A stretch of 64,000 bases of DNA from Alphaproteobacteria bacterium. GTDB lineage: Bacteria; Pseudomonadota; Alphaproteobacteria; UBA9219. Below the pieces are notes generated by a model. That model was not told the DNA's origin and searched no databases. It saw only the letters and a program-made list of their open reading frames with translations. This document shows positions 1-64,000 of this stretch, piece after piece. The stretch covers positions 204,242 to 268,241 of the forward strand of contig JAQVBU010000001.1 in the NCBI GenBank assembly GCA_028690155.1. Reading direction: 5' to 3'. The first letter of the stretch is position 1. Every line of letters starts with the position of its first letter. The translations under genes were made by a program, and so were the position numbers.

Positions 1-696
1 TACGACAACTGGCTTAGCCCCCACCATGTTGCATATTTGAATAGCCATACAGCCTAAGCCACTAGCTCCTCCCCATATCAGTATGGGCTCGTCTGCTTTT
101 ATCTCATTAGGGGTCCAATGACATAACATTCTATAGGCTGTCCCCGCGCTGACCATAAAACAACTGGCTTCGGCCCAAGATAGGTGTTTGGGCTTTGGGA
201 TACATTGGTAGGATTGAACGCGAGTGAATTGAGCAAACGTTCCCCCATTAACTTCGTAACCCCAAGCTCGTATGTTAGGTAATGGCTCTCTGGAATTTCG
301 TATAATACGTTCAGGCCCAAGGTACCCGCTCTGAAGGATCACCTCATCGCCTACTTTTACATTCGTAACGTTTGGGCCAACCCTCCAAACGATTCCCGCC
401 CCATCACTACCTGGAATAAAATAGGATCTTGTATCGCGATCCAACCTCTGCGTGTTCTTAAGCACATCAATAGGTTTTGCTCGTCCAGCCCATATTGCGT
501 TGTGATTGACCCCTGCAGCCATTACATAAATGAGAATTTCGTAATCGTTCAATTCCGATGGTACGTCTACCTTTTCAATTTTCATAGATTTTGACGGCTC
601 GCCATATCGATCTGCGCACAAAGTCAGGGCCAACATATCTTGGGGGACTTGTCCTATTGTTATGGGTTCGCCAAGATGTAAAAAAGAAGGCTTCAT
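1..696 (-). CDS. crotonyl-CoA carboxylase/reductase-like enzyme, 3' part outside window
   Basis: A 232-codon open frame starts at the ATG at 696, behind a strong AAGGAGA ribosome site, and runs off the left edge. It is a medium-chain (zinc-alcohol-dehydrogenase superfamily) reductase. GroES-like domain landmarks AGVNHN, PGSDGAGIVW and VGDEV are followed by WGYE, GTFAQF and the start of the nucleotide-binding fold (ILIWGGASGLG). The order and wording match crotonyl-CoA carboxylase/reductases (usual length about 430 residues), which use NADPH and CO2 to make ethylmalonyl-CoA. The Asn of AGVN and the Glu of WGYE, known from the CO2 pocket of that family, are present, so carboxylation is possible but unproven. 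It follows the SDR gene by 28 bases and is probably co-transcribed. A simple enoyl-thioester reductase remains possible because the C-terminal half is not visible. Confidence 0.85.
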   Translation of the reverse strand, partial: MKPSFLHLGEPITIGQVPQDMLALTLCADRYGEPSKSMKIEKVDVPSELNDYEILIYVMAAGVNHNAIWAGRAKPIDVLKNTQRLDRDTRSYFIPGSDGAGIVWRVGPNVTNVKVGDEVILQSGYLGPERIIRNSREPLPNIRAWGYEVNGGTFAQFTRVQSYQCIPKPKHLSWAEASCFMVSAGTAYRMLCHWTPNEIKADEPILIWGGASGLGCMAIQICNMVGAKPVVV

Positions 697-724
697 TCCA
701 ATCTCCTTAAGTCCTAGAGCGGTA

Positions 725-1588
725 TCAGTTGCTGCTAAGAAACGCTTCTAAAGCCCTCAGTTTTGTTCCGGCTGTCAGATCACATCCGATATAGCATTCA
801 GAATCCCGGATATCCCACTCATCAAGCCCCATAGGGACAGTGTTTTCTTTTATAGCTATCGCAGGATTGGCAAACTGTTGATCGGAAGTATTACATAATA
901 CCCATGCAAGAAATTCTGCGGAATCCTCAGGAGATATAATTCTAATTTGCTTGTTGTTTCGCAGGAACGTTTTTAGCCGGGATCTAAGTTCCAATATCTC
1001 AGGGATTTTCGACTCCTGCATGCTCTGTGCGGTGTTGGTGCCATTTACCGTTCCTGGATAAATGCTATTTATCAGTAATTGCCCCTCTAATTCTTTTCTC
1101 AGAGCCTTAGTTAGCGTAAACAGGGCCGATTTAGATATCGCGTAAAGCCCCATTCCTTTTTGTATATTGTTGCGGCTCGTCGAGCTAACCGTCAATATTC
1201 TGGCATTCGGGAGAAAGCGTTCGTTATGGAGCATTCCAGTAATGAGCTTTAATGGGCCACGAACATTTGTATTGATCGAATTTGAAAACATTTCGCTCGT
1301 AACATCAGATAACATAGATAAATTCTGTACTGCCGCATTACTGACTAGATATCTGATGCTGACTTGATCCCTGTTCAAATGATGAATTATTTCATCTAAG
1401 CCTTCATCTGTGGAAATGTCCGCTTGAATATATTCAATATATGGCTGGGCTTCGGTTGTTTTTTTTAGGCTCTCCAAGGTTCGTCCAACGATGAAGACCC
1501 GGATTCCGTATTCAGAAGCCAACAATCTAGCAAGCGCAGCACCAATGCCTGCACTGCCCCCTGTAATCAACGCCACATTTTTCATCAT
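725..1588 (-). CDS. short-chain dehydrogenase/reductase (SDR)
   Basis: This 287-residue Rossmann-fold oxidoreductase begins with two consecutive ATGs behind AAGGAG. The cofactor loop TGGSAGIG lies at residues 9-16. An altered SNAA stands where most SDRs have NNAG, and the catalytic Ser with YAISK (YxxxK) is around residues 138-156. Arg in VGRT after the second strand favours NADPH. The C-terminal tail is longer than in classical SDRs (about 250), with an extra 40 residues. It is the first gene of a two-gene unit with the crotonyl-CoA-reductase-like gene and is separated from the upstream genes by a terminator. The substrate is unknown; a ketoreductase step in a small-molecule pathway is the simplest reading. 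Confidence 0.9.
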   Translation of the reverse strand: MMKNVALITGGSAGIGAALARLLASEYGIRVFIVGRTLESLKKTTEAQPYIEYIQADISTDEGLDEIIHHLNRDQVSIRYLVSNAAVQNLSMLSDVTSEMFSNSINTNVRGPLKLITGMLHNERFLPNARILTVSSTSRNNIQKGMGLYAISKSALFTLTKALRKELEGQLLINSIYPGTVNGTNTAQSMQESKIPEILELRSRLKTFLRNNKQIRIISPEDSAEFLAWVLCNTSDQQFANPAIAIKENTVPMGLDEWDIRDSECYIGCDLTAGTKLRALEAFLSSN

Positions 1589-1704
1589 GTTGCCGCAACT
1601 CCTTACTAATCGTTAATCAGAGACGCTGATAACCCGGCAAAACGACGAAACGTCGGATGCTTTAAAGATTCCATTTTCCCATTATAGCCTATTTTTCCTA
1701 TCAA

Positions 1705-1725
1705 GAAAAAGCCCTGCGCTTTTTC
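1705..1725 (-). terminator. Rho-independent terminator of the 126-residue gene
   Basis: Perfect 8-bp arms GAAAAAGC/GCTTTTTC around a 5-base loop overlap the stop codon of the minus-strand gene ending at 1724. On the minus strand the right arm runs into a T-rich stretch. It would separate the upstream radical SAM/monooxygenase unit from the SDR/Ccr-like unit. Confidence 0.6.
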
Positions 1726-2104
1726 AAATTTTAGGGCGCAAGCTTACGATCAAATGTTTTTTGGAAAGCCTTAAACTCAAAGGCCTATGCCTTCTGCGCC
1801 TTAAGGAATGCTTGTAATCGTGCGGATCAACCGACACATGCCGGTGCGTACAAACATATCCCAGTTCTTTTTGGGCTTTATGAAAAACAACCTTTAACGC
1901 CATGGCGAACGTCGTCGGATTTCCCGGGGCGTATTTCCCCAGACATTTTTCCAGCGAAGCCGCCGCATCGTTTTTTATAAGAGGGTTTGCCCAGGATTCC
2001 TCGGGAAGAAGGAACGAAACAACTCTGGGCTTATGTCTTTTCAGATAAGACTCTCCCGCTTCCGCTATCTCCTCAACGGACGCTTTGTAGAAATGAATCC
2101 TCAT
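1724..2104 (-). CDS. hypothetical protein, 126 residues
   Basis: I do not recognise this protein. The first 85 residues look like a soluble globular domain. The last 35 are very rich in Arg and Lys with His (RRRRHRPLSLRLSKK), either a nucleic-acid-binding tail or the result of a frameshift. There is no signal peptide or membrane segment. It sits 51 bases after the monooxygenase gene and ends in a terminator hairpin, so it could be the last gene of that unit. The ribosome site is weak (GGGGGT, 5 bases before ATG). Base composition is less AT-rich than its neighbours. Confidence 0.5.
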   Translation of the reverse strand: MRIHFYKASVEEIAEAGESYLKRHKPRVVSFLLPEESWANPLIKNDAAASLEKCLGKYAPGNPTTFAMALKVVFHKAQKELGYVCTHRHVSVDPHDYKHSLRRRRHRPLSLRLSKKHLIVSLRPKI

Positions 2105-2155
2105 TAATGACCCCCGTCAAAAGCTTTAAAACCCTAAGTTTTTATGTTAGTTGAG

Positions 2156-3178
2156 TCACAATTTCGAAACAACCTCATCTTTAATGAACTTTAAGTTTTC
2201 TATGGTGTTTCCGAGGGTTCCATAAGGTGGGCCAAAGGAAATACCGTAAATATTAATTTCATGACGCAATAAATGTATTTTTTCTAAGACCTGATCGGGC
2301 GAACCTACCAGAGCACAATAGTCCACAACTTCATCCGAGATCAAGGATGCCGCTTTCTTGATGTCCCTCACGCTAACGTAATGTCTGACTTTTTCAAGTT
2401 CCTGTTTTGAAAGTATAAAATGCTCATTTTGTATAATGCTGTTCAAATAGGGCAGATACAAGGCCACAAGAGGTCTAACTGTTTCATAAGCTTGTTTGGT
2501 ATCTGCCGAAATGCAGGTTATGCCGCCTACTGAAAAAGGAGGAACATTCCGCTTGGCCTGTTCACTACCCAAATGCAATTCAGCGTATAAACGTTTTAGA
2601 AACGCTGAATTCCATATCTCCCCGGTTTGGAATTCGTCACAGCATTGGCCTGCAAAATACGCCATTCTTTGATCACATGAACCAAAGACTATAGGAATTG
2701 GTTTGATGGTGTTGTCGTTCAGTTTTACATGTGCAGCTTTGTTGAAGTGCTTGCCATCAAAGGGCGATTCGTTTTTATTTAATATCTGTTGTGCCAGAAG
2801 AACCGTTTCAATCGAGGCCTCTCTTAATAATTCATTTGAGAATTTCATCCCGACCGACTCAAGGAATGCCCCCTTGCCAATTCCAAGAATTGATCTGCCT
2901 TTCGACAATCGATCCAGAAAAGCAGCATCTCTTGCAATTCGAATTGGATGCGCATAAAGACCGCTGACCAGACAAGGCCCTAACTGGATTTGCTTGGTAT
3001 GCTCGGCAATCAGCCCCAATATGGGCCAAGCTGGATAATCAAGCAAATCGTCGTAAACGTAAATCCGATCAAAACCAAGCTCTTCAATATGCATTCCAAG
3101 GCTGATGTAGTCCTTGGGTGAATGGTTCCCTTGCAACGCGGCGAAAGCCTTCAGTGGAGGTTTAATCATCGTTTCCAT
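2156..3178 (-). CDS. luciferase-like (LLM) flavin-dependent monooxygenase
   Basis: This 340-residue protein belongs to the bacterial luciferase/methylenetetrahydromethanopterin-reductase superfamily. It shows the TIM-barrel landmarks GFDRIYVYDD near residue 35, QLGPCLVSGLYAHPI near residue 70, LDRLSKGRSILGIGKGAF near residue 90, and a C-terminal stretch where a hydride-carrying flavin (FMN or F420) usually binds. Such enzymes oxidise small organic substrates with reduced flavin and O2, or use F420. The start overlaps the end of the radical SAM gene by 17 bases, implying translational coupling; an in-frame ATG at 3169 is an alternative start. A flavin reductase at 11926-12468 could supply reduced FMN, but that is only inference. 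Confidence 0.88.
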   Translation of the reverse strand: METMIKPPLKAFAALQGNHSPKDYISLGMHIEELGFDRIYVYDDLLDYPAWPILGLIAEHTKQIQLGPCLVSGLYAHPIRIARDAAFLDRLSKGRSILGIGKGAFLESVGMKFSNELLREASIETVLLAQQILNKNESPFDGKHFNKAAHVKLNDNTIKPIPIVFGSCDQRMAYFAGQCCDEFQTGEIWNSAFLKRLYAELHLGSEQAKRNVPPFSVGGITCISADTKQAYETVRPLVALYLPYLNSIIQNEHFILSKQELEKVRHYVSVRDIKKAASLISDEVVDYCALVGSPDQVLEKIHLLRHEINIYGISFGPPYGTLGNTIENLKFIKDEVVSKL

Positions 3179-4310
3179 CTAAATACCAACCAACGATATG
3201 GCCCTTTTCGTTGCATTCGTGTTTGGGGGGCAAAGTTTTTTTCTTTGTAAGTTTTAAGAATTCATCTTTTGTATACTCCATTTCCGTTCGAATGATGCTC
3301 AAACCATCCTCCTTCTCACAACGGAGAACTGTGTCCACGCCGCAATGGACCTTGCCAGCAGAAGGAGCATAGACATAGTGCGGAATGATTGTAGAGGATT
3401 CGGTACATAGGTTCTTGTAAATATCAATCCCTTTTTGTACCGAGCAACGCAAATGATCGCTGCCTTCAACTGGCATACAATGATTCATGTAGTATGGAAT
3501 AATTCGATTCCTCAACAACAAAGAAAACAGTTTCTTCATCGTTTTAATATCGTCATTAATCCCCTTCAAAAGCACCGTCTGGTTACGAAGCAGAATCCCT
3601 CTGGAAATTAGCTTGCTTGCTGATTGAATCGCCTCAGGTGTCAATTCGTCAGGGTGATTGAAATGTACGTTCATGGCAAGCGACTTGCTTTTGGCGGGAT
3701 TTTTTACATCTACTTTGATGTATGAAGCCAATCGGTCGCAAAGTTTGTCTGTATAGATTTGCGGACAGGTTAACAGGGTTCGTGTTCCAACCCGAATTTC
3801 AAAAATGTTGTCCAGTTTTACGAGCCGATCCAATGCATAAAAGAGTTTTTTGGTGTTTACAAGGACATCTCCGCCCGTGATTAACACCCCTCTGACCTCA
3901 TCCATTTTAGAGATTTCTTCAATGGCAGCATCAATTTGTTCAAAAGTCATTTCGGGATGATTTCTCATCACTCGGCTTTTTTTATAACAAAAACGACAAT
4001 ACGCTGGACAATCAAAATGCGGGGTCAATAAAACTCGGTCTCGGTAGACTCTTTCCAATCCATAAATTTTAGATGAATGCTTCCCTTCTTCAAACGGCTG
4101 AGCCGAACCAACCGTCTTCGACTCTAATGGAGAAGGCAAATATTGTTTTCTTATAGCTTCAGAATTCTTCATCAAATTAATTAAATACGGGGTCGCTTTT
4201 GCCGGGTAATCAAGAACCACTTTATCTATCAAAGTTTGCTGCTCTCGATTAGTGGCGTAATAGTATTTATACTCATCGAACTTATCCAATGCTGATTTTT
4301 CTTTAGCCAT
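3162..4310 (-). CDS. radical SAM protein, lysine 2,3-aminomutase family
   Basis: This 382-residue protein carries the cluster motif CPAYCRFC (Cys 101, 105, 108; CX3CX2C), and ITGGD for SAM binding. Stretches such as HFNHPDELTPEA, LLRNQTVLLKGIND and IIPYYMNHC are hallmarks of the lysine 2,3-aminomutase family, which moves an amino group using a 4Fe-4S cluster, SAM and PLP. The PLP lysine region reads VYAPSAGK (Lys 320) instead of the usual DAPGGGGK. The lysine is kept, but the Gly run and the preceding Asp, which contacts substrate lysine, are gone, so a different substrate is likely. ATG 4310 has AGAG nine bases upstream; the ATG at 4319 lacks proper spacing. Low GC suggests transfer. Confidence 0.9.
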   Translation of the reverse strand: MAKEKSALDKFDEYKYYYATNREQQTLIDKVVLDYPAKATPYLINLMKNSEAIRKQYLPSPLESKTVGSAQPFEEGKHSSKIYGLERVYRDRVLLTPHFDCPAYCRFCYKKSRVMRNHPEMTFEQIDAAIEEISKMDEVRGVLITGGDVLVNTKKLFYALDRLVKLDNIFEIRVGTRTLLTCPQIYTDKLCDRLASYIKVDVKNPAKSKSLAMNVHFNHPDELTPEAIQSASKLISRGILLRNQTVLLKGINDDIKTMKKLFSLLLRNRIIPYYMNHCMPVEGSDHLRCSVQKGIDIYKNLCTESSTIIPHYVYAPSAGKVHCGVDTVLRCEKEDGLSIIRTEMEYTKDEFLKLTKKKTLPPKHECNEKGHIVGWYLDGNDD

Positions 4311-4447
4311 TTCTACCATCTCTTTTTACTTTGTTAGCGGCTGACCTTTTTAACCTTTTCATTTTCTCAAAAATCATAGTACTGCCAAACGGGAACGCAA
4401 GGGGTTGGATGATGGGGCGTTGGCTTATAGCACAAGGAAGCCTGGTT

Positions 4448-4735
4448 TCAGGCATGAGATGCCCCGCGCACAGTTAGAAATGCGGAACGGGACGGCGCGC
4501 ATTTGAGTTCAATTTTAGCCATCGTATGGGCCATGTGCCAGTATCGAGCCACATATGGAGCAGGAAACTCTTCAGGACTTAAGTCTTGAGGCAGACAATC
4601 TCCTTGTTCTTGGATAATCCGAATAATTGCGTCTGCCATGCGCGCAGGCTGTTCAAATCTTTTGTCCTTGTCGGTCGTAATAAGATCGACGACGGAGAAA
4701 GAAGGCTTGGATTTTGTCTGTACTGCGGGTCTCAT
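4448..4735 (-). CDS. small hypothetical protein, 95 residues
   Basis: This is the third gene of a tightly packed minus-strand operon. Its ATG overlaps the preceding stop as ATGA (4732-4735). The protein is soluble, with a predicted helical middle (residues 30-75) and no motif I recognise. The operon sits next to XRE regulators and candidate operator boxes, typical of mobile or island DNA, so a role in that module is likely but unknown. Confidence 0.65.
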   Translation of the reverse strand: MRPAVQTKSKPSFSVVDLITTDKDKRFEQPARMADAIIRIIQEQGDCLPQDLSPEEFPAPYVARYWHMAHTMAKIELKCAPSRSAFLTVRGASHA

Positions 4736-5163
4736 TGCTTTGCCCCCGCATCTAAATCTTCAATTTCATCGTCAAGAAGCTGAAGAATTAAATCAGCAAC
4801 CTTTTCTTCCTTCGCTGTGGCGTAGAACTGCCACTGCATCCGGCGCGATTTGCGTTGCTGGAGCCGATCATAGAGTTGAATGAGGGACTCTTTATCCTGT
4901 GGGAGCTGTGTTGAGCTTTTTGTTCTCAGGTTCTCGATATGGATGGCGATGGCATCGTCAATTTCCGCCGCTCCCTTGTCATCAACCAGTTTGATCATTT
5001 CTTCTGGAAAGGCCTGTTTTAGCTGCAGATCGCAGAATTCGTTCATGCGCTGCGCAAGCCCAAGGATTCGTTTTTCAGCGTCACCCTCGATCTTCCCGCC
5101 ATGCGTAATCACTGCTTGAAAGGCCAACAGCAAAGAAAGGCGCAACTGTTCGTCCTTAGTCAT
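4732..5163 (-). CDS. hypothetical protein, 143 residues, helical
   Basis: This is the second gene of the three-gene operon. ATG 5163 is preferred to the TTG at 5175 because it follows GGGGGCTGCC closely. It overlaps its neighbours on both sides (8 and 4 bases). The sequence is acidic and almost entirely helical, rich in Leu, Gln and Glu, with an IDDAIAIHIENL stretch and an acidic C-terminus (LLDDEIEDLDAG). There is no transmembrane segment or catalytic motif. Coiled-coil or adaptor function is possible; I do not recognise the family. Confidence 0.65.
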   Translation of the reverse strand: MTKDEQLRLSLLLAFQAVITHGGKIEGDAEKRILGLAQRMNEFCDLQLKQAFPEEMIKLVDDKGAAEIDDAIAIHIENLRTKSSTQLPQDKESLIQLYDRLQQRKSRRMQWQFYATAKEEKVADLILQLLDDEIEDLDAGAKQ

Positions 5164-5440
5164 GGCAGCCCCCAATAACCAAGGCTTCAGGCCAAAAACG
5201 CGACAATGCGCGGCCTAATTTGCCCATTACATTTAAGTCATGAGGGGAAGGCTGGGGCTGCGAAGCGTTAGCAAGATACAAAAACGTAACCCCATGCATC
5301 TTGATTGCCTGTGCAAACTCTTCGCGGTCAGCATCAGACGCAAAATTGCCTTGGAGAATTTCAGCCGTAAAAACTTCTGCTTGAGCGTTGGGCTCCTGCT
5401 CATCAACAACGGTCTTCGTAATTGCGGTGTTCGTAGCCAT
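5156..5440 (-). CDS. hypothetical protein, 94 residues, first gene of operon
   Basis: The frame could begin at a TTG at 5461, but ATG 5440 has a GAGA ribosome site seven bases upstream. The short protein begins with a polar, Thr/Glu-rich tail and then reads like a compact alpha/beta fold (HGVTFLYLA, FWPEALVIGG). It is the promoter-proximal gene of the 5440-4448 operon. About 80-145 bases upstream lie three TTTGGGCAAA-type boxes, so this operon is probably repressed or activated by one of the neighbouring XRE proteins. Function unknown. Confidence 0.65.
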   Translation of the reverse strand: MATNTAITKTVVDEQEPNAQAEVFTAEILQGNFASDADREEFAQAIKMHGVTFLYLANASQPQPSPHDLNVMGKLGRALSRFWPEALVIGGCHD

Positions 5441-5520
5441 ATATTTCTCATTGAATTTCAATTAATCAATGAGACAAGTATCCATGTCTGGAGCGTTAGA
5501 AACAACGTGAGTATTTGGAC

Positions 5521-5584
5521 GATTTGCCCATTTGGGGGTCGTTAAATTGGGCAAATTTCTATTTTAGGTTTTTTGCCCAAATTT
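5521..5584. promoter_or_regulatory. three candidate operator boxes (TTTGGGCAAA type)
   Basis: Three copies of a TTTGGGCAAA-like box occur within 64 bases and alternate in orientation: TTTGCCCA at 5523-5530, AAATTGGGCAAATTT at 5544-5558 and TTTTGCCCAAATTT at 5571-5584. Centres are about 24-25 bases apart. They lie upstream of the minus-strand operon beginning at 5440. A fourth related box is at 7164-7177 before the other XRE operon. Confidence 0.5.
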
Positions 5585-5616
5585 TTGGCTTTTATTTCAT
5601 CGGAGCCAGAAAAAGA

Positions 5617-5639
5617 AAAGCGGCCAAAGAGGCCGCTTT
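5617..5639 (-). terminator. terminator after the XRE gene
   Basis: Perfect 9-bp stem AAAGCGGCC/GGCCGCTTT with a 5-base loop. On the minus strand it is followed by TTCTTTTTC. It lies 30 bases past the stop of the XRE regulator gene ending at 5669. Confidence 0.8.
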
Positions 5640-5668
5640 AAAGAATACGAGCAATTGGAAGTAAAGGG

Positions 5669-6430
5669 CTAGTAACAAGCCTGCCGTCTGGGTTCGACAT
5701 AGTCATCAAACCGCGAGGTCTGGCAATCAAAGGCCGAAGCGGTCCTTTTTGAAGCAGCCATCATATATGGCTTGGCCTCTATCCAATGTTTTTCAAAAGA
5801 GGCGAACATTCTTTTTGCAAGATTGGAATACTCGATGACCATATAGGCCGTATGGCGGAAATTGCAGTGGGAATCTTGCTCAACGGCGAAAGTGGCCTCG
5901 TCGCCATAAGCAAATTCGGAAGCAATGATGCTGGGGCGACTTTCAGGATAAACCCGGACTTCAAAAGAAGGCGTTCCCGGCAAGTATATTTTCTGATCAG
6001 ACAGCAGGCATCTCACCTGAGTCTGCTTGCTCAAGCTTTGAAGGCGGTCGAAATTGGTCAACCCATTGCGGCCCGTAATGTTGGTCAGTATCCCTTGAGC
6101 GCCAATTCTGCAAATGACGCCCGTGTCATTTTCTTCAAGCATCTTTTCGATGTTTTCGAAGAATCGGTCGCAGCCGCCCAATCCACGAAAATCCTTTATA
6201 CCATCCGAACGCGGTCTTACGCTGCCGTCGAAATTACATTCGACACCGTGGGCATCAAACACGCTTTGAATGTCCAAAATGATAGATTCACGAATGGGGG
6301 TATCATCTTCAAAGGTGCAAATTGTACCGCGAGAAACGTTTGCTTCCTTGGCCAGCATTTCACGAGACCACTTTAACAGTGATCGGGCCATTCTGCATTG
6401 TGCGCCGGTCATAAGATATACATTCGTCAT
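5669..6430 (-). CDS. XRE-family transcriptional regulator with C-terminal sensor-like domain
   Basis: This 253-residue protein starts with a helix-turn-helix of the XRE type (ARSLLKWSREMLAKEANVS then RGTICTFE, residues 13-42), using the 'LLKWS' wording common in alphaproteobacterial island regulators. The rest is an alpha/beta domain of about 170 residues that resembles the second half of the regulator at 7217-7861 in layout: a Leu-rich region, 'RCLLSDQKIYLPG', then a 'MVIEYSNLAKRMFASFEKHW' end matching 'VVVEDARFADSARKLFNFVW' of the paralogue. It is last in a three-gene minus-strand operon (6989 to 5669). It may control its own operon or the 5440 operon through the TTTGGGCAAA boxes. Confidence 0.85.
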   Translation of the reverse strand: MTNVYLMTGAQCRMARSLLKWSREMLAKEANVSRGTICTFEDDTPIRESIILDIQSVFDAHGVECNFDGSVRPRSDGIKDFRGLGGCDRFFENIEKMLEENDTGVICRIGAQGILTNITGRNGLTNFDRLQSLSKQTQVRCLLSDQKIYLPGTPSFEVRVYPESRPSIIASEFAYGDEATFAVEQDSHCNFRHTAYMVIEYSNLAKRMFASFEKHWIEAKPYMMAASKRTASAFDCQTSRFDDYVEPRRQACY

Positions 6431-6445
6431 CGCTTCAATTTCCGG

Positions 6446-6784
6446 TCAATTAATAAATTGCTTAATGTCCAAATTCTCAAGAAAATCGATCAGCTCATCG
6501 TGATTGTTTTCGTTCAACTCATTAGTGTTCGTAATTTGAAAATGACCCTTAACAAGAGTATCGACGACGTCTTCATTGACGCCAAAATCACAGGCCGCAA
6601 AAGCTATAAGGGCGCGGACGGATTTATTGTTCTCCTTTGCCGAGCCCGCCTCATTAGCCGCGGAGCGCAAAGTAACGAGCCGTTTATGCAGGGCCCTCAA
6701 CTCGGATACCGAAAGATCCTTTTCTAAGGATCCATCGCTATCCGCTGTCTGTTTCTTGGAAATTGGTTTTGGTGAGTGGCTCAT
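6446..6784 (-). CDS. hypothetical protein, 112 residues
   Basis: This is the middle gene of the 6989-5669 operon, 10 bases after the first gene and 15 before the XRE gene. The N-terminus is polar and Lys/Ser-rich. Residues 28-75 look like a helical hairpin (LSVSELRALHKRLVTLRSAANEA) and the C-terminus is acidic (NENNHDELIDFLENLD). No known motif. Its position next to an XRE gene suggests a regulatory partner, but this is inference. Confidence 0.65.
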   Translation of the reverse strand: MSHSPKPISKKQTADSDGSLEKDLSVSELRALHKRLVTLRSAANEAGSAKENNKSVRALIAFAACDFGVNEDVVDTLVKGHFQITNTNELNENNHDELIDFLENLDIKQFIN

Positions 6785-6794
6785 CCGGAAGTCC

Positions 6795-6989
6795 TTAGTG
6801 ACAAGCCACGGCAGAGGCGGTCAGTTTGGCGAGATTATCATTTGTGGCATTAATAAAATGCTCCCAACGATCCTCAAATGAAACCGGAGCCATATGCTTG
6901 ATGCCGCGTTTGCGTTCCCATTGCTCAAGGAAGGACATGAGACCGATTTCGCCGTGGCGGTCTAATAAGGCTTGTTCTGTTCCGCTCAT
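6795..6989 (-). CDS. small hypothetical protein, 64 residues
   Basis: This is the first gene of a minus-strand operon divergent from the XRE-DUF2156 operon. Its 64 residues are polar and helical, with WERKRG and FEDRWEHFINATND near the centre. It is unrelated to any family I know. The two downstream genes follow within 10-15 bases. Small size lowers certainty, but the packed operon context supports it as real. Confidence 0.6.
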   Translation of the reverse strand: MSGTEQALLDRHGEIGLMSFLEQWERKRGIKHMAPVSFEDRWEHFINATNDNLAKLTASAVACH

Positions 6990-7216
6990 CGCAATATTCC
7001 CTTTAAAATAATAAATGGCAAAACAATCAAAGAATAACTGGTATTGGTTACAACAACACTTGTAGCATTGACATTTACTTTCGTCAAATGTATTTTATTC
7101 TTGGAGCCATTCTCCGATTCCTTGACTTTTGGAATAAAACAAACTAAAAGTTGACATCAATCCAATTTGGGCAGTTTCTTGCTTAAATAAGGGTTAATTT
7201 CGGCTTAGGGGGCCAG
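6990..7216. promoter_or_regulatory. divergent AT-rich promoter region with a TTTGGGCA box
   Basis: This 227-base AT-rich gap separates two divergent operons. On the plus strand TTGACT at about 7131 followed 17 bases later by TAAAAG, and TTGACA near 7151, are possible -35 elements. Just downstream, AATTTGGGCAGTTT at 7164-7177 resembles the boxes at 5521-5584, so a shared regulator is plausible. Confidence 0.45.
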
Positions 7217-7861
7217 ATGATCGACGCGGAACAATTGAGGGCGGCAAGAGCACTACTTGATTGGAAAACATCAGATCTTGCAGAAAAAACCGGCCTTACT
7301 GTGAACGCTATCAACAAAATTGAACGCGGATCGGCTCAAGGCAGACGCGAAACAATGGAAAAAATCCAGAAGGTTTTCGAAGACGCTGGGCTCGAATTTC
7401 TTCCTGACTCCGGTCTTAGGAAAAAAAATCGCATAGTCACCGCGTATGAAGGGGGGAACGCCAACAGACTACTTGTGGAAGATCTCTACAATACACTGAG
7501 CGATAGCGGTGGAGAAATATTGATCGCCCATTTAGATGAAGGCGAGTCCATCAAGAATCTTGATTTGGGATGGTTGGCCGAGCAGATCCGTTTGCGCAAG
7601 GAAGCGGGCATTACTCATCGCCTTCTGGTTCGCCCTGACGATCCAAATCTTATCCCCCCCCTTGATAGCTATAGATGCATTCCGGGGAAATTCTTCAGTC
7701 CTTATCCTCTTTATATTTATGGCCCGAAGCTAGCGCTTGTTTCTTGGGAACCCTCCCCTCGTGTTGTTGTTGTTGAGGATGCTCGTTTTGCCGACAGCGC
7801 CAGAAAGCTTTTCAATTTTGTTTGGATGCACGCAGATCCAGTAGCGCCAAGAAAGGCCTAA
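7217..7861 (+). CDS. XRE-family transcriptional regulator
   Basis: This 214-residue protein has an XRE helix-turn-helix in residues 4-45 (AARALLDWKTSDLAEKTG, then VNAINKIERG). The following domain of about 150 residues includes a possible ligand-sensing core (RLLVRPDD, IPPLDSYRCIPGKFF, VVVVEDARFADSARKLFNFVW). The same domain order occurs in the divergent regulator at 5669-6430, so the two are probably paralogues. It starts 15 bases after AGGGGGCC. Its stop lies one base before the next ATG (7863), making it the first gene of a three-gene operon with a DUF2156 protein. Likely autoregulatory via the upstream box at 7164. Confidence 0.87.
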   Translation: MIDAEQLRAARALLDWKTSDLAEKTGLTVNAINKIERGSAQGRRETMEKIQKVFEDAGLEFLPDSGLRKKNRIVTAYEGGNANRLLVEDLYNTLSDSGGEILIAHLDEGESIKNLDLGWLAEQIRLRKEAGITHRLLVRPDDPNLIPPLDSYRCIPGKFFSPYPLYIYGPKLALVSWEPSPRVVVVEDARFADSARKLFNFVWMHADPVAPRKA

Positions 7862-7862
7862 A

Positions 7863-8945
7863 ATGAGACGGCTTAATTCGAGCTTGAAATTTATTGCATC
7901 AACTTCTCTTTCAATTCAGATGGAAGAGTGGGAGATCGAAGCAAGCTTGTTGGGGCGCTTTTTACGTCTTACCAAAGAGAATTGGGATTTGTTTTTTGCA
8001 TTCCTTGGAAAAGAAAAGGACTTGGATAGCTATCTGACTTCCCCAGTTTATTACGCGCTGACCGGAAGAAAGGGCCTATGGCTTTATCAAGACGGCAATA
8101 CCTATGTTCCGGTCTGCTGGCATCCAAACGTCGATGGACAAATTCTTATTTTTCCTCCAAGAGGAGAAGAGAACAGCAAGATACTTCAAAAGCTATTGAC
8201 CGAGATACCGATTCCTCCGGCTGGAATCCGTATTGCACGCATCAAAAAAGAAGATATACACGCTTCCTTTTTGCGTGACATTAAATGTCCGCTAGGGCGT
8301 TCCGTCGCTCTTTCACAGATTGAGGAAACGGTCCTTGATTGGCATTTTCCAGTTCGCACGCTCTCGACGGAGAGAGTAAAAAACATGAGTGGTTCGGATT
8401 TTATGAAGGCCCGCAATCACCTAAAACAGATGAAAAAGCATAAGACTTCTGTTGTTCCTCTAACCCCATTTTACGATAAGCAAGTTATTGAGTTTGCAAA
8501 TCGCTGGGCGAGCAACAGGACAACCAACCCACACGAGATTAAGGAGCTCATTTCCCCTTATATCGAAACGATGTCTTTGATTAAGGATGAATCTTTTCGA
8601 CTCGGTGGACACATTTTCTTTGTGGACGAGAAAGTCCAGGCCGTAACGATGTGGGAGCTGCCAAATAATGCTCTGCAGATCGCAAATGCTTGGGTTAGCC
8701 TTTGCAACGCACACTGCAATGGATTGTCCGAATTTGTCATGAAGACCACCGCTGAGGCTCTTTGGGAACGAGGAATTCCTTATATCAACTATGGCGGGTC
8801 TGAGACTAAAGGATTGGACGACTATAAAAATAAGTACGTTCCGGTTTATAGTTTGGATCTGTGCTCCATTGATGTCGCCCTAGAAGGATTTGATCCCATT
8901 CTTCGTTCCCTTATTGAAATCCAGAATTCAAGGATAGCTGCATGA
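7863..8945 (+). CDS. DUF2156 / LPG-synthase C-terminal-like aminoacyltransferase
   Basis: This 360-residue protein matches the DUF2156 fold (tandem GNAT-like domains), best known as the catalytic C-terminal part of lysyl-phosphatidylglycerol synthase (MprF), which moves an amino acid from aminoacyl-tRNA to a lipid. Visible landmarks are PVYYALTGRKGLWLYQDG near residue 60, MSGSDFMKARNHLKQMKK near residue 180 and the family-typical YINYGGSETKGLDDYKNKY near residue 310. There is no transmembrane part, so a soluble acceptor (peptide, small molecule) is as likely as lipid. It is translationally packed between an XRE regulator and an unknown protein (ATGA overlap at 8942). Aminoacyl donor and acceptor are unknown. 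Confidence 0.8.
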   Translation: MRRLNSSLKFIASTSLSIQMEEWEIEASLLGRFLRLTKENWDLFFAFLGKEKDLDSYLTSPVYYALTGRKGLWLYQDGNTYVPVCWHPNVDGQILIFPPRGEENSKILQKLLTEIPIPPAGIRIARIKKEDIHASFLRDIKCPLGRSVALSQIEETVLDWHFPVRTLSTERVKNMSGSDFMKARNHLKQMKKHKTSVVPLTPFYDKQVIEFANRWASNRTTNPHEIKELISPYIETMSLIKDESFRLGGHIFFVDEKVQAVTMWELPNNALQIANAWVSLCNAHCNGLSEFVMKTTAEALWERGIPYINYGGSETKGLDDYKNKYVPVYSLDLCSIDVALEGFDPILRSLIEIQNSRIAA

Positions 8946-9391
8946 AAAAGATCAGTCGCGTAGAACTCAAGGTCGGCAAAGAAATTCAACCGACCGGATT
9001 TCCTCTGGGGCGCATAACGACAATCGAGTATTGTTCACTGGAGAGCTTCATCGACGGAAGGAAAAAGAAGCGCTGGCCGTGTTGGACGGTTCGCACGAAA
9101 GCACCGCGTCCACTTCATAAGTATCTGATCGTAGACTGGGGTAAGGACGGCATAATCCTTTGGAAGAAATCGAAATTGGAGTTTGCCCCTAAGGGCGCCA
9201 AACTTTGGGTTGGGCGTAGCGGCCTTGAAGAAATGGAAAATATTACAGGTTCTGGGCCTGAAAGTTATGTCTATTCGATGCTTGTTTATATTCTCGATCC
9301 CAAAGCCAAAAGCCCTTCTCGGTTTTTCTGCATTGAGCGTTTGCGCAACAACCGGATCTTTCGGTATCAAGGGTTTCGAATATCAGAGTGA
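8942..9391 (+). CDS. hypothetical protein, 149 residues
   Basis: This is the third gene of the XRE-DUF2156 operon, overlapping the DUF2156 gene by four bases (ATGA). The protein is soluble, basic and Trp-rich (KKKRWPCWTVRTK, LIVDWGKDGIILWKK), with a beta-rich pattern and no recognised domain. Strict coupling to the aminoacyltransferase-like gene suggests that it is a partner or specificity subunit. That is inference from order only. Confidence 0.7.
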   Translation: MKKISRVELKVGKEIQPTGFPLGRITTIEYCSLESFIDGRKKKRWPCWTVRTKAPRPLHKYLIVDWGKDGIILWKKSKLEFAPKGAKLWVGRSGLEEMENITGSGPESYVYSMLVYILDPKAKSPSRFFCIERLRNNRIFRYQGFRISE

Positions 9392-9445
9392 CTTCCCCAC
9401 CAAACTTAGTTGAACCCTTCATTTGCCGGAAGCAAAAGAGACGGT

Positions 9446-9673
9446 TTATACTGCTGTCCCATCGATGGGAACGCCCAGATCTTTGTCTGTGGTCTGGCGA
9501 AGTTGGGCGTTTTCATAGGCCTCTATGTCACAAAGCCGATAAACGACGTGATTCCCGATTTTTATGAAAAGAGGGCCTCTGCCGCGTTGCCGCCAGCGGT
9601 CCAAAGTCGCCGAACACACGCCCCAACGCTCCGCCAACTGCGTCGCATTAAAATGTATAACTTTGCTAATCAT
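9446..9673 (-). CDS. excisionase/AlpA-like helix-turn-helix DNA-binding protein
   Basis: The 75-residue protein contains a MerR-like winged helix of the type in AlpA and excisionases: FNATQLAERWGVCSATLDRWRQRGRGP, then FIKIGNHVVYRLCDIEAYE, about residues 7-55. The frame is open further upstream, but ATG 9673 has GAGG four bases ahead and starts where the domain starts, so it is preferred. Such proteins regulate integrases or phage-like genes. No integrase lies nearby, which suggests a remnant mobile element. Confidence 0.8.
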   Translation of the reverse strand: MISKVIHFNATQLAERWGVCSATLDRWRQRGRGPLFIKIGNHVVYRLCDIEAYENAQLRQTTDKDLGVPIDGTAV

Positions 9674-10169
9674 GTTGCCTCGCCTAAAAAAAACGATAGG
9701 GGCTTCCATAACGAGAAAAGTCAAGAACATCTTTGTGGTTAAGACGATTTCAGACTTATAAAGCCTTTTATGTAGGGGGATGAGCAATGCTCTTTCAGCG
9801 AGTCTTTGGTTGAGCGGTTAGTCCACCGCCATTGACCGAAAAAATATTTCACGAAATTCCGCCGTCGCAGTCCGGTTACAAATTGATTGTTCTTCAAGAT
9901 TTTCAATCGCTTCCGTACCAGAGACCGATTCTCCGCTTCCTTCCCCTGCTAATCATTTCGGAACATTTTTTGAACAGAGAGCGCAAATTCTCTACCGCAA
10001 CCGGACTAAACGAGAGAAGTACGGTTGCATAGTCGTCAATGGGTTAGCGGATTTGTTCTCTACAGGTATCATCCGGTTAGGCGGATGTAGATACAAAAAA
10101 TTCAGAAGAGCACTTGCATTTGACAGAAAGCATTCCCACATAGGTTGCATTAAACTTTTGGGGGTTCGA
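9674..10169. other. non-coding stretch, no gene seen
   Basis: There are 496 bases between the divergent HTH gene and the SANT-like gene. Short open frames exist but lack ribosome sites and protein-like composition. The base composition is AT-rich. It may hold promoters for both flanking genes; I see no clear repeat or RNA. Confidence 0.4.
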
Positions 10170-10373
10170 ATGTCAAAATCTACACGCAACTCAGGGACTC
10201 ATTGGACTAAACAAGACCTTTCCCAACTCAAACAGCTGGCAAAGGGGAACACCCCTACTGGTGTTATAGGCCTAAAATTAGGGAGAACCCCGGATGCTAT
10301 CCGTGCAAAGGCGAGCCAAGAAAACGTTTCTTTGAAACCAACCAATCAAAGCCCATATAATCGACGGAAATAA
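10170..10373 (+). CDS. small SANT/Myb-like DNA-binding protein
   Basis: The 67-residue protein matches a short alphaproteobacterial type with one SANT/Myb-like helix-turn-helix: HWTKQDLSQLKQLAKGNTP then GVIGLKLGRTPDAIRAKA, residues 11-48. It reads like the 'W-x-x-x-E/D-x-x-x-L-x-x-L...T-x-x-I-A-x-x-L-x-R-T' consensus. The longer frame from 10053 has an atypical composition before this ATG. Probably nucleic-acid binding; target unknown. Confidence 0.75.
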   Translation: MSKSTRNSGTHWTKQDLSQLKQLAKGNTPTGVIGLKLGRTPDAIRAKASQENVSLKPTNQSPYNRRK

Positions 10374-10399
10374 CGGCCTTGCCTGATAGGCATCTTTAT

Positions 10400-11299
10400 T
10401 TAGGGCTTTTCCAAGGGTAGTGCAATTTGTCTTGCCGCCTTGATTAGCTTGTTTACTTTTTCAATAGTATATTCCGTCTGTAGGCCTTTGGCTGTTTGCC
10501 ATTGCTCAACATGAACATCACAAAGCAAACTGTCCCCGCTTCCAAACTCAAGATCATGTTGGGATACTTTTGAAATAAATTCTTCATCAACAATTCGAGC
10601 ATTAATCGTATTCTGTCCATCTGAGAGTCGCCATTTGTTTTCTTCCCTAAACGACAGGCTCACAATAGTAAACGCTTGTTGCCGCTTATCATCGATAAGA
10701 AGAATTTTATCGCTCTCTGGGGGGATAAAATTTTTGAGATCTTCGTTGGAATATGTTTCTTCATTTTCTCCGCCGAGCACCTTAAATGCACTAATGCCTT
10801 CTCGTTCAAGCGGTTTTAGAATATTGTATGCTTCATTCCGAACGGTCGTATTAAGAAATAGATTTAAAACATTCTTGTTAATTGTAACGCTCTCGCTTTG
10901 AATCTCAATCTTAACGTTGCCATCAGCAAGCTCCGTCACACTCTTAAATTTTCTTCCTGCGACCCATTTGATAAACTTCAACACACCTACAGTACCGGAG
11001 GCAGACAGGCCAAGAATCTCTATTAAGTTAAGCGCCGACTGAACAGCATTTCCGCAAAGAAGATCCATAACCTGTTGTTGAATATTATGATCCAGCAAGA
11101 GGTTTATTACGAAAGATCCTTTTTTGAAATCCGCCGCAACACGGACGACAACCTGTGACGACTCTCCATAAAGAGCTTCGTTTGATCTTTCACACAGATG
11201 CCCTATCGCAAGTAGTGCTGGGGCAAGATCACGAACATCCATGGTGCCATTGTCAATGGCATCTCCCTCATAGGCGATTCTTATGGAAGTCGAAGACAT
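10400..11299 (-). CDS. hypothetical protein, 299 residues
   Basis: This soluble protein has a beta-rich N-terminus (RIAYEGDAIDNGTMDVRDLAPALLAIG), a central helical region with one weakly hydrophobic stretch (ALNLIEILGLSASGTVGVLKFI, residues about 89-110) and a beta-rich end. The gene is AT-rich compared with the core, as usual in islands. It converges with the SANT-like gene, and the start has GAGAATCCCAG ahead of ATG. I do not recognise the family and assign no function; a defence or island-maintenance role is possible but unsupported. Confidence 0.75.
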   Translation of the reverse strand: MSSTSIRIAYEGDAIDNGTMDVRDLAPALLAIGHLCERSNEALYGESSQVVVRVAADFKKGSFVINLLLDHNIQQQVMDLLCGNAVQSALNLIEILGLSASGTVGVLKFIKWVAGRKFKSVTELADGNVKIEIQSESVTINKNVLNLFLNTTVRNEAYNILKPLEREGISAFKVLGGENEETYSNEDLKNFIPPESDKILLIDDKRQQAFTIVSLSFREENKWRLSDGQNTINARIVDEEFISKVSQHDLEFGSGDSLLCDVHVEQWQTAKGLQTEYTIEKVNKLIKAARQIALPLEKP

Positions 11300-11925
11300 C
11301 TGGGATTCTCAAGATAGGGGGGACAAAAGCATCTATTAAAAGTATGGCATACAATGTCCTACCAAGAAATTAATTCTTCTTTTTGAAAAGAATGGATGCA
11401 CATGAATTGTATCTGGGGCAGATTTTTTCAATAATTCATTCAAAACAAAGGCTCTTTTCTCATTTGCTCGAGGACGACGAAAACACCATCCAAAAACAAT
11501 GCAAACAAAGAGAATGTACCTTGCGGGTGGCAGCCGGACCGCCATAACAAAGGGGGCCTTGTGCCCCCTTTGTTATGGCGAATGCGAATGCGGTGAACGG
11601 CCCGCCGGGTTCGACAATTTTCAGGAGCGACAAGCGCGTTGCGCGCAGGCGCGACGAGAAAATGGCCACTTTGCGAGCGGCCCCGCCGCGCCGCAAAGAA
11701 ATCCCATCCCCCAAAAACTTTTGGGCGAGCACCGCGAGCCGCAATTGATCGCAGGGCTCAGGCTATCGATGTCAGCGTGGTCGCCTCCGGCACCTTTTTA
11801 AACAACCGCATCGCAAGCTATGGCGGCGAAGTTGGCTTGACGTTCAGTTTTTAAAACTGAGGTGTTTGTGAAAAGCAGTTGGCCTCGGTACGATGCCTTG
11901 AAGCCATCCCCGGACGCGGATCGAT
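11300..11925. other. non-coding region containing hairpin repeat copy 1
   Basis: This 626-base gap has no convincing gene. Its main content is the long perfect hairpin at 11540-11580 and a GC-rich, purine/pyrimidine-mixed tail up to 11850. Two overlapping short frames on opposite strands look spurious. Confidence 0.5.
11540..11580. repeat. long hairpin repeat, copy 1
   Basis: An 18-bp perfect inverted repeat (11540-11557 and 11563-11580; core GCCATAACAAAGGGGGC) has loop CTTGT. The loop context GGGGCCTTGTGCCCC and the downstream stretch ATGCGAATGCGGTGAACGGC are shared with the hairpin at 12645-12704, so the two are copies of one element in direct orientation. Confidence 0.8.
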
Positions 11926-12468
11926 CTACACGCCCTCTGGAAGCTTGGATTTCATCATCTTTCTTCGATCTATCTTGCGGCCGTCGACGATAAAGGTTCC
12001 ATCGCCCACGGCATGGATCATTCTCTTCTCTTTGCGGGAAGCATCAAAAGAGGCGGCCACGCCGCTCAGAATGACGATGTTGTGTTTCTCGATAACATCG
12101 ACGACGCGGCATTCGATGTTTGCAAGGCATTCTTTGATCCGCGGGGCGCGAACATGTTTGGCTTTGAGCGGCGTAAGGCCAAATTTTTCAAACTTGTCCA
12201 TCTCTTTGCCCGAGCAGGTGCCTATGCCGACGACCTTGTCGATCATGTCCATCGTCGGAATGGCGATGACGCATTCTTTCGTCCTAAAAAGGGCGGCATA
12301 GGAATGATTCCAAGGACCGGTGACAATCGCGAACTTTGGGGTAAAATCCTGCACCATGGTCCATGAGATGGTCATGATGTTGTTTTTGCGACCGTCGTTC
12401 GTCGTTACAAGGATAACGGGACCGGATTCGATCAGCGTAAAGGCCTTGGCGAGTTTAAGACTTCTCAT
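11926..12468 (-). CDS. flavin reductase family protein (FMN-binding split barrel)
   Basis: This 180-residue protein fits the flavin reductase/NADH-FMN oxidoreductase-like split-barrel family. It shows GPVILVTTNDGRKNNIMTISW (residues about 16-36), FAIVTGPWNHSYAALFRTKECVIAIP, and a C-terminal VDGRKIDRRKMM. Such proteins reduce FMN for monooxygenases or bind flavin for other electron transfers. The start ATG at 12468 has a purine-rich site (AAAGGGTGGTGGC) upstream. It stands alone, flanked on both sides by copies of the same hairpin repeat (11540 and 12645), which suggests it moved or was inserted as a unit. Confidence 0.88.
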   Translation of the reverse strand: MRSLKLAKAFTLIESGPVILVTTNDGRKNNIMTISWTMVQDFTPKFAIVTGPWNHSYAALFRTKECVIAIPTMDMIDKVVGIGTCSGKEMDKFEKFGLTPLKAKHVRAPRIKECLANIECRVVDVIEKHNIVILSGVAASFDASRKEKRMIHAVGDGTFIVDGRKIDRRKMMKSKLPEGV

Positions 12469-12644
12469 GCCACCACCCTTTCACGGCCCAATATTACTAC
12501 AAGTATAATGGCGATCATACTGACTTTTATAGGAAGCCTCCTCTGTGATGCACTATGTGTGTTTTGAAAAGGCCTTTCTTATGAATTATCACGCTCGATC
12601 AACAGACTGGCTGGATAGGACGTGTCGTGTTCGTTGCCTTTCTG

Positions 12645-12704
12645 CCGCCACAACAAAAAAAGGGGCCTTGTGCCCCCCCCCTCTCCCTTTTTTTGTTGTG
12701 GCGG
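12645..12704. repeat. long hairpin repeat, copy 2
   Basis: A 20-bp perfect inverted repeat (12645-12664 and 12685-12704; CCGCCACAACAAAAAAAGGG) has a 20-base loop holding GCCTTGTG and a nine-base C-run. Downstream, GGATGCTAGTGCGCTGAACGGC matches the flank of copy 1. The arms differ between copies but remain perfectly paired, a sign of structural conservation. It lies in the gap 12469-12782, otherwise empty. Confidence 0.8.
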
Positions 12705-12782
12705 ATGCTAGTGCGCTGAACGGCTCATCGCGATGTGCGCATGAGGAAGAAATATCTGAGCACAACAAAAAGCATCCAAGGG

Positions 12783-13634
12783 CTATTGATTTTTTGGACT
12801 TCTATTATAAACCCGTCTTTTTAAACCCTGTGCTGCTCTTGGTAATTCCTTGGCGTTGTCTTCGACCCATGTTTTTCCTTTATGGCAAAGCGAGTCTGCG
12901 TATTTTGAAGCCGCGTTCAACACATTGCTGCCATGTTGTGTCACTGCGCTTTTATACGCATTGAATTTTTCAGTAATTCTGTGTTTGTTCGGGAGTCCAA
13001 CATCATTTGCTGGTTTTGCTTCGGCCGAATTGAATTTGATAGCAATAATCGCTGCTCCTGCGCCTATTGCCGTCGTCGACCCAAATAGAGACAACAGAAA
13101 TATCTTGTCATCATTTCCGCAGATTGTTGCGATCGTCGTTACGATTGCTGAAGGCGCAAGGAAAGCAGATGTTATGATGAAAACTATCTTGTTTGTGCTA
13201 TCTCTCCCCTTCTGAAGGTCGCTCAAGGCCATGTCATTTAATATGACCCTTAACTCATCTTTTCTCCGACAAAGTTTTTCATATCGGACTTTATAATTTT
13301 TTAGAGTTTTATTGGATTTAATTTCTGCGGGGACGTCGCCCATAGATTTCCGGTCCTTGACAGAAAGATCCGCGCCCGTTGATATGCCCCCCGGGATAAC
13401 ATTATCTTCATCTATATCGGCAATCCTTTTCGACAGATCGCTCAGGTTATTAGAGAGCTCCTCAACAGTGGGCGCTCCTCGCTTATGGGCTGCGCGGTCA
13501 AGGGCTCCTTTGTAATTTTGGAGCAGTTCTTTTTCTAACGCTTTCATGGAGTCGGCAATCGGCGTGTCCAAGGATTCCTTTTTCTCTTTTTCAGAAGCCG
13601 AAGCGATCATTTTATGTCTCTTGGAAAGATTCAT
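12783..13634 (-). CDS. hypothetical membrane protein with two central TM helices
   Basis: The 283-residue protein has a long charged, helical N-terminal half (possible coiled coil, residues 15-140). Two hydrophobic helices follow at about 147-168 (IVFIITSAFLAPSAIVTTIATI) and 178-197 (FLLSLFGSTTAIGAGAAIIAI), then a basic C-terminal tail. ATG 13634 has a poor ribosome site; ATG 13613 (second Met) with AGAG may be the true start. No recognised family. The AT-rich composition and neighbouring repeats place it in the accessory block. Confidence 0.75.
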   Translation of the reverse strand: MNLSKRHKMIASASEKEKKESLDTPIADSMKALEKELLQNYKGALDRAAHKRGAPTVEELSNNLSDLSKRIADIDEDNVIPGGISTGADLSVKDRKSMGDVPAEIKSNKTLKNYKVRYEKLCRRKDELRVILNDMALSDLQKGRDSTNKIVFIITSAFLAPSAIVTTIATICGNDDKIFLLSLFGSTTAIGAGAAIIAIKFNSAEAKPANDVGLPNKHRITEKFNAYKSAVTQHGSNVLNAASKYADSLCHKGKTWVEDNAKELPRAAQGLKRRVYNRSPKNQ

Positions 13635-13869
13635 TAAAACAATGTGGAAAGCGTACAGTTAAAAGCAGCAAGGAGTCAATATTTGTGTTTACTTTCAACA
13701 TGTTAAAGAAATTTAAAAATGAAGTTTTTGTGAAGAGAAAAAGAAAAATTAACTCTAATGTTTAATGCAAATTTGCAACCCTCAAAAATTATTCAAGTTT
13801 TTTGTTGAAAGAATTAATTCGGCTTGAACAGCATTAATAAAAAGCTAATTATATTTATGGAGGGAGCTG

Positions 13870-14133
13870 ATGGATCTGCAAACGGAAATTGAAATAGGCA
13901 TAGCCGCAGGGACAGCAGTGGCTCTAACTGCATACGGCCTGTCCAGGATTTTTTTGCCTTCAATAAAAGAAATTACGAGTCGAAAGAAAGCAGAAGAAGT
14001 CCGCAAAAATACGCTTCAAAAGACCGTAGATGAGATGGAAAGCGAACTTAATGCGGCCCCCAAGCCGATGGACAAGTCAAAATACGTCAAAAAAGATCAG
14101 GCGGCTGTCTATAAAATTGACAGTTCTCGTTAG
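13870..14133 (+). CDS. small membrane-anchored hypothetical protein, 87 residues
   Basis: ATG 13870 has an excellent GGAGGGAG site six bases upstream. The AT-rich upstream DNA contains TTGAAC (about 13824) and AATTAT 17 bases on, a plausible promoter. The protein has one N-terminal hydrophobic helix (residues about 9-29, IGIAAGTAVALTAYGLSRIFL) and a charged helical tail rich in Lys/Glu. It is divergent from the two-TM protein gene at 12783-13634. Function unknown. Confidence 0.75.
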   Translation: MDLQTEIEIGIAAGTAVALTAYGLSRIFLPSIKEITSRKKAEEVRKNTLQKTVDEMESELNAAPKPMDKSKYVKKDQAAVYKIDSSR

Positions 14134-14509
14134 TCCCTAAATCTCCCAGCCTGAAAATTCAGGCATAGCTAACAGACGGAATTTTTATTGCGTTCGGCTC
14201 GCTTGCCGATTGACGTTTCCCCATGTTCGGCGTGATTTGATTTAGAGGCTTTCGGTTACAAGCCGATGCGCCGGAAAAGATTTTATCCAGATAGGCCGCT
14301 GGTTAACCAAAACAGAAAAACAACACGACGAAGCTTGTCGGACCTCTTCCGTCCTAACGAAAAAGAGGGCTTGAAAGTTTTTTTACCGTTTTCTTTTTTG
14401 CGGAGGCCCCTTATTGTCTGGGCAGAATTTTTCGGACAGATTTTTAGGGCTGGTCGCCCGCAGGGGCTTTTAAGGCGAGGGCCTCTGATTTTTGAACAGG
14501 GAAAGAGAC
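14134..14509. other. non-coding stretch with a short hairpin
   Basis: There are 376 bases without a gene. Just after the preceding stop, GCCTGAA and TTCAGGC (about 14150-14165) form a tight 7-bp hairpin without a T-run, a weak terminator candidate. The remainder has mixed composition and nothing else recognisable. Confidence 0.4.
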
Positions 14510-15034
14510 ATGAGCTTTTTTAAGTATGACGATAACGATGACAAGGCTTCGGCGATTGAAGCCGAAATCCTCAGAAAAAAGGGTGAGAACAAACGCATCG
14601 AAGACGAGACCCGCCCTCTTTTAATCCAAGCCCTTGATCAGGCCTCGGAGGAAGTTTTCGGCGAGAAGTCTTGCTTCGTTGTCGATGCCGTCAACGTCGA
14701 ACCAGAACTCGATTCCCCCATCGGCGCCGCGTTTGCTTTTTCGGTCAAGGCGTACGAACATCCTTTCGCTTCGGGCGGCGCTCGCGGCCCCCTTTGCGTC
14801 CTCCCCGTAGGACAGCTTTTGGTTTGGTCGCGGGATCGGGCGGCGCAGGAATATGGTGCTGGCTTCTGTTTGTTCAACCAAGAAACGCCGCAAGGGGAAC
14901 CCCATTTCCTTCCCTGTTCGTCGTTTTCTATCCAAGGACAAGACGAGGCCGCCCGCCGGGAATCGTTCAACACCATACTTCCCGAACAAGCAAAAAGAGC
15001 GTTAAGGACGTGGGCGAAGAATACTCTCGGATAG
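14510..15034 (+). CDS. hypothetical protein, 174 residues
   Basis: ATG 14510 is preceded by AGGGAAAGAGAC and is chosen over a TTG at 14492. The protein begins with an acidic, helical segment (YDDNDDKASAIEAEILRKKGENK) and continues with an alpha/beta domain containing CVLPVGQLLVWSRD and a Cys-rich middle. There is no signal peptide. The 3' end overlaps the 3' end of the convergent M48 peptidase gene by 33 bases. No family recognised. Confidence 0.7.
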   Translation: MSFFKYDDNDDKASAIEAEILRKKGENKRIEDETRPLLIQALDQASEEVFGEKSCFVVDAVNVEPELDSPIGAAFAFSVKAYEHPFASGGARGPLCVLPVGQLLVWSRDRAAQEYGAGFCLFNQETPQGEPHFLPCSSFSIQGQDEAARRESFNTILPEQAKRALRTWAKNTLG

Positions 15035-16300
15035 CCGTATGGGCCTGTCTGGAGCGTCGACTGGAGAGCGGCCTTTTCGTCGCGTCTCGGAAGGAATAAA
15101 ATCAAGAATCCGGAATTTCAGAGAATCGGTTTTATAGCGTTTGGGCGGATGGTCAAAGGTTTTCAGACGCTCACAACGACGTTCCGTGCTGGGGTGCGAA
15201 GCACTAACGAAATATGAAAACATATTGTAACTGAATTTTGCACAGGCATGCAGCGCAGTAAGGGCTTTTTCTGTGCGCGTTGTGTCCGCACCGAACAACT
15301 TTCCCTTTAGCGCTTCGAGGCGGCCGTTTTGGAACGGCCTCCCGTCTCTTTGTTTAAGAGAGTGCGCTAGCGTTTTGGGATTTCCGGAGAGGGCGGCGCC
15401 AATGCGATCGGCCTGAAATTCAGCCTGACGCTGGCTCAAGGCACTGACGGCAAAAGCTGAAAGGACAAAAAAGACAATAGGGGAAACGATGGCGGGCGGG
15501 CCCATCAATGTGACGAGGAGTCTTTGTTTTTGTGTGTGGTGCTGCTGTATGTGTGCGAGCTCATGTCCTAAAATACCTTCCAGTGCAGAGATGTCTTCGG
15601 TTTCCAAAGATTTCTGATCGAATAGGACATATTTCTTTTTTCGTAAGTCGAGGGCGCCTGGGCCGTGTTTTTTTGGATCAAGATCCCCTTTCCAGACGCG
15701 AATTTCTGGAACGTCGGGAAGACCAAGCCGCTGGCTATAGATTTCCGCTGTTTTTTGGAGCCGCTCTTGTGCGGCAAGAGCGCGAGCGCTTTTGGCATAT
15801 TGGGTTGTCTTTCGAAGAGGCGAACGATAACGATTATATATAGGGATAATTCCGTTAAGAGCCAACGTTGTTAGTGGGACCGCGAGCAACAGTTCGGGCG
15901 GGATTGTTTTTGAAGAGGCGCAAAGTTCCAAGGCAGCCAGAGAGAAAAGGGCGAGCTGCGCGGCCTTTTCTTTTCGGGTGCTTTTCAAGCACGGGGGCGG
16001 CGATTCCTGCCCTTTCGTTTGACAGGAGTTCCACGGGAGTGGCGGGACATTTTGAACCGCGGGGTTTGTCGAAGAAAAGGACTTCATGTCGTTCTTAAAT
16101 TTTTCAAATATTTTTTGAATGTGTTCACCCGCCGATAATTTATCAGAAAAAGTTTCCTTAAGATAAGGCCGAATTATTTTCATAAGAAAAACAAGCAAAA
16201 TGATGCTTAAGGCCCTGTTGTGCCCAAGTCTCAAAACAAACGACTTTGCTTGGTTCCGTGCTTTTAAAAAGGGATTTCTTTTTAACCGATTCTCGCCCAA
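15002..16300 (-). CDS. M48-family membrane metallopeptidase
   Basis: This 432-residue protein carries the zinc motif HELAH (about residue 246) in the context LEGILGHELAHIQQHH. Downstream it has RQAEFQADRIGAAL, where the third ligand Glu lies. This is the arrangement of M48 (HtpX/Oma1-like) peptidases that act on membrane or periplasmic proteins. Hydrophobic segments occur near residues 28-45, 113-135 (AALELCASSK to LTTLALNGII) and 263-288. The only sensible start is TTG at 16300, three bases after the upstream stop, implying translational coupling to the duplicated genes before it. Substrate unknown; a link to its two neighbours is likely. Confidence 0.87.
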   Translation of the reverse strand: MGENRLKRNPFLKARNQAKSFVLRLGHNRALSIILLVFLMKIIRPYLKETFSDKLSAGEHIQKIFEKFKNDMKSFSSTNPAVQNVPPLPWNSCQTKGQESPPPCLKSTRKEKAAQLALFSLAALELCASSKTIPPELLLAVPLTTLALNGIIPIYNRYRSPLRKTTQYAKSARALAAQERLQKTAEIYSQRLGLPDVPEIRVWKGDLDPKKHGPGALDLRKKKYVLFDQKSLETEDISALEGILGHELAHIQQHHTQKQRLLVTLMGPPAIVSPIVFFVLSAFAVSALSQRQAEFQADRIGAALSGNPKTLAHSLKQRDGRPFQNGRLEALKGKLFGADTTRTEKALTALHACAKFSYNMFSYFVSASHPSTERRCERLKTFDHPPKRYKTDSLKFRILDFIPSETRRKGRSPVDAPDRPIRLSESILRPRP

Positions 16301-16303
16301 CTA

Positions 16304-16861
16304 TCATGGCGTCGGTTGTTTTTGTTGAGGGGCAGGTTGTGTATCCATTCTGCCGGGCTTTTCTGTTGCGCTGACAACCGGAGCAACGTTTTTCGCATTC
16401 TCGGCTTCTTTTCTTTGAAGCTCGAAAGCCGCATCGAACAGGGCGATGACGTTTGGTGCTTTTATCGTTTCGAGAAGCTTCCTGCCCGTAAGAGCGCCGC
16501 TGTCCAAGTCGATGTGACGGACGTCTAAAGATTTGGCGACGTCTTCCAAGGGACCGACGCGGGCCGCGATGGCCAGCATGTCGTCCATGAGCTTAATCAT
16601 TCGGATCAAGACGTCAATTCGGGAGCCGTCCAAGGCTTCTTGCGGGACGTTGTGCCCCATGTTTTTCGCCGTAGAGAGCAGCGTTAGGTCATACTCCGCG
16701 TTCCCGAACATGAGCTCATCTAGGTCTAACAAAGCCTTTTCTTCCAACGTGGCCCCTGCTTGGATTTTATTTAAGAGATCCGGGGAGATGCTGTTCTTAG
16801 ATGCCTTAGTGATAGAGACAAGCAGAGCGATTTTGGGGTCGTTCGGTTCTTTAGTAGACAT
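16304..16861 (-). CDS. hypothetical protein, duplicated copy 1 (185 residues)
   Basis: ATG 16861 follows GGAGGAAAAA and is used because the same leader precedes the paralogue at 17475; the open frame reaches further upstream but without support. The protein is helical and soluble (MSTKEPNDP start, VPNVIALFDAAFELQRKEAENAKNV-like end). It shares long identical stretches with the neighbour at 16945-17475, including the RBS region, so the two arose by tandem duplication. The Pro/Gln-rich C-terminus (QPAPQQKQPTP) looks disordered. It lies immediately before the M48 peptidase gene. Function unknown. Confidence 0.8.
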   Translation of the reverse strand: MSTKEPNDPKIALLVSITKASKNSISPDLLNKIQAGATLEEKALLDLDELMFGNAEYDLTLLSTAKNMGHNVPQEALDGSRIDVLIRMIKLMDDMLAIAARVGPLEDVAKSLDVRHIDLDSGALTGRKLLETIKAPNVIALFDAAFELQRKEAENAKNVAPVVSATEKPGRMDTQPAPQQKQPTP

Positions 16862-16944
16862 TTTTTCCTCCAAAGGCCGGGGGTAATTAACGAAGTGAAA
16901 GAAGGTTTCTAAAAAGCATGCGCGAGCCAATCCTTGGCCGGCAA

Positions 16945-17475
16945 TCATGGCGTTGGTTGTTTTTGCCAGAGGGCAAGGCGTGCGTTCGTTCTGATGCGAT
17001 TTTCCCCCGCAACGTTTTTCGCATTTTCGGCTTCTTTTCTTTGAAGCTCGAAAGCCGCATCGAACAGGGCGATGACGTTTGGGACTTCTATTTTTCTGAG
17101 AATCTTCCTGCCCACGCCGTCCCAGTCGATGGGCGGGACTTCTAAAAATTTGGCGACGGTTTCCAGAGGGACAATGCGGGCCGCGATGGCCAGCTCTTTG
17201 TCCATGATCTTAATCACTCGGATCAAGAGGTTAATTTGGGAGGCGTCCAAGGCTTCTTGTGAGACGTCGTGCCCGTATTTTTTATCCAGAGTGAGTAGCT
17301 TTAGGCCATAATTCGCTGCCAGGAAATGGAGCATATGATCCCTTAACTCTATCGTTTCTTTCAACGTGGCTACTGCGTAGATTTCTTTTAACAACGTCGG
17401 GGGAAGGCTATTAAAGGCCTCAACAATAGAGTCAAGCTGAGCGATTGTTGGGTCGTTCGGTTCTTTAGCAGACAT
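16945..17475 (-). CDS. hypothetical protein, duplicated copy 2 (176 residues)
   Basis: First gene of the minus-strand unit 17475-15002, with GGAGG eight bases before ATG. It is homologous along its length to the next gene: shared MSxKEPNDP start, GHxVxQEALDxSxI middle, AIAARxxPLExVAKxL, and a near-identical FDAAFELQRKEAENAKNVA block. Predicted helical, cytoplasmic, no motif. The copies have diverged more in the first third than at the end, so one copy may have changed its partner. The duplicated block spans about 610 bases, including the leader. Confidence 0.8.
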   Translation of the reverse strand: MSAKEPNDPTIAQLDSIVEAFNSLPPTLLKEIYAVATLKETIELRDHMLHFLAANYGLKLLTLDKKYGHDVSQEALDASQINLLIRVIKIMDKELAIAARIVPLETVAKFLEVPPIDWDGVGRKILRKIEVPNVIALFDAAFELQRKEAENAKNVAGENRIRTNARLALWQKQPTP

Positions 17476-17648
17476 TTTTTTCCTCCAAAGGCCGGGGGTA
17501 ATTAAAAAAGTGATGCCCTAAAAACGCCATAAAAATTATCACAGGAGGCCTATAACACAGGCTTTATTGCATGGGCAATCCTTTCAAGGTTGCGTGCGTT
17601 TGGTTAACATCGCTCCTTGATTGCGTCGGCGGTGTTAAGGGTAAAACA

Positions 17649-17709
17649 AAGCGGTTTCCCAACCGCTTAAGAAGACGTAGGACAAAAGGCGGCTCGCGCG
17701 CTTTTGTCC
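17649..17709 (-). terminator. pair of hairpins downstream of the deacetylase gene
   Basis: Two stems follow the minus-strand gene ending at 17735: GGACAAAAG with a 12-base interrupted loop (17680-17709), then AAGCGGTT/AACCGCTT with loop TCCC (17649-17668). On the minus strand the latter is followed by TGTTTTA. Together they make a credible tandem terminator. Confidence 0.55.
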
Positions 17710-17734
17710 CCACCGTCTTTTCTGTCGGATCGGC

Positions 17735-18697
17735 TCAGGGTGCCGCCAAGAGAGCGCGCATCACGGCGGCGGCCGACGAGGCGCTGGCATGGATGTCGTA
17801 GCCGCCTTCCAACACGACGATCGTCCGGCTCCGGCACTTTCTTTCGGCAACCGAGAGAAGGTCGGCCATAAGCCGAAAATAGTCGTCCGTTTCCAACGAT
17901 TGGCAGCTCTTGTGGTCATTCTTGTGCGCGTCGAAACCGGCCGAGACGAAAAGGCAATCGAAGGCCTCTTGTTCCAATCTTCCCAACACAAGATCTTTCC
18001 ATCGTTGAAGCCACGCCTCGCGCGGAAGATGGGGCTCCATGGGCACGTTCAAGATGTTGCCCGCGCCCGTTTCCTCCGCATAGCCCGATTCGGGCCACAG
18101 GGGAAGCTGGTGCGTGCTGCAGAAAAAGACGCTGGGGTCCTTTTCGAAAACGGCTTGGGTTCCGTTGCCGTGATGCAGATCGAAATCGACGATGGCGACG
18201 CGTCCGAGGTTGTATCGTTTTTGAGCGTAGCGCGCGCCGATGGCGATGTTGTTGAACACGCAAAACCCCATGGCCTTGTCGGGCAGGGCGTGGTGGCCGG
18301 GCGGCCGCACCGCACAGAACGCGTTGGTCGTTTTGCCGGTCAAGACGTCGTCGACGGCGCCCGTCACCGAACCGACGGCGTAAAGAACGGCGTCGCCGGA
18401 CTTCGGGCACAGAACGGTGACCTCGCCTTCATCGTAATCGGAAACGACGTCGTTGACCTCGATTTCCCGATACCCGCTTTGGGGGACGGAGTCGAACACA
18501 AAGTCCACATAGGCGGGCGTGTGAACGAGAAGGATGTCCTCCTTGCGTCCCGGCGCGACGGCGGGCCATCTCACGTCCTTGAAGGATGGGTCCTTCAAGG
18601 CCATGACGATTTCCTTCAAGCGTGCCGAGCGTTCCGAATGATTCACGCCGGGGTCGTGATCCACACAATGGGGATCGTAATAGCACGAAGTTGTCAT
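17735..18697 (-). CDS. histone deacetylase-family (Zn) deacetylase
   Basis: This 320-residue protein contains all landmarks of the arginase-fold deacetylase family: RPPGHHA (His 135, 136), DFDLHHGNGT (Asp 171, 173, His 175), SAGFDAH (Asp 256), and GGYD with the catalytic Tyr at about 300. Bacterial members remove acetyl groups from acetylpolyamines, acetoin-type small molecules or acetyl-lysine; the sequence alone does not tell which. Its ATG overlaps the stop of the upstream double-GNAT gene by four bases, so the two are co-translated. The pair looks like an acetylation/deacetylation module. Terminator hairpins follow. Confidence 0.92.
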   Translation of the reverse strand: MTTSCYYDPHCVDHDPGVNHSERSARLKEIVMALKDPSFKDVRWPAVAPGRKEDILLVHTPAYVDFVFDSVPQSGYREIEVNDVVSDYDEGEVTVLCPKSGDAVLYAVGSVTGAVDDVLTGKTTNAFCAVRPPGHHALPDKAMGFCVFNNIAIGARYAQKRYNLGRVAIVDFDLHHGNGTQAVFEKDPSVFFCSTHQLPLWPESGYAEETGAGNILNVPMEPHLPREAWLQRWKDLVLGRLEQEAFDCLFVSAGFDAHKNDHKSCQSLETDDYFRLMADLLSVAERKCRSRTIVVLEGGYDIHASASSAAAVMRALLAAP

Positions 18698-19752
18698 AGC
18701 GGTTCAGCCGACGTTCTTAGACGGCGCTCCCTGAGTTGAGACGTGGGACGGAGGCTTTCGTGGCGGGTCTTCTCGGCCACGGCGGCAAGCGCGTCTCCGG
18801 AAAGACGGCGGACGACCATGGGATCGTTGCCGTACGACAAAGGTTCCATGCCGTACTGCCCCAGAACGGGCGTCCAAAAAGAGGTGTCGGCATTATCGAT
18901 GGTGAAATCGACATGGCCGTCCCACATTTTTTGCCGTTGAGCCTCGGCGAAATAGTCGAGGATCGAACGGGCAAGAGCCGGATCGTCTCTTTTCAGGGCT
19001 ACGCGTTCCAGATGAAGGCCGCTTGTCGTCCTGAACGTTGAGTAGTTCCGGTACGCGACGGCGGCGCCGACGATCTCGCGGTCGCACGTTTCCGCGACCG
19101 CCATGACGAAGTCCCGGTTCACAAGAGCGCGGCCGGACAGGGGCGTGTGTTGGCAGGAGAAACACGCGGCGACCGCCTCGCTGTCCGCAGGTGTCATGCG
19201 ACGAACGGTGTAGGGTTCCGCGCCCTCGTCGTCGCGTGGCTCCCGCTCCATCAGACCGAACGTGCGCCAGGTATGCCTGTTTTCAAACCGCTCGGCTTTC
19301 AGCCCGTCGTAAAAGGCTTGGGCTACATGGTTGCTGTGTGCGCACTCCCATGAAATGTAGGACACGCCCCGTCGCTGCGCCAGTTGAGCCAGTGCCGACA
19401 TGGCGAACGATCCGATGCCGTGACCACGCTCGGCCTTTGTGGTGACGATGTCCTCAAGATACAGCCCTTCGCCCATCCTGCTGACGCAGGAGGTATAAGT
19501 CACGGCGGCCAACGGCTTTTGCGTGGCGTCGTCAACGACAAGAAAGGCGTTGATGCCGTCGGGGGCGCCCACCGCGTTCCACAACGTGTCGATTTCTTCG
19601 CGGCTCTTTGTCGTGCTGGCCGAATGTTGGGCGGCTTGTTCGCAGATCAGGGCGGAAAAAGCCTCCTTGTACGCTTCGGTGACGGGCTGGACCGCCAAGG
19701 ACGTGCGCGTCCGTTCTTGAGGGGCAAAGACGCGGAAAGAACAACTTTCCAT
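18694..19752 (-). CDS. double-domain GNAT acetyltransferase-like protein
   Basis: The 352-residue protein has an N-terminal GNAT domain with the acetyl-CoA loop ERGHGIGSFAM (about residues 111-121, Q/RxxGxG/A type) and the following TWRTFGLM strand. A second half (residues about 185-330) also looks GNAT-like (PYTVRRMTPADSEAVAAC start) but lacks the glycine loop, so it is probably degenerate. ATG 19752 has GGAGA and is preferred to the upstream TTG. It is translationally coupled (ATGA) to the deacetylase gene, so acetyl transfer and removal may act on the same substrate. Substrate unknown. Confidence 0.82.
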   Translation of the reverse strand: MESCSFRVFAPQERTRTSLAVQPVTEAYKEAFSALICEQAAQHSASTTKSREEIDTLWNAVGAPDGINAFLVVDDATQKPLAAVTYTSCVSRMGEGLYLEDIVTTKAERGHGIGSFAMSALAQLAQRRGVSYISWECAHSNHVAQAFYDGLKAERFENRHTWRTFGLMEREPRDDEGAEPYTVRRMTPADSEAVAACFSCQHTPLSGRALVNRDFVMAVAETCDREIVGAAVAYRNYSTFRTTSGLHLERVALKRDDPALARSILDYFAEAQRQKMWDGHVDFTIDNADTSFWTPVLGQYGMEPLSYGNDPMVVRRLSGDALAAVAEKTRHESLRPTSQLRERRLRTSAEPL

Positions 19753-20250
19753 AATAATCTCCAAAAAATTTTGTAAGGGGTGCCGATATACGGTCTAAAC
19801 GGGGCTCAAAAGCTGGTGCCCGACAGGAAGGCGGCGCGTGTCAAGAACGGGCCGCCTACCGTTTTTTGGAGGGTTTTTTCGCGGCGTTGACAGAGGCGTC
19901 GATACCGAAAGCCGACGCAGCCGCAGAGCTGAGGGAAAAATCGACGGACGCCGCGTTCCACACGCATCCCCGCCCGTCGCCTTCTTGAGGACGAGGCTCA
20001 GCAGAGAGTGATTCCGTGTGAAACAAAATTAACATGTCAAAACGTCTAACGTCCTTATTTTCAAGAAATTTTTATCATGGTGCGCCTTTTTCTGTCAAAT
20101 ACTATCATAAAAGTCCGAGAGAAAAGCCGGACGGCGCGCGCCGAATTTTTGTTTTGTCCATTCGAGATAGATCCTTAAAAGGAAAAAGCGCGCGTGTTGT
20201 CGACCCCCACGCGGTGCCGAGGGATTTGAGGCAAACGGAAGGCTGTTGCG
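19753..20250. other. divergent intergenic region, no gene seen
   Basis: This 498-base gap lies between the GNAT and DUF3142 genes. It should hold two divergent promoters. An AT-rich core with several A/T runs is at 20020-20110. No convincing small gene, RNA or repeat was seen. Confidence 0.35.
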
Positions 20251-21030
20251 ATGAGCCATCATTCTTGTTCCGGAAGCAACGTGTTGTCCCATCCGCGTCG
20301 CGGTCTTTACGGCGTGGCCGCCTTTTTCTTTATCGTTCTTGTGATGTGGCCCCTTTTCAAGGAGTTTGCGGTTTTTCAAGACGAAGGACGATCGTATTGG
20401 CTTTGGGCCGGCATAACGGAGATGGATCTTCCGGCGGGGAGCGTTGATGCCCTCTATATCTATCAGGGCGTGATCGAGAATCGTTCGGGGGAGGTGAGGT
20501 ACAGCCGACACGGTCTTTTTCCATTTCCCCTGCGGAAAGGAAAAAAGGTTTACCTTGTTTTCCGGCAGGAGGGCGATTGGCCCGAGGCTCGAGCCATGGC
20601 CGCTCTTTACGAAGAAACGGCCTCGGCTTGGCGACGCCACGCCGTGAACGTTCGAGGACTTCAAATCGACGCGGACGTTCCAACCTCAAAGCTCGAAGCC
20701 TACGGCCGTTATATCGAAGCGCTTCGAGCCGCCCTGCCGCAAACAGAAGGGCTTAGCGTGACGGGTCTTTGCGACTGGATCGTTCGCGGCGATCCCGCCG
20801 CTTTGCGCCGGCTCGCGACGGTGGCGGACGGGATTGTCTTTCAATTCTATCGCGGACGAAGGCCCCTTGCCGACGAAGCCTTTTATGCCAACGCCCTTAA
20901 GAAGGCCAATTATCCTTTTCAGATAGGATTGCTTGAAAAAGGCGGGATTTCGAACGCCGTTGCGGGTCTTAAAACGAACCCTTACTATAAAGGCGTGGTC
21001 TTTTTTATTCAGAAAGAAGGCGCCCCATGA
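20251..21030 (+). CDS. DUF3142-family membrane-anchored protein
   Basis: The 259-residue protein has an N-terminal hydrophobic helix (GVAAFFFIVLVMWPLF, residues about 21-36), then a periplasmic or exterior alpha/beta domain. GLQIDADVPTSKLEAYGRYI and LSVTGLCDWI are typical of the DUF3142 family, thought to resemble glycosidase-like barrels. Function is not established. The stop overlaps the ATG of the next gene by four bases (ATGA at 21027), so the two act together. GGAAGG precedes the start by eight bases. It is transcribed divergently from the acetyltransferase/deacetylase pair. Confidence 0.82.
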   Translation: MSHHSCSGSNVLSHPRRGLYGVAAFFFIVLVMWPLFKEFAVFQDEGRSYWLWAGITEMDLPAGSVDALYIYQGVIENRSGEVRYSRHGLFPFPLRKGKKVYLVFRQEGDWPEARAMAALYEETASAWRRHAVNVRGLQIDADVPTSKLEAYGRYIEALRAALPQTEGLSVTGLCDWIVRGDPAALRRLATVADGIVFQFYRGRRPLADEAFYANALKKANYPFQIGLLEKGGISNAVAGLKTNPYYKGVVFFIQKEGAP

Positions 21031-23144
21031 AACGCATTCTTCCCGTCCTTTCTCTTGTGGCGTTTCTTGCCATGGGAGCGCAGGCCTTCGCCTGTTACGG
21101 CCCTTTCCCACCCGTTTACGATGCTCCGCCCTATATCGATCCGGACTATCGCCCCTTGACGGACTATGTTTCTTACAGCCCCAAGACAAAGTTTGTGCTT
21201 CTCATGAAGGACGACGCGCCGTCGTTCGAGGGGCATCTTGATTTTGGCTTTAAGTTTGACTGGACTCGGGAGGATGGCTCTTGGGACCGGGCCGGCTTCA
21301 TCGACCGCGTGCTTCAACGCTATCGCGACGAAATCGCAGGCCTTCTGAAGTCCAAAAATATTGAGGACAAAAGTCTGGAGCTTTTTAAGAAGGACGATGG
21401 GTGGGATAGGGGCTGCTCGCGAAGCATGATCGATCGATACGCTTCTTTTTTGCGGGCCGTTTTCGCCGACCCCGCCGTGACGGGCGGGTACGACTTGTTC
21501 GTTGACGCAAGGCAAAAAATTCCCGCCGTTTGCAAAAGTCCCCGCGCCTCGACGGCGGCGGAGGATCTGGCGGCTTTGAAAAAGATGCCCGGAACAGGCT
21601 TGTATCCGTTGTATTTGGAAGCGACGCAGGCTCTTTATAAAAAAGATTTCGACAAGGCCCTGAAAGGGTTCAGGGAACTCGCCGCGCGGCAACGACCGTC
21701 GTCCTGGCTTCATCAGGCGGCTCTTTACATGATTGCCCGTACGGAACTGGTCGCTGCGCAAGCCCCATGGGACGGCTATCGCAGAGAGGGTGTCGATCAA
21801 CAACGGCTGAGCGCGGCGAAAAGAGATTTCGAGGCCTATGTCGCCCAGTATCCGTCCGGACTTTATGCGAAAAGCGCGCGTGGGATCCAACGGAAAATCA
21901 TGTTTTTGGCGGACGACCAGGCTTCGCTAGATGACGCTGTTGCCGCTTACTTCAACAATGTGTTCGCGGATTTTCCGCCCTCTTCCGAGGCGGCGATCCG
22001 TCGGAGCGCCGAGGCCTTCGCCGAATACAAGAACTTCCATAAAGGGGCACCCTCTCCCGAGAAAGACAGCCTTTTTGCGCTGGCGTACAAGCTTTTCCGT
22101 TCGAAAGAGGGGGTGCCTGAAGAGTGGTGGTCCGCTGCCGCGGACGCGTTACAAAAAAGAGAGGACCGCGCGACGCGGCCCGCGTTGTTTCGCTTTGTCC
22201 AGGCGTACCTTCTTTTCCGTCAGAAAGAGTATGACGCGTTGCTGAAACGGACTCCGCCCGAAGAGACGCTTCAAAACACGGTCCTCTCTTTGAGCACCGA
22301 AGTTTTGAGGGCGCGGGCCTTGGCGGGGAAAAACGACATTCCCGCCGCCATCGCGGCCTGGCGCCGCATCGCCTCCGTGGCGCACGACGATCAGTCGCAG
22401 CTTCAAATCGCGGCTCTTTATGCGAACGACGGGGACTTCGCGGGCCTTTTCGGAAAAGACTCCGGGATAACCAATCCAAACGTCCTTGCCGACTTCGCCG
22501 TCTTTGCCACGACGGAAGACGATCTCCGTTCGGTCTTGCGGGACGTCGAGCTCGCCGAGCCGACACGCACGGCGCTCGAACAGGCGTTGTTCCAAAAGCT
22601 CCTTCTCCGGCGCGACTATGCCAGCATGGCCGACCTCTATAAAAAAGCCAAGGGCCCCAAAGGGTACGCTTCCATCCGTGCCGCCGTCGAAACCTTGGCG
22701 CATGACCCCAACGATCCGGCAAGCCTGGTGGCTGTCGCCACCTATATGTATTATCACGCCCTGATGCCGAAGTCGTCCACCTACAGGGACTTAAGCTTAA
22801 CGGACTCCGACGCCTTGGCCGAGCTGTCGCTCGCGTGCGTCCCGTGCCGCCGCTACCTTGAGAACAACGCGTCGTTCGTTCCGCCCATCCAGAACTTCCT
22901 TGATGCTGCGGCTTTTTTCGAGCGGACGGGAGAGCGCTCCGATGTCGAGGCCGAGGCCCTCCATCGCCTCATCGAATGCACCGAAGGCGTCGAGCGCAAG
23001 TGGATGTGCCAGTGGTATACGGAATCGGATTCCTCACAAACCAAGCGCCGCACCGCCAATCAGGGCGAAAAATGGTTTCGTCGTTTGCACAAGAGATATC
23101 CATCCTCGCCGTGGACGGCCAAAACGCCCCATTATTATCCGTGA
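21027..23144 (+). CDS. large exported helical-repeat (TPR-like) protein
   Basis: The 705-residue protein starts with a clear signal peptide (MKRILPVLSLVAFLAMGAQAFA, cut after about residue 22). The body is alternating helices rich in Ala, Leu, Lys and Arg with TPR-like spacing (YLEATQALYKKDFDKALKGFRELAA near residue 195). CVPCRRYLE and CTEGVERKWMCQW add Cys pairs that suit a periplasmic location with disulfides. It is coupled to the DUF3142 gene. A weak hairpin with a T-run (23233-23252) follows. Probably a periplasmic scaffold or partner of the DUF3142 protein; biochemical role unknown. Confidence 0.8.
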   Translation: MKRILPVLSLVAFLAMGAQAFACYGPFPPVYDAPPYIDPDYRPLTDYVSYSPKTKFVLLMKDDAPSFEGHLDFGFKFDWTREDGSWDRAGFIDRVLQRYRDEIAGLLKSKNIEDKSLELFKKDDGWDRGCSRSMIDRYASFLRAVFADPAVTGGYDLFVDARQKIPAVCKSPRASTAAEDLAALKKMPGTGLYPLYLEATQALYKKDFDKALKGFRELAARQRPSSWLHQAALYMIARTELVAAQAPWDGYRREGVDQQRLSAAKRDFEAYVAQYPSGLYAKSARGIQRKIMFLADDQASLDDAVAAYFNNVFADFPPSSEAAIRRSAEAFAEYKNFHKGAPSPEKDSLFALAYKLFRSKEGVPEEWWSAAADALQKREDRATRPALFRFVQAYLLFRQKEYDALLKRTPPEETLQNTVLSLSTEVLRARALAGKNDIPAAIAAWRRIASVAHDDQSQLQIAALYANDGDFAGLFGKDSGITNPNVLADFAVFATTEDDLRSVLRDVELAEPTRTALEQALFQKLLLRRDYASMADLYKKAKGPKGYASIRAAVETLAHDPNDPASLVAVATYMYYHALMPKSSTYRDLSLTDSDALAELSLACVPCRRYLENNASFVPPIQNFLDAAAFFERTGERSDVEAEALHRLIECTEGVERKWMCQWYTESDSSQTKRRTANQGEKWFRRLHKRYPSSPWTAKTPHYYP

Positions 23145-23304
23145 CGGCGGCTTGTCGCCCTTGAAGTCTGTTTTAAAGGGTCGTACACTGAAAAACACCG
23201 GAAATTGAAGGGGCTAGGCGTAATGACAGGAGCCGGCGACGGCCGGTTTTTCTTATCCTGTGTTTTGATCGCGGCACGCTCCACTGAACTTTTGGGATGG
23301 TCGT

Positions 23305-25005
23305 ATGAAGATTCTTATCACAAGCGCGCTTCCCTATATCAACGGGATTAAGCATCTGGGGAACCTGGTGGGCTCGATATTGCCTGCCGATGTGTATGCC
23401 CGGTTTAACAGGCAGCGCGGCAACGAGGTTCTTTTCATCTGCGCAACCGACGAACACGGCACGCCTGCGGAACTGGCGGCGCAGGAGCAGAACATGCCCG
23501 TCGCCGCGTATTGCGACAGAATGCATAAAGTGCAGGCCGACATCTATGCCCAATTCGACATTTCGTTCGACGAATTCGGTCGCAGTTCGCATCCGGACAA
23601 TCACGCGCTGACCAAGCATTTCTCGAAGAAACTGGAAGAGCACGGCCTGATCGAAGAACGCTCCATTCGTCAGCTCTACTCCGTTGACGACAAGCGGTAT
23701 CTTCCCGACCGCTACGTTCAGGGGACGTGCCCCCACTGCGGTTATGAAAGGGCGCGGGGCGATCAATGCGAATCGTGCACGCGCGTTCTCGACCCGACGG
23801 ATCTTGTCAATCCGCGTTCGGCCATTTCAGGCAGCACGAACCTTGAGATCCGCGAGACCAAGCATCTGTTCCTGAAACAATCAGCCATGGTCGAGCCGCT
23901 CGAAAAATGGATCGATTCGCATACCGACTGGCCCGACGTCGTGATCGGCATCGCGAAGAAATGGCTCAAGGAAGGGTTGGAGGATCGGTGCATCACACGC
24001 GACCTGAGTTGGGGCGTGTCGGTGGACCGTCCGGGATTCGAGGGCAAGGTCTACTACGTCTGGTTCGACGCGCCGATCGCCTATATCGCCACGACGAAAA
24101 CGTGGTCGGACAAGGCTCCGAACGAACGGAATTGGCGCGACTGGTGGTGCGAGGGCCACGACGTGCGCTACTATCAATTTATGGCGAAGGACAACGTTCC
24201 CTTCCACACCATCAGCTTTCCCGCGACGTTGATCGGCAGCGGCGAGAACTGGAAAAAAGTCGACCAGCTCAAGGGATTGAACTGGCTGACGTATTACGGC
24301 GGGAAGTTTTCGACGAGCCAAAAGCGCGGGATCTTCACCGATGCGGCGCTTGAGGAGTTTCCCAGCGACTATTGGCGTTATTGGTTGATGGCGAATATTC
24401 CCGAAAGCGGGGATTCGTCGTTTTCGTTCGAAAAATTCGGCGAACAGGTCAACAAAGATCTGAACGGCGTTTTGGGCAACTTCGTCAACCGGATCACGAA
24501 ATTCTGCGTCGCCAATTTCGGCGCGCACATTCCTGAGGGCGGTTCTTTCGGGCCCCACGAAGAGGAACTCGTCGCGGACCTTGAGGCGCTTATCAAGGAA
24601 TACACGGACAATTTGACGGTGCCGGAGTATCGCAAGGCGATGGCGAGCTTGCGCGCGATCTGGGTCAAGGGAAACAACTACCTTGCCGCGGCCGCACCGT
24701 GGACGAGCATCAAGACGGACAAAGATGCCGCCGCCGTCGCGACGCGCGTGGCCTTGAATCTGTGCCGTCTTTTCGCGGTGCTGTCGGCACCCATTATTCC
24801 GGCGACCGCCGCCAAAATTCTGAAGGCGTTCGGCGAGGAGACGGCCGTTCCTTCCTGGCCGACAAGCGTTAGGGTTGCGCTCGATGCGCTCAAGCCCAAA
24901 ACGCCTTTCGAGCCTATCCCCGTTCTATTCGAACGCATTCCGCCGGAACGGATCGAGGCGCTGACCGAAAAATACGGCGGCGGCGAATCCGGGCCGGTCG
25001 CCTGA
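23305..25005 (+). CDS. metG: methionyl-tRNA synthetase
   Basis: The 566-residue cytoplasmic enzyme charges tRNA-Met with methionine using ATP. Class I motifs are present: HLGN (the HIGH site, residues about 17-20) and KFSTSQ (the KMSKS site) around residue 334. A zinc knuckle, CPHC and CESC (residues about 137-155), marks the type with a zinc-binding connective peptide. The C-terminal anticodon-binding helical domain is complete, without the optional tRNA-binding extension found in some bacteria. The start ATG at 23305 is directly preceded by GGGATGGTCGT, a modest ribosome site. Single-gene unit. Confidence 0.96.
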   Translation: MKILITSALPYINGIKHLGNLVGSILPADVYARFNRQRGNEVLFICATDEHGTPAELAAQEQNMPVAAYCDRMHKVQADIYAQFDISFDEFGRSSHPDNHALTKHFSKKLEEHGLIEERSIRQLYSVDDKRYLPDRYVQGTCPHCGYERARGDQCESCTRVLDPTDLVNPRSAISGSTNLEIRETKHLFLKQSAMVEPLEKWIDSHTDWPDVVIGIAKKWLKEGLEDRCITRDLSWGVSVDRPGFEGKVYYVWFDAPIAYIATTKTWSDKAPNERNWRDWWCEGHDVRYYQFMAKDNVPFHTISFPATLIGSGENWKKVDQLKGLNWLTYYGGKFSTSQKRGIFTDAALEEFPSDYWRYWLMANIPESGDSSFSFEKFGEQVNKDLNGVLGNFVNRITKFCVANFGAHIPEGGSFGPHEEELVADLEALIKEYTDNLTVPEYRKAMASLRAIWVKGNNYLAAAAPWTSIKTDKDAAAVATRVALNLCRLFAVLSAPIIPATAAKILKAFGEETAVPSWPTSVRVALDALKPKTPFEPIPVLFERIPPERIEALTEKYGGGESGPVA

Positions 25006-25015
25006 TATAAAAAGG

Positions 25016-25028
25016 GCCGCCGTGCGGC
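25016..25028 (-). terminator. compact terminator after the minus-strand 120-residue gene
   Basis: Stem GCCGC/GCGGC with loop CGT. On the minus strand it is followed by CCTTTTTATA. It overlaps the stop codon of the convergent gene and lies eleven bases past the metG stop, so it may serve both. Confidence 0.55.
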
Positions 25029-25390
25029 TACACGGATCTTAAGATGAGACGCAACGTTCTCGCCGCTTCCTGCGCCACGGGCGCCGAGGACGACCCGGAT
25101 CTGAGTCGGAGGTGTTGCGCGGCCGCAAACGGAAGAGGATCGAGAACCGTGCAGTTTCCGGCCGTGGCCACGGCGCTCAGTTCATTGCCGTCCTGGGTTT
25201 GCATGTCGGCCCATGTCGAGCCATCGTCGGCCGACGTTTGAAACGTGATGGAGGCTTCGGTCCATTCGGAAGGCAAAGCAAGGCCAAACAGCCGAAGGCC
25301 GTGAAGATTGATGGGGGCCGAAAGCGAAGCCCCTTCGGCAAAGGTTGCCGGAAGCGTTTCGAGGGCACAGTACGAGTCTTGAAGCGACAT
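25028..25390 (-). CDS. small beta-rich protein, phage-structure-like
   Basis: This 120-residue protein starts at ATG 25390 (AAAGGA upstream); the open frame continues to 25453 but without a site. The pattern 'ASITFQTSADDGSTWADMQTQDG' and 'LDPLPFAAAQHLRLRSGSS' reads like beta-sandwich proteins I associate with phage structural modules of alphaproteobacteria. This memory is not checked by search. No other phage genes surround it, so it would be an isolated remnant or a domesticated protein. No signal peptide. Confidence 0.7.
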   Translation of the reverse strand: MSLQDSYCALETLPATFAEGASLSAPINLHGLRLFGLALPSEWTEASITFQTSADDGSTWADMQTQDGNELSAVATAGNCTVLDPLPFAAAQHLRLRSGSSSAPVAQEAARTLRLILRSV

Positions 25391-25451
25391 GGCGTCGTCC
25401 TTTCCAATCCGATAAGTACGAAAAAGATGGAGAAAAAACGGCGGCGTCCAC

Positions 25452-25479
25452 AAAAAAAGCCCCGGTCAACGACAGGGGC
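25452..25479 (-). terminator. terminator of the manC-epimerase-ugd operon
   Basis: GCCCC/GGGGC stem (25459-25463 and 25475-25479) around an 11-base loop. On the minus strand it runs into a seven-base T stretch (25452-25458). It lies 155 bases past the ugd stop. Confidence 0.65.
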
Positions 25480-25633
25480 CAACGGTCAAAAGGACGCAAA
25501 CCGCCGTGGAATTGTCAATACGTGATCCCAAGGAAAAAGTCAAGGGATTTTTCCCATTTTCTGAGCGGGCCTCTAAAAAGATGAGGCGACCGCGTCCGGC
25601 CTCGCCCCATTTTTTGAAAACGAAAATCTTAAG

Positions 25634-26941
25634 TTATCGCCCGATTGAGGAATAAGAAAAGCCGGTTTTGGCCATGTCGGCGGGTTTATAGATATTGCGA
25701 AGATCCACAAGAACCGGAGCCGCCATAACTTTTTGGGCCCGCTTAAAATCAAGCGCACGAAATTCATTCCATTCCGTCAAGATAACGGCCACCGAAGCCC
25801 CGGCCAACGCTTCGTACGTGTCTTTCGTCCACACAACGCCGGGTAAAAGCTTGGCCGCTTCTTTCATGGCCACGGGGTCGAAGGCTTGAACAAGCGCCCC
25901 CGCCTTTTGCAGCGCCGGAATGACATCCAGCGCGACGCTGTCGCGCATATCGTCCGTGTTCGGTTTGAAGGCCACGCCCAGCACGGCCACTTTTTTGCCT
26001 TTTACATTGCCGTCTGCGGCGGCGATAACGCGGTCGGCCATGGCCTTCTTGCGCTTGTTGTTGACGTCAATCACCGTTTCGACGATACGGATGGGCGAGC
26101 CCTTCTCCTGGGCGGTCTTGGTTAGCGCCAGCGTATCTTTGGGGAAGCATGAGCCGCCATAGCCCGGCCCGGCATGCAGAAATTTTTTGCCGATGCGCCC
26201 GTCAAGCCCGATGCCGCGTGCCACATCCTGCACGTTGGCGCCGACTTTTTCGCACAGGTCTGCGATTTCGTTGATAAACGTGATTTTCGTCGCCAAAAAG
26301 GCGTTGCCGGCATACTTCGTCATCTCGGACGATTCCAGCGTCGTTTGGACGATGGGCGTTTCGATCAGGTAAAGCGGACGGTAGAGGGCGCGCATGACCT
26401 CGGCGGCCTTGTCGCTGTCGGTGCCGAAGACGACGCGGTCGGGGCGCATGAAGTCGCCGATGGCCGAACCTTCGCGTAAGAATTCAGGGTTCGAGGCCAC
26501 GGCAAAGTCAGCCTGCGGATTGGCCGCGCGAATTATTTTTTCAACCTCGCGGCCTGTGCCGATGGGAACGGTCGATTTTGTCACGACAACGGTGAAGTGG
26601 TCCGGGATAAGGTAGGCGGCGATATCTTTGGCCGCCTGATAAACATACGAAAGATCGGCATGGCCGTCTTCATGCCGCGTCGGCGTGCCCACCGCGATGA
26701 ACACGGCGTCGGCGTCCGGTTCGCATTGGGATAGGCTCGTGGCAAACGTTAGGCGTCCCGCGGCGACGTTCTTTTTGACCAAAGCGTCCAAGCCCGGTTC
26801 AAAAATGGGGATGATCCCGTCATGCAGCCGTTTGATCTTTCCTTCGTCCGGATCAACACAGGTTACCGTAACGCCGAACTCCGCAAAACACGTTCCCGAA
26901 ACAAGGCCGACGTATCCGGCTCCCAGCATGACGATCTTCAT
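25634..26941 (-). CDS. ugd: UDP-glucose 6-dehydrogenase
   Basis: The 435-residue enzyme oxidises UDP-glucose to UDP-glucuronate with two NAD+. The Rossmann loop GAGYVGL is at residues 7-13, and the catalytic Cys lies in GYGGSCFPKD (about residue 260). The C-terminal UDP-binding domain is complete. The chosen ATG 26941 has GGAAGGAAGAG upstream; a longer frame to 26989 is not supported. It lies last in a three-gene minus-strand operon with UDP-glucuronate epimerase and mannose-1-phosphate guanylyltransferase, a typical capsule or exopolysaccharide precursor cassette. It starts 20 bases after the epimerase stop. Confidence 0.96.
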   Translation of the reverse strand: MKIVMLGAGYVGLVSGTCFAEFGVTVTCVDPDEGKIKRLHDGIIPIFEPGLDALVKKNVAAGRLTFATSLSQCEPDADAVFIAVGTPTRHEDGHADLSYVYQAAKDIAAYLIPDHFTVVVTKSTVPIGTGREVEKIIRAANPQADFAVASNPEFLREGSAIGDFMRPDRVVFGTDSDKAAEVMRALYRPLYLIETPIVQTTLESSEMTKYAGNAFLATKITFINEIADLCEKVGANVQDVARGIGLDGRIGKKFLHAGPGYGGSCFPKDTLALTKTAQEKGSPIRIVETVIDVNNKRKKAMADRVIAAADGNVKGKKVAVLGVAFKPNTDDMRDSVALDVIPALQKAGALVQAFDPVAMKEAAKLLPGVVWTKDTYEALAGASVAVILTEWNEFRALDFKRAQKVMAAPVLVDLRNIYKPADMAKTGFSYSSIGR

Positions 26942-26961
26942 AGTCTCTTCCTTCCTTGTTT

Positions 26962-27945
26962 TTAAACGCGATGATAGGCTTTGTACCATTCGACGAAACG
27001 GGGGATGCCCTCTTGGATCGTCGTTGTTGGCGCATAGCCAAAATCTTCTGCGCTTGCCGTAATATCGGCAAAAGTCTCTTCGATATCGCCGGGTTGCATA
27101 GGGAGAAAGGTGTAAATGGCTTTCTTCCCCAAAGCCTTCTCGATCGCGCCGATATAGTCCATCAGGCGTTCGGATCGGGAATTGCCAAGATTATAAACAC
27201 GGGTAGGCGTTTTGGCCACTTCTTTGAAGGGAAGATTCAAAACGCCGAGGATTCCGTGAACGATATCGTCAATGTACGTAAAATCGCGCCGCATGTTTCC
27301 GTTGTTGAAGACGGGGATGGGTTGTCCGGCGATAATTTTCGATGTGAACGAATAGGCGGCCATGTCCGGGCGGCCCCAAGGACCATAGACGGTGAAAAAG
27401 CGGAGCCCCGTGCACGGCATTTTATAAAGATGCGCAAACGTATAGGCCAAAAGCTCGTCGCTTCGTTTGGTGGCGGCATAAACAGAGATCGGTTGATCGA
27501 CGGCATCGTCGGGAGAGAAGGGGATCTTGTCGTTGCCGCCGTAAACGGACGAGGAGCTGGCATAGATAAAGTGTTTGAGCTTGGGGAGACGTCGGGCCAG
27601 CTCGGCCATGACAACAAACCCCATGACATTGGATTCGACGTAGACAAAGGGGTTTTCGATCGAATAGCGGACGCCGGCCTGCGCGGCCAGATTCAGAACA
27701 TGGGTCACGTCGCGGCAGGACGCCTCAAGGCCGAAAATCGCTTCTTTGTCGGCGATATTGTAGGGGTAAAACGAAAAAGACCCTTTCCCCATTTTTTGCA
27801 GACGTTCCAGCCGGGCTTTCTTGAGGCTGACGTCGTAGTAATCGTTCAGGTTGTCGATGCCGATTACGGACGAGCCCTGCGCCAGAAGCTTTTCGGCGAC
27901 GGCGGCGCCAATAAATCCCGCCACGCCGGTTACAAGATCAGCCAT
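26962..27945 (-). CDS. UDP-glucuronate 4-epimerase (CapI/LspL type)
   Basis: The 327-residue extended SDR has the NAD loop TGVAGFIG (residues 6-13), D32 in GIDNLNDYYDVSLK (typical of the UDP-glucuronate epimerase group), the catalytic SSS and YAATK (YxxxK near residue 156), and RRDFTYIDDIV. It interconverts UDP-glucuronate and UDP-galacturonate. The gene directly precedes ugd, whose product is its substrate. It starts at ATG 27945 with AAGGAG 6-11 bases upstream. Specificity is inferred from motifs and context. Confidence 0.92.
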   Translation of the reverse strand: MADLVTGVAGFIGAAVAEKLLAQGSSVIGIDNLNDYYDVSLKKARLERLQKMGKGSFSFYPYNIADKEAIFGLEASCRDVTHVLNLAAQAGVRYSIENPFVYVESNVMGFVVMAELARRLPKLKHFIYASSSSVYGGNDKIPFSPDDAVDQPISVYAATKRSDELLAYTFAHLYKMPCTGLRFFTVYGPWGRPDMAAYSFTSKIIAGQPIPVFNNGNMRRDFTYIDDIVHGILGVLNLPFKEVAKTPTRVYNLGNSRSERLMDYIGAIEKALGKKAIYTFLPMQPGDIEETFADITASAEDFGYAPTTTIQEGIPRFVEWYKAYHRV

Positions 27946-27971
27946 GGTCGTTTTGCTCCTTTTCGTGCTCC

Positions 27972-29387
27972 TTAGACGCGGCGATAGGCGTCTTCAAGCC
28001 GAATGATATCATCTTCGCCGAAATAGTCGCCGGATTGAACTTCGATAAGATAAAGAGGCTCGGATCCATAATTTTCAAGGCGATGGACGGCCCCCAAGGG
28101 GATGTCCGTCGATTCGTTCGGGCCGATATGCAGGGTTTTGTCGTCGATCTGGACCTTTGCCGTTCCGTTCACAACAATCCAATGTTCGGCCCGGCGAAGG
28201 TGTTTTTGGAGGCTTAGCTTGCCGCCCGGTTTGACCATAATTTTTTTGACCTGAAACCGCGGGCCTTGGGCAAGGCTTTCATAAAAGCCCCACGGTCGCC
28301 AGACTTGGGCATGCTCGCGGCATTCGGGACGCCCCGCTTTTTTAAGCTGTGTGACCAGATCTTTGACCTCGTCCGCACGGTCTTTGGCTGCGACCAGAAG
28401 GGCGTCCGCCGTATCGACAATCACCATATTATTCAATCCGATCGCGGCAACAAGGCGTCCGTCGCTGCGAATATAGCTTTGTGCGGTGTCTTTCAGCAGA
28501 ACGTCCCCTTCGATGACGTTCCCTTTTCCGTCTTTTTGGCCGATCGCCCAAAGGGCCGGCCACCCGCCAATATCGCTCCATTTGAAAGACACGGGAAGGA
28601 TTCCGACGCGGGCCGACTTTTCCATGACGGCGTAATCGACAGAAATATCGGGGGCTTGGGCGAACGTTTCTTTGTCGAGGCGCAAAAAATCCAGATCCGT
28701 TTTTCCGGCATCAAGCGCCGCTCGGCAGGCTTTGACGATCTCGGGATGGTATTTTCCTATTTCTTCCAAAAAGATATCGGCGCGGAAGACAAAAATTCCG
28801 GCATTCCAAAAGAACGTTCCCGCCTCAATATAGCTTTGGGCCGTGGCCTCGTCCGGTTTTTCTTTAAAGCGTTTGGCTTCGAAGATGCCTTCGGCCTCAT
28901 TCACGGGGTCGCCCCGTTCGATGTAGCCGAAGCCTGTATGCGGGTGGATTGGCTTGATTCCCAAGGTCATTAACAGGCCTTGTTCCGCCGCTTGGGCCGC
29001 TTTATCGATGGCCTGCGCAAAAGCGGCTTGATCGGCGATAAAATGGTCGGCGGGCATGGCGACCAAGATCGTGTTTTGAGGGTCCTTGACCCATAACGCG
29101 GCCGCAGCCAAGGCGGGGGCCGTACTGCGGGGGACAGGTTCCAACACGAGGGCGGAGGGCGCGATCCCCACTTCCCGAAGTTGTTCGGCAACGAGAAAGC
29201 GTTGGCTGTCGCTGCATAAAACGAGCGGAGGCAGAACCGTTTTATTTTGGCTCAGACGCTGGGCGGTTTGTTGAAGAAGGGAAGCCGTTCCCACAAGGCG
29301 TTGGAGTTGTTTAGGATAATCGGATCGCGACACAGGCCAAAGCCGCGTTCCGGAACCGCCGGACAGGATGACGGGAAGAATCTTCAT
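27972..29387 (-). CDS. manC: mannose-1-phosphate guanylyltransferase / mannose-6-phosphate isomerase
   Basis: This 471-residue bifunctional enzyme makes GDP-mannose. The N-terminal nucleotidyltransferase domain starts with GGSGTRLWPVSR (residues 8-19) and includes the usual Lys in FKEKP. The C-terminal cupin (RPWGFYESL, then VKPGGKLSLQKHLRRAEHW) is the type II phosphomannose isomerase. Start ATG 29387 with AGAGGG four bases upstream; the open frame to 29456 is not used. First gene of the nucleotide-sugar operon. A GDP-mannose-derived residue is therefore expected in the same polymer as uronic acids. Confidence 0.95.
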   Translation of the reverse strand: MKILPVILSGGSGTRLWPVSRSDYPKQLQRLVGTASLLQQTAQRLSQNKTVLPPLVLCSDSQRFLVAEQLREVGIAPSALVLEPVPRSTAPALAAAALWVKDPQNTILVAMPADHFIADQAAFAQAIDKAAQAAEQGLLMTLGIKPIHPHTGFGYIERGDPVNEAEGIFEAKRFKEKPDEATAQSYIEAGTFFWNAGIFVFRADIFLEEIGKYHPEIVKACRAALDAGKTDLDFLRLDKETFAQAPDISVDYAVMEKSARVGILPVSFKWSDIGGWPALWAIGQKDGKGNVIEGDVLLKDTAQSYIRSDGRLVAAIGLNNMVIVDTADALLVAAKDRADEVKDLVTQLKKAGRPECREHAQVWRPWGFYESLAQGPRFQVKKIMVKPGGKLSLQKHLRRAEHWIVVNGTAKVQIDDKTLHIGPNESTDIPLGAVHRLENYGSEPLYLIEVQSGDYFGEDDIIRLEDAYRRV

Positions 29388-29518
29388 CGAACCCTCTGTT
29401 TTCAAAGCTTTCTTCGGCGCCAGAGAAGATAGAATCCTTTCGCGCCGCAAGTCCACGAGAAAAACCCGTTTCTTTTCGGCGTTGTTTTAACATAAGGCGT
29501 GTCGCGCGGGGCGCAAAA

Positions 29519-29546
29519 AAAACTCGGCCCCTTGGGAGCCGAGTTT
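29519..29546 (-). terminator. terminator after the 87-residue gene
   Basis: AAACTCGGC/GCCGAGTTT stem of 9 bp with a 9-base loop. On the minus strand it ends in a run of T. It sits 24 bases beyond the stop at 29570 and isolates this gene from manC. Confidence 0.85.
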
Positions 29547-29569
29547 CTATCGAAGAGCAGAGGGAAGGG

Positions 29570-29833
29570 TTATCCGAAGACCTTATCTTCTACGGTCGAG
29601 GCGCGCATTTCTTCAGGAAGCGTCATGCCGACTTCATAAGCGGCGCGAACAATGCGTTCGCCGATGCTGCCTGTCCGGGCTGCCGCCGCCGCATAGCTGG
29701 CCGGAGACCGGCGGATCGCGGCAATCGTTTTATCGAGGGCGACCAAATTGGTTTGATTGGTCATGGCGACTAAGCGCTCCAGGGTTTCGTCCGTGGTGCC
29801 AAAGGCGCTGTTGATATCGTAATTCTGAAACAT
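29570..29833 (-). CDS. small hypothetical protein, 87 residues
   Basis: ATG 29833 follows GAGGGAAAG; the basic N-terminal extension up to 29956 is a spurious open frame. The protein is helical, with TLERLVAMTNQTNLVALDKTIAAIRRSP and an Ala-rich run. No signal peptide. It has its own terminator and is divergent from the next small gene. Function unknown. Confidence 0.7.
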   Translation of the reverse strand: MFQNYDINSAFGTTDETLERLVAMTNQTNLVALDKTIAAIRRSPASYAAAAARTGSIGERIVRAAYEVGMTLPEEMRASTVEDKVFG

Positions 29834-30042
29834 GGTCTTTCCCTCGATTTGTGTTTTTGCATTGCTGCTCTTGATAAGGCTACTGTATCGACGAAAATTG
29901 AATCCGAGGTTAATTCGCCGCATTTTTTTCGAAAAAAAACGCTTGAAAAACTTCACTTTTTCTTTGTTTTTATTGACGAATTGTTAAGCTCAACCCCTCT
30001 AGAATCAATGCCGTCGATCACCAAAAAAGAAGGAATGACGCT

Positions 30043-30261
30043 ATGTTTGGACCTGTTTCGTCGTTGGCTAGCGGCCTTCAGCAAAGCGTGGCACAAGTGA
30101 CACAGGTCGCCGATCGCATGGTTAATGCTTCGTCAATGGGAAAAAATCTTGCCGAAGATATGGTGGCGTTGAAGTCGGCGGAGACGAATGTAAAGGCAGC
30201 CGCATGCACGTTTCGTCTCGAAAACGACTTAACGCAGCGTCTTGTCGATATTCTTGCCTAA
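30043..30261 (+). CDS. small protein resembling a flagellar rod/hook C-terminal helix
   Basis: The 72-residue protein ends in AEDMVALKSAETNVKAAA and LENDLTQRLVDIL. This pattern resembles the conserved C-terminal helix of flagellar rod/hook proteins (EMVxxxxAxxxYxANxKVIxTxDxMxxxLxxL). The N-terminal 25 residues are Ser/Gln-rich. There are no flagellar genes nearby. ATG 30043 is preceded by AAGGAATGACGCT, a good ribosome site. The similarity is my pattern reading, not a search result. Confidence 0.7.
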   Translation: MFGPVSSLASGLQQSVAQVTQVADRMVNASSMGKNLAEDMVALKSAETNVKAAACTFRLENDLTQRLVDILA

Positions 30262-30622
30262 TCGACCCTCTGGCCGGGGCCTTTGTTTTGGGTTTTTCCT
30301 CTTCTTGTAAGGGGTTGCGCCCTATACTTTGAGCCGAGGGGGCCGTTTTTGCGAAGGGCGAGAGAACCTAATCCACTGTTTATAAAAGATTTTCTTGCAA
30401 AAAGAGGGGCTCTTCTTGACAGAAAGAGGAAGTTGTCCTTATGTACGGGACCTTCTTTTTCAAAAAGAAGAGGGTGTCCTTTGCTGCGGGAGCGAAACGC
30501 TCAAAAATCTCGCGTCTTTATTAAGGCGCTGGCCGCATGGCGGAGGGCGGTTCCCGGTCGCTGCTGCAGCGCCGGGATGCGGAGACGAGTTCCACTTTTA
30601 ACTTTTATTGAAGAGCACACCT
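30262..30622. other. leader region before hpf, no gene seen
   Basis: The 361-base gap contains TTGACA at about 30417 with a weak -10 (TTATGT) 17 bases later, and many A/G-rich runs. Several short open frames are interrupted. Nothing else was recognised. Confidence 0.35.
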
Positions 30623-31207
30623 ATGAAACTGTCTGTCAAAGGCAAACAAATCGACGTTGGCGATGCCCTGCGTTCTCATGTTCAGACCCATTTGGACGAT
30701 ATCGTCGGCCGTTATTTCGGCGAGACCTTGGAAGCAACGGTTACTTTTTCTAAGGACGCCCACTTGTTCCGGTCGGATATCCTTGTTTCGGGCGCGCGCG
30801 ACGTTTTGCTGCAGAGCACCGCGTTTGCTGATCAGCCCTATGTCGCGTTCGATGGGGCTTTGTCTCGGTTGGCCGGGCGTTTGCGTCGCCATAAGACGAA
30901 GATCAAGCAAAAGCACCGCGACGCCAGTTTGGAAGAGGCGGACGCCTTGCTCGCCAGCGCTTTTGTCTTGACCGGCGATACGCAGGACGAGACCGAAGAA
31001 GAAGTCGGGGACAACCCCACGGTCGTCGCCGAAATGACGACGCCCATCGAAACGTTGACCGTCGGTGAGGCCGTTATGCGGCTGGATCTGGGCGATTTGC
31101 CCGCGTTGTTGTTTCGGAACCGCGCCCACGGCGGGCTGAACATGATCTACCGTCGTGCTGATGGCAACATCGGTTGGGTCGATCCTTCCGAGAAGGCAAA
31201 GGGTTAG
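30623..31207 (+). CDS. hpf: long-form ribosome hibernation promoting factor
   Basis: The 194-residue protein dimerises idle 70S ribosomes into 100S particles. The N-terminal S30AE fold is evident (residues 1-100: KLSVKGKQIDVGDALRSHV... KTKIKQKHRD). It ends in the C-terminal dimerisation domain (residues about 138-190: LTVGEAVMRLDLGDLPALLFRN, VIYRRADG-like NMIYRRADGNIGWVDP), the 'long HPF' type common in Alphaproteobacteria. ATG 30623 is used; the TTG at 30608 is less likely. The gene directly precedes ptsN, the usual alphaproteobacterial order, but rpoN is absent upstream. Confidence 0.93.
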   Translation: MKLSVKGKQIDVGDALRSHVQTHLDDIVGRYFGETLEATVTFSKDAHLFRSDILVSGARDVLLQSTAFADQPYVAFDGALSRLAGRLRRHKTKIKQKHRDASLEEADALLASAFVLTGDTQDETEEEVGDNPTVVAEMTTPIETLTVGEAVMRLDLGDLPALLFRNRAHGGLNMIYRRADGNIGWVDPSEKAKG

Positions 31208-31227
31208 ACCTTGGAAAAGGAGGGGCC

Positions 31228-31704
31228 ATGGCTCAAGGGTTGACGATGCGCGATGTTCTCTCGTCACAAGGGGTGGACGCCTCTCTGGATTCCGCAACGA
31301 AGAAAGATGTTCTCGAAGCTCTTTCGTCCTGCGCGGCCACGCTTCTTGGTGAAGACAAGTTTGCCATTTTCGACGTTCTTTGGGAACGCGAACGGCTCGG
31401 CACGACGGGCGTGGGGCAAGGAATTGCCATTCCTCACGGGCGCGTGGCCGGAATCAAAAAGGTCTTCGGCTTTTTTGCGCGGCTGAAGCAGCCGGTCGAT
31501 TTCGAATCGATCGACGACAAGCCCGTTGATCTCGTCTTTCTGCTTTTATCGCCCGAAGATGCCGGGGCCGATCATCTCCACGCTTTGGCGACGATTTCGC
31601 GCCACTTGCGCGACCCGGCTCTTTGCGCGGCCCTTCGCCAGGCCAAGGATGCGGCTACGCTTTACAAAATTCTTACTCAGGACGTTCCGGCGCAGGCCGC
31701 CTAA
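31228..31704 (+). CDS. ptsN: PTS IIA-Ntr nitrogen-regulatory protein
   Basis: The 158-residue phosphocarrier of the nitrogen PTS is phosphorylated on the His of GIAIPHGR (about residue 70). It regulates potassium transport and other processes by protein contact. The domain is full length (IIA-Ntr, about 150). ATG 31228 has a perfect AAGGAGG site; a longer frame overlapping hpf is not used. It follows hpf by 20 bases and is surely co-transcribed. Confidence 0.95.
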   Translation: MAQGLTMRDVLSSQGVDASLDSATKKDVLEALSSCAATLLGEDKFAIFDVLWERERLGTTGVGQGIAIPHGRVAGIKKVFGFFARLKQPVDFESIDDKPVDLVFLLLSPEDAGADHLHALATISRHLRDPALCAALRQAKDAATLYKILTQDVPAQAA

Positions 31705-31806
31705 AGTCTTTTCAATGAGATAGGCGCTCTTGTCCCACGCGTGGCGGCCTTCATCGTTTTAACGGTCTTGGAACAAGGTCTTTAGTAAAAGCGGCTTCGG
31801 TTCTAA

Positions 31807-32832
31807 TCAGGCTGTTCGCTTTTCCTCAAGCGGCCAGCGTGGCCGTGCGGCGACATCGAAACCGTCCGACTCGCCGCGACGGAAGCGTTCCAGGCCGGCC
31901 CAAGCAACCATGACGCCGTTATCCGTGCACAACGAGGGCGGTGGCGCGGCGAAGGGGACCCCTTTTTCAAGAGCCAAGGATTCAAGGCGTGCGCGCAGGC
32001 ATGCGTTCGAGGCCGCCCCTCCCGACGCGACGAGGGCCGTGATCCCTTGATTTTCTTTTCTTATTTGGTCCAGCGCGTGCCGGGTTCGATCGTCGATCGT
32101 GTCGGCAATGGCTTCTTGAAGGCTGGCGGCCATGTCCGAAACAAGGGGTGGGGTAAGCGTGCGTCCATGAAGTTGCGTGCGCACGGCGGTCTTAAGTCCG
32201 GAAAAGGAGAAATCGCACCCATCCCGCCCAAGCATGGGGCGCGGCAAGGCAAAGGCGCGCGGGTTTCCTTGGGATGCGGCGCGTTCGACGAGAGGGCCTC
32301 CGGGATAGCCGAGGCCCAGCATTTTTGCGACCTTGTCGAAACACTCGCCCACGGCATCGTCAATCGTGCGGCCCAAGAGCCGGTAATTCCCAATGCCGCG
32401 AACCAGCAAAAGCTGGCAATGCCCACCGGATAGGAGCAACAGCAGATAGGGAAACGCCACGTCGTGCGTTAAGCGTGCCATGAGGGCATGCGCTTCCAAA
32501 TGATTGATGGCCAGAAAGGGACGCTTCTGAACGGCGGCAAGGGCTTTTCCTACCATGGATCCGACCATCACGCCGCCGATAAGTCCCGGCCCTGTTGTGG
32601 CGGCGACGGCATCCAGATCTTTCAAGGAAAGGCCCGCTTTTGCGAGCGCTTCTTCGAGAACGGCGTCGATCACGTCCAGATGCGCCCGCGCGGCGATTTC
32701 GGGAACGACGCCGCCGTAAGGCTTGTGCTGTTGAAGCTGGGACGCGACAACGTTGGCTCGGATTGTACGCGTTTCGTCGACGATGCCGACGCCTGTATCA
32801 TCGCAACTGGTTTCGATTCCAAGGACGAGCAT
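31807..32832 (-). CDS. tsaD: tRNA N6-threonylcarbamoyladenosine transferase
   Basis: The 341-residue Kae1/Qri7/TsaD protein adds threonylcarbamoyl to A37 of tRNAs that read ANN codons, together with TsaB/TsaE. It has the ASKHA nucleotide-binding elements GIETSCDDT (start), the iron/zinc-binding HLEAH (about residue 108-112), SGGH and ASGGAASN near the end. ATG 32832 is used; the frame extends upstream but without support, and the protein begins exactly at the conserved start. It is divergent from clpA. Confidence 0.96.
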   Translation of the reverse strand: MLVLGIETSCDDTGVGIVDETRTIRANVVASQLQQHKPYGGVVPEIAARAHLDVIDAVLEEALAKAGLSLKDLDAVAATTGPGLIGGVMVGSMVGKALAAVQKRPFLAINHLEAHALMARLTHDVAFPYLLLLLSGGHCQLLLVRGIGNYRLLGRTIDDAVGECFDKVAKMLGLGYPGGPLVERAASQGNPRAFALPRPMLGRDGCDFSFSGLKTAVRTQLHGRTLTPPLVSDMAASLQEAIADTIDDRTRHALDQIRKENQGITALVASGGAASNACLRARLESLALEKGVPFAAPPPSLCTDNGVMVAWAGLERFRRGESDGFDVAARPRWPLEEKRTA

Positions 32833-33201
32833 AAAGAACGTTTCATTCAAGCGGTAAAGGGTTTCTCTCTGTCTCTTATAGACCGGGCGTTCCCTAAAAA
32901 ACAACGGCAAGCCCCCTTGATTGTAAGAACCGAATCTTATGGTTGGTCCGAACGCTTTCGGCTTTTAGTCGCTTTCCGGACGAGGAGGCCTCGCAACTTT
33001 TGATGGTTGGGGGTGAGAAAGAGCCTTTTTACGGAAAAGAAGGCTAATCCACGGGGAAATAAGAAGAAAGATGATACCTTAAGATGGAGGGTAAGCGATT
33101 TGGGCCGACAATAAGAAAAGGTATTTTTCGAGGGGGAACCCCTTTTTTATTAGCCCGTCAGAACGATATAGGATATTTTGAGACCGTAAGGATTGTGGGC
33201 T
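32833..33201. other. divergent intergenic region tsaD-clpA
   Basis: There are 369 bases without a gene. A small GGGG/CCCC hairpin with a T-run (about 33130-33150) points toward clpA and could be a leader attenuator or simple chance. Promoters for tsaD and clpA must lie here; none is convincing by eye. Confidence 0.35.
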
Positions 33202-35508
33202 ATGTTGTCACAAAATCTTGAAAAAACCATCCGCCGTGCCTTAACGATCGCCAGTCAGCGCCGCCACGAATATGCGACGCTTGAACATCTGCTTCTCTCT
33301 TTGGCTGAGGATCCGGACGCTCTTTCCGTTTTGTGTGCCTGTGAAGTGGATTTGGAGCTTTTACGCGCGGATCTCCTCAATCATATTGAAACAGAGTTTC
33401 CGGAGATGGGTTTGGATACGGGCGTTTCCGATGCCAAGCCTACGGAGGGTTTCCAACGGGTCATTCAACGGGCCATCATCCATGTGCAGTCGGCAGGCTG
33501 TGAGGATGTGACGGGCGCGAACGTTCTTGTGTCCCTGTTTTCCGAGAGGGAAAGTTATGCCGTCTATTTTCTTCAAGGACAGAATATGTCCCGCTTCGAT
33601 GCCGTCAACTATCTCTCCCACGGAATTGCCAAAGCGGACGATCTTGCGGAGGCCGAAAGCGAGGAAAGCGCTGCAGCAGACGGCGGCGGGGCCAAGCCGG
33701 GCGCGCTTCAACGCTATTGCGTCAACCTGAACGCCAAGGCGCAGGAAGGCGGCATCGATCCCCTGATCGGTCGCGGCGAAGAGATTGACCGGACCATCCA
33801 AATTCTTTGTCGCCGCCAAAAAAACAACCCCCTTTATGTCGGCGATCCCGGCGTCGGTAAAACCGCGCTGGCCGAAGGCTTGGCTCGGCGCATCGTGTTG
33901 GGTGAGGTGCCGGATGTTTTAAAAGAGGCTACGGTTTTTGCCCTCGACATGGGGCTGCTTGTGGCCGGAACGCGCTATCGCGGCGACTTTGAGAGCCGGG
34001 TCAAAGGCGTTTTGAAAGAGATGAAGGCCGTGACGGGCGCGATCCTTTTTATTGATGAGATTCATACGATAATAGGCGCCGGGGCGACGTCGTCGGGGAC
34101 GTTGGACGCCTCGAACCTTCTCAAACCGGCCTTGGCGTCGGGGGCGTTGCGATGCCTTGGTTCGACGACCTATAAGGAATTCCGGAACGTTTTCGAAAAG
34201 GATCACGCCTTGGCACGGCGGTTCCAAAAGGTGGATGTTCGCGAGCCTTCCGTCGAAGACGCGGTCAAAATCCTTATGGGCCTGAAGCCGGTTTATGAAG
34301 CGCATCATAACGTGCGATTCACGGACGAAGCGGTGCGCGCGGCGGTCGATCTTTCGGCGCGCTATATTCACGATCGCAAGCTTCCCGACAAGGCGATTGA
34401 CGTGATGGACGAAGCGGGCGCGTCGCAGATGCTTCTGCCCGAAGACAAACGCCGCGAGGTTCTGGGCGTCGACACGATCGAGGCGATCGTGGCCACCATG
34501 GCGCGCGTTCCGCCGAAGACCGTGGGCGCGGACGATCGGGCGACGCTTCGAACGCTCGAACGAGACCTGAAAACGCTTGTATTCGGGCAGGATCCCGCCA
34601 TCGAGGCTTTGGTTTCGGCGATCAAGCTGGCGCGCGCGGGGCTGCGCGAACCGGAGAAGCCAATCGGCAGCTATCTGTTTTCGGGCCCCACGGGCGTGGG
34701 CAAGACCGAGGTGGCGCGGCAGTTGGCGGCAAGCTTGGGCGTGCCGATGTCGCGTTTCGACATGTCCGAATATATGGAAAAACACAGCCTGTCCCGTCTG
34801 ATCGGCGCGCCGCCGGGCTATGTCGGATTCGAGCAGGGCGGCCTTTTGACCGATGCCGTCGATCAGCAGCCCCACTGCGTGCTGTTGCTGGACGAAATCG
34901 AAAAAGCGCATCCCGATCTTTTCAGCCTTTTGCTTCAGGTCATGGATCATGGCTTTTTGACCGACCATAACGGCAAGAGGGTCTCTTTCCGTAACGCCAT
35001 CCTTATCATGACGACCAACGCGGGCGCGGCCGAGATGGCGAGGCCGCCTATGGGCTTTTTGCGCGACGGTCGTGAAGGCGAAGATAACGCCGCGATTGAC
35101 AAACTGTTTTCGCCGGAGTTCCGCAATCGGCTTGATGCGGCCATCGGCTTTGCGCCGCTTTCGCGCGCGACGGTCGAGCGTGTGGTTGAAAAATTCGTTC
35201 TTCAACTCGAGGGGCAGCTTAGCGAGCGCGGCGTCACGCTCAGCCTGACGCCCGCGGCGCGCGCGTGGCTCGGAACAAAAGGCTATGATCCCCTCTATGG
35301 AGCAAGACCTCTTGCTCGGGTCATTCAGGAACATGTGAAAAAACCGCTGGCCGACGAGCTTCTGTTCGGCCGCCTGCAAAAAGGTGGCGCCGTGACGGTC
35401 GCTTTGCGCGGGGACGGCCAAGGCCTGATGTTCGACATTATGGGCGAGGGCGAGGCCATTACGCCTGTCGTCCCTTCGAAAAAAACAGAAGAGATTATTT
35501 CACGCTGA
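33202..35508 (+). CDS. clpA: ATP-dependent Clp protease ATP-binding subunit ClpA
   Basis: The 768-residue AAA+ unfoldase feeds substrates to ClpP. Order: N-terminal Clp repeat (residues 1-145), first AAA module (Walker A GDPGVGKT, Walker [10 protein letters not shown]), second AAA module ([21 protein letters not shown]) and C-terminal small domain ending [22 protein letters not shown]. There is no long middle domain, so it is ClpA rather than ClpB or ClpC. ATG 33202 has AAGGAT upstream, better than the TTG at 33193. The adaptor clpS, usually adjacent upstream, is not present here. Confidence 0.95.
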
Positions 35509-35509
35509 T

Positions 35510-36856
35510 TCAGGCGGCGCTTAAAATTTGGGCAAGAAGGGCAAGAGCTTTTCCTTTCGGGTCATACCAGAAATCAGCATGGCCGCTATCGCCTACGTTC
35601 CGTATCTCGGCTTTCGGATTAAGTTCTTTCAACCGCATCACATGCCCCAACGAATAATCCCAATTGCTTGTGATGATGGTCATGGGCGGAAACGCTGTGA
35701 AGTCCTGATGAAGAAGGGAGAAAGAACGGATGGGTTGGGTTTCGTTGACGAAGGGCTGGAAAAACAACCAATCGATAAAGGACTTATTGACGATGGGGTC
35801 TTTGGGGTTCCCTTCGATGGCGTCGCCGACATCCAGGGCCGGAAAGGGAAGCAACAGCTTTGTGGGGGTGGGGATGTTTTTTGTCAGCACGTTTTTTGTT
35901 ACATGCAGCGCGAGATAACCTCCAGAGCTGTAGCCGCCTAACGCGATGTTGCTCGTGTCGATGTTCAGGCCTAAAGCGCGACCGTCCCCGACAAGCTTTT
36001 CATAGGCTTTTGTCGTTGCGTTTATTTGTGTGGACAGGCTTGCTTCGGGAGAAAGCGGATATTTAAAAGCCGCAATGGGCCGCCCCGACAGGGCGCATAG
36101 TTTTTTGCAGATCACACCGAAAATGGCCGCGTTCATGCCGACAAAACTGGCGGGCAAATAGATATAGATGGGTTGAGGCGCCTGTGTTTCAAAATTCGGT
36201 TTATAGAGATAAAGGTCCAAAGACGGGACAAAATCAGGGATATGTTGCGTTGAAACCCGCTCTTCTTGAGGGCACGGCAGCAAGCCCGCGCCTTCGTCTA
36301 TCTTTCCTTTAGCCCCGTCGGCAAGAAAGGATCGGTACCGCTCCACCGTATATTGGGGCGTTAACGTTCTTAACGCCGATGTCCGGAGAAAACGCGCGAG
36401 ATTCCGTATGCCGTCAGCGTCGTTTACAAATCGAGTATAGGGAAAAGAAGAATCGGGCTCTTCAAAAACGGCTCTAAGCGCGGCTTCGGTTTGACGCCGT
36501 TTTGCAATAACGTGATCGGTCGCGTCGACCCAAACGAACGTTGCCGCTGGAAAGGCCTTGAGAAAGATCTGTCTGTCGCTGTCTTTGGGGAGGGTCTGAG
36601 CGAAGACGACGTTTTCTTCCGAGGCGAGAAGCTTTTTTGTTTTCTCGACAAAATGGCTGTAAAGCCGCACGCGCATTTCCGTTGTGACCGGTTGGCCTGC
36701 TACGAGGGCATCTTTCACGTCTTGTGTGAGGTCTGAATCGCCATCGTAAAAATGAAACCCCATGCTTTTGCCGATCTGCTGTCCGACAAAGGTTTTCCCA
36801 GACCCGCTTGGGCCGAAAACGATAATGATTTGCGGGGTGGGGACAGGTGCGCTCAT
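35510..36856 (-). CDS. fusion of gluconokinase-like P-loop kinase and alpha/beta hydrolase
   Basis: The 448-residue protein joins two domains. Residues 1-180 form a P-loop kinase with GPSGSGKT (15-22) and YDGDSDL (37-43). With 'VAGQPVTTEMR' this resembles gluconokinase/shikimate-kinase-like proteins. Residues 225-448 are an esterase-type alpha/beta hydrolase with GYSSGG (nucleophile Ser 310), a probable acid Asp 400 and His 426 (SGHADFW); the HGG oxyanion motif of acetyl esterases is missing. ATG 36856 has AGGA seven bases upstream. The gene converges with clpA with one base between. I know no protein with this order; a sugar- or polyol-acting hydrolase-kinase is only a guess. Confidence 0.85.
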   Translation of the reverse strand: MSAPVPTPQIIIVFGPSGSGKTFVGQQIGKSMGFHFYDGDSDLTQDVKDALVAGQPVTTEMRVRLYSHFVEKTKKLLASEENVVFAQTLPKDSDRQIFLKAFPAATFVWVDATDHVIAKRRQTEAALRAVFEEPDSSFPYTRFVNDADGIRNLARFLRTSALRTLTPQYTVERYRSFLADGAKGKIDEGAGLLPCPQEERVSTQHIPDFVPSLDLYLYKPNFETQAPQPIYIYLPASFVGMNAAIFGVICKKLCALSGRPIAAFKYPLSPEASLSTQINATTKAYEKLVGDGRALGLNIDTSNIALGGYSSGGYLALHVTKNVLTKNIPTPTKLLLPFPALDVGDAIEGNPKDPIVNKSFIDWLFFQPFVNETQPIRSFSLLHQDFTAFPPMTIITSNWDYSLGHVMRLKELNPKAEIRNVGDSGHADFWYDPKGKALALLAQILSAA

Positions 36857-37071
36857 TAAAAAATCCTAAGCTTGCACGAAAAGGGCCCTGCTTTGCAGGA
36901 CATTCCGCACTTTTTTGTTTGACTGGACCAAGTCCATCGCAAGTTTAGCTCAAGAGAAGGCCCGATCCAAGGGGAACGAGCCCTGCTTTGCCATGCCCCT
37001 TTGCCATTCTGTGACTTCGGCCTTGTTTCGCGGTCAATCAGAAGGCCCCTAGCAAATGATCTTGCGTGCAT

Positions 37072-37087
37072 ATGCTTGTTCATGCAT
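37072..37087 (+). promoter_or_regulatory. candidate ArsR operator
   Basis: ATGCTTGTTCATGCAT forms a 7-2-7 near-perfect palindrome (one mismatch) ten bases before the arsR start codon. ArsR/SmtB repressors commonly bind such imperfect dyads next to their own promoters. No Shine-Dalgarno is visible between it and the ATG, so the arsR message may be leaderless or the site may overlap the promoter. Confidence 0.55.
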
Positions 37088-37096
37088 AATCGATCC

Positions 37097-37393
37097 ATGA
37101 ATCAGACAATCAAAGTCCTCTCCGCTCTTGCCGAACCGACACGCTTTGACGCTTTGCGTCTTATGTGGGACGGGCGGGAGCATTGCGTGTGCGAACTCAT
37201 GGACGTTCTGGACAAGGGCCAGTCCACCATGTCGCGTCATATGACCGCTCTGAAGAAAGTCGGCCTTGTTGTGGATCGGCGCGATGCCCAATGGGTGCGC
37301 TATCGCCGCAATCCGGATCTGTCCAAAAAGCTTATTGCGCTTGTTGACGCGGCCCTTAGCCTTGAAAAACCCTCCAAAAGGAAATGTCCATGA
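37097..37393 (+). CDS. ArsR/SmtB-family metal-sensing repressor
   Basis: The 98-residue winged-helix repressor starts at ATG 37097 where the ArsR fold starts (IKVLSALAEPTRFDALRLM). Recognition helix region: CVCELMDVLDKGQSTMSRHMTALKKVGLV. The pair Cys 30 and Cys 32 in HCVCEL is the classical As(III)/Sb(III)-type sensing site of ArsR at helix alpha-3. It presumably represses the operon that follows (permease, CDF, thioredoxin-like). The upstream open frame has no ribosome site. Overlap with the permease gene by four or ten bases. Confidence 0.92.
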   Translation: MNQTIKVLSALAEPTRFDALRLMWDGREHCVCELMDVLDKGQSTMSRHMTALKKVGLVVDRRDAQWVRYRRNPDLSKKLIALVDAALSLEKPSKRKCP

Positions 37394-38463
37394 AGTGCCG
37401 ATGCCAGTCCGAACCGACTATTATAAAAGAATCCACCGACAAAAACGCTTCGCCGCGTTGGATCGCGGCAACGCTTTTGGGGGTTGCGCTTTGGGTCGTT
37501 CTTTATGCGCAGCTCGCCCCTTTTTCGGAATGGATTGTTTCGTTGTTTCCTTTAGAAAAGGGAACGCGTCTGAGCGAGGCGCTGACCTTCTTCTTTTACG
37601 ATACGCCGAAGGTTTTAATGCTGCTGGCGCTCATCGTTTTTGCGATGGGCATTATCCGCAGCTTTTTCTCGCCGGAACGCACACGTGCTTTGCTGGCGGG
37701 CAAGAATGAAGGCCTTGGCAATATTGCCGCCGCCTGTCTTGGGATCGTGACGCCGTTCTGTTCATGCTCGGCCGTTCCCTTGTTTATCGGTTTCGTATCG
37801 GCAGGCGTTCCGTTAGGCGTGACGTTTTCCTTTCTGATTTCCGCGCCGATGGTGAATGAAGTTGCGCTTGGTTTGCTTTTCGGGCTTGTCGGCTGGAAGA
37901 TTGCGATGGCTTATCTGGGCTTGGGCCTCGGCGTGGCTATTGCGGCGGGATGGGTTATTGGCCGTTTTCATCTCGAAGATTGGCTTGAAGATTGGGTGAA
38001 GAACGCCCGCGCCGGAGCCGTCAATCCGTCCTCCGAAAAACTGACGGCGGTTGACCGCATCAAGGAAGGGCTCGCGGCGGTACGCGAGATCGTCGGCAAA
38101 GTCTGGCCGTGGATGATTGCGGGCATTGCCGCCGGAGCCTTCATCCATGGTTATGCCCCGGCCGAGCTGTTGGCCTCCATTATGGGCAAGGGTGCGTGGT
38201 GGACGGTTCCTTCCGCCGTTCTGATCGGCGTTCCTATGTACTCGAACGCGGCAGGGATTATTCCGGTCGTTGAGGCCTTGCTTGGCAAAGGCGCGGCGTT
38301 GGGGACGGTGCTGGCTTTCATGATGTCGGTGATAGCGCTGTCTCTTCCTGAATTCATTATTCTGCGCAAGGTTCTGTCGTTGCGCCTTTTGGTCGTTTAT
38401 TTCAGCGTTGTCGCCTGCGGCATTTTAACTGTTGGCTATCTTTTCAACGCCGTGTTCGGGTGA
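37390..38463 (+). CDS. permease of the ArsP/YraQ (DUF318) family
   Basis: The 357-residue integral membrane protein (about 8-9 helices) has the family signature TPFCSCSAVPLFIGFVSAGVPLG (residues about 119-140) and repeated GxPMYSNAAGIIP in the second half. Family members such as ArsP export trivalent organoarsenicals; others have unknown metal substrates. Start: ATG 37390 with AGGA seven bases upstream is preferred to ATG 37384. It overlaps arsR and is part of its operon. Metal or metalloid efflux is inferred from the ArsR neighbour with its Cys pair. Confidence 0.9.
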   Translation: MKCRCQSEPTIIKESTDKNASPRWIAATLLGVALWVVLYAQLAPFSEWIVSLFPLEKGTRLSEALTFFFYDTPKVLMLLALIVFAMGIIRSFFSPERTRALLAGKNEGLGNIAAACLGIVTPFCSCSAVPLFIGFVSAGVPLGVTFSFLISAPMVNEVALGLLFGLVGWKIAMAYLGLGLGVAIAAGWVIGRFHLEDWLEDWVKNARAGAVNPSSEKLTAVDRIKEGLAAVREIVGKVWPWMIAGIAAGAFIHGYAPAELLASIMGKGAWWTVPSAVLIGVPMYSNAAGIIPVVEALLGKGAALGTVLAFMMSVIALSLPEFIILRKVLSLRLLVVYFSVVACGILTVGYLFNAVFG

Positions 38464-38469
38464 TCTGTT

Positions 38470-39393
38470 ATGCACACACAGCCCCATACGCATCGGCCGC
38501 AAAAGGATTTGAACGCCGCCTTCAAATGGGCTGTAGCGCTGAATATGGGCTATGTGTTGGTTGAGGCGGGATCGGGCCTTGCGTCGGACTCTCTCGCCTT
38601 GTTGGCCGATGCTGCACATAATTTGACGGATGTGGCCGGGCTCTTGATGGCTTGGGGCGCCGTCGTAGCGGCCAGACGTCCGGCTCATGGCCGCTTCACC
38701 TATGGCTATGGCCGCGCCACCATCCTTGCGGCCTTGGCCAATGCCATCGTGATCATGCTGGGCGTTGGGGCCGTGGTTTGGGAAGCTGTCCATCGCTTTT
38801 CACAACCCGTGGATGTCTCGGCGGGATTCGTCATGAGTATCGCTGCGCTGGGCATTGTTATCAATGCGGGAACGGCGCTTTCGTTTCGTAACGATCGCCA
38901 CGACGATCTGAATGCCGAAGGCGCGTTCCTGCATATGATGACCGATGCCGCTGTGTCGCTTGGCGTCGTTCTGGGCGGTGTCGTCGTCTTCTTCACAGGC
39001 TGGGCATGGGTTGATCCCGTCATGGCCATCGGGGTCAGCTTGATGGTCGCGGTGTCTGCTTATGGCCTTTTGAAATCCTCTCTTTGCCTGACGTTGGATG
39101 GCGTTCCCTCTTCGGTGGATCGTGAGGCGGTTAACGCGTGGCTGGAAAAGCAAACGGGCGTTGAGGCCGTTCACGACCTTCATATTTGGGCCCTCAGCAC
39201 AACCAAAAACGCATTGACCGCACATCTTATCATGCCGCAAGGCCAGCTGAACGACGGGTTTCTGGGATCGATCACCGAACAGTTGGAAGAGCATTTCAAC
39301 ATCCACCATGCGACGTTTCAGATTGAACCGTCGCTTTCGAGGTGCTGCCTATGCAGCCCCCATGACCAGCAGAACAGAAAGGAACATTCATGA
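38470..39393 (+). CDS. cation diffusion facilitator family efflux protein
   Basis: The 307-residue CDF transporter has six predicted helices and a C-terminal cytoplasmic domain. Zinc/cadmium-type site residues lie in DAAHNLTD (HxxxD, about residues 47-54) of helix II, and DAAVSL matches the site of helix V. An N-terminal His-rich stretch (HTQPHTH) fits metal binding. It exports divalent metals in exchange for protons. The gene begins six bases after the permease stop. The Cys-rich C-terminus (SRCCLCSPHD) is unusual and might bind metal or thiol-reactive species. Confidence 0.93.
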   Translation: MHTQPHTHRPQKDLNAAFKWAVALNMGYVLVEAGSGLASDSLALLADAAHNLTDVAGLLMAWGAVVAARRPAHGRFTYGYGRATILAALANAIVIMLGVGAVVWEAVHRFSQPVDVSAGFVMSIAALGIVINAGTALSFRNDRHDDLNAEGAFLHMMTDAAVSLGVVLGGVVVFFTGWAWVDPVMAIGVSLMVAVSAYGLLKSSLCLTLDGVPSSVDREAVNAWLEKQTGVEAVHDLHIWALSTTKNALTAHLIMPQGQLNDGFLGSITEQLEEHFNIHHATFQIEPSLSRCCLCSPHDQQNRKEHS

Positions 39394-39632
39394 AAATCCA
39401 AATCCTCGGCACCGGATGCTCGAAATGCAAAGCGCTGACCGAAGCCGCCGAACGCGCCGCCAAAGACCTTGGTTTTCCCTTCGAGATTGAAAAGGTCACA
39501 GACATCGAGGAAATCATGGCGTTCGGCGTGATGATGACCCCCGCATTGGTCGTCGATGGCGAGGTTAAGGCCGTCGGCAAAATCCCTGCCGCCGATGATA
39601 TGAAGAAACTTCTTTCCGATGGGGCCAAATAA
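39390..39632 (+). CDS. small thioredoxin-like redox protein (thioredoxin family 2)
   Basis: The 80-residue protein has the compact glutaredoxin-like fold with active site CSKC (residues 10-13). It is of the TM0996/MTH895 type often coded beside ArsP/YraQ permeases. The ATG overlaps the CDF stop (ATGA at 39390). Its job may be reduction of a disulfide or binding of the metal before export. End of operon: an 11-bp inverted repeat lies 37 bases downstream. Confidence 0.9.
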   Translation: MKIQILGTGCSKCKALTEAAERAAKDLGFPFEIEKVTDIEEIMAFGVMMTPALVVDGEVKAVGKIPAADDMKKLLSDGAK

Positions 39633-39668
39633 CGGAGCGCCGAAACGACAAAAGGCGTGTGCATCTGT

Positions 39669-39712
39669 TCGGCGGCGCCACCCTTGATTTTTTCCTGCTC
39701 CGGCGCCGCCGA
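39669..39712. repeat. inverted repeat, possible operon terminator
   Basis: TCGGCGGCGCC and GGCGCCGCCGA (11-bp arms) flank a 22-base loop that holds a T-run. The distance to the thioredoxin-like stop suits a terminator of the metal operon, but the T-run is in the loop, so it is atypical. Confidence 0.4.
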
Positions 39713-40091
39713 TTTACGGCATTATTGCGATGGGCACGAAGAAGGCCGCCGTCGCCTACAACAGCCTTGATTCGCTTTTCTGCGGCATGGGAAGAACTCT
39801 AAGCTTTTTCGGTTGGTTGTGTGGCGTTCAGAGCGTTGTCAGAATCCCCGTGTTTTTTGAGAACGGACGGTCGGGACAATCCGAAAGAAACAACAAAAAT
39901 CCGCGGGGACGACCCCGCTGATGCGCCCAATTGGAGCTATATCGAACTTTTCAGCGGCACACGTCGTGTTAATACGATGGTTGAATGGGGCGCAATTTTG
40001 AATAATTTTCAACCCGATCAGCCGACTATAATCGCCCCTGATTCGAGAAACGATCGAGCTCGGGTTCCAATCAGGATTTGAATTTAACAAT
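39713..40091. other. non-coding stretch, no gene seen
   Basis: There are 379 bases between the metal operon and the kinase-like gene on the other strand. Composition changes from GC-rich to AT-rich around 40000. Small open frames have no ribosome site. No repeat or RNA recognised. Confidence 0.35.
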
Positions 40092-40721
40092 TCAAGGCGT
40101 GGGATTTTTTGCCCTGTTCTTTTGTAAAACCGCCACGACCCGATCGACTTCTGGATTTGACCCCTTAACGTGATGGACGATCTCTTGCCCCGCAAATTTC
40201 TCTGCCAATAATATAGGAGGTTTATTAAACGTGCTATTGTCAAAAACCAAGAACATGTCCGCTTGATCTGCAAACCACTTTAGTTGTTCATGTGATTTAT
40301 GATAACGTTCGATGACTTTAGAGACATCAACACCATGCCCACCTTTTTTTGCTCTGTCCTTTACGCGGCGTGCAGACAATTCAGGTGGATAAACGGAAAC
40401 ATAGATGAGGGCGAACTTGTACCCATTCTTTTTTGCCTCGAGAACGTCATCCCTGTATTTTGAAGAGGATAGAACGGTCTCAACGTAGAACGATTTCCCC
40501 GCAACTATGCTATTTTCCACTTCAGAATCTATCTGTTGGACGGCCATAAGATTCAATTCGGGAAGGGGTTTTTCTGGATATAATGCTCGAAGCTCTATTG
40601 TGCGCTCATCGGCATTTAGTTTTGTGAGAGTTTGTCCAAACAGATCTATGACAGAGTTTGTGATCGATGATTTACCTGCTCCATTGGGACCACCAACGAT
40701 CAGCATCATCAATTTGGGCAT
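40092..40721 (-). CDS. zeta-toxin-like P-loop kinase
   Basis: The 209-residue protein has Walker A GGPNGAGKSS (residues 10-19), a conserved Glu after the second strand (FYVETVLSS, Glu 81), and ARRVKDRAKKGGHGVD followed by IERYHKSH. This matches the zeta-toxin/AAA-like family that phosphorylates UDP-activated sugars or acts on other small molecules. Start ATG 40721 has GAGGGA upstream. A small protein gene lies 38 bases upstream in the same direction, which may supply an antitoxin or regulator. AT-rich relative to the core, suggesting transfer. Confidence 0.87.
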   Translation of the reverse strand: MPKLMMLIVGGPNGAGKSSITNSVIDLFGQTLTKLNADERTIELRALYPEKPLPELNLMAVQQIDSEVENSIVAGKSFYVETVLSSSKYRDDVLEAKKNGYKFALIYVSVYPPELSARRVKDRAKKGGHGVDVSKVIERYHKSHEQLKWFADQADMFLVFDNSTFNKPPILLAEKFAGQEIVHHVKGSNPEVDRVVAVLQKNRAKNPTP

Positions 40722-40759
40722 ATGAAATCCCTCGATGAAGTAGTTTCAGAGGTAAAAAC

Positions 40760-41101
40760 TTATAACTCAAACTTTTCAACAAACGTTACTGTTCCGTCCG
40801 GGTTTTTTACTGCTAAGCGGCCATTGATCGTTCCGTGCGAATCTAAGCCAAGGCGATCATTCTCTTCTACGGCTTTCTGTTGAGCACAAGCTCCAGCCTT
40901 CATCCACAGAGACTTCCATGCTTCCGGATTGCTAAACGGATCCAATACAGCATTTCTTTCTTCTGCTGTCAGTTGTACTTTTTCTGCTTCCGGCATAGCC
41001 AAAGCCCCTCCATATACTACGGAAGGCATTATTATACTTTCAAAGGCCCGCGACAAACCTTTCGTTAAAGCAAAATTAACTATGTTAGGGGCGGCATCCA
41101 T
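40760..41101 (-). CDS. small hypothetical protein, possible partner of the zeta-like kinase
   Basis: The 113-residue protein has a soluble, acidic character, with MPEAEKVQLTAEERNAVLDPFSNPEAWKSLWMKAGACAQ across the middle and a C-terminal beta pair (GRLAVKNPDGTVTFVEKFEL). It has no antitoxin domain I know. The order small gene then kinase gene with a 38-base gap is what toxin-antitoxin pairs often show. Start ATG 41101 has a weak GGA; ATG 40996 is an alternative. Function is inference only. Confidence 0.65.
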   Translation of the reverse strand: MDAAPNIVNFALTKGLSRAFESIIMPSVVYGGALAMPEAEKVQLTAEERNAVLDPFSNPEAWKSLWMKAGACAQQKAVEENDRLGLDSHGTINGRLAVKNPDGTVTFVEKFEL

Positions 41102-41587
41102 AAAAGATCCATAAATATGATATCGCTCTAGGGCTCAGGATGCCTTGAAACCCTTAAATATTCATTTAATAACCGGAACGTTTTTGCTGGAGGCAATCTA
41201 TTTTGTTTATTATCAAGGCAAAAGGTTCTTTTAGCTTCTCGCCAGTAAAGCAAAAAGGGCGGTTTTTTTTCTTTCCTCTAGTCATTTCGGGGGTTCTCGA
41301 GGGCTCGTTGGAAAATCGCTCAATGGTTTGTGGCAGTTTGTGGCTCAAGCGTTTGGGCGCGGGCCGTCTATGCAGCCGTTCGCGCTTCCGGAGGCTTAGA
41401 AGAAACCCGAAAAAAGAATAGAAAACGAAAGAGACCCAAGCCGAGTCGAACGAACCTTTTGCCTCACTCAAGAAAAGACTGATGAAAGGGTGCTGACAGA
41501 AAAAAGTCGGCCGTTCTTGAAGAAGAGAACGAATGGCCGCGCCCTCTAAAACAAGAGCGTCCAAATCCCCCATGTTCTCATGGGTTC
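41102..41587. other. non-coding stretch between partner gene and tRNA-Leu
   Basis: There are 486 bases. A minus-strand open frame crosses the tRNA and is rejected as a gene. No clear promoter or repeat. This is the 3' side of tRNA-Leu, a common island insertion side, but I find no convincing direct repeat of the tRNA end. Confidence 0.4.
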
Positions 41588-41674
41588 TGGTGCGGCCGAG
41601 AAGAATCGAACTTCCACGAGATTTCTCCCACAGCGACCTCAACGCTGCGCGTCTACCAGTTCCGCCACGGCCGC
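41588..41674 (-). tRNA. tRNA-Leu, anticodon GAG
   Basis: On the minus strand, 87 nucleotides fold as a class II tRNA. Acceptor arms GCGGCCG/CGGCCGC pair exactly. The D arm is GGCGGAACTGGTAGACGC. The anticodon stem-loop AGCG-TTGAGGT-CGCT gives anticodon GAG (codons CUC/CUU). A long variable arm follows, then the T loop GTTCGATTC and an encoded CCA end. Confidence 0.96.
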
Positions 41675-41751
41675 AGCGCAACACAGGCGCAAGCCAATAG
41701 CAGAAACATCCCTTCCCTATCAAGGGATTCCTCGCGATTTCCCCAAAAATT

Positions 41752-42495
41752 TTAAGAAGCCAGCAAGGCCGAGACGTTATCCGAGAAAACAGCCTTTATT
41801 CCCTGACCAAGAAGTTCTTTGGCTCTGGACGGGTTGTTGACGGTATGCGCCAGAATCGGGAACGGCGCGGCGTTGATTCTTTCAAGCCGTTCGGGCGTCA
41901 AGACGGTTTCGTTGAAGGATAGGGCGGACGCTTGGGTTAAAATGGCCATGCTTAGCCAGTTGTCGTCCCATTCGTTAAGAAAAAGGCTGCGCGGCCAATC
42001 CGGCCGAAGTTGGGCGGCGATCATAAGGGCATCCATATCGAAGCTTGAGACAAGCGGCGGCGGGGTTTCTTCCCCCCACGATTTCGACGCCTCGATCAAG
42101 GCGACCATGGCCGTCGCGCGGGTTCGGCCCGGGCTTGGGCGAAGCTCTAAGACCAAGCGCATCGAGGTTTTTGCGCAAAAAGACAGAAGGTCGAACAGGG
42201 TAAGCACCCGAACTTTCGAAAAGGTGGGGGAAAACCAAGACCCCGCATCAAGCCGTTGGATAATCGACCATGGCGTGTCCGCAACCGTGCCGGAACCGGA
42301 CGTGGTTCTTTCAAGCGTGTCGTCGTGAAAAACGATCGGTATGCCGTCGGAGGTCAGCTTGACGTCGGCCTCGACCCATCGGCTTCCGGCCTGGTGGGCA
42401 GCGATAAAGGATTCAAGCGAATTTTCAGGCGCACACAAAGGGGCGCCTCGGTGGGCGATAACGGGGGGAGTGAAATCAATATGTTGAACGTCCAT
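41752..42495 (-). CDS. glycerophosphodiester phosphodiesterase family protein
   Basis: The 247-residue protein is of the GDPD barrel family, which cleaves glycerophosphodiesters to glycerol-3-phosphate and an alcohol. Visible motifs are the start HRGAPLCAPENS (catalytic His, Glu), EADVKLTSDGIPIVFHDDTLERTT (metal ligands Glu, Asp and second His), and the barrel strands LVLELRP and AHTVNN. No signal peptide, so cytoplasmic action is likely. ATG 42495 is preferred; a GTG six bases upstream is possible. It is the gene nearest to tRNA-Leu. Confidence 0.92.
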   Translation of the reverse strand: MDVQHIDFTPPVIAHRGAPLCAPENSLESFIAAHQAGSRWVEADVKLTSDGIPIVFHDDTLERTTSGSGTVADTPWSIIQRLDAGSWFSPTFSKVRVLTLFDLLSFCAKTSMRLVLELRPSPGRTRATAMVALIEASKSWGEETPPPLVSSFDMDALMIAAQLRPDWPRSLFLNEWDDNWLSMAILTQASALSFNETVLTPERLERINAAPFPILAHTVNNPSRAKELLGQGIKAVFSDNVSALLAS

Positions 42496-42728
42496 TACCA
42501 CAATCGAAACCGCACACGAAAATCAAAAAAGCTCGCCTCCATACAAACTTTTTTTGTCAATGAAAAGCTTGTTCTTTTGCGCGAGCGTTCTTTTGCCGAG
42601 GCCAAACGCCCACACGCGTGCAGCTTGGCGTGGACTCGATTGTGACGCAACCCCTTTTCTTCACTGTAAAAAGACCTCACTTTTCCACCTTTACAGCACG
42701 GCGACCTTGACGGTATATTTCCCACGCC

Positions 42729-44138
42729 ATGGTTGAGTGGAAACGTTTCTGCGCTTCAACGCTTGTTTGGAGTTCGGTTTTTTTATCCGGATGTGTCGCG
42801 GGACCCGATTTTTCACCGCCTCCATCTCCGGACATTTCGGCTTATGGCTACGACGCTTTGCCCGGCATGGCCGCCCGCGGGTCGACGTCTTTAGCGGCGG
42901 GCGAGGACATTCCCGCCCAGTGGTGGACCCTTTTTCACTCTAAGACCCTGAATGCGCTGATCGACCGCGCTGTTCGGGAGAACCCCGATCTGGCTTCGGC
43001 AGAGGTGGCTTTGCGTCGCGCGCGGACCAATGTTTCTTTAGGGGAAGCGGCCTTTATTCCAACCTTGAGTGGAAGCGTTTCGTCGTCATCCTCGCCGTCC
43101 GTGCCGCTTTATACGCTGCGCGACGCATCGGTCGCTGTATCGTACTCCCTTGACACATGGGGCGGCGTGCATCGATCGGTCGAATCGTTAAAGAAGAAAG
43201 TCAAGGATGCGCATTTCCTTCGCGACGCGGCATGCCTGATGTTGACCGGCAATGTGGTTACGCAGACCGCTACCGAGGCGTCCCTGCAAGCCCAAATTGC
43301 GGCCGCGCGCGAAATTGTGGCCGCGCGCGAAAAACTTTTGGGGCTCGCCCTGTTGCGCTTGAAGACAGGCGCTTTCCCCCAAAGCGCCGTTACGGATTCG
43401 CGCGCTTCCTTGGAGAAGGCGCGTGCGGCCTTAACCGGATTACAACATAGGCTTGTCGTCACGCGCCATGCGTTGTCGGCGTTGACGGGGCGGTCCTTGG
43501 AGAAAACGATTGGCCCGACCTTTTGGTTGAAGGATGAAGCTTCCCCCAAAAGCATTCCTTCGTCTTTGCCGTCCGAGCTTGTCGCTCAAAGGCCCGATGT
43601 GCGCGCGGCCCGCGCCGCGGTGGAAGAGACGGGCGCTATTCTCGGCGCGGCCGATGTGGCGACGTTGCCGTCGTTTGTTTTGACCGCCGAGACGGGGTCG
43701 GTGGAATCCCTTCTGAAGAAAGCGGATGAGCCGGAAAGCGGAATTTGGAATCAAAAAGGAAGTTTGGCGAAAACGCTTCTAGGGCCTGGCCACACGACCG
43801 GGCGAAATCTTGCGGCGTGGGACGCTTTCGACCGCGCGGCGCGTCGATACCGGAAAACGGTTTTATCCGCGCTGCAAGAGGTTGCGGATACGCTTCATGC
43901 CTTGAAAGTTGATGACCAAACGTTGGAAACGCGTCAAACCGCGCGTCGCGCCGCCGAGGAGGCGTTGAGAGAGGCCCAAACCCGTTTCGATACAAGCGCC
44001 GTCGGGTGGGAGACGCTGCTTGCGGCAAAACAGACCATGCAAAAGGCGCGGGCGGACGAATCGTCGGCTTTGGCCCAGCGGTATGCCGATACAGCGGCTC
44101 TTTTTGTGGCTCTTGGCGGGGGATGGTGGAGCCGATAA
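42729..44138 (+). CDS. outer-membrane efflux lipoprotein (NodT/OprM type)
   Basis: The 469-residue TolC-superfamily lipoprotein has a signal peptide with lipobox LSGC (Cys 22). The typical W-W-x-L-F start (PAQWWTLFHSKTLNALIDRAVRENPDL) is present, along with two repeats of the coiled-coil/beta-barrel unit and the final LGGGWW. Family members form the outer-membrane duct of RND or ABC pumps. No inner-membrane pump or membrane fusion gene is adjacent, so it is an orphan. Part of the usual mid-region seems shortened or diverged (KKADEPESGIWNQKGSLAKTLL), which might change the channel. Confidence 0.9.
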   Translation: MVEWKRFCASTLVWSSVFLSGCVAGPDFSPPPSPDISAYGYDALPGMAARGSTSLAAGEDIPAQWWTLFHSKTLNALIDRAVRENPDLASAEVALRRARTNVSLGEAAFIPTLSGSVSSSSSPSVPLYTLRDASVAVSYSLDTWGGVHRSVESLKKKVKDAHFLRDAACLMLTGNVVTQTATEASLQAQIAAAREIVAAREKLLGLALLRLKTGAFPQSAVTDSRASLEKARAALTGLQHRLVVTRHALSALTGRSLEKTIGPTFWLKDEASPKSIPSSLPSELVAQRPDVRAARAAVEETGAILGAADVATLPSFVLTAETGSVESLLKKADEPESGIWNQKGSLAKTLLGPGHTTGRNLAAWDAFDRAARRYRKTVLSALQEVADTLHALKVDDQTLETRQTARRAAEEALREAQTRFDTSAVGWETLLAAKQTMQKARADESSALAQRYADTAALFVALGGGWWSR

Positions 44139-44406
44139 CCGCCGACGTCGCCCCTGCTTTCCCCAAACCCCTTACCGAGCGAAAAACGGGCGCTTGGGGT
44201 GCTCCCCAAAGGCAAGGGTTAACAAAGTGGTAATATTGACAAGCTGTTTTGCGCACAAAATCAAGGGGTGTTTTCTCCGAGGCTTCATCCTAACACACTG
44301 AAAACTCAAAACTTTTTCAAAAACCTTCACGAATATTTAACATTTTAGATAAATAATAGAAACATTCGAGGAGCTTTTTAGAAAAATATTTTTATGGAGA
44401 AAAAAG

Positions 44407-44634
44407 ATGTTTCTTTCTCGCTCAAGCATAGATGTTTTGAAGGACCTTATCGAAAACCGCCTCGCGATCATGAGCATCGGCGATCAGGACGATTTGCGTG
44501 AAAAGCTGACGTTGAAGCGGGCGTTGATCGAACTTCAAAACAACGGAGAAATTCCAGCCCATATTCTTGGTGACTTTGCTGATATTCCACGTCGTGGTCG
44601 CCGCCGTAAAGTCGGCTTGCTGCAAAGCGCTTAG
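44407..44634 (+). CDS. small hypothetical protein, 75 residues
   Basis: ATG 44407 follows GGAGAAAAAAG, an excellent ribosome site, and an AT-rich upstream region (44300-44400). The protein is soluble, helical, with a basic tail (PRRGRRRKVG). It ends 195 bases before the cpoB gene. Function unknown; a nucleic-acid-binding role is possible from the basic tail. Confidence 0.75.
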   Translation: MFLSRSSIDVLKDLIENRLAIMSIGDQDDLREKLTLKRALIELQNNGEIPAHILGDFADIPRRGRRRKVGLLQSA

Positions 44635-44829
44635 GATTAAGTCCACGTGAGGGCCCCCGTGGGTGGGAGAGGCCTTTGCGGGTGCTCCTTAAAAAAGGCG
44701 AAAGGCACAGGCGGCGAGGGCGTTTTAGGGCTGACGTTTCATACATTGAGTGATACACTCGCCTTCCAAGGTGCGCGCCGCTTTAAGCGCCGCGTGCTTC
44801 CCTCGATCCTGTTGAGCCCCTTGTTTCCT

Positions 44830-45600
44830 ATGAAAAAAGCCATCCTTTTTTTGTTGCCCTGCGTCGTGGCCTTCGCGGCCGCGCCGACGTTGGCCGCAAG
44901 CCCGACGGCGAACGAACTTCGCCTTTCCTCTCAAGAAGAAGAACTTCGCGCCCTCAACGGTCGGCTCGAGGAGATGGAGTTCTCGATTCACAAGTTGGAT
45001 ACGGCGATGCAGCGTCTTCAGAGCGACGTTGAGCAGCGTTTAAAGAAGATCGAGGCCCAAATTGAAACGACGACGCCTCTCGAAAAAGGCGCGGCGGAGG
45101 GCAAGACGGAAGGGACGCTAGGCGTCCTTAAGCTGCGTGACGGGAAGGTGACCGACTCTGTGAACCAGCCCAGCGCGCCGTCTCTTCCGCCGGTTTCCGA
45201 AGGCTATGGCCTAACGCCTCAAGAACAATATGAGCGGGCGTTTAATTTCCTTCGTGAGGCTAACTATAAAGAGGCGCAGGACGCATTCCGGGCTTTTATT
45301 GATAAAAACCCGAACGACAAACTTCTGGATAACGCCAAGTATTGGTACGCCGAAACGCTTTACGTGCGCGCCCGGTTTGAAGAGGCGGCCGTGGCTTTTG
45401 CGGACGCCTATCAACAAAACCCTAAAGGAGCCAAGGCGCCGGACAGCTTGTTGAAGCTTGGGATGTCGCTGGAGGCTTTGAAGAAAACGGGGGACGCGTG
45501 CGTAACCTTCAATGAATTGAAGAACAAGTATCCCAATGCCTCGCCCACCATTAAAACCCGGGCAAGGGAAGAGCGCGCGAAGCTGAAATGTCCGAACTAG
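44830..45600 (+). CDS. cpoB: Tol-Pal associated periplasmic protein CpoB (YbgF)
   Basis: The 256-residue protein starts with a signal peptide (MKKAILFLLPCVVAFAAAPTLAA), then an N-terminal coiled coil (SQEEELRALNGRLEEMEFSIHKLDTAMQRL) and C-terminal TPR repeats (YERAFNFLREANYKEAQDAFRAFIDKNP and following). This is the CpoB arrangement; it links cell-wall synthesis with outer-membrane constriction. Start ATG 44830 is used; the longer frame from 44647 has no support. It overlaps tilS by 13 bases. tol and pal genes are not adjacent upstream, in contrast to the usual order. Confidence 0.92.
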   Translation: MKKAILFLLPCVVAFAAAPTLAASPTANELRLSSQEEELRALNGRLEEMEFSIHKLDTAMQRLQSDVEQRLKKIEAQIETTTPLEKGAAEGKTEGTLGVLKLRDGKVTDSVNQPSAPSLPPVSEGYGLTPQEQYERAFNFLREANYKEAQDAFRAFIDKNPNDKLLDNAKYWYAETLYVRARFEEAAVAFADAYQQNPKGAKAPDSLLKLGMSLEALKKTGDACVTFNELKNKYPNASPTIKTRAREERAKLKCPN

Positions 45601-46841
45601 CGTTGGCGGCGGAGGATTTTGCGCGCCTGATGGAGTCCTTTGACTCGGTCGCGCCGCGCGTGGCTTTGGCCGTGTCCGGCGGCCCCGACAGCATGGCCTT
45701 GGCTTTTTGCGCGCAACGATGGAGAAAGAGTTCCTGCGTGGCGTTGATTGTCGAACACGGCTTACGTGAAGAATCGGCTGAGGAAGCGGCTACAGTGCAG
45801 CGGCGGCTCAAAGCGATGGGCATCGACGCTGAGATTTTGCCGTGGCATCACGAGGACAGCCTTGTGCGTGTGCACGAAGCCGCGCGACGCGCTCGATACG
45901 ACTTGTTGACCTCGGCATGCCGTCGTTTGGGGGCCGGGGATTTGTTGATGGCGCATCATAGGGGCGATCAGGCGGAAACCGTACTGATGCGCCTGGCCAA
46001 GGGAAGTGGGCTTGATGGCTTGGCGGGCATCGATCCGTGTCTTGTGCGCGACGGAATACGGATTCTTCGGCCTTTTCTGACGATTCCAAGAGCGCGGCTT
46101 GAGGCGACGTGCCGCGCCGCGAACATTGCGGTGGTGCATGATCCCAGCAACGCCTCGGAAAAGTACGCGCGCGGCCGGCTGCGCAAAGTGGCGCCTCTTT
46201 TGGAGCGCGAAGGGTTTACCGAGGATCGTTTGATCGCGTTGCGTACGCATGCACGCGACGCGCGCGAGGCGCTGGAGATTATGACGCGGGATTTTTTGGC
46301 GCGATCGGGACGTGTTTGTCCGGGTGGCGTCGTTTGTGTGGCGCGCGACGCTTTGGCGACCGCGCCGCGTGCGGTGGCGTTGCGGGCGTTACGCGCTTCT
46401 TTGCGCTATGTCCACGAGGGTCCTTATCCCCCGTCCTACGATGCGCTGGAGGCGTTGCTTGCGGCGGCATGGGGGGACGCGCCGACATGGGGGCGGACCG
46501 TTCATGGGTGCATGATTTCGGCCTCGAGTAAGTCCTTGCGTTTTTTCCGGGAATTGGCCGCTGTGAGCGAAAGGGTGCCGTTGTCAGCGGGGCAGTCGGT
46601 CTTGTGGGACGATCGATGGCTTGTCTCGTCGCGGACGCTCTCCGGCGTCGTGCGCCCTTTGGGCGTCGTTTCGCATGCGGTTTGTGATGCTGTGGCCCCA
46701 GACTTGCGCGCTCGCGTGCCTTGGGGTCGTGCGCGGGCAACGCTTCCGTCCTTGTGGGACGGCGATACGCTTTTGGCGGTGCCGTCTTTCGATTCCGCCG
46801 CGCCCCTAAGCGCGGTTTATGTAAAACAGACCTTTCCCTGA
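45588..46841 (+). CDS. tilS: tRNA(Ile)-lysidine synthase
   Basis: The 417-residue ATP-dependent ligase puts lysine on C34 of tRNA-Ile(CAU). The PP-loop SGGPDS is at residues 30-35, and the N-domain GxHxxDQAET-like HHRGDQAETVLMRLAKGSGLDGL is at about 124-148. The C-terminal half is variable, as usual. It overlaps cpoB by 13 bases. In most Alphaproteobacteria ftsH follows tilS; here a pseudokinase gene does, a local order change. Confidence 0.94.
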   Translation: MSELALAAEDFARLMESFDSVAPRVALAVSGGPDSMALAFCAQRWRKSSCVALIVEHGLREESAEEAATVQRRLKAMGIDAEILPWHHEDSLVRVHEAARRARYDLLTSACRRLGAGDLLMAHHRGDQAETVLMRLAKGSGLDGLAGIDPCLVRDGIRILRPFLTIPRARLEATCRAANIAVVHDPSNASEKYARGRLRKVAPLLEREGFTEDRLIALRTHARDAREALEIMTRDFLARSGRVCPGGVVCVARDALATAPRAVALRALRASLRYVHEGPYPPSYDALEALLAAAWGDAPTWGRTVHGCMISASSKSLRFFRELAAVSERVPLSAGQSVLWDDRWLVSSRTLSGVVRPLGVVSHAVCDAVAPDLRARVPWGRARATLPSLWDGDTLLAVPSFDSAAPLSAVYVKQTFP

Positions 46842-46895
46842 AGCGGAAAAATGATTTAAACTTGCGCTCCTCTTTCTGACTCGCCGACTGACTCT

Positions 46896-48926
46896 ATGGC
46901 CTACGACGACCAAAAAAAATCTTCTTCCAATGGGATCCTTCTGGGAGGCCGGCTCGAGATTTTTCCTTCCAAGCCCCTTCCGGATCTCGATAGCCCCGGA
47001 GGCCCGGCTTTTGTGGCGCGCTTCCGTGGCGACGCCGCGTCGAGCCTTTACGCGATCGTGTGCGATTCCAAGATTCCGCCCCGCTTCGAATCGGTTCCCT
47101 CAATGCGGAACGTCGATAACCGTGGCGTGCTCCCCTTCGTGGAAGGCGGCGTCATACCGTGGAAAGGCGAATCAAACGCTTACGCGCTTGTGTATCAGAA
47201 ACCGACCGCTCCGCGGATGATGACCTCGTTGGACGAAGTGCGCCCCCCTCTCGGCGAAGACGCGACAAATCGCTTCTTCATTGCGCCCATGATCGATGCG
47301 TTGATGACCCTTAGCAACATGGGCCTCGTTCACAACGCCATTCGGCCGACAAACATTTTTTGGCGCATTGGCACCGCATCGATCCCCCAGCTTGGCGAAT
47401 GTCTGTCGTCTCCGGCGGGCTTTGGCCAGCCCGTTCTTTTCGAGCCGCCTTCTCGCGCGCGCGCCATGCCCTTTGGTCGGGGCGTGGGCGTTTATGCCGA
47501 CGATTGCTACGCTTTCGGCATTACCTTGGCGCTCCTTGTTCTCGGGCGCAACCCGCTTCAAGGGCTGAGCGACAAGGAGATCATTGATCTTAAGCTGCAA
47601 AAAGGAAGCTTTGGCGCGGTGATCGGAAACAGCCGATTGTTGCCGACGCACATCGAAATTTTGCGAGGCCTTCTGGCCGATGACCCCGCGCAGCGGTGGA
47701 CTCCAAACGATTTGGAGCAATGGCTTGGCGGGCGGCGCATGACGTTGAAGAGCTCGGACGCCGGCCGTCGTGCGTCGCGCCTTTTCTCCTTCCTTGGCAA
47801 AGAATACTGGCAGATCGCCCCGCTGGCCGAGGCCTTTGCGTCTAATCCATCCGAGGCGACGAAGGTTATTGAGAACGAATCGCTTAACAAATGGCTGCGC
47901 CGCGCGTTAAACGGCAACGACCTGGCCCACACGATTGAAGATGTCGTCAATGAGCTTAAACAAAGCGGCAAGGCGGCGCATTACGAAGACCAGTTGGTCG
48001 CTCAAGTCTGTATCATTCTCGATCATTCAGCCCCCATTCGATACCGGGGGTTGTCGGTGCTTCCGGCCGGCGTTCCTGCGCTTTTGGTCAATGCCCTTTC
48101 GGGGGGCTGCGACATTCAGGTCTTATCCGAGATTATCGCAGGGCCTTTCGTGTCGCTGTGGATTCACATGCAGGGCGAAAAGCGGACGGACTATGTCACG
48201 CTTGGGCAGATGTTCGATCGTATCCGTAATGTGATTGAAAAGGGCTCAATCGGGAACGGTATCGAGAGGGCTCTTTACGAATCGAATCCGGGCCTGCCTT
48301 GTCTCAGCCCTCTCGTGCGGGATCAGTTCGTCACGGCCCCCAAAAAACTTTTGGAAGCGCTCGAACGTGTGGCGGCGCGCGGCAATCAGGGGCGCGAGCC
48401 GATGGATCGGCACATCGCCGCTTTTCTTATTGTGCGCGAAAGACGAGGAAATTCCGCCTTTTCTTCATTGAGCGGCCCTGAAGATTTGTTGAATCGAAAG
48501 ATGGCGCTTTTAACAGTTTTTGCTGAGCTTCAGTACAAGTATGGCCCGGAGAATCTGCCGCACCTTGCCTCGTGGCTTTCTTCCGTGGTCGATCCCGCTT
48601 TGCAGCGGTTTTTCAGCAAGACGTTGCGTGAGGCCAAAAAGAAACGCGCCAAGGATCTTGTCGCTGCGGGCGATTTGTCCGCTCTGCTTCAGCTTATCGA
48701 CAATCCGGTTACGATCGAGAGGGATCAAAAAGACTTTATTGCGGCACGACTTCTTTATTTGAACATCCAAAAAGAAATTATCGGCCTTGAGGCGAAAAAC
48801 AAGAACCGGGATGACATTGCGCGTAAGATCGGGCGTCCCACCGCCGTGACAATCAGCAGTTTTTTGGCGGTTGTCCTGATAAGCGCGGCGGTTTTGCGCG
48901 CCTTTTTCTCAGTTTTGATGCGTTAG
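46896..48926 (+). CDS. membrane-anchored protein-kinase-fold protein, likely pseudokinase
   Basis: The 676-residue protein starts with a kinase-like fold (residues about 15-290). The lysine normally in VAIK is missing (LYAIVCDSK), the HRD loop is HNAIRPTN (residues 146-153) with Ala 148 for catalytic Asp, and DFG is replaced by LGEC (166-169). The F-helix DDCYAFG (202-208) is kept. Residues 290-640 form a long helical region. A single C-terminal transmembrane helix (about 649-671) ends the protein, placing the kinase fold in the cytoplasm. It follows tilS by 54 bases and is followed by a 71-bp tandem repeat array. No known name; a scaffold or regulator is likely. Confidence 0.88.
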   Translation: MAYDDQKKSSSNGILLGGRLEIFPSKPLPDLDSPGGPAFVARFRGDAASSLYAIVCDSKIPPRFESVPSMRNVDNRGVLPFVEGGVIPWKGESNAYALVYQKPTAPRMMTSLDEVRPPLGEDATNRFFIAPMIDALMTLSNMGLVHNAIRPTNIFWRIGTASIPQLGECLSSPAGFGQPVLFEPPSRARAMPFGRGVGVYADDCYAFGITLALLVLGRNPLQGLSDKEIIDLKLQKGSFGAVIGNSRLLPTHIEILRGLLADDPAQRWTPNDLEQWLGGRRMTLKSSDAGRRASRLFSFLGKEYWQIAPLAEAFASNPSEATKVIENESLNKWLRRALNGNDLAHTIEDVVNELKQSGKAAHYEDQLVAQVCIILDHSAPIRYRGLSVLPAGVPALLVNALSGGCDIQVLSEIIAGPFVSLWIHMQGEKRTDYVTLGQMFDRIRNVIEKGSIGNGIERALYESNPGLPCLSPLVRDQFVTAPKKLLEALERVAARGNQGREPMDRHIAAFLIVRERRGNSAFSSLSGPEDLLNRKMALLTVFAELQYKYGPENLPHLASWLSSVVDPALQRFFSKTLREAKKKRAKDLVAAGDLSALLQLIDNPVTIERDQKDFIAARLLYLNIQKEIIGLEAKNKNRDDIARKIGRPTAVTISSFLAVVLISAAVLRAFFSVLMR

Positions 48927-48927
48927 A

Positions 48928-49188
48928 GCCGATCGTGATAAGGTTGGCGTCTTTTAACGACAACCGTTCACGTGAATCGGCTCGCTCATCAAACTAACGC
49001 CGATCGTGATAAGGTTGGCGTCTTTTAACGACAACCATTCACGTGAATCGGCTCGCTCATCAAACTAACGCCGATCGTGATAAGGTTGGCGTCTTTTAAC
49101 GACAACCGTTCACGTGAATCGGCTCGCTCATCAAACTAACGCCGATCGTGATAAGGTTGGCGTCTTTTAACGACAACCATTCACGTGA
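48928..49188. repeat. 71-bp tandem repeats, 3.7 copies, palindromic units
   Basis: Units begin at 48928, 48999, 49070 and 49141 (last cut at 49188), each 71 bp and almost identical. A G/A difference at one position alternates G, A, G, A, implying a 142-bp duplication. Each unit can fold from GCCGAT to ATCGGC with inner GGTTG/AACC and GTC/GAC pairs, and holds the palindrome TTCACGTGAA (TTCACGTGAC in the cut last copy). It starts two bases past the pseudokinase stop. No spacers, so it is not a CRISPR array. Confidence 0.9.
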
Positions 49189-49280
49189 CCAAACGCCACA
49201 GGCGTTTGGCGCGTAGCAGGGCCAAAGCCCTGCGAAGTGCGAGCCTTGCGAGGATAAAAACAGGGCTAACACCTGTTTTT
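49189..49280 (+). terminator. stacked hairpins ending in a Rho-independent terminator
   Basis: After the repeats come CCAAACGCC/GGCGTTTGG (49189-49209), GCAGGGC/GCCCTGC (49216-49233) and AAAAACAGG/CCTGTTTTT (49256-49280, loop GCTAACA). The last one is a strong bidirectional terminator. Three successive stems in under 100 bases suggest either stacked transcription stop signals or a structured RNA tail. Confidence 0.75.
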
Positions 49281-49324
49281 ACAATAGGCTTGGCAATCAA
49301 AGAGCGGGTCGGATTTCGGCAGGA

Positions 49325-49645
49325 TTAATCCCAATGGCCGGGCACAAAAGTCCATCCGTAAATGTGGCGGACCCAGCGGGCCGTCGTCCAGACGGCTGTG
49401 GGATGGGGTCGTTCCAATACAGCGCCGGGGATCCAGACAAACGAATCGCCGGTCCCCGGGGCCCAGTAGCCCGGTCGCCAGAATGTATTGATGGGGTCGG
49501 CGAGTTGAGGCAGAAGCGTTTCGGGCGTGCCCGGGGGTTCCGGATAAGTGCCAAGGGCTTCCTTGTACACAGGAATGTTTTGGCAAGCCCCGGTGAGAAG
49601 GACGCCGAGCAGAGCAGAGGGAAGAAGAAAGCGCGTCGCCGTCAT
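49325..49645 (-). CDS. small outer-membrane lipoprotein with WxPGxW repeats
   Basis: The 106-residue protein has a signal peptide with lipobox LTGAC (Cys 21) and Trp/Pro/Gly-rich motifs WRPGYWAPG, WIPGAVL and FVPGHW. These repeats are of the YXWXPGXW kind of exported lipoproteins. It is translationally coupled to purS (ATGA at 49642), a strange partner; in the usual order purQ would be there. It has its own C-terminal end near the terminator region. Function unknown; cell envelope. Confidence 0.8.
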   Translation of the reverse strand: MTATRFLLPSALLGVLLTGACQNIPVYKEALGTYPEPPGTPETLLPQLADPINTFWRPGYWAPGTGDSFVWIPGAVLERPHPTAVWTTARWVRHIYGWTFVPGHWD

Positions 49646-49884
49646 TCCAAAATCGTTACGGTAAAGTTTTCGATAACAAGGTTTGCGAGAAGCTTCTCGG
49701 CCATAAGGGTCGCCGCGTCACGCGCGCGAGCCGGGTCCGTCTCTGCAAGGTCGAGAAGAATAACTTTGCCCGCGCGGACGTCGCGCACTCCCGAGAACCC
49801 AAGGGTGCCGAGCGCTTGGCCGATGGCTTTTCCTTGAGGATCGAGCACGCCTTCCTTGAGCATGACATCAACGCGGACTTTCAT
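49642..49884 (-). CDS. purS: phosphoribosylformylglycinamidine synthase subunit PurS
   Basis: The 80-residue protein is the small subunit of the PurLQS FGAM synthase complex in purine synthesis; it helps transfer ammonia between PurQ and PurL. Sequence matches the compact PurS fold ([26 protein letters not shown] then [11 protein letters not shown]). It overlaps purC by four bases upstream and the lipoprotein gene downstream. PurQ is expected right after PurS in most Alphaproteobacteria, but it is missing here. Confidence 0.94.
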
Positions 49885-50642
49885 GATTTTTTCCCTTCCG
49901 GTTTGGCTGGGGTGGCCGATTCAGGCAGGATCCCCAAACGCCGAGCGACTTCTTGGTAGGCTTCTTCGACCCGTCCAAGATCGCAGCGAAAGCGATCCAT
50001 GTCCATTTTTTCGTTTGTTTTAATGTCCCACAAACGGCAGTTATCGGGGCTGATTTCATCGGTGAGGACGATGCGAAGCTCGTCATTTTCCCAAAGACGG
50101 CCGAATTCAAGCCGGAAATCGACAAGCCGGACGCCAATGCCGAGGAACAGTCCGGACAGATAATCGTTGACGCGTAGCGAAAGCGCCATGATTTCATCAA
50201 TCTCATAAGGGCTGGCCCAGCCGAATGCGGTGATGTGCTCGTCCGAGACGAGGGGGTCTTCGAGATCGTCTTTTTTATAATAGAATTCAACGATTGACCG
50301 TGGAAGGACCGAGCCTTCCGGCAGTCCAAGGCGCTGCGACAACGAACCCGCTACGACGTTGCGTACGACGACACGCAGGGGGATAATCTCCGCTTCTCGG
50401 ATCAGCTGTTCGCGCATGTTCAGGCGGCGCACGAAATGCGTCGGCACGCCGATTTCGCCGAGTCGGCTCATCAGATATTCCGAGATGCGGTTATTCAGGA
50501 CGCCTTTGCCTGTGATGGTGCCCTTTTTTTTGCTGTGCCAAGCAACGGTGTCGTCCTTGAAATATTGGACGAGCGTGCCGGGTTCAGGGCCTTCGTATAA
50601 GACCTTAGCCTTACCCTCGAAAATCCGGCGTCGGCGGCCCAT
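49881..50642 (-). CDS. purC: SAICAR synthetase
   Basis: The 253-residue enzyme condenses CAIR with aspartate using ATP (step of IMP synthesis). Family motifs are the start [51 protein letters not shown] and [12 protein letters not shown]. The C-terminal extension is typical. ATG 50642 is used (GAGA upstream), but ATG 50654 is also possible. It is co-transcribed with purS (ATGA overlap at 49881). Confidence 0.95.
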
Positions 50643-50805
50643 GTGAAATCTCATGACGTTTAAACCATGTCAAAAACCAGCTCCGCGTGCATGCGGAACA
50701 TCGCTGATTTTATAGCAAGACGGCTTTTTCAAAACAACGACTATAACTTTGGGCGTGCTTAATGCTATCAAGAGACAATTCAACGGGTTGATGGAGAGGT
50801 TAAGC

Positions 50806-51774
50806 ATGTTTCGTTGGGCAACCCTTTTAGGGCTTCTGGGGTTGGCGGTGGCTACGGCCCTGATCGTGTGGAGCGGCCTTGATCTTGTCTTGCAGGCGTT
50901 AACGCAGGCGGGATGGGGCCTTGTGGTCGTCGCTCTTTATAACGTGATCCCCTTGGCGGTTTCCAGCGAAGGTTGGCGTGTTTTGGTTCCGGGAAAGACC
51001 CGCTTGTCTTCTTTGCGGTTTGTTTACGTTATGTGGGTTCGCGCCGCCGTCAACAATTTAATGCCCGTGGCACGTATCGGCGGCGAAATTGCCGCGGTGC
51101 GCCTTCTGACCGCGTACGGTATGCGCAAGAATGCCGCTATTGCCATCACGTTGGTGGAATTGACGTTGTCCGTTGTGGCGGTTTTTCTTTGCGTCGGCTT
51201 CGGCGTTGTGCTGTTTGCGTTTTATGTAAACGATGAAAACACGACGATGCAGTTGGGGTGGGGCCTCGTGGTGTCGGCGCCGTTGATCGCGGCGTTCGCG
51301 CTTGTCCAGAGAATCGGGTTTTTCGGTCTTTTGGCGCGTCTGTTCCGGTTGGCCTTTCGCGAGAAATGGCGCGCGATGGCTGTGGGGAGCGCCGCGGCAC
51401 TCGACAGGGCGGTGAGTACGGTTTATCGCCGCCGTTGGCGCGTTCTTGTGTGTGGCGCGTCTCAATTTGCCGGGTGGGTTTTAGGGGCGGGCGAGATTTG
51501 GCTGGCGCTTTTTTTTGTGGGCCATCCTTTTTCGCTGTTGGAATCCTTTATGCTTGAATCGTTGATTCAGGGGGCCGCCAGCATGGCTTTTGCTGTGCCG
51601 GGCGCCTTAGGCGTGCAAGAGGCCGGTTTTCTGGTGTTCGGCGGCATGCTAGGGTTGCCCCGCGACGTTGCGGCGGCGTTGGCGGTCATTCGTCGGTGCC
51701 GCGATTTGATTTTTTATGCCCCGGCGCTTGTTGCTTGGCAGATCGAAGAAGGGAAAAAGTTGTTCGAACGATGA
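50806..51774 (+). CDS. UPF0104 / LPG-synthase TM-domain-like membrane protein
   Basis: The 322-residue protein has about eight transmembrane helices. Landmarks are RAAVNNLMPVARIGGEIAAVRLL (residues about 78-100), GVQEAGFL and FYAPALVAWQIEE near the end. The family holds the lipid-flipping half of MprF and HpnL-like proteins; which lipid is unknown. ATG 50806 is chosen because GGAGAGG lies six bases upstream; a TTG at 50749 adds 19 residues. Overlaps engB start by four bases (ATGA at 51771). A stand-alone DUF2156 catalytic part is found at 7863 but is far away. Confidence 0.85.
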   Translation: MFRWATLLGLLGLAVATALIVWSGLDLVLQALTQAGWGLVVVALYNVIPLAVSSEGWRVLVPGKTRLSSLRFVYVMWVRAAVNNLMPVARIGGEIAAVRLLTAYGMRKNAAIAITLVELTLSVVAVFLCVGFGVVLFAFYVNDENTTMQLGWGLVVSAPLIAAFALVQRIGFFGLLARLFRLAFREKWRAMAVGSAAALDRAVSTVYRRRWRVLVCGASQFAGWVLGAGEIWLALFFVGHPFSLLESFMLESLIQGAASMAFAVPGALGVQEAGFLVFGGMLGLPRDVAAALAVIRRCRDLIFYAPALVAWQIEEGKKLFER

Positions 51775-52400
51775 TCGATCAAGATCTCGATAAGGCTCGG
51801 AAATTTTTTGCGCGAGACTGCACTTTTGTGCGCGCCGTCTCCGATCCTGCGCAGTTTCCGGACGCTGTGCGACCGGAAGTCGCTTTTGTTGGGCGCTCGA
51901 ACGTCGGCAAGTCCTCCCTGATCAACGCGTTGACCGGGCGCAAGGGTTTGGCGCGGACTTCGAATACGCCCGGGCGGACACAGCAGATCATTTTCTTCGA
52001 TCTTGAGCAAACGATGATGCTGGTCGATTTGCCCGGCTATGGATACGCCAAGACCTCTCTTGTCGAAAAGAAGCGCTGGGAAGGTTTGATCAAGGCCTAT
52101 CTTAACAAACGCGAAACGTTGCGCGTGGTATGCCTTCTTCTCGACGGCAGGCATGAGGTCAAAGACAGCGATCTTGCCATGATGGATCAGCTGGATAAAG
52201 CGGCGGTTCTGTACAAGCTTATCCTGACCAAAATGGATCAGATCACCGACGCGGGCCGCGCGGCCCGTGTGGGCGAGGTTGACGCTCTTATCGCCAAGCA
52301 CCCGGCGGCACTTGCCGGGGTTTTGGAAACAAGCGCAGCCAAAAAAAAGGGGCTTGAAGCCCTTCGTCTCTTTTTATGTCAACAGTGTGGTGTGCTTTAA
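51771..52400 (+). CDS. engB: GTP-binding protein EngB (YihA/YsxC)
   Basis: The 209-residue essential GTPase helps assemble the 50S ribosomal subunit and affects cell division. G-motifs: GRSNVGKSS (G1), TPGRT (G2), DLPGYGYA (G3), TKMD (G4) and the SAAKKKG region (G5). ATG 51771 overlaps the upstream stop; the extended frame from 51696 overlaps the membrane protein and is not used. Family usual length 190-210. Confidence 0.95.
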   Translation: MIDQDLDKARKFFARDCTFVRAVSDPAQFPDAVRPEVAFVGRSNVGKSSLINALTGRKGLARTSNTPGRTQQIIFFDLEQTMMLVDLPGYGYAKTSLVEKKRWEGLIKAYLNKRETLRVVCLLLDGRHEVKDSDLAMMDQLDKAAVLYKLILTKMDQITDAGRAARVGEVDALIAKHPAALAGVLETSAAKKKGLEALRLFLCQQCGVL

Positions 52401-52404
52401 ACCA

Positions 52405-52716
52405 CTACCAGCCACCGACTCGTTGAAGGCTCCCGGCAAGGGGAACGCTCGACCGAATGGCGGCGATCGGCATCATGTCGTCCTCGCGAAGGCGGCTTAT
52501 GATGTCTTCCTCGCACGTAATGAGGACTTGGCCCAATGCGGTGATCGCGATCGAGGCGACTTTATCCTTTAGATCTTCTTCCTGAAGCCAACGGGAAACG
52601 TGGCCGACAAACGCTTCGGCTTGCGCACGGCGCACTTCGGCCTCTTTGCGGCGGGGAAGGTCTTCGTTTCCCGCCATCTGAAGCTCGATGAAATAACGAT
52701 GTGTGTCTTCGTGCAT
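52405..52716 (-). CDS. hypothetical protein, 103 residues
   Basis: The protein is soluble and acidic with no known motif; residues 55-95 read as an alternating beta/alpha unit (SIAITALGQVLITCEEDIISRLREDDMMPIAAI). ATG 52716 has GAGGTGG seven bases upstream, a strong site. It converges with engB with four bases between. A propeptide-inhibitor-like fold is imaginable but not supported. Confidence 0.7.
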   Translation of the reverse strand: MHEDTHRYFIELQMAGNEDLPRRKEAEVRRAQAEAFVGHVSRWLQEEDLKDKVASIAITALGQVLITCEEDIISRLREDDMMPIAAIRSSVPLAGSLQRVGGW

Positions 52717-52821
52717 AAAAAAACCACCTCGTTCAGGCCTTTTTCTTTATGTCGCTAAGACGCTTAAAAAACATTTAATATTAAGGTAATATGCAGACCT
52801 GTGCGCAGGGAAAAGACAAGT

Positions 52822-53370
52822 ATGGTTAAGATTGTAAAAACCCCGACAGTTCAGAGCCTTGGTGCGGCGGCGCTTCATTACCTTGAACGGTACGCGGCGT
52901 CCGAGGCCTCGTTGCGTCGGGTTTTAGTCAATCGAATTCGTCGTGCGGCGTTAAGCCACGCGGCGTTTGCGGCGGATGATGCGCGCCAAGAAGAACTTTA
53001 TCGCGCGATCGAGGTCCTTGTCGGCAAGTACAAAAAAATGGGCGTCATCAATGATGCGGCCTTTGCGGAAATGAAGGTCGGGAGTTTGCGGCGTCAGGGA
53101 AAATCGCGCCGGGCCATCGTTCAGAAGCTGGCGCAGCAAGGCGTGGCCGAGAGGCATGTGCGCCAGGCTTTGGCCGAGAAAGAAGAAGCGCTGGCGCCCG
53201 ATGAAGGGGATTTGCAGGCGGCGCGGGTTTTGGCCAAGCGCCGGCGGTTGGGTGTGTTTCGAACGAAGCCGTGCTGCGATGATGCGGCGCGCAAGGATTT
53301 GGCCGCCTTGGCGCGCGCCGGCTTTTCTTTGGATGTCGCCCGCCGTGCGCTGGCGGGCGAGGAGGATTGA
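52822..53370 (+). CDS. recX: regulatory protein RecX
   Basis: The 182-residue protein of the RecX family inhibits or tunes RecA. It shows the triple-helix repeats (AAALHYLERYAASEASLRRVLVNRIRR; NDAAFAEMKVGSLRRQGKSRRAIVQKLAQQGV; ARKDLAALARAGFSLDVARRALAG). ATG 52822 is preferred to GTG 52801. It is followed at once by a membrane protein gene, two bases after its stop. recA is not nearby. Confidence 0.87.
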   Translation: MVKIVKTPTVQSLGAAALHYLERYAASEASLRRVLVNRIRRAALSHAAFAADDARQEELYRAIEVLVGKYKKMGVINDAAFAEMKVGSLRRQGKSRRAIVQKLAQQGVAERHVRQALAEKEEALAPDEGDLQAARVLAKRRRLGVFRTKPCCDDAARKDLAALARAGFSLDVARRALAGEED

Positions 53371-53372
53371 TC

Positions 53373-55295
53373 ATGCGGGCATCGTCTCCCAACGCGTGGG
53401 TGCCGTGGTTTGTCTTCGGCGTCGTGGTTATGGCGTTCGCGCTTCAGGGAACAAGCCCCCTCTTTACGTACCGGCTGGCCGGCCCGGATGATTTCATGCG
53501 CGCGCACGAGGTTATCCAGTTCTTGCAGGGGCAGGGCTGGTACGATCTTTCGGTTTCGCGGATGAGCCCCGATGCCGGAACCGTCGTGCACTGGTCGAGG
53601 CTTGTCGATCTTCCGCTCGCGCTTGTGGCTCTTCCGTTCATGCCGTTCGTCAGCGTGACGCAGGCTGTGTTGATTGCGGCGTTTCTCGTTCCTTTGGGGT
53701 GGCTGGTTCTTTTGCTGGTTTTGGTCCAGGCGAGCGCTGTGCCTTTTGTCGGAAAAGACCGGGCTTTTCTGGCCACGGTGTTCGTGCTTTTTGCGCCGGC
53801 GCTTCTCTTTTGCTTTACGCCGGGCCGGATCGATCATCACGGCGTGCAGGTTTTGATCGCCGGGTTCGGGAGCTGGGGGCTTTTGGCGTTGGCGCAGGGA
53901 AGGGAAAAGCCTTGGACGATGCCTCTTGTCGCGCTTGCTTTTGCTTGCGGCTTTTGGATCGGGGCCGAGATTGTGCCGTGGGTGTCCGTGTTCATCGCGG
54001 TTCTCGGCGCCTTGGCGGCGTTGGACCAGAGGGGGACTGTGGCGCGTCAAGGCGCCGTGTTTGGCGCTTTTTTGACGGGCTGGACGGTGCTCCTTCTTCC
54101 GGCGGCGTTGCCGTGGTCCGATCTCTTCCACAGCAGGGCGTTGTCGTGGTTTTCTCCGGCGTATGCGCTTTTCGCGGCCTTGGCGGGCGGCGCGTTGATC
54201 GCGGGGTTCGCGCTGGGGCGGCTTCTGGTCTCGCGGGGCGCCCGTTTTCTGCTTTACGTTCTTTTGGGGGTTGAGGCGGCCGGTCTTTTCTTTCTTATCG
54301 TTCCTCAGGCCGCTTTGGGGCCCTTTGCTAACTACGACTCCTTCAACGCCACACAGATGCTCGATCATATTTCCGAGGCGCAGCCGTTGGCCCGTTTCAT
54401 GAAGGTCGATCCCTACAACACGGCCACGTGGCTGCCGGCGGGCCTTAACTTCATGCGGCGGATGCTTCTGCCGTGCCTTGCCTTGATCGTTTGTGTTGTC
54501 GGAGCAGCGCGGGCGAAGGGCGCGATGCGAAAAGTCTGGCTGGTTCAGACCGCTTTTCTGACGACGGCCCTCGTCGGAGCGTTTTTCTGGCAGGTCCGGC
54601 TTGAGCGGTTTATGCAGTTTTTCGCCCTTGCGCCGCTGACGTTTCTTCTGGTTTCGGGGCTGGCTTTCGCGCGGCGAAAGTTGACGGGTCGGCCTTTGTT
54701 CTGGGCCGAGATCGGCCTTTTCTCCGTTCTGGCTCCGTTGCCGATCATCGTGATTCCCTCCGTGATCGATCACAAGGCCTTTTATCCCGACATCATCCTT
54801 TTTCCTGCCACACGAGCGTTGACGACCTGCGATCTCGGACCGGTTTTGCCCGTTCTCAATGACCCCGACAGGGTGGGGCCTGTGCCGCGCACCATCATGA
54901 ACACCGGCAACGACGGCCCCGAACTTCTTGTCAAGACCGACCATCGCGTTTTGGCCGGAAACTTCAATGTGCTGGCCAACAAGGACGCTTATGCTTTTTT
55001 CAGCGCGCTTGACGACACGGCGGCGCGGGCTGTTTTGGATAAGTGGGGAGCGGATGCCGTCCTGGTGTGTTCAAAGGCGCCGTTCATGTTTTGGGGCGAA
55101 GGCTATTACGACGAGCGCAGCCTCAGCTTGCAAAATGATGGAAAGGGCATGCTGAGAATGAAAAATACAAATAAAAAACAACCTCTTATTCAACGGCTTC
55201 TGGACGGCGCCGCGCCTTCATGGTTGAAACCCGTTGAGATTTCAAAGACCTCCGACTATCTTCTGTTCCTCGTTTCCCCTGAAAAGAAGCCTTAG
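53373..55295 (+). CDS. GT-C-type multi-pass membrane protein, possible oligosaccharyl/glycosyltransferase
   Basis: The 640-residue protein has about 11-12 hydrophobic helices and a soluble C-terminal domain of about 170 residues. Features of GT-C enzymes are the luminal/periplasmic acidic pair after helix one (GPDDFMRAHEVIQFL, residues about 34-48) and MSPDAGTVVHWSRLVDLPLALVALPF. The fold recalls STT3/PglB- or GT39-like proteins that transfer sugar from a lipid carrier. Starts at ATG 53373 directly after recX; followed three bases later by glmM. Exact activity unknown. Confidence 0.8.
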   Translation: MRASSPNAWVPWFVFGVVVMAFALQGTSPLFTYRLAGPDDFMRAHEVIQFLQGQGWYDLSVSRMSPDAGTVVHWSRLVDLPLALVALPFMPFVSVTQAVLIAAFLVPLGWLVLLLVLVQASAVPFVGKDRAFLATVFVLFAPALLFCFTPGRIDHHGVQVLIAGFGSWGLLALAQGREKPWTMPLVALAFACGFWIGAEIVPWVSVFIAVLGALAALDQRGTVARQGAVFGAFLTGWTVLLLPAALPWSDLFHSRALSWFSPAYALFAALAGGALIAGFALGRLLVSRGARFLLYVLLGVEAAGLFFLIVPQAALGPFANYDSFNATQMLDHISEAQPLARFMKVDPYNTATWLPAGLNFMRRMLLPCLALIVCVVGAARAKGAMRKVWLVQTAFLTTALVGAFFWQVRLERFMQFFALAPLTFLLVSGLAFARRKLTGRPLFWAEIGLFSVLAPLPIIVIPSVIDHKAFYPDIILFPATRALTTCDLGPVLPVLNDPDRVGPVPRTIMNTGNDGPELLVKTDHRVLAGNFNVLANKDAYAFFSALDDTAARAVLDKWGADAVLVCSKAPFMFWGEGYYDERSLSLQNDGKGMLRMKNTNKKQPLIQRLLDGAAPSWLKPVEISKTSDYLLFLVSPEKKP

Positions 55296-55298
55296 CCT

Positions 55299-56648
55299 AT
55301 GATTCGTAAATATTTCGGGACAGACGGCATTCGCGGCTGTGCCAATCAAGAGCCTATGACGGCCGACACGGCCATGCGCGTGGCCATGGCGGCTGGCTGC
55401 GTTTTCCGGCGCGGCGATCATCGTCATCGCGTTGTGATCGGTAAAGATACGCGCCTTTCCGGCTATCTTCTCGAACCGGCTTTGACGGCCGGTTTTATTG
55501 CCGTGGGCATGGACGTCATTCTTGTAGGCCCTTTGCCGACGCCGGCCGTGTCGATGCTGGCGAAAAGCCTTCGGGCTGATTTGGGCGTTATGATTTCAGC
55601 CTCGCACAATCCCTATCAGGACAACGGGATCAAGCTCTTCGGCCCGGATGGAGAGAAGCTTTCGGACGCGTTGGAGCTTGAAATTGAAGCGCTTATGGAC
55701 AGCGATCTTTCCGAGGCGCGGGTGGCGTCCAACGCCTTGGGAAAAGCCAACCGTTTGGACGATGCCTCGGGCCGTTATGTCGAATATGTCAAAGCGACCT
55801 TTCCCGGCAACACCTTGAATGGACTGAAAATTGTGGTCGATTGCGCCAACGGTGCGGCTTATAAGGTCGCGCCGACGGTCCTTTGGGAATTGGGCGCCGA
55901 GGTTATTCCCTTGGCCGTCACGCCCAACGGCCGCAACATCAATGACCGTTGCGGGGCCACCTGTCCGCAATTGATGCAGGAAGCCATTCTTCTTCATCAG
56001 GCCGACTTGGGCCTTGCGCTGGACGGCGACGCCGATCGTCTGATCATGGCCGACGAGAACGGCCGTCAGATTGATGGGGATCAGTTGATGGCCCTTATTG
56101 CCTGTTCGTGGGCAAAACGGGGCGGTCTTAAAAACAAGACGCTTGTGGCGACCGTTATGTCGAATCTCGGGCTTGAGCGGTTCTTGGTCGGGCAGGGAAT
56201 CGCGCTGCACCGAACCCGTGTGGGCGATCGCTATGTGGCGAAGGCGTTGCGCGAGACGGGCAGCAATGTCGGCGGCGAGCAATCGGGGCATATTATTCTT
56301 AACGACTACAGCGCGACGGGGGACGGGCTGGTGGCCGCGCTTCAGGTTTTGGCCGTCATTCAGGAAAGCGGCCGCGCGGCCAGCGAGGTTTGCTCGGTTT
56401 TCAAACCGGTGCCTCAGGTTTTGGAAAATGTTCGGGCGCGGGGAGAGATTCTTGACGATCCTGTCGTTAAGAAAGCCTTGGCCGACGCGGAAAACAAGCT
56501 CGGCGACGAAGGCCGCCTTGTGGTGCGGAAGTCGGGAACCGAGCCGTTGATCCGGGTCATGGGCGAAGGCGATGACGAGGCGCTGGTGCGTAAGCTTGTT
56601 CTCGATCTGTGCCAACTTATTGAGAAGCAAGAAAAAAAAGAGCCATAA
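55299..56648 (+). CDS. glmM: phosphoglucosamine mutase
   Basis: The 449-residue enzyme interconverts glucosamine-6-phosphate and glucosamine-1-phosphate for UDP-GlcNAc synthesis. Motifs: start [11 protein letters not shown], active Ser in [13 protein letters not shown] (about 101), metal loop DGDADR (about 244) and phosphate loop [14 protein letters not shown]. Length equals the family norm. It sits in a row with the GT-C protein and cmk (five bases), consistent with co-expression of envelope and nucleotide genes. Confidence 0.96.
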
Positions 56649-56653
56649 ACAAA

Positions 56654-57337
56654 ATGGACAACAAAGAAGAAGGCCTTTATCCCGTCATTGCCATTGATGG
56701 CCCGTCGGCAAGCGGAAAGGGGACGTTGGCGCGTCGGTTGGCCGAGCATTTTGGCTTTGCGTGGTTGGATACGGGCTTGCTCTATCGTGCCGTTGGGTTG
56801 GCCGTTCTGCGGGCGGGTAAGGATCCCTCCGATGCGGCGGCGGCTCAGGCAGCGGCCGAGGCGCTCGATCCTGTGGCGGTGACAAAAGGAGTGGATCGCG
56901 AGGCGTTGCGTTCGGACGAGGCCTCGATGGCGGCCTCGAAAGTGGCGGCGATCCCGGCGGTTCGGGCCGCTTTGCTGAAATTTCAACGGGATTTTTGTTT
57001 AACGCCCCCCGAGGGGAAAAAGGGAGCCGTTTTGGATGGGCGTGATATCGGTACGGTTGTTGCGCCCGATGCGACGGTTAAACTTTTTATTACGGCGGGG
57101 GCGGAAACAAGGGCGGCAAGGCGGTTTAAAGAGTTGCAGGAGCGCGGACAAGATGCTACTTACGCCGCTGTCCTTGCGGATATGCAGGCTCGGGATGCGC
57201 GTGACGCCGAACGGGCTCTTGCTCCGACAAAGCCAGCCCGTGACGCGGTGATCGTCGATACGACGAGCCTCGACGCGGATCAGGCTTTTGAGGCGTGCGT
57301 AGGGATTGCCAGCAAGGCGCTGGCGACGGGCGCGTGA
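56654..57337 (+). CDS. cmk: cytidylate kinase
   Basis: The 227-residue kinase phosphorylates CMP/dCMP. P-loop GPSASGKGT (residues 16-24), D-T-G-xLYRAV and VLDGRDIGTVVAPDA are all present. It lies five bases after glmM and directly before rpsA, the usual order in Alphaproteobacteria (aroA, often next, is not here). The insert (VDREALRSDEASMAASKVAA) is the CMP-binding domain. Confidence 0.95.
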   Translation: MDNKEEGLYPVIAIDGPSASGKGTLARRLAEHFGFAWLDTGLLYRAVGLAVLRAGKDPSDAAAAQAAAEALDPVAVTKGVDREALRSDEASMAASKVAAIPAVRAALLKFQRDFCLTPPEGKKGAVLDGRDIGTVVAPDATVKLFITAGAETRAARRFKELQERGQDATYAAVLADMQARDARDAERALAPTKPARDAVIVDTTSLDADQAFEACVGIASKALATGA

Positions 57338-57496
57338 CGTTGGGGAAGAAGGCCTTGCTTTCAGCCTTTCTCCGAACCGGCGCGTTCGAATGAAACCGAA
57401 GGCGTTGCCGTTCCGGCGCGCATAAAGAGAAAGCATGCAGGTTGACTGGGATTCTTCAATCCGTCGCCCGCTATTCCAAAGAAAGAGAAAAGAATT

Positions 57497-59254
57497 ATGA
57501 CTCGACGTTCATCGATAAAGGACGCGGCCGAGACGACGGCGTCCGTGAAGGATCAAGGCGCGGGCGAAAGCTTTGCCGCGATGTTGGATGAGGCTTTCGG
57601 CAAGACCGGAAACCTTGAAGGAAAGGTTGTCAAGGGGCAGATCGTTTCGCTCGACGACGACAACGTGGTTATTGACGTTGGTTTGAAATCAGAAGGCCGC
57701 GTGCCGTTGCGCGAGTTTGCTACGGGCGGGGTTCCGGCCGAGCTGAAAGTCGGCGATACGGTCGAAGTGTTTTTGGAGCGCATGGAAGGGCGTGACGGCG
57801 AAGCTTCGCTCTCGCGCGAGAAGGCCAAGCGTGAGGAAAGCTGGGTCGTGTTGCAGCAATCCTTCGAGAAGCAGGCGCATGTCACGGGCATCATCTTTGG
57901 CCGCGTCAAAGGCGGCTTTACCGTCGATCTGAACGGCGCCACGGCGTTTTTGCCCGGCTCGCAGGTCGACATTCGCCCCGTGCGCGACGTCACCCCATTG
58001 ATGGGCACCCCGCAACCTTTCCAGATTTTGAAGATGGATCGGGCGCGCGGCAACATCGTTGTGTCCCGCCGCGCCGTGCTTGAGGAAAGCCGCGCCGAGG
58101 CTCGTTCCGAGCTTGTCGCCAATCTCAAGGAAGGCCAGGTGCTTTCCGGTGTGGTCAAGAACATCACCGATTACGGTGCGTTCGTCGATTTGGGCGGTGT
58201 GGACGGCCTGTTGCACGTCACGGATATCGCGTGGCGCCGCATCAACCATCCTTCGGAAGTTCTGCAAATCGGCCAACAGGTCAACGTGCAGATCATCCGC
58301 TTCAACGCCGAGACTCAGCGTATCAGCTTGGGCATGAAGCAGCTTGAATCCGATCCGTGGGAAGGCGTTGCCGCCAAGTACCCCGTCGGCACCAAGTTCT
58401 CGGGCCGCGTCACGAACATCACCGACTACGGTGCGTTCGTCGAGCTGGAGCCGGGCATCGAAGGTCTGGTTCACGTTTCCGAAATGTCGTGGACGAAGAA
58501 GAACATTCCTCCCGGCAAGATCGTGTCGCAGAGCCAGGAAGTCGAGGTTATGGTGCTCGACATCGATCTTCAGAAGCGTCGCATCAGCCTTGGCATCAAG
58601 CAGTGCCTCGACAATCCGTGGGAGAAATTCCGCGCCGAGCACGCCATTGGCAGCACGCTGTCGGGCGAGATTCGGAACATCACCGAGTTTGGCTTGTTTG
58701 TCGGATTGCCCGGCGATATCGACGGCATGCTCCACATGTCGGACCTTTCCTGGGAGGAATCCGGGGAAGAAGCCATCAAGAAGTATCAAAAAGGCCAAGT
58801 TGTCGAGGTCAAGGTTTTGGACATCGACAGCGAGAAGGAGCGGGTCAGCTTGGGCATCAAGCAGCTTAGCGAGGATCCGTTCGAAAGCTTGCAACTTAAC
58901 TTCAAGAAGGGCGACGTGGTGACGGGCACCGTCAGCGCGATTCAGGACAACGGGATCGAAGTTACCCTGGGCGACGCGGCGGGAGGCTTTACCGGCTTCA
59001 TCAAGCGCGGCGATTTGGCGCGGGATCGCTCCGAACAACGGGCGGATCGTTTTGCCGTCGGCGAAAAGGTCGATGCCAAGATCGTCAGCATCGAGAAAGG
59101 GAGCCGCCGCGTCGGTCTATCGATCAAGGCGCGCGAAGTTGAGGAAGAAAAGAAGGCGATGGCGGAATACGGTTCGTCCGATTCCGGTGCCAGCTTGGGC
59201 GACATCCTCGGTGCCGCGATCAAGAAGGCTCAGAAGAAGGACGACAAAGAATAA
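57497..59254 (+). CDS. rpsA: 30S ribosomal protein S1
   Basis: The 585-residue protein binds mRNA leader regions on the 30S subunit. It has six S1/OB repeats at about residues 42-104, 122-190, 208-278, 293-363, 378-450 and 465-540; the central ones have the DYGAFVDLGG and DYGAFVELEPG wording. A short acidic or Lys-rich C-terminus follows. ATG 57497 has AGAGAAAAGA ahead of it. A strong terminator follows. ihfB, commonly next in Alphaproteobacteria, is absent. Confidence 0.97.
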   Translation: MTRRSSIKDAAETTASVKDQGAGESFAAMLDEAFGKTGNLEGKVVKGQIVSLDDDNVVIDVGLKSEGRVPLREFATGGVPAELKVGDTVEVFLERMEGRDGEASLSREKAKREESWVVLQQSFEKQAHVTGIIFGRVKGGFTVDLNGATAFLPGSQVDIRPVRDVTPLMGTPQPFQILKMDRARGNIVVSRRAVLEESRAEARSELVANLKEGQVLSGVVKNITDYGAFVDLGGVDGLLHVTDIAWRRINHPSEVLQIGQQVNVQIIRFNAETQRISLGMKQLESDPWEGVAAKYPVGTKFSGRVTNITDYGAFVELEPGIEGLVHVSEMSWTKKNIPPGKIVSQSQEVEVMVLDIDLQKRRISLGIKQCLDNPWEKFRAEHAIGSTLSGEIRNITEFGLFVGLPGDIDGMLHMSDLSWEESGEEAIKKYQKGQVVEVKVLDIDSEKERVSLGIKQLSEDPFESLQLNFKKGDVVTGTVSAIQDNGIEVTLGDAAGGFTGFIKRGDLARDRSEQRADRFAVGEKVDAKIVSIEKGSRRVGLSIKAREVEEEKKAMAEYGSSDSGASLGDILGAAIKKAQKKDDKE

Positions 59255-59279
59255 GCTTTCTTCGAACGAGAACAAAAAG

Positions 59280-59310
59280 CCCGCCGGGGGAGACCTCGGC
59301 GGGTTTTTTT
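59280..59310 (+). terminator. rpsA terminator
   Basis: CCCGCCG/CGGCGGG stem (59280-59286 and 59297-59303) with outer A/T pairing and a seven-base T-run. It is about 25 bases beyond the rpsA stop; a classic Rho-independent terminator. Confidence 0.92.
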
Positions 59311-59406
59311 GTGCTTCGGGGCGGCGTTAACCATGAAGCGGCGGGTTCCGGTTTATTTAGTTGCGGGGGTTTGGGGTACACTGTTCTTCGTAAGGAAACA
59401 GGACTT

Positions 59407-60840
59407 ATGTCTATTTACAGCACCATAAAAGCACGTACCGGAAATCTTTCAGAAGAAGATGTTATCGGCATCGCGCGTCACGAGCGGTTGGAGGCTCTTT
59501 ATCGTCAGGGCCACGCGTCGATTTCCGAGATTTTTGCCGCCGATTTTGGCGAATGGCCGCCCAAAGGGTTAGAGCTGGCGATCACACCGAGGTTTGACGT
59601 CAAGATTCGATCTGTTTGGGAGTGTCTGGACGAAGATCAGATAAAACGGCAACGAGAATTTTATCGGGAGGACGGAGATCGCTTACGTCTTCTTGTGCCG
59701 GCAGTTCTTGAGCAATGGCTCAATCGGGTGGAAAGAGCCATTATGTCCGACGGGTTTGTTTATTTCCGCAGTTTCGAGCCAAAGCGGATCGTTTATCTAA
59801 AACGAAGAAAAGCGAAGACAACGACATTGGGGCATGAAACGACGCATGTTATTCAGGCCGATCATGAGATTGCATGGAAGAGGTCTGGCGTTTTTTGCAG
59901 AGAAGGAGCGGAAGATATTGGTCGGGCCTTCTGGAAAGGCGCGTACGAGGTGACGCGTTCGCAAAAAGGCTTGAAGAGGCTTGTGCTTGAATTGAGCAAG
60001 ATGTGTTCATTTTCTGATTTCAGGAAAGGCCATGAAATACAGGCAAGAATGCACTCCGTTCTTGCCGTGGGTTATCCTTTTTGGGGGCGCCTTCCTTTGA
60101 GCAAGGAAGAGCTGTGGGCGGCCATGTGGGCCGGTGGGGTTGAGCCAACTCCGGCTGTTAAGTCTTTTTTAAGCGAGACGGAAGTCGGAAGGCGGGCTTG
60201 CGAGACGTTTTATCCCATCCACGATATTTGCGGCGCGCATGATCGGGCGGAAGCGTTGAGCGGAGAATTTTGTATCGAAGCTTTTCTGCTTATGCCCATT
60301 GTTTTCAAGGAAATCTTGCCTCTAACGCCTTTGACGGCGACAGCCTTTTTATCGTCGGCGGTGGCAGCGGGGTTTTTCAATACGTACGGCAGGGATGGGC
60401 TGTCTGACGGGCGAGAAATCGGTTGCGTTCAACGGGACCTTAAGAAAACAGGTGCCGAGGATTCTTTCTGGGAGACGTTGCTTCCGGTTTTGTACGGCGA
60501 TCTTCTGGAAATGTACGGCGATGCCAAAGGCCGCGAGCGCATGGGGTTGGGGGTCAATGGGACTTTGACCGGAACCTGGCTTCAAATGTTGCGCGAGGAC
60601 AGCGATGTTTATGGTGCGGACGATATCAAGCGGTGGGCCGGGCATCTAAGTGCGGAACAGAAAAAGGAAGCTTGTCGCGTTATACAGGATTTCTGCAACG
60701 ATGGGCTGCCGGATGATGTAATGCCGAAAAACGACGAGCTTATTTTAGCCGTTCTTCAAGAGGACGTTCCAAACCACAGGCCGGGCAAACCGTTGGGAAA
60801 AAGCGAGCGGGATTCTTTTAGTCACGGCTGTTCCCTTTAA
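59407..60840 (+). CDS. hypothetical protein with HExxH motif (putative metallopeptidase-like)
   Basis: The 477-residue soluble protein has GHETTHVIQADHE (HETTH at 143-147), the pattern of a zincin metallopeptidase helix. No signal peptide or transmembrane helix, so cytoplasmic action. I recognise no further peptidase family landmark; the third ligand could be His or Glu downstream (ARMHSVLA, about residue 220). ATG 59407 is preceded by AAGGAAACAGGACTT. It has its own terminator at 60924. Role unknown. Confidence 0.78.
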   Translation: MSIYSTIKARTGNLSEEDVIGIARHERLEALYRQGHASISEIFAADFGEWPPKGLELAITPRFDVKIRSVWECLDEDQIKRQREFYREDGDRLRLLVPAVLEQWLNRVERAIMSDGFVYFRSFEPKRIVYLKRRKAKTTTLGHETTHVIQADHEIAWKRSGVFCREGAEDIGRAFWKGAYEVTRSQKGLKRLVLELSKMCSFSDFRKGHEIQARMHSVLAVGYPFWGRLPLSKEELWAAMWAGGVEPTPAVKSFLSETEVGRRACETFYPIHDICGAHDRAEALSGEFCIEAFLLMPIVFKEILPLTPLTATAFLSSAVAAGFFNTYGRDGLSDGREIGCVQRDLKKTGAEDSFWETLLPVLYGDLLEMYGDAKGRERMGLGVNGTLTGTWLQMLREDSDVYGADDIKRWAGHLSAEQKKEACRVIQDFCNDGLPDDVMPKNDELILAVLQEDVPNHRPGKPLGKSERDSFSHGCSL

Positions 60841-60923
60841 GGGGGCTTAAGGCGCGCGGGGTTGAGGAAGAGAAAGAGAAAGAGTAAAAAAAGAGTAAAC
60901 TTTTTCGATCTTCGTAAAGATCG

Positions 60924-60946
60924 CGCCGGAAGATTTTTTTCCGGCG
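60924..60946 (+). terminator. terminator after the HExxH gene
   Basis: Perfect CGCCGGAA/TTCCGGCG stem (8 bp) with a 7-base loop rich in T, followed by GGTTCTTGCTTTTT. It lies 84 bases beyond the stop at 60840. Confidence 0.65.
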
Positions 60947-61066
60947 GGTTCTTGCTTTTTAAGACGTTGACCTTTCATTTCTTTCCGGCATACTTCTTGG
61001 TGAAGGCGATCCCCTCGCCTTTGGGGCCTCAACGCTTCTCCACACGCCTAAGATAGAGAAAAACTG

Positions 61067-61095
61067 TTGAAAAACAGGGCTTTTTGTGCTATATT
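61067..61095 (+). promoter_or_regulatory. sigma-70-type promoter of the giant surface-protein gene
   Basis: TTGAAA (61067-61072) and TATATT (61090-61095) are separated by exactly 17 bases. This is the best-matching promoter pair I see by eye in the window. Transcription would start at about 61102, leaving a leader of about 170 bases. Confidence 0.65.
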
Positions 61096-61269
61096 GGTTT
61101 TTTCTGTCGTATCTCCTTCCGAGGCGAAGCCTCGCGCCGCGCCGGAGGGCATCGGCGCATACCCAATAGGGCGAGACTCGGGCTTTGTCGCGATAGTTGG
61201 TCGTCCAACGTGTTCGGGAAAACACTCGACGAGCATCCTTCAATCCTTAGGGGGCAGGAGGTAGTGAAT
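61096..61269 (+). other. long, potentially structured 5' leader
   Basis: The leader holds strong stems: GAGGC/GCCTC around loop GAA (about 61120-61132) and GCGCCG/CGGCGC spanning about 61134-61158. It ends in AGGAGG eight bases before the ATG at 61270. I do not recognise a known riboswitch. An RNA thermosensor-like or protein-bound leader is possible. Confidence 0.45.
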
Positions 61270-64000
61270 ATGCGGCGATGCATTCGGAAAGGTAACGCCG
61301 GATTTGGTATCACAGCCGTCCTGTATCTCCTCGTCCTGACAGGCATCGCCGCCGGCATCCTCTTTAGCGGCTACGCGCAGACAATCCGCAACAACATCAC
61401 GCTCGTCAAGGCCATTAGCGCCAAGCGCGATATTGATGCTGCCTCGACCACTCTGGCCGCAACGTCCGTTTTGGGCGGCTCGGCGGTGAGCCCTCTTTTG
61501 TGCCCGCCTCTTGTGTCCGGCGTCGAGGACACCAACTGTCCTGCCGGAACGCCGATTTCTTTACAGGCGATTCCCGAAAGCACCGATTCCCACGTCCCTC
61601 AAGCTTCGGGCGGCGGGGATTTGGAAACGTTTCTTCTTTCCGGTACGACACCGCCGCTTAGCGTCGGCATTTTCCTGCCCGTGGCCGGTGTCAAACAACT
61701 TGATCCTTGGGGACACTATTATCTTGTTTGCCGATGGGACAGCGCGCCGACGACGTCCGATCCTGCGTTCCAGATTCTCTCTTCCGGTCCTAAAGGCGTC
61801 ATGAACACCACGTGCGGCGATACCCCGACGACCGCCTCTGGAAACTACGGCATCTTGGTCAATGCGGCCAGCGCTGTGAACCGGGCTTCGGTGTGGCAGG
61901 TGCGATCCGACGAAGGAACGGTCACGGCGACATACAGCGCGACCGGCGTCAGTGTGGATTCGCAAGGCAATCTTCAGGTCCCCGGCAATTTCACCGTTGA
62001 GGGCAATCAGACCATCACGGCAGGCAATCTGACCATGACGAGCGGGTCGCTTACCGCTTTGCGGGCTATTCTTTCGGATTCGGTCAATGTCGGCGCCGGA
62101 AATTTTCTCGTCAATTCCTCGGGCTTCGTGACGGCCATCAGCGCGGCGTTGTCGAGCACTTTCTCGGCGGCGGCCGGTTCGTTTAGCATCGGAACGACGG
62201 GCGATGTAAGCGTCGGACCATCCGGGACGCCTACTCTTGTGATCTCGGCCTCGACCGGCGACCTTGCCGCCGCCGGCAATATGGCCGCAGGCGGCACGGT
62301 GACGATCGGCTCCAGCAGCACGCCGTCCACGCCGTCGTTGAACACATATGGCCCGGTTCATGTCGCGACCAACGTGGGCACGGGCGGGACGGCGGTTCCT
62401 TATCTGTCCGTAGGGCAATTGTCCGGGGGGCTTTACCCGTTCCGGGTCAATCAGGCCGGCGGAATCGAATCCGTTAGCCTTTCGGCGTCGACAGGAATCT
62501 TTTCCGGATCGTTGTCAGCGGACAGCCTGTCGGCCAACAGCGCGACGATCAGCGATTCGCTTTGGGCCGGGAGCGCGACCGTCGGCGGCGGGGCCGGCAC
62601 CTTAACGGTCAATGGATTGTTGACTGTGAACGGTGCCTATACCACCCAAATCGGCGGCCCGATGAACATCGGTGGCGATACGGTGATTACGGGCGATCTG
62701 ACCGTGTCGGGAACAATCACGGGCGCGACATCGGGAGCGATCTTGGAAGAGTCGACGGGCATTCTGCCGGTGAGCAAGGGCGGTACGGGCGCGGGGACGG
62801 TGCCGCAGGGACTGATCAATATCGGCGGCAATAACGCCAGCTATATCACCCTAGGAACCTTGGGCTATGAACGGCTCGACACGACGGGCATCTCCAACAC
62901 GGGCGGCCCTTTTAACGAAGTCTATGTCGACGAATATGGGCGGGTCACGTCGGCATCGTTGGTCTCATCGGACACGTTGACGGATGATTATGGCAACACG
63001 ATTACGGTCGGGACCGAAGGTTTTACCCTTATTCTCGGGAGCGTGGTTCAGGGCGTTTGGAACACGACGGGTCTGGGAATCGGGACCGATGACCCCACCT
63101 ATAAATTGACGTTATACGGACCGGACAGCAGCCTCAGCGGGCCTCACGTCGCGGCCTATACGTCGACGGATCCAACGCACCCCGTCTTCCAGCAATTGAA
63201 CTGGACGCATGACAATCTTTCTCTCAATTTTGATGCCTATTACGATGGATCGTGGCGCAGCAGCAGCACGACCGGCAACTATCAAATCTATAAAAACGGC
63301 GGCTCGTTGCATGTTCGTTATGCCTCTTCCGTCAGTGCGGGGACGACGCTTACTTGGACCGAGGGCCTCATTCTAACCTCGGCAGGACGGTTTGGAATCG
63401 GCACGACGTCCCCGGGCTACAAGCTGGATGTAAACGGAAACGCCAGAATAACGAGCACGGCCTATGTCGTCGGCAGCGTCGGCATCGGAACGGCCAGCCC
63501 GGCCTACAAGCTTCATGTGATTGGCTCCGCCAACATCACGGGCAACACGACGATTGGCGGCGACTTGGCCGTAGGGGGAAGCACGACGATCGGCGGCGAT
63601 CTGACCGTCACGGGGACGGTGGTCGGCGCGACGCTGGACACCTTGACGGACGGCGCGGGCGATACGTTGGTCATCAGCACGACGGGGCTGACCTTGACGT
63701 TGGCCAGCACGGCGCAGGGACAGTGGACGGCGACGGGCCTTGGTATCGGCACGACCACCCCCGCCTACAAGCTTCATGTGGTGGGATCGTCGTATGTGTC
63801 GAGCAATTCCCTTGTGGCGGGCGACATGGGCATCGGCACGACAACACCGGGCTATAAGTTGCATGTTGTGGGGTCGTCGTATGTGTCGAGCAATTCCCTT
63901 GTGGCGGGCGACATGGGCATCGGCACGACAACACCGGGCTATAAGTTGCATGTTGTGGGGTCGTCGTATGTGTCGAGCAATTCCCTTGTGGCGGGCAGCA
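61270..64000 (+). CDS. giant tail-fibre-like surface protein with pilin-like N-terminus (3' end outside window)
   Basis: The open frame of at least 910 codons continues past the right edge. ATG 61270 has AGGAGG eight bases upstream. The N-terminus is basic (MRRCIRKGNAG) followed by a hydrophobic helix FGITAVLYLLVLTGIAAGIL, reminiscent of prepilin or shufflon-type N-termini, with a G-F junction. The remainder is Thr/Gly/Ser-rich beta structure with phrases GIGTTSPGYKLDVNGNA, as in phage tail-fibre and trimeric adhesin stalks. Cys pairs appear early (LCPPLVSGVEDTNC; CRWD, CGDT). From 63739 it becomes an exact 29-residue repeat. Likely a cell-surface or pilus-tip adhesin; secretion route unknown. 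Confidence 0.8.
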   Translation, partial: MRRCIRKGNAGFGITAVLYLLVLTGIAAGILFSGYAQTIRNNITLVKAISAKRDIDAASTTLAATSVLGGSAVSPLLCPPLVSGVEDTNCPAGTPISLQAIPESTDSHVPQASGGGDLETFLLSGTTPPLSVGIFLPVAGVKQLDPWGHYYLVCRWDSAPTTSDPAFQILSSGPKGVMNTTCGDTPTTASGNYGILVNAASAVNRASVWQVRSDEGTVTATYSATGVSVDSQGNLQVPGNFTVEGNQTITAGNLTMTSGSLTALRAILSDSVNVGAGNFLVNSSGFVTAISAALSSTFSAAAGSFSIGTTGDVSVGPSGTPTLVISASTGDLAAAGNMAAGGTVTIGSSSTPSTPSLNTYGPVHVATNVGTGGTAVPYLSVGQLSGGLYPFRVNQAGGIESVSLSASTGIFSGSLSADSLSANSATISDSLWAGSATVGGGAGTLTVNGLLTVNGAYTTQIGGPMNIGGDTVITGDLTVSGTITGATSGAILEESTGILPVSKGGTGAGTVPQGLINIGGNNASYITLGTLGYERLDTTGISNTGGPFNEVYVDEYGRVTSASLVSSDTLTDDYGNTITVGTEGFTLILGSVVQGVWNTTGLGIGTDDPTYKLTLYGPDSSLSGPHVAAYTSTDPTHPVFQQLNWTHDNLSLNFDAYYDGSWRSSSTTGNYQIYKNGGSLHVRYASSVSAGTTLTWTEGLILTSAGRFGIGTTSPGYKLDVNGNARITSTAYVVGSVGIGTASPAYKLHVIGSANITGNTTIGGDLAVGGSTTIGGDLTVTGTVVGATLDTLTDGAGDTLVISTTGLTLTLASTAQGQWTATGLGIGTTTPAYKLHVVGSSYVSSNSLVAGDMGIGTTTPGYKLHVVGSSYVSSNSLVAGDMGIGTTTPGYKLHVVGSSYVSSNSLVAGS
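63739..64000 (+). repeat. 87-bp coding tandem repeat (29 residues)
   Basis: Units start at 63739, 63826 and 63913; the next would begin at 64000. The second and third are identical for about 80 bases; the first differs mainly at synonymous sites. Each encodes GIGTTTPxYKLHVVGSSY followed by VSSNSLVAG. Exact DNA repeats inside a gene are prone to length change and may vary the stalk length. Confidence 0.9.

Follow-up and report, generated by a model that had tools for sequence, protein, structure and literature searches.

What does a bacterium do with a membrane-anchored protein that has kept the fold of a protein kinase and lost the residues on which catalysis normally depends? The question is raised by a gene that follows tilS, in the place where ftsH is usually found, in the 64,000-nucleotide stretch of alphaproteobacterial DNA analysed here (the window; Table 1). 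The original prediction, made from the letters of the DNA, had described its product as a membrane-anchored pseudokinase and had considered a scaffolding role in cell-envelope or stress signalling. The first part of this description is borne out by the residue losses, the kinase fold and the C-terminal hydrophobic segment reported below. We further describe a membrane protein that is inherited with the pseudokinase and was not visible to that prediction.

Architecture and fold

From its N- to its C-terminus the protein consists of a kinase-fold lobe, a mostly helical domain of about 355 residues and a C-terminal membrane helix.

Table 1. Coordinates of the pseudokinase gene, its parts and its surroundings in the window
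Feature	Position	Strand	Basis or remark
ybgF/cpoB-like gene	44647..45600	+	TIGR02795, 3.8e-33; start codon uncertain
tilS, upstream neighbour	45588..46841	+	PF01171, 4.5e-49
Pseudokinase gene, 676 aa	46896..48926	+	CDS including stop; intact frame
Kinase-fold lobe pair, residues ~14-280	46935..47735	+	AF2 model; VIA/Foldseek kinase matches
V55 codon, beta3 (VAIK) Lys position	47058..47060	+	alignment column
HNAIRPTN, altered HRDxxxxN loop, residues 146-153	47331..47354	+	A148, R150, N153
LGEC replacing xxDFG, residues 166-169	47391..47402	+	E168 at the Asp position
Mostly helical C-terminal domain with two beta-hairpins, residues ~290-646	47763..48833	+	AF2
C-terminal membrane anchor, residues ~649-675	48840..48920	+	top-scoring 19-residue hydropathy windows
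71-bp tandem repeat, 3.7 copies, 98% matches	48928..49188	+	starts 1 base past the pseudokinase stop

Structure prediction with AF2, which had been proposed as a check, gives a kinase fold, and at the level of fold the protein belongs to the Hanks-type superfamily, with two lobes, a helix-F Asp and an APE Glu with its Arg partner. The fold landmarks are kept, as had been claimed, and they are kept throughout the class: among 58 aligned members D203 is found in 58, E183 in 55 and R267 in 57. The kinase lobe has a profile hit to MK2 at 1.2e-13, KSR1 and TYK2 JH2 were within the top 50 structural matches, and WNK kinases, which lack the beta3 Lys, were among the top VIA matches.

The helical domain, when modelled alone with AF2, reaches a pLDDT of 94.7 and a pTM of 0.83, and has no detectable match among solved structures (PDB). 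It contains the motif GxGxERxLYELNPxxPCxSP, and its residues Y461 and C469 are invariant in all 58 class members. The model further places a helix at residues 638-675, spanning the predicted anchor, and a hydrophobic segment is present at the C-terminus of 55 of the 58 proteins. AF2 and hydropathy agree on a helical region of roughly the 350 residues originally proposed, followed by a C-terminal anchor.

The tandem repeat behind the gene opens, at 48928, with a terminator-like stem-loop that has a T-rich tail; such sites are no commoner in the region than chance would give (5 against an expected 5.6), and no further copies of the core of the 71-bp repeat were found elsewhere in the window. Another tandem repeat, of 87 bp and 2.9 copies, lies near the end of the window (63745-63996).

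The altered active site

Three catalytic elements had been described as lost, and for two of them this stands. The beta3 Lys position is occupied by I, V, L or F in 27 of 27 aligned members of the order, all of which lack the HRD Asp as well. In the window A148 replaces the HRD Asp, R150 sits at the position of the catalytic-loop Lys, and N153 is the retained Asn of HRDxxxxN. Across the class (n=58) the Lys is found in one member and the HRD Asp in one, the latter column being A, S or G in 42, and both residues are missing in 56. The two retained residues occur in different proteins, the Lys in L118 and the Asp in L067, neither of which keeps the rest. A search of residues 20-49 in all 58 members for a substitute Lys found none that is conserved, the best basic column reaching 28/58. 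The claim does not hold in the same way for DFG, as the Asp site carries a Glu in the window and is acidic in 50 of the 58 members (E in 30, D in 20). The metal side of the active site is thus, as far as the alignment tells, partly retained, and with the DFG site still acidic, binding of a nucleotide or metal may persist. The complete triad of Lys, HRD Asp and DFG Asp occurs in none of the 58 proteins. Taken together, the usual route of phosphorylation is probably closed to the protein, and with V55, A148 and E168 in the window we reject its assignment as a catalytically competent Ser/Thr kinase.

A pattern of this kind might also belong to a repurposed enzyme, in which a rearranged nucleotide site made up of N153, E/D168, R63 and R150 would serve another transfer chemistry, or ATP binding without transfer. 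There is precedent for both, in that SelO AMPylates, SidJ glutamylates and ULK4 binds ATP without transfer, as has likewise been proposed for DLHK pseudokinases. The residues in question are indeed well kept, with the Asn in 54, R63 in 54 and R150 in 47 of the 58 members besides the acidic DFG position, and the WNK kinases returned by VIA point the same way. Moreover, an arginine-based site is described for DLHK pseudokinases in PMC12599244. Against such a rearrangement speak the small residues at the HRD-Asp position and the lack of a conserved substitute Lys in residues 20-49, so that we regard a repurposed enzyme as unlikely, though worth keeping in mind.

A co-inherited membrane protein

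Throughout the class the common gene order is purA - pseudokinase - PARTNER - rpoH, with hisZ also frequent upstream and with rpoH and rluD as frequent downstream genes on the opposite strand. PARTNER is the name used here for a multi-TM protein of about 165 amino acids that emerged as a neighbour cluster without a Pfam family; any single Pfam family is matched by at most 2 of 41 of its members, and weakly. The clustering took the neighbours of 60 pseudokinase genes. These genes come from 59 loci, as two (L069 and L108) of the 61, made up of the window and 60 fetched loci, were dropped by ORF picking. By ORF picking 47 of the 60 genes are immediately followed by PARTNER on the same strand, and the count rises to 53 when six found by HMM coordinates (L088, L095, L096, L097, L113, L116) are added. 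The rpoH cluster is present in 24 of the 61 loci, mostly as the second gene downstream and on the other strand.

The two genes also go together in their occurrence. Among 385 genomes of the class 131 have both and 247 neither, while the pseudokinase is found without PARTNER in one (G099, a weak match) and PARTNER without the pseudokinase in six. Four of these six (out of 137 genomes with PARTNER) have matches with E > 1e-4 and two are genomes 84% and 75% complete. All 22 good-quality genomes of the order carry PARTNER. In a sample of 398 genomes of the phylum, PARTNER is present, among the matches listed, in the same 16 genomes as the whole pseudokinase, and it was not found in that sample outside the class; 11 of these 16 carriers belong to the class sample as well. 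The pairing has exceptions: in each of the genomes G129, G167, G267 and G348 a single PARTNER match accompanies two separate genes for the pseudokinase.

Copy number varies in other ways too: the related genomes G047 and G179 (L160-L165) each have three extra PARTNER copies apart from their single pseudokinase match, and G296 and G376 have one extra copy each. Tandem arrays of the form pseudokinase-PARTNER-pseudokinase-PARTNER occur at L087, L091 and L099 (genomes G308, G385 and G165).

Co-inheritance of adjacent genes is in part mere shared ancestry, which inflates the co-occurrence counts, and mirror-tree analysis gives a partial r of 0.36-0.45 for pseudokinase and PARTNER as against 0.37 for the control pair of pseudokinase and rluD, values that do not set the two pairs apart. 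The co-inherited PARTNER is the strongest clue to function, and the pattern suggests, from comparison of genomes, that the two proteins may constitute an unrecognised two-part device.

Gene order around tilS and ftsH

In the window's own genus the arrangement is different. In all 11 of its genomes both genes are present, on different contigs and among other neighbours, with the pseudokinase following tilS in 10 (the exception being G012) and PARTNER directly following ftsH in 10 (the exception being G004). In the source genome the single strong ftsH match adjoins PARTNER on contig C22. Elsewhere in the order, 21 genomes have both tilS and ftsH; in 16 of them the two genes are no more than about 1 kb apart (in two by way of a tilS fragment), and in the remaining 5 they are on different contigs. 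The pseudokinase adjoins PARTNER in 20 of 20 genomes that have both. Since these two adjacencies are the normal state in the order, the arrangement in this genus amounts to a swap of places between the pseudokinase gene and ftsH, in agreement with the earlier view that the pseudokinase stands where ftsH would be expected. The tilS neighbourhood is, however, peculiar to one genus and therefore uninformative for function. G335 is a further case of a split with both genes kept, and G203, in which PARTNER has stayed beside rpoH, is apparently another.

Would the swap nevertheless reveal a role in proteostasis, with the pair binding or gating the membrane protease FtsH, or gating the delivery of substrates such as RpoH? 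The exchanged positions in the genus and the frequent proximity of the pair to rpoH speak in its favour. Then again, rpoH is on the opposite strand and its presence may be plain purA-rpoH synteny, and a swap specific to one genus may be accidental. Moreover, FtsH is to our knowledge near-universal in bacteria, whereas 253 of the 385 class genomes gave no pseudokinase match. We consider such a regulator distinctly unlikely, and the more specific idea of an undescribed two-protein alphaproteobacterial device that regulates FtsH and so RpoH, with the swap as the trace of a functional link, appears improbable to the same degree; the evidence is all of gene position, and it gives a hint.

Distribution and descent

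Of 25 genomes from the family 24 have a homologue of the pseudokinase, as do 32 of 34 from the order, including all 22 of good quality. In the class sample 132 of 385 genomes were matched, or 131 without the weak match in G099 (3e-4), some of the genes being cut by contig ends. Among the matches listed for the phylum sample, 15 genomes have a full-length protein and one has it in two pieces, all of them within the class, and matches outside the class end by profile position 457. In a collection of 72,556 plasmid records, the matches of pseudokinase and of PARTNER fall on one set of five Azospirillum replicons, where the two adjoin. With about one third of the sampled alphaproteobacterial genomes carrying the family, and at least two Azospirillum copies annotated as serine/threonine kinases, counts of kinomes in this class include a protein that probably does not phosphorylate.

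Hanks-type relatives from outside the class but of the same phylum (L189-L191) carry the Lys, HRDIKPGN and DFG, and the two that were scanned match the Pfam kinase family at 2.5e-38 and 1.4e-39. They resemble the family in the kinase lobe and in related first helical segments, the match extending to position 457 in L189 (HMMER) and to about window residue 471 in L190 (hhalign, 99.7%). Because relatives with intact residues share the lobe and the first helical part, the family most likely descends, by these alignments, from an active kinase of this layout, and the states preceding and following the loss of catalysis can be compared directly. The sequence read in the neighbourhood of L189-L191 shows no PARTNER; in the case of L190 the contig stops at the kinase gene. 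Beyond the L189 kinase, on its downstream side (L194, 4316-6984), there are two ORFs with hydrophobic N-termini, possibly encoding membrane proteins, and the PARTNER profile matches neither.

The survey of homologues, which had also been proposed as a check, bears on two further readings. That the protein is an active Ser/Thr kinase of the usual kind whose catalytic residues have moved is very improbable: the fold is intact and two of the five Azospirillum copies are annotated as "serine/threonine protein kinase", but Lys and HRD Asp are jointly missing from nearly all members and a conserved replacement was not seen. A decaying pseudogene, which has the missing residues as its sole support and which had been named as the case that would overturn the original prediction if homologues were active, is refuted by frames that are open over their full length in 27 of the 30 genes read from the order (2 are cut by contig ends, 1 has an in-frame TAG), by dN/dS values of 0.12-0.17 for five pairs of genus members (dS 0.96-2.12, partly saturated) and by losses that are common class-wide, so that it can practically be dismissed. 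As they are shared by homologues across the class, the catalytic losses are, on this comparison, ancestral and not a matter of decay.

A probable docking or switch protein at the membrane

Since the losses are conserved in a gene under purifying selection, since the product keeps a kinase fold, a conserved C-terminal domain and a tail helix, and since it is linked to PARTNER, inherited with it and retained along with it after the split, we think it probable that this class-wide alphaproteobacterial pseudokinase family represents a non-phosphorylating membrane docking or switch protein that acts together with PARTNER. The C-terminal helix would hold the pseudokinase at the inner membrane, on its cytoplasmic side, where it would form a complex with PARTNER. 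The kinase lobe would offer a surface for docking or switching, at which N153, E/D168, R63 and R150 might bind a nucleotide, and the helical domain would bind the target. The scaffold role originally envisaged is plausible; as to a role in the cell envelope, membrane anchoring is the one direct support. The co-inherited PARTNER makes the function testable in Azospirillum.

Comparison with known kinases and pseudokinases

In KSR1 and TYK2 JH2 a pseudokinase domain serves as a docking or allosteric unit, much as we propose here. MviN/ActPs3 is described as working alike. A relation in sequence of the family to any of these was not shown beyond the kinase superfamily. E. coli YegI is termed a putative Ser/Thr kinase and has membrane segments recognisable by eye; the family profile aligns with 27 of its residues only, outside the kinase region and at 1.3 bits.

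Of the groups of bacterial pseudokinases in PMC12599244, which also include ActPs1, ActPs2, ActPs3 and DYD, the comparison took in GLW, DLHK and CP1. GLW pseudokinases, in which GLW replaces HRD and LLLL/W stands at the beta3 Lys, are like the family in being proteobacterial, in their divergent motifs and in a TM segment after the kinase domain (PMC12599244). By that description the family is set apart from them, with HNA in the window and mostly H-[RGN]-[ASG] elsewhere in place of GLW, and with YAIVC in the window and commonly F-A-L-V-C at beta3.

DLHK pseudokinases share the missing beta3 Lys; they are described in PMC12599244 as retaining the HRD Asp, lacking a TM region and often being linked to helicases. 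L192, a distant match over the kinase lobe and first helical segment (2.6e-20), has the motifs AVLT, HRDLRP and GFG that are tabulated there for a DLHK protein. The family itself does not fit this description, with the HRD Asp in 1 of 58 and a TM helix in 55 of 58 members, and the 58 members match 24 Pfam families, none of which is a helicase family. CP1 pseudokinases are defined in PMC12599244 as being linked to a COG3899 domain and as lacking a TM region; the TM helix of the family conflicts with the latter. None of the 24 Pfam families is an ATPase family by name; in NCBIfam, PLuB_AAA is weakly matched by 3 of the 58 members (best 1.3e-4).

A parallel in mode of action is offered by EssB/YukC, a membrane-anchored bacterial pseudokinase that, according to PMC12599244, assembles a membrane complex without catalysis. 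It has the fold in common with the family and differs from it in its type VII secretion context. Bacterial pseudokinases as such are thus known; compared with the GLW, DLHK and CP1 definitions, what is new here, and sets this family apart, is the co-inherited PARTNER together with a C-terminal domain that has no match among solved structures.
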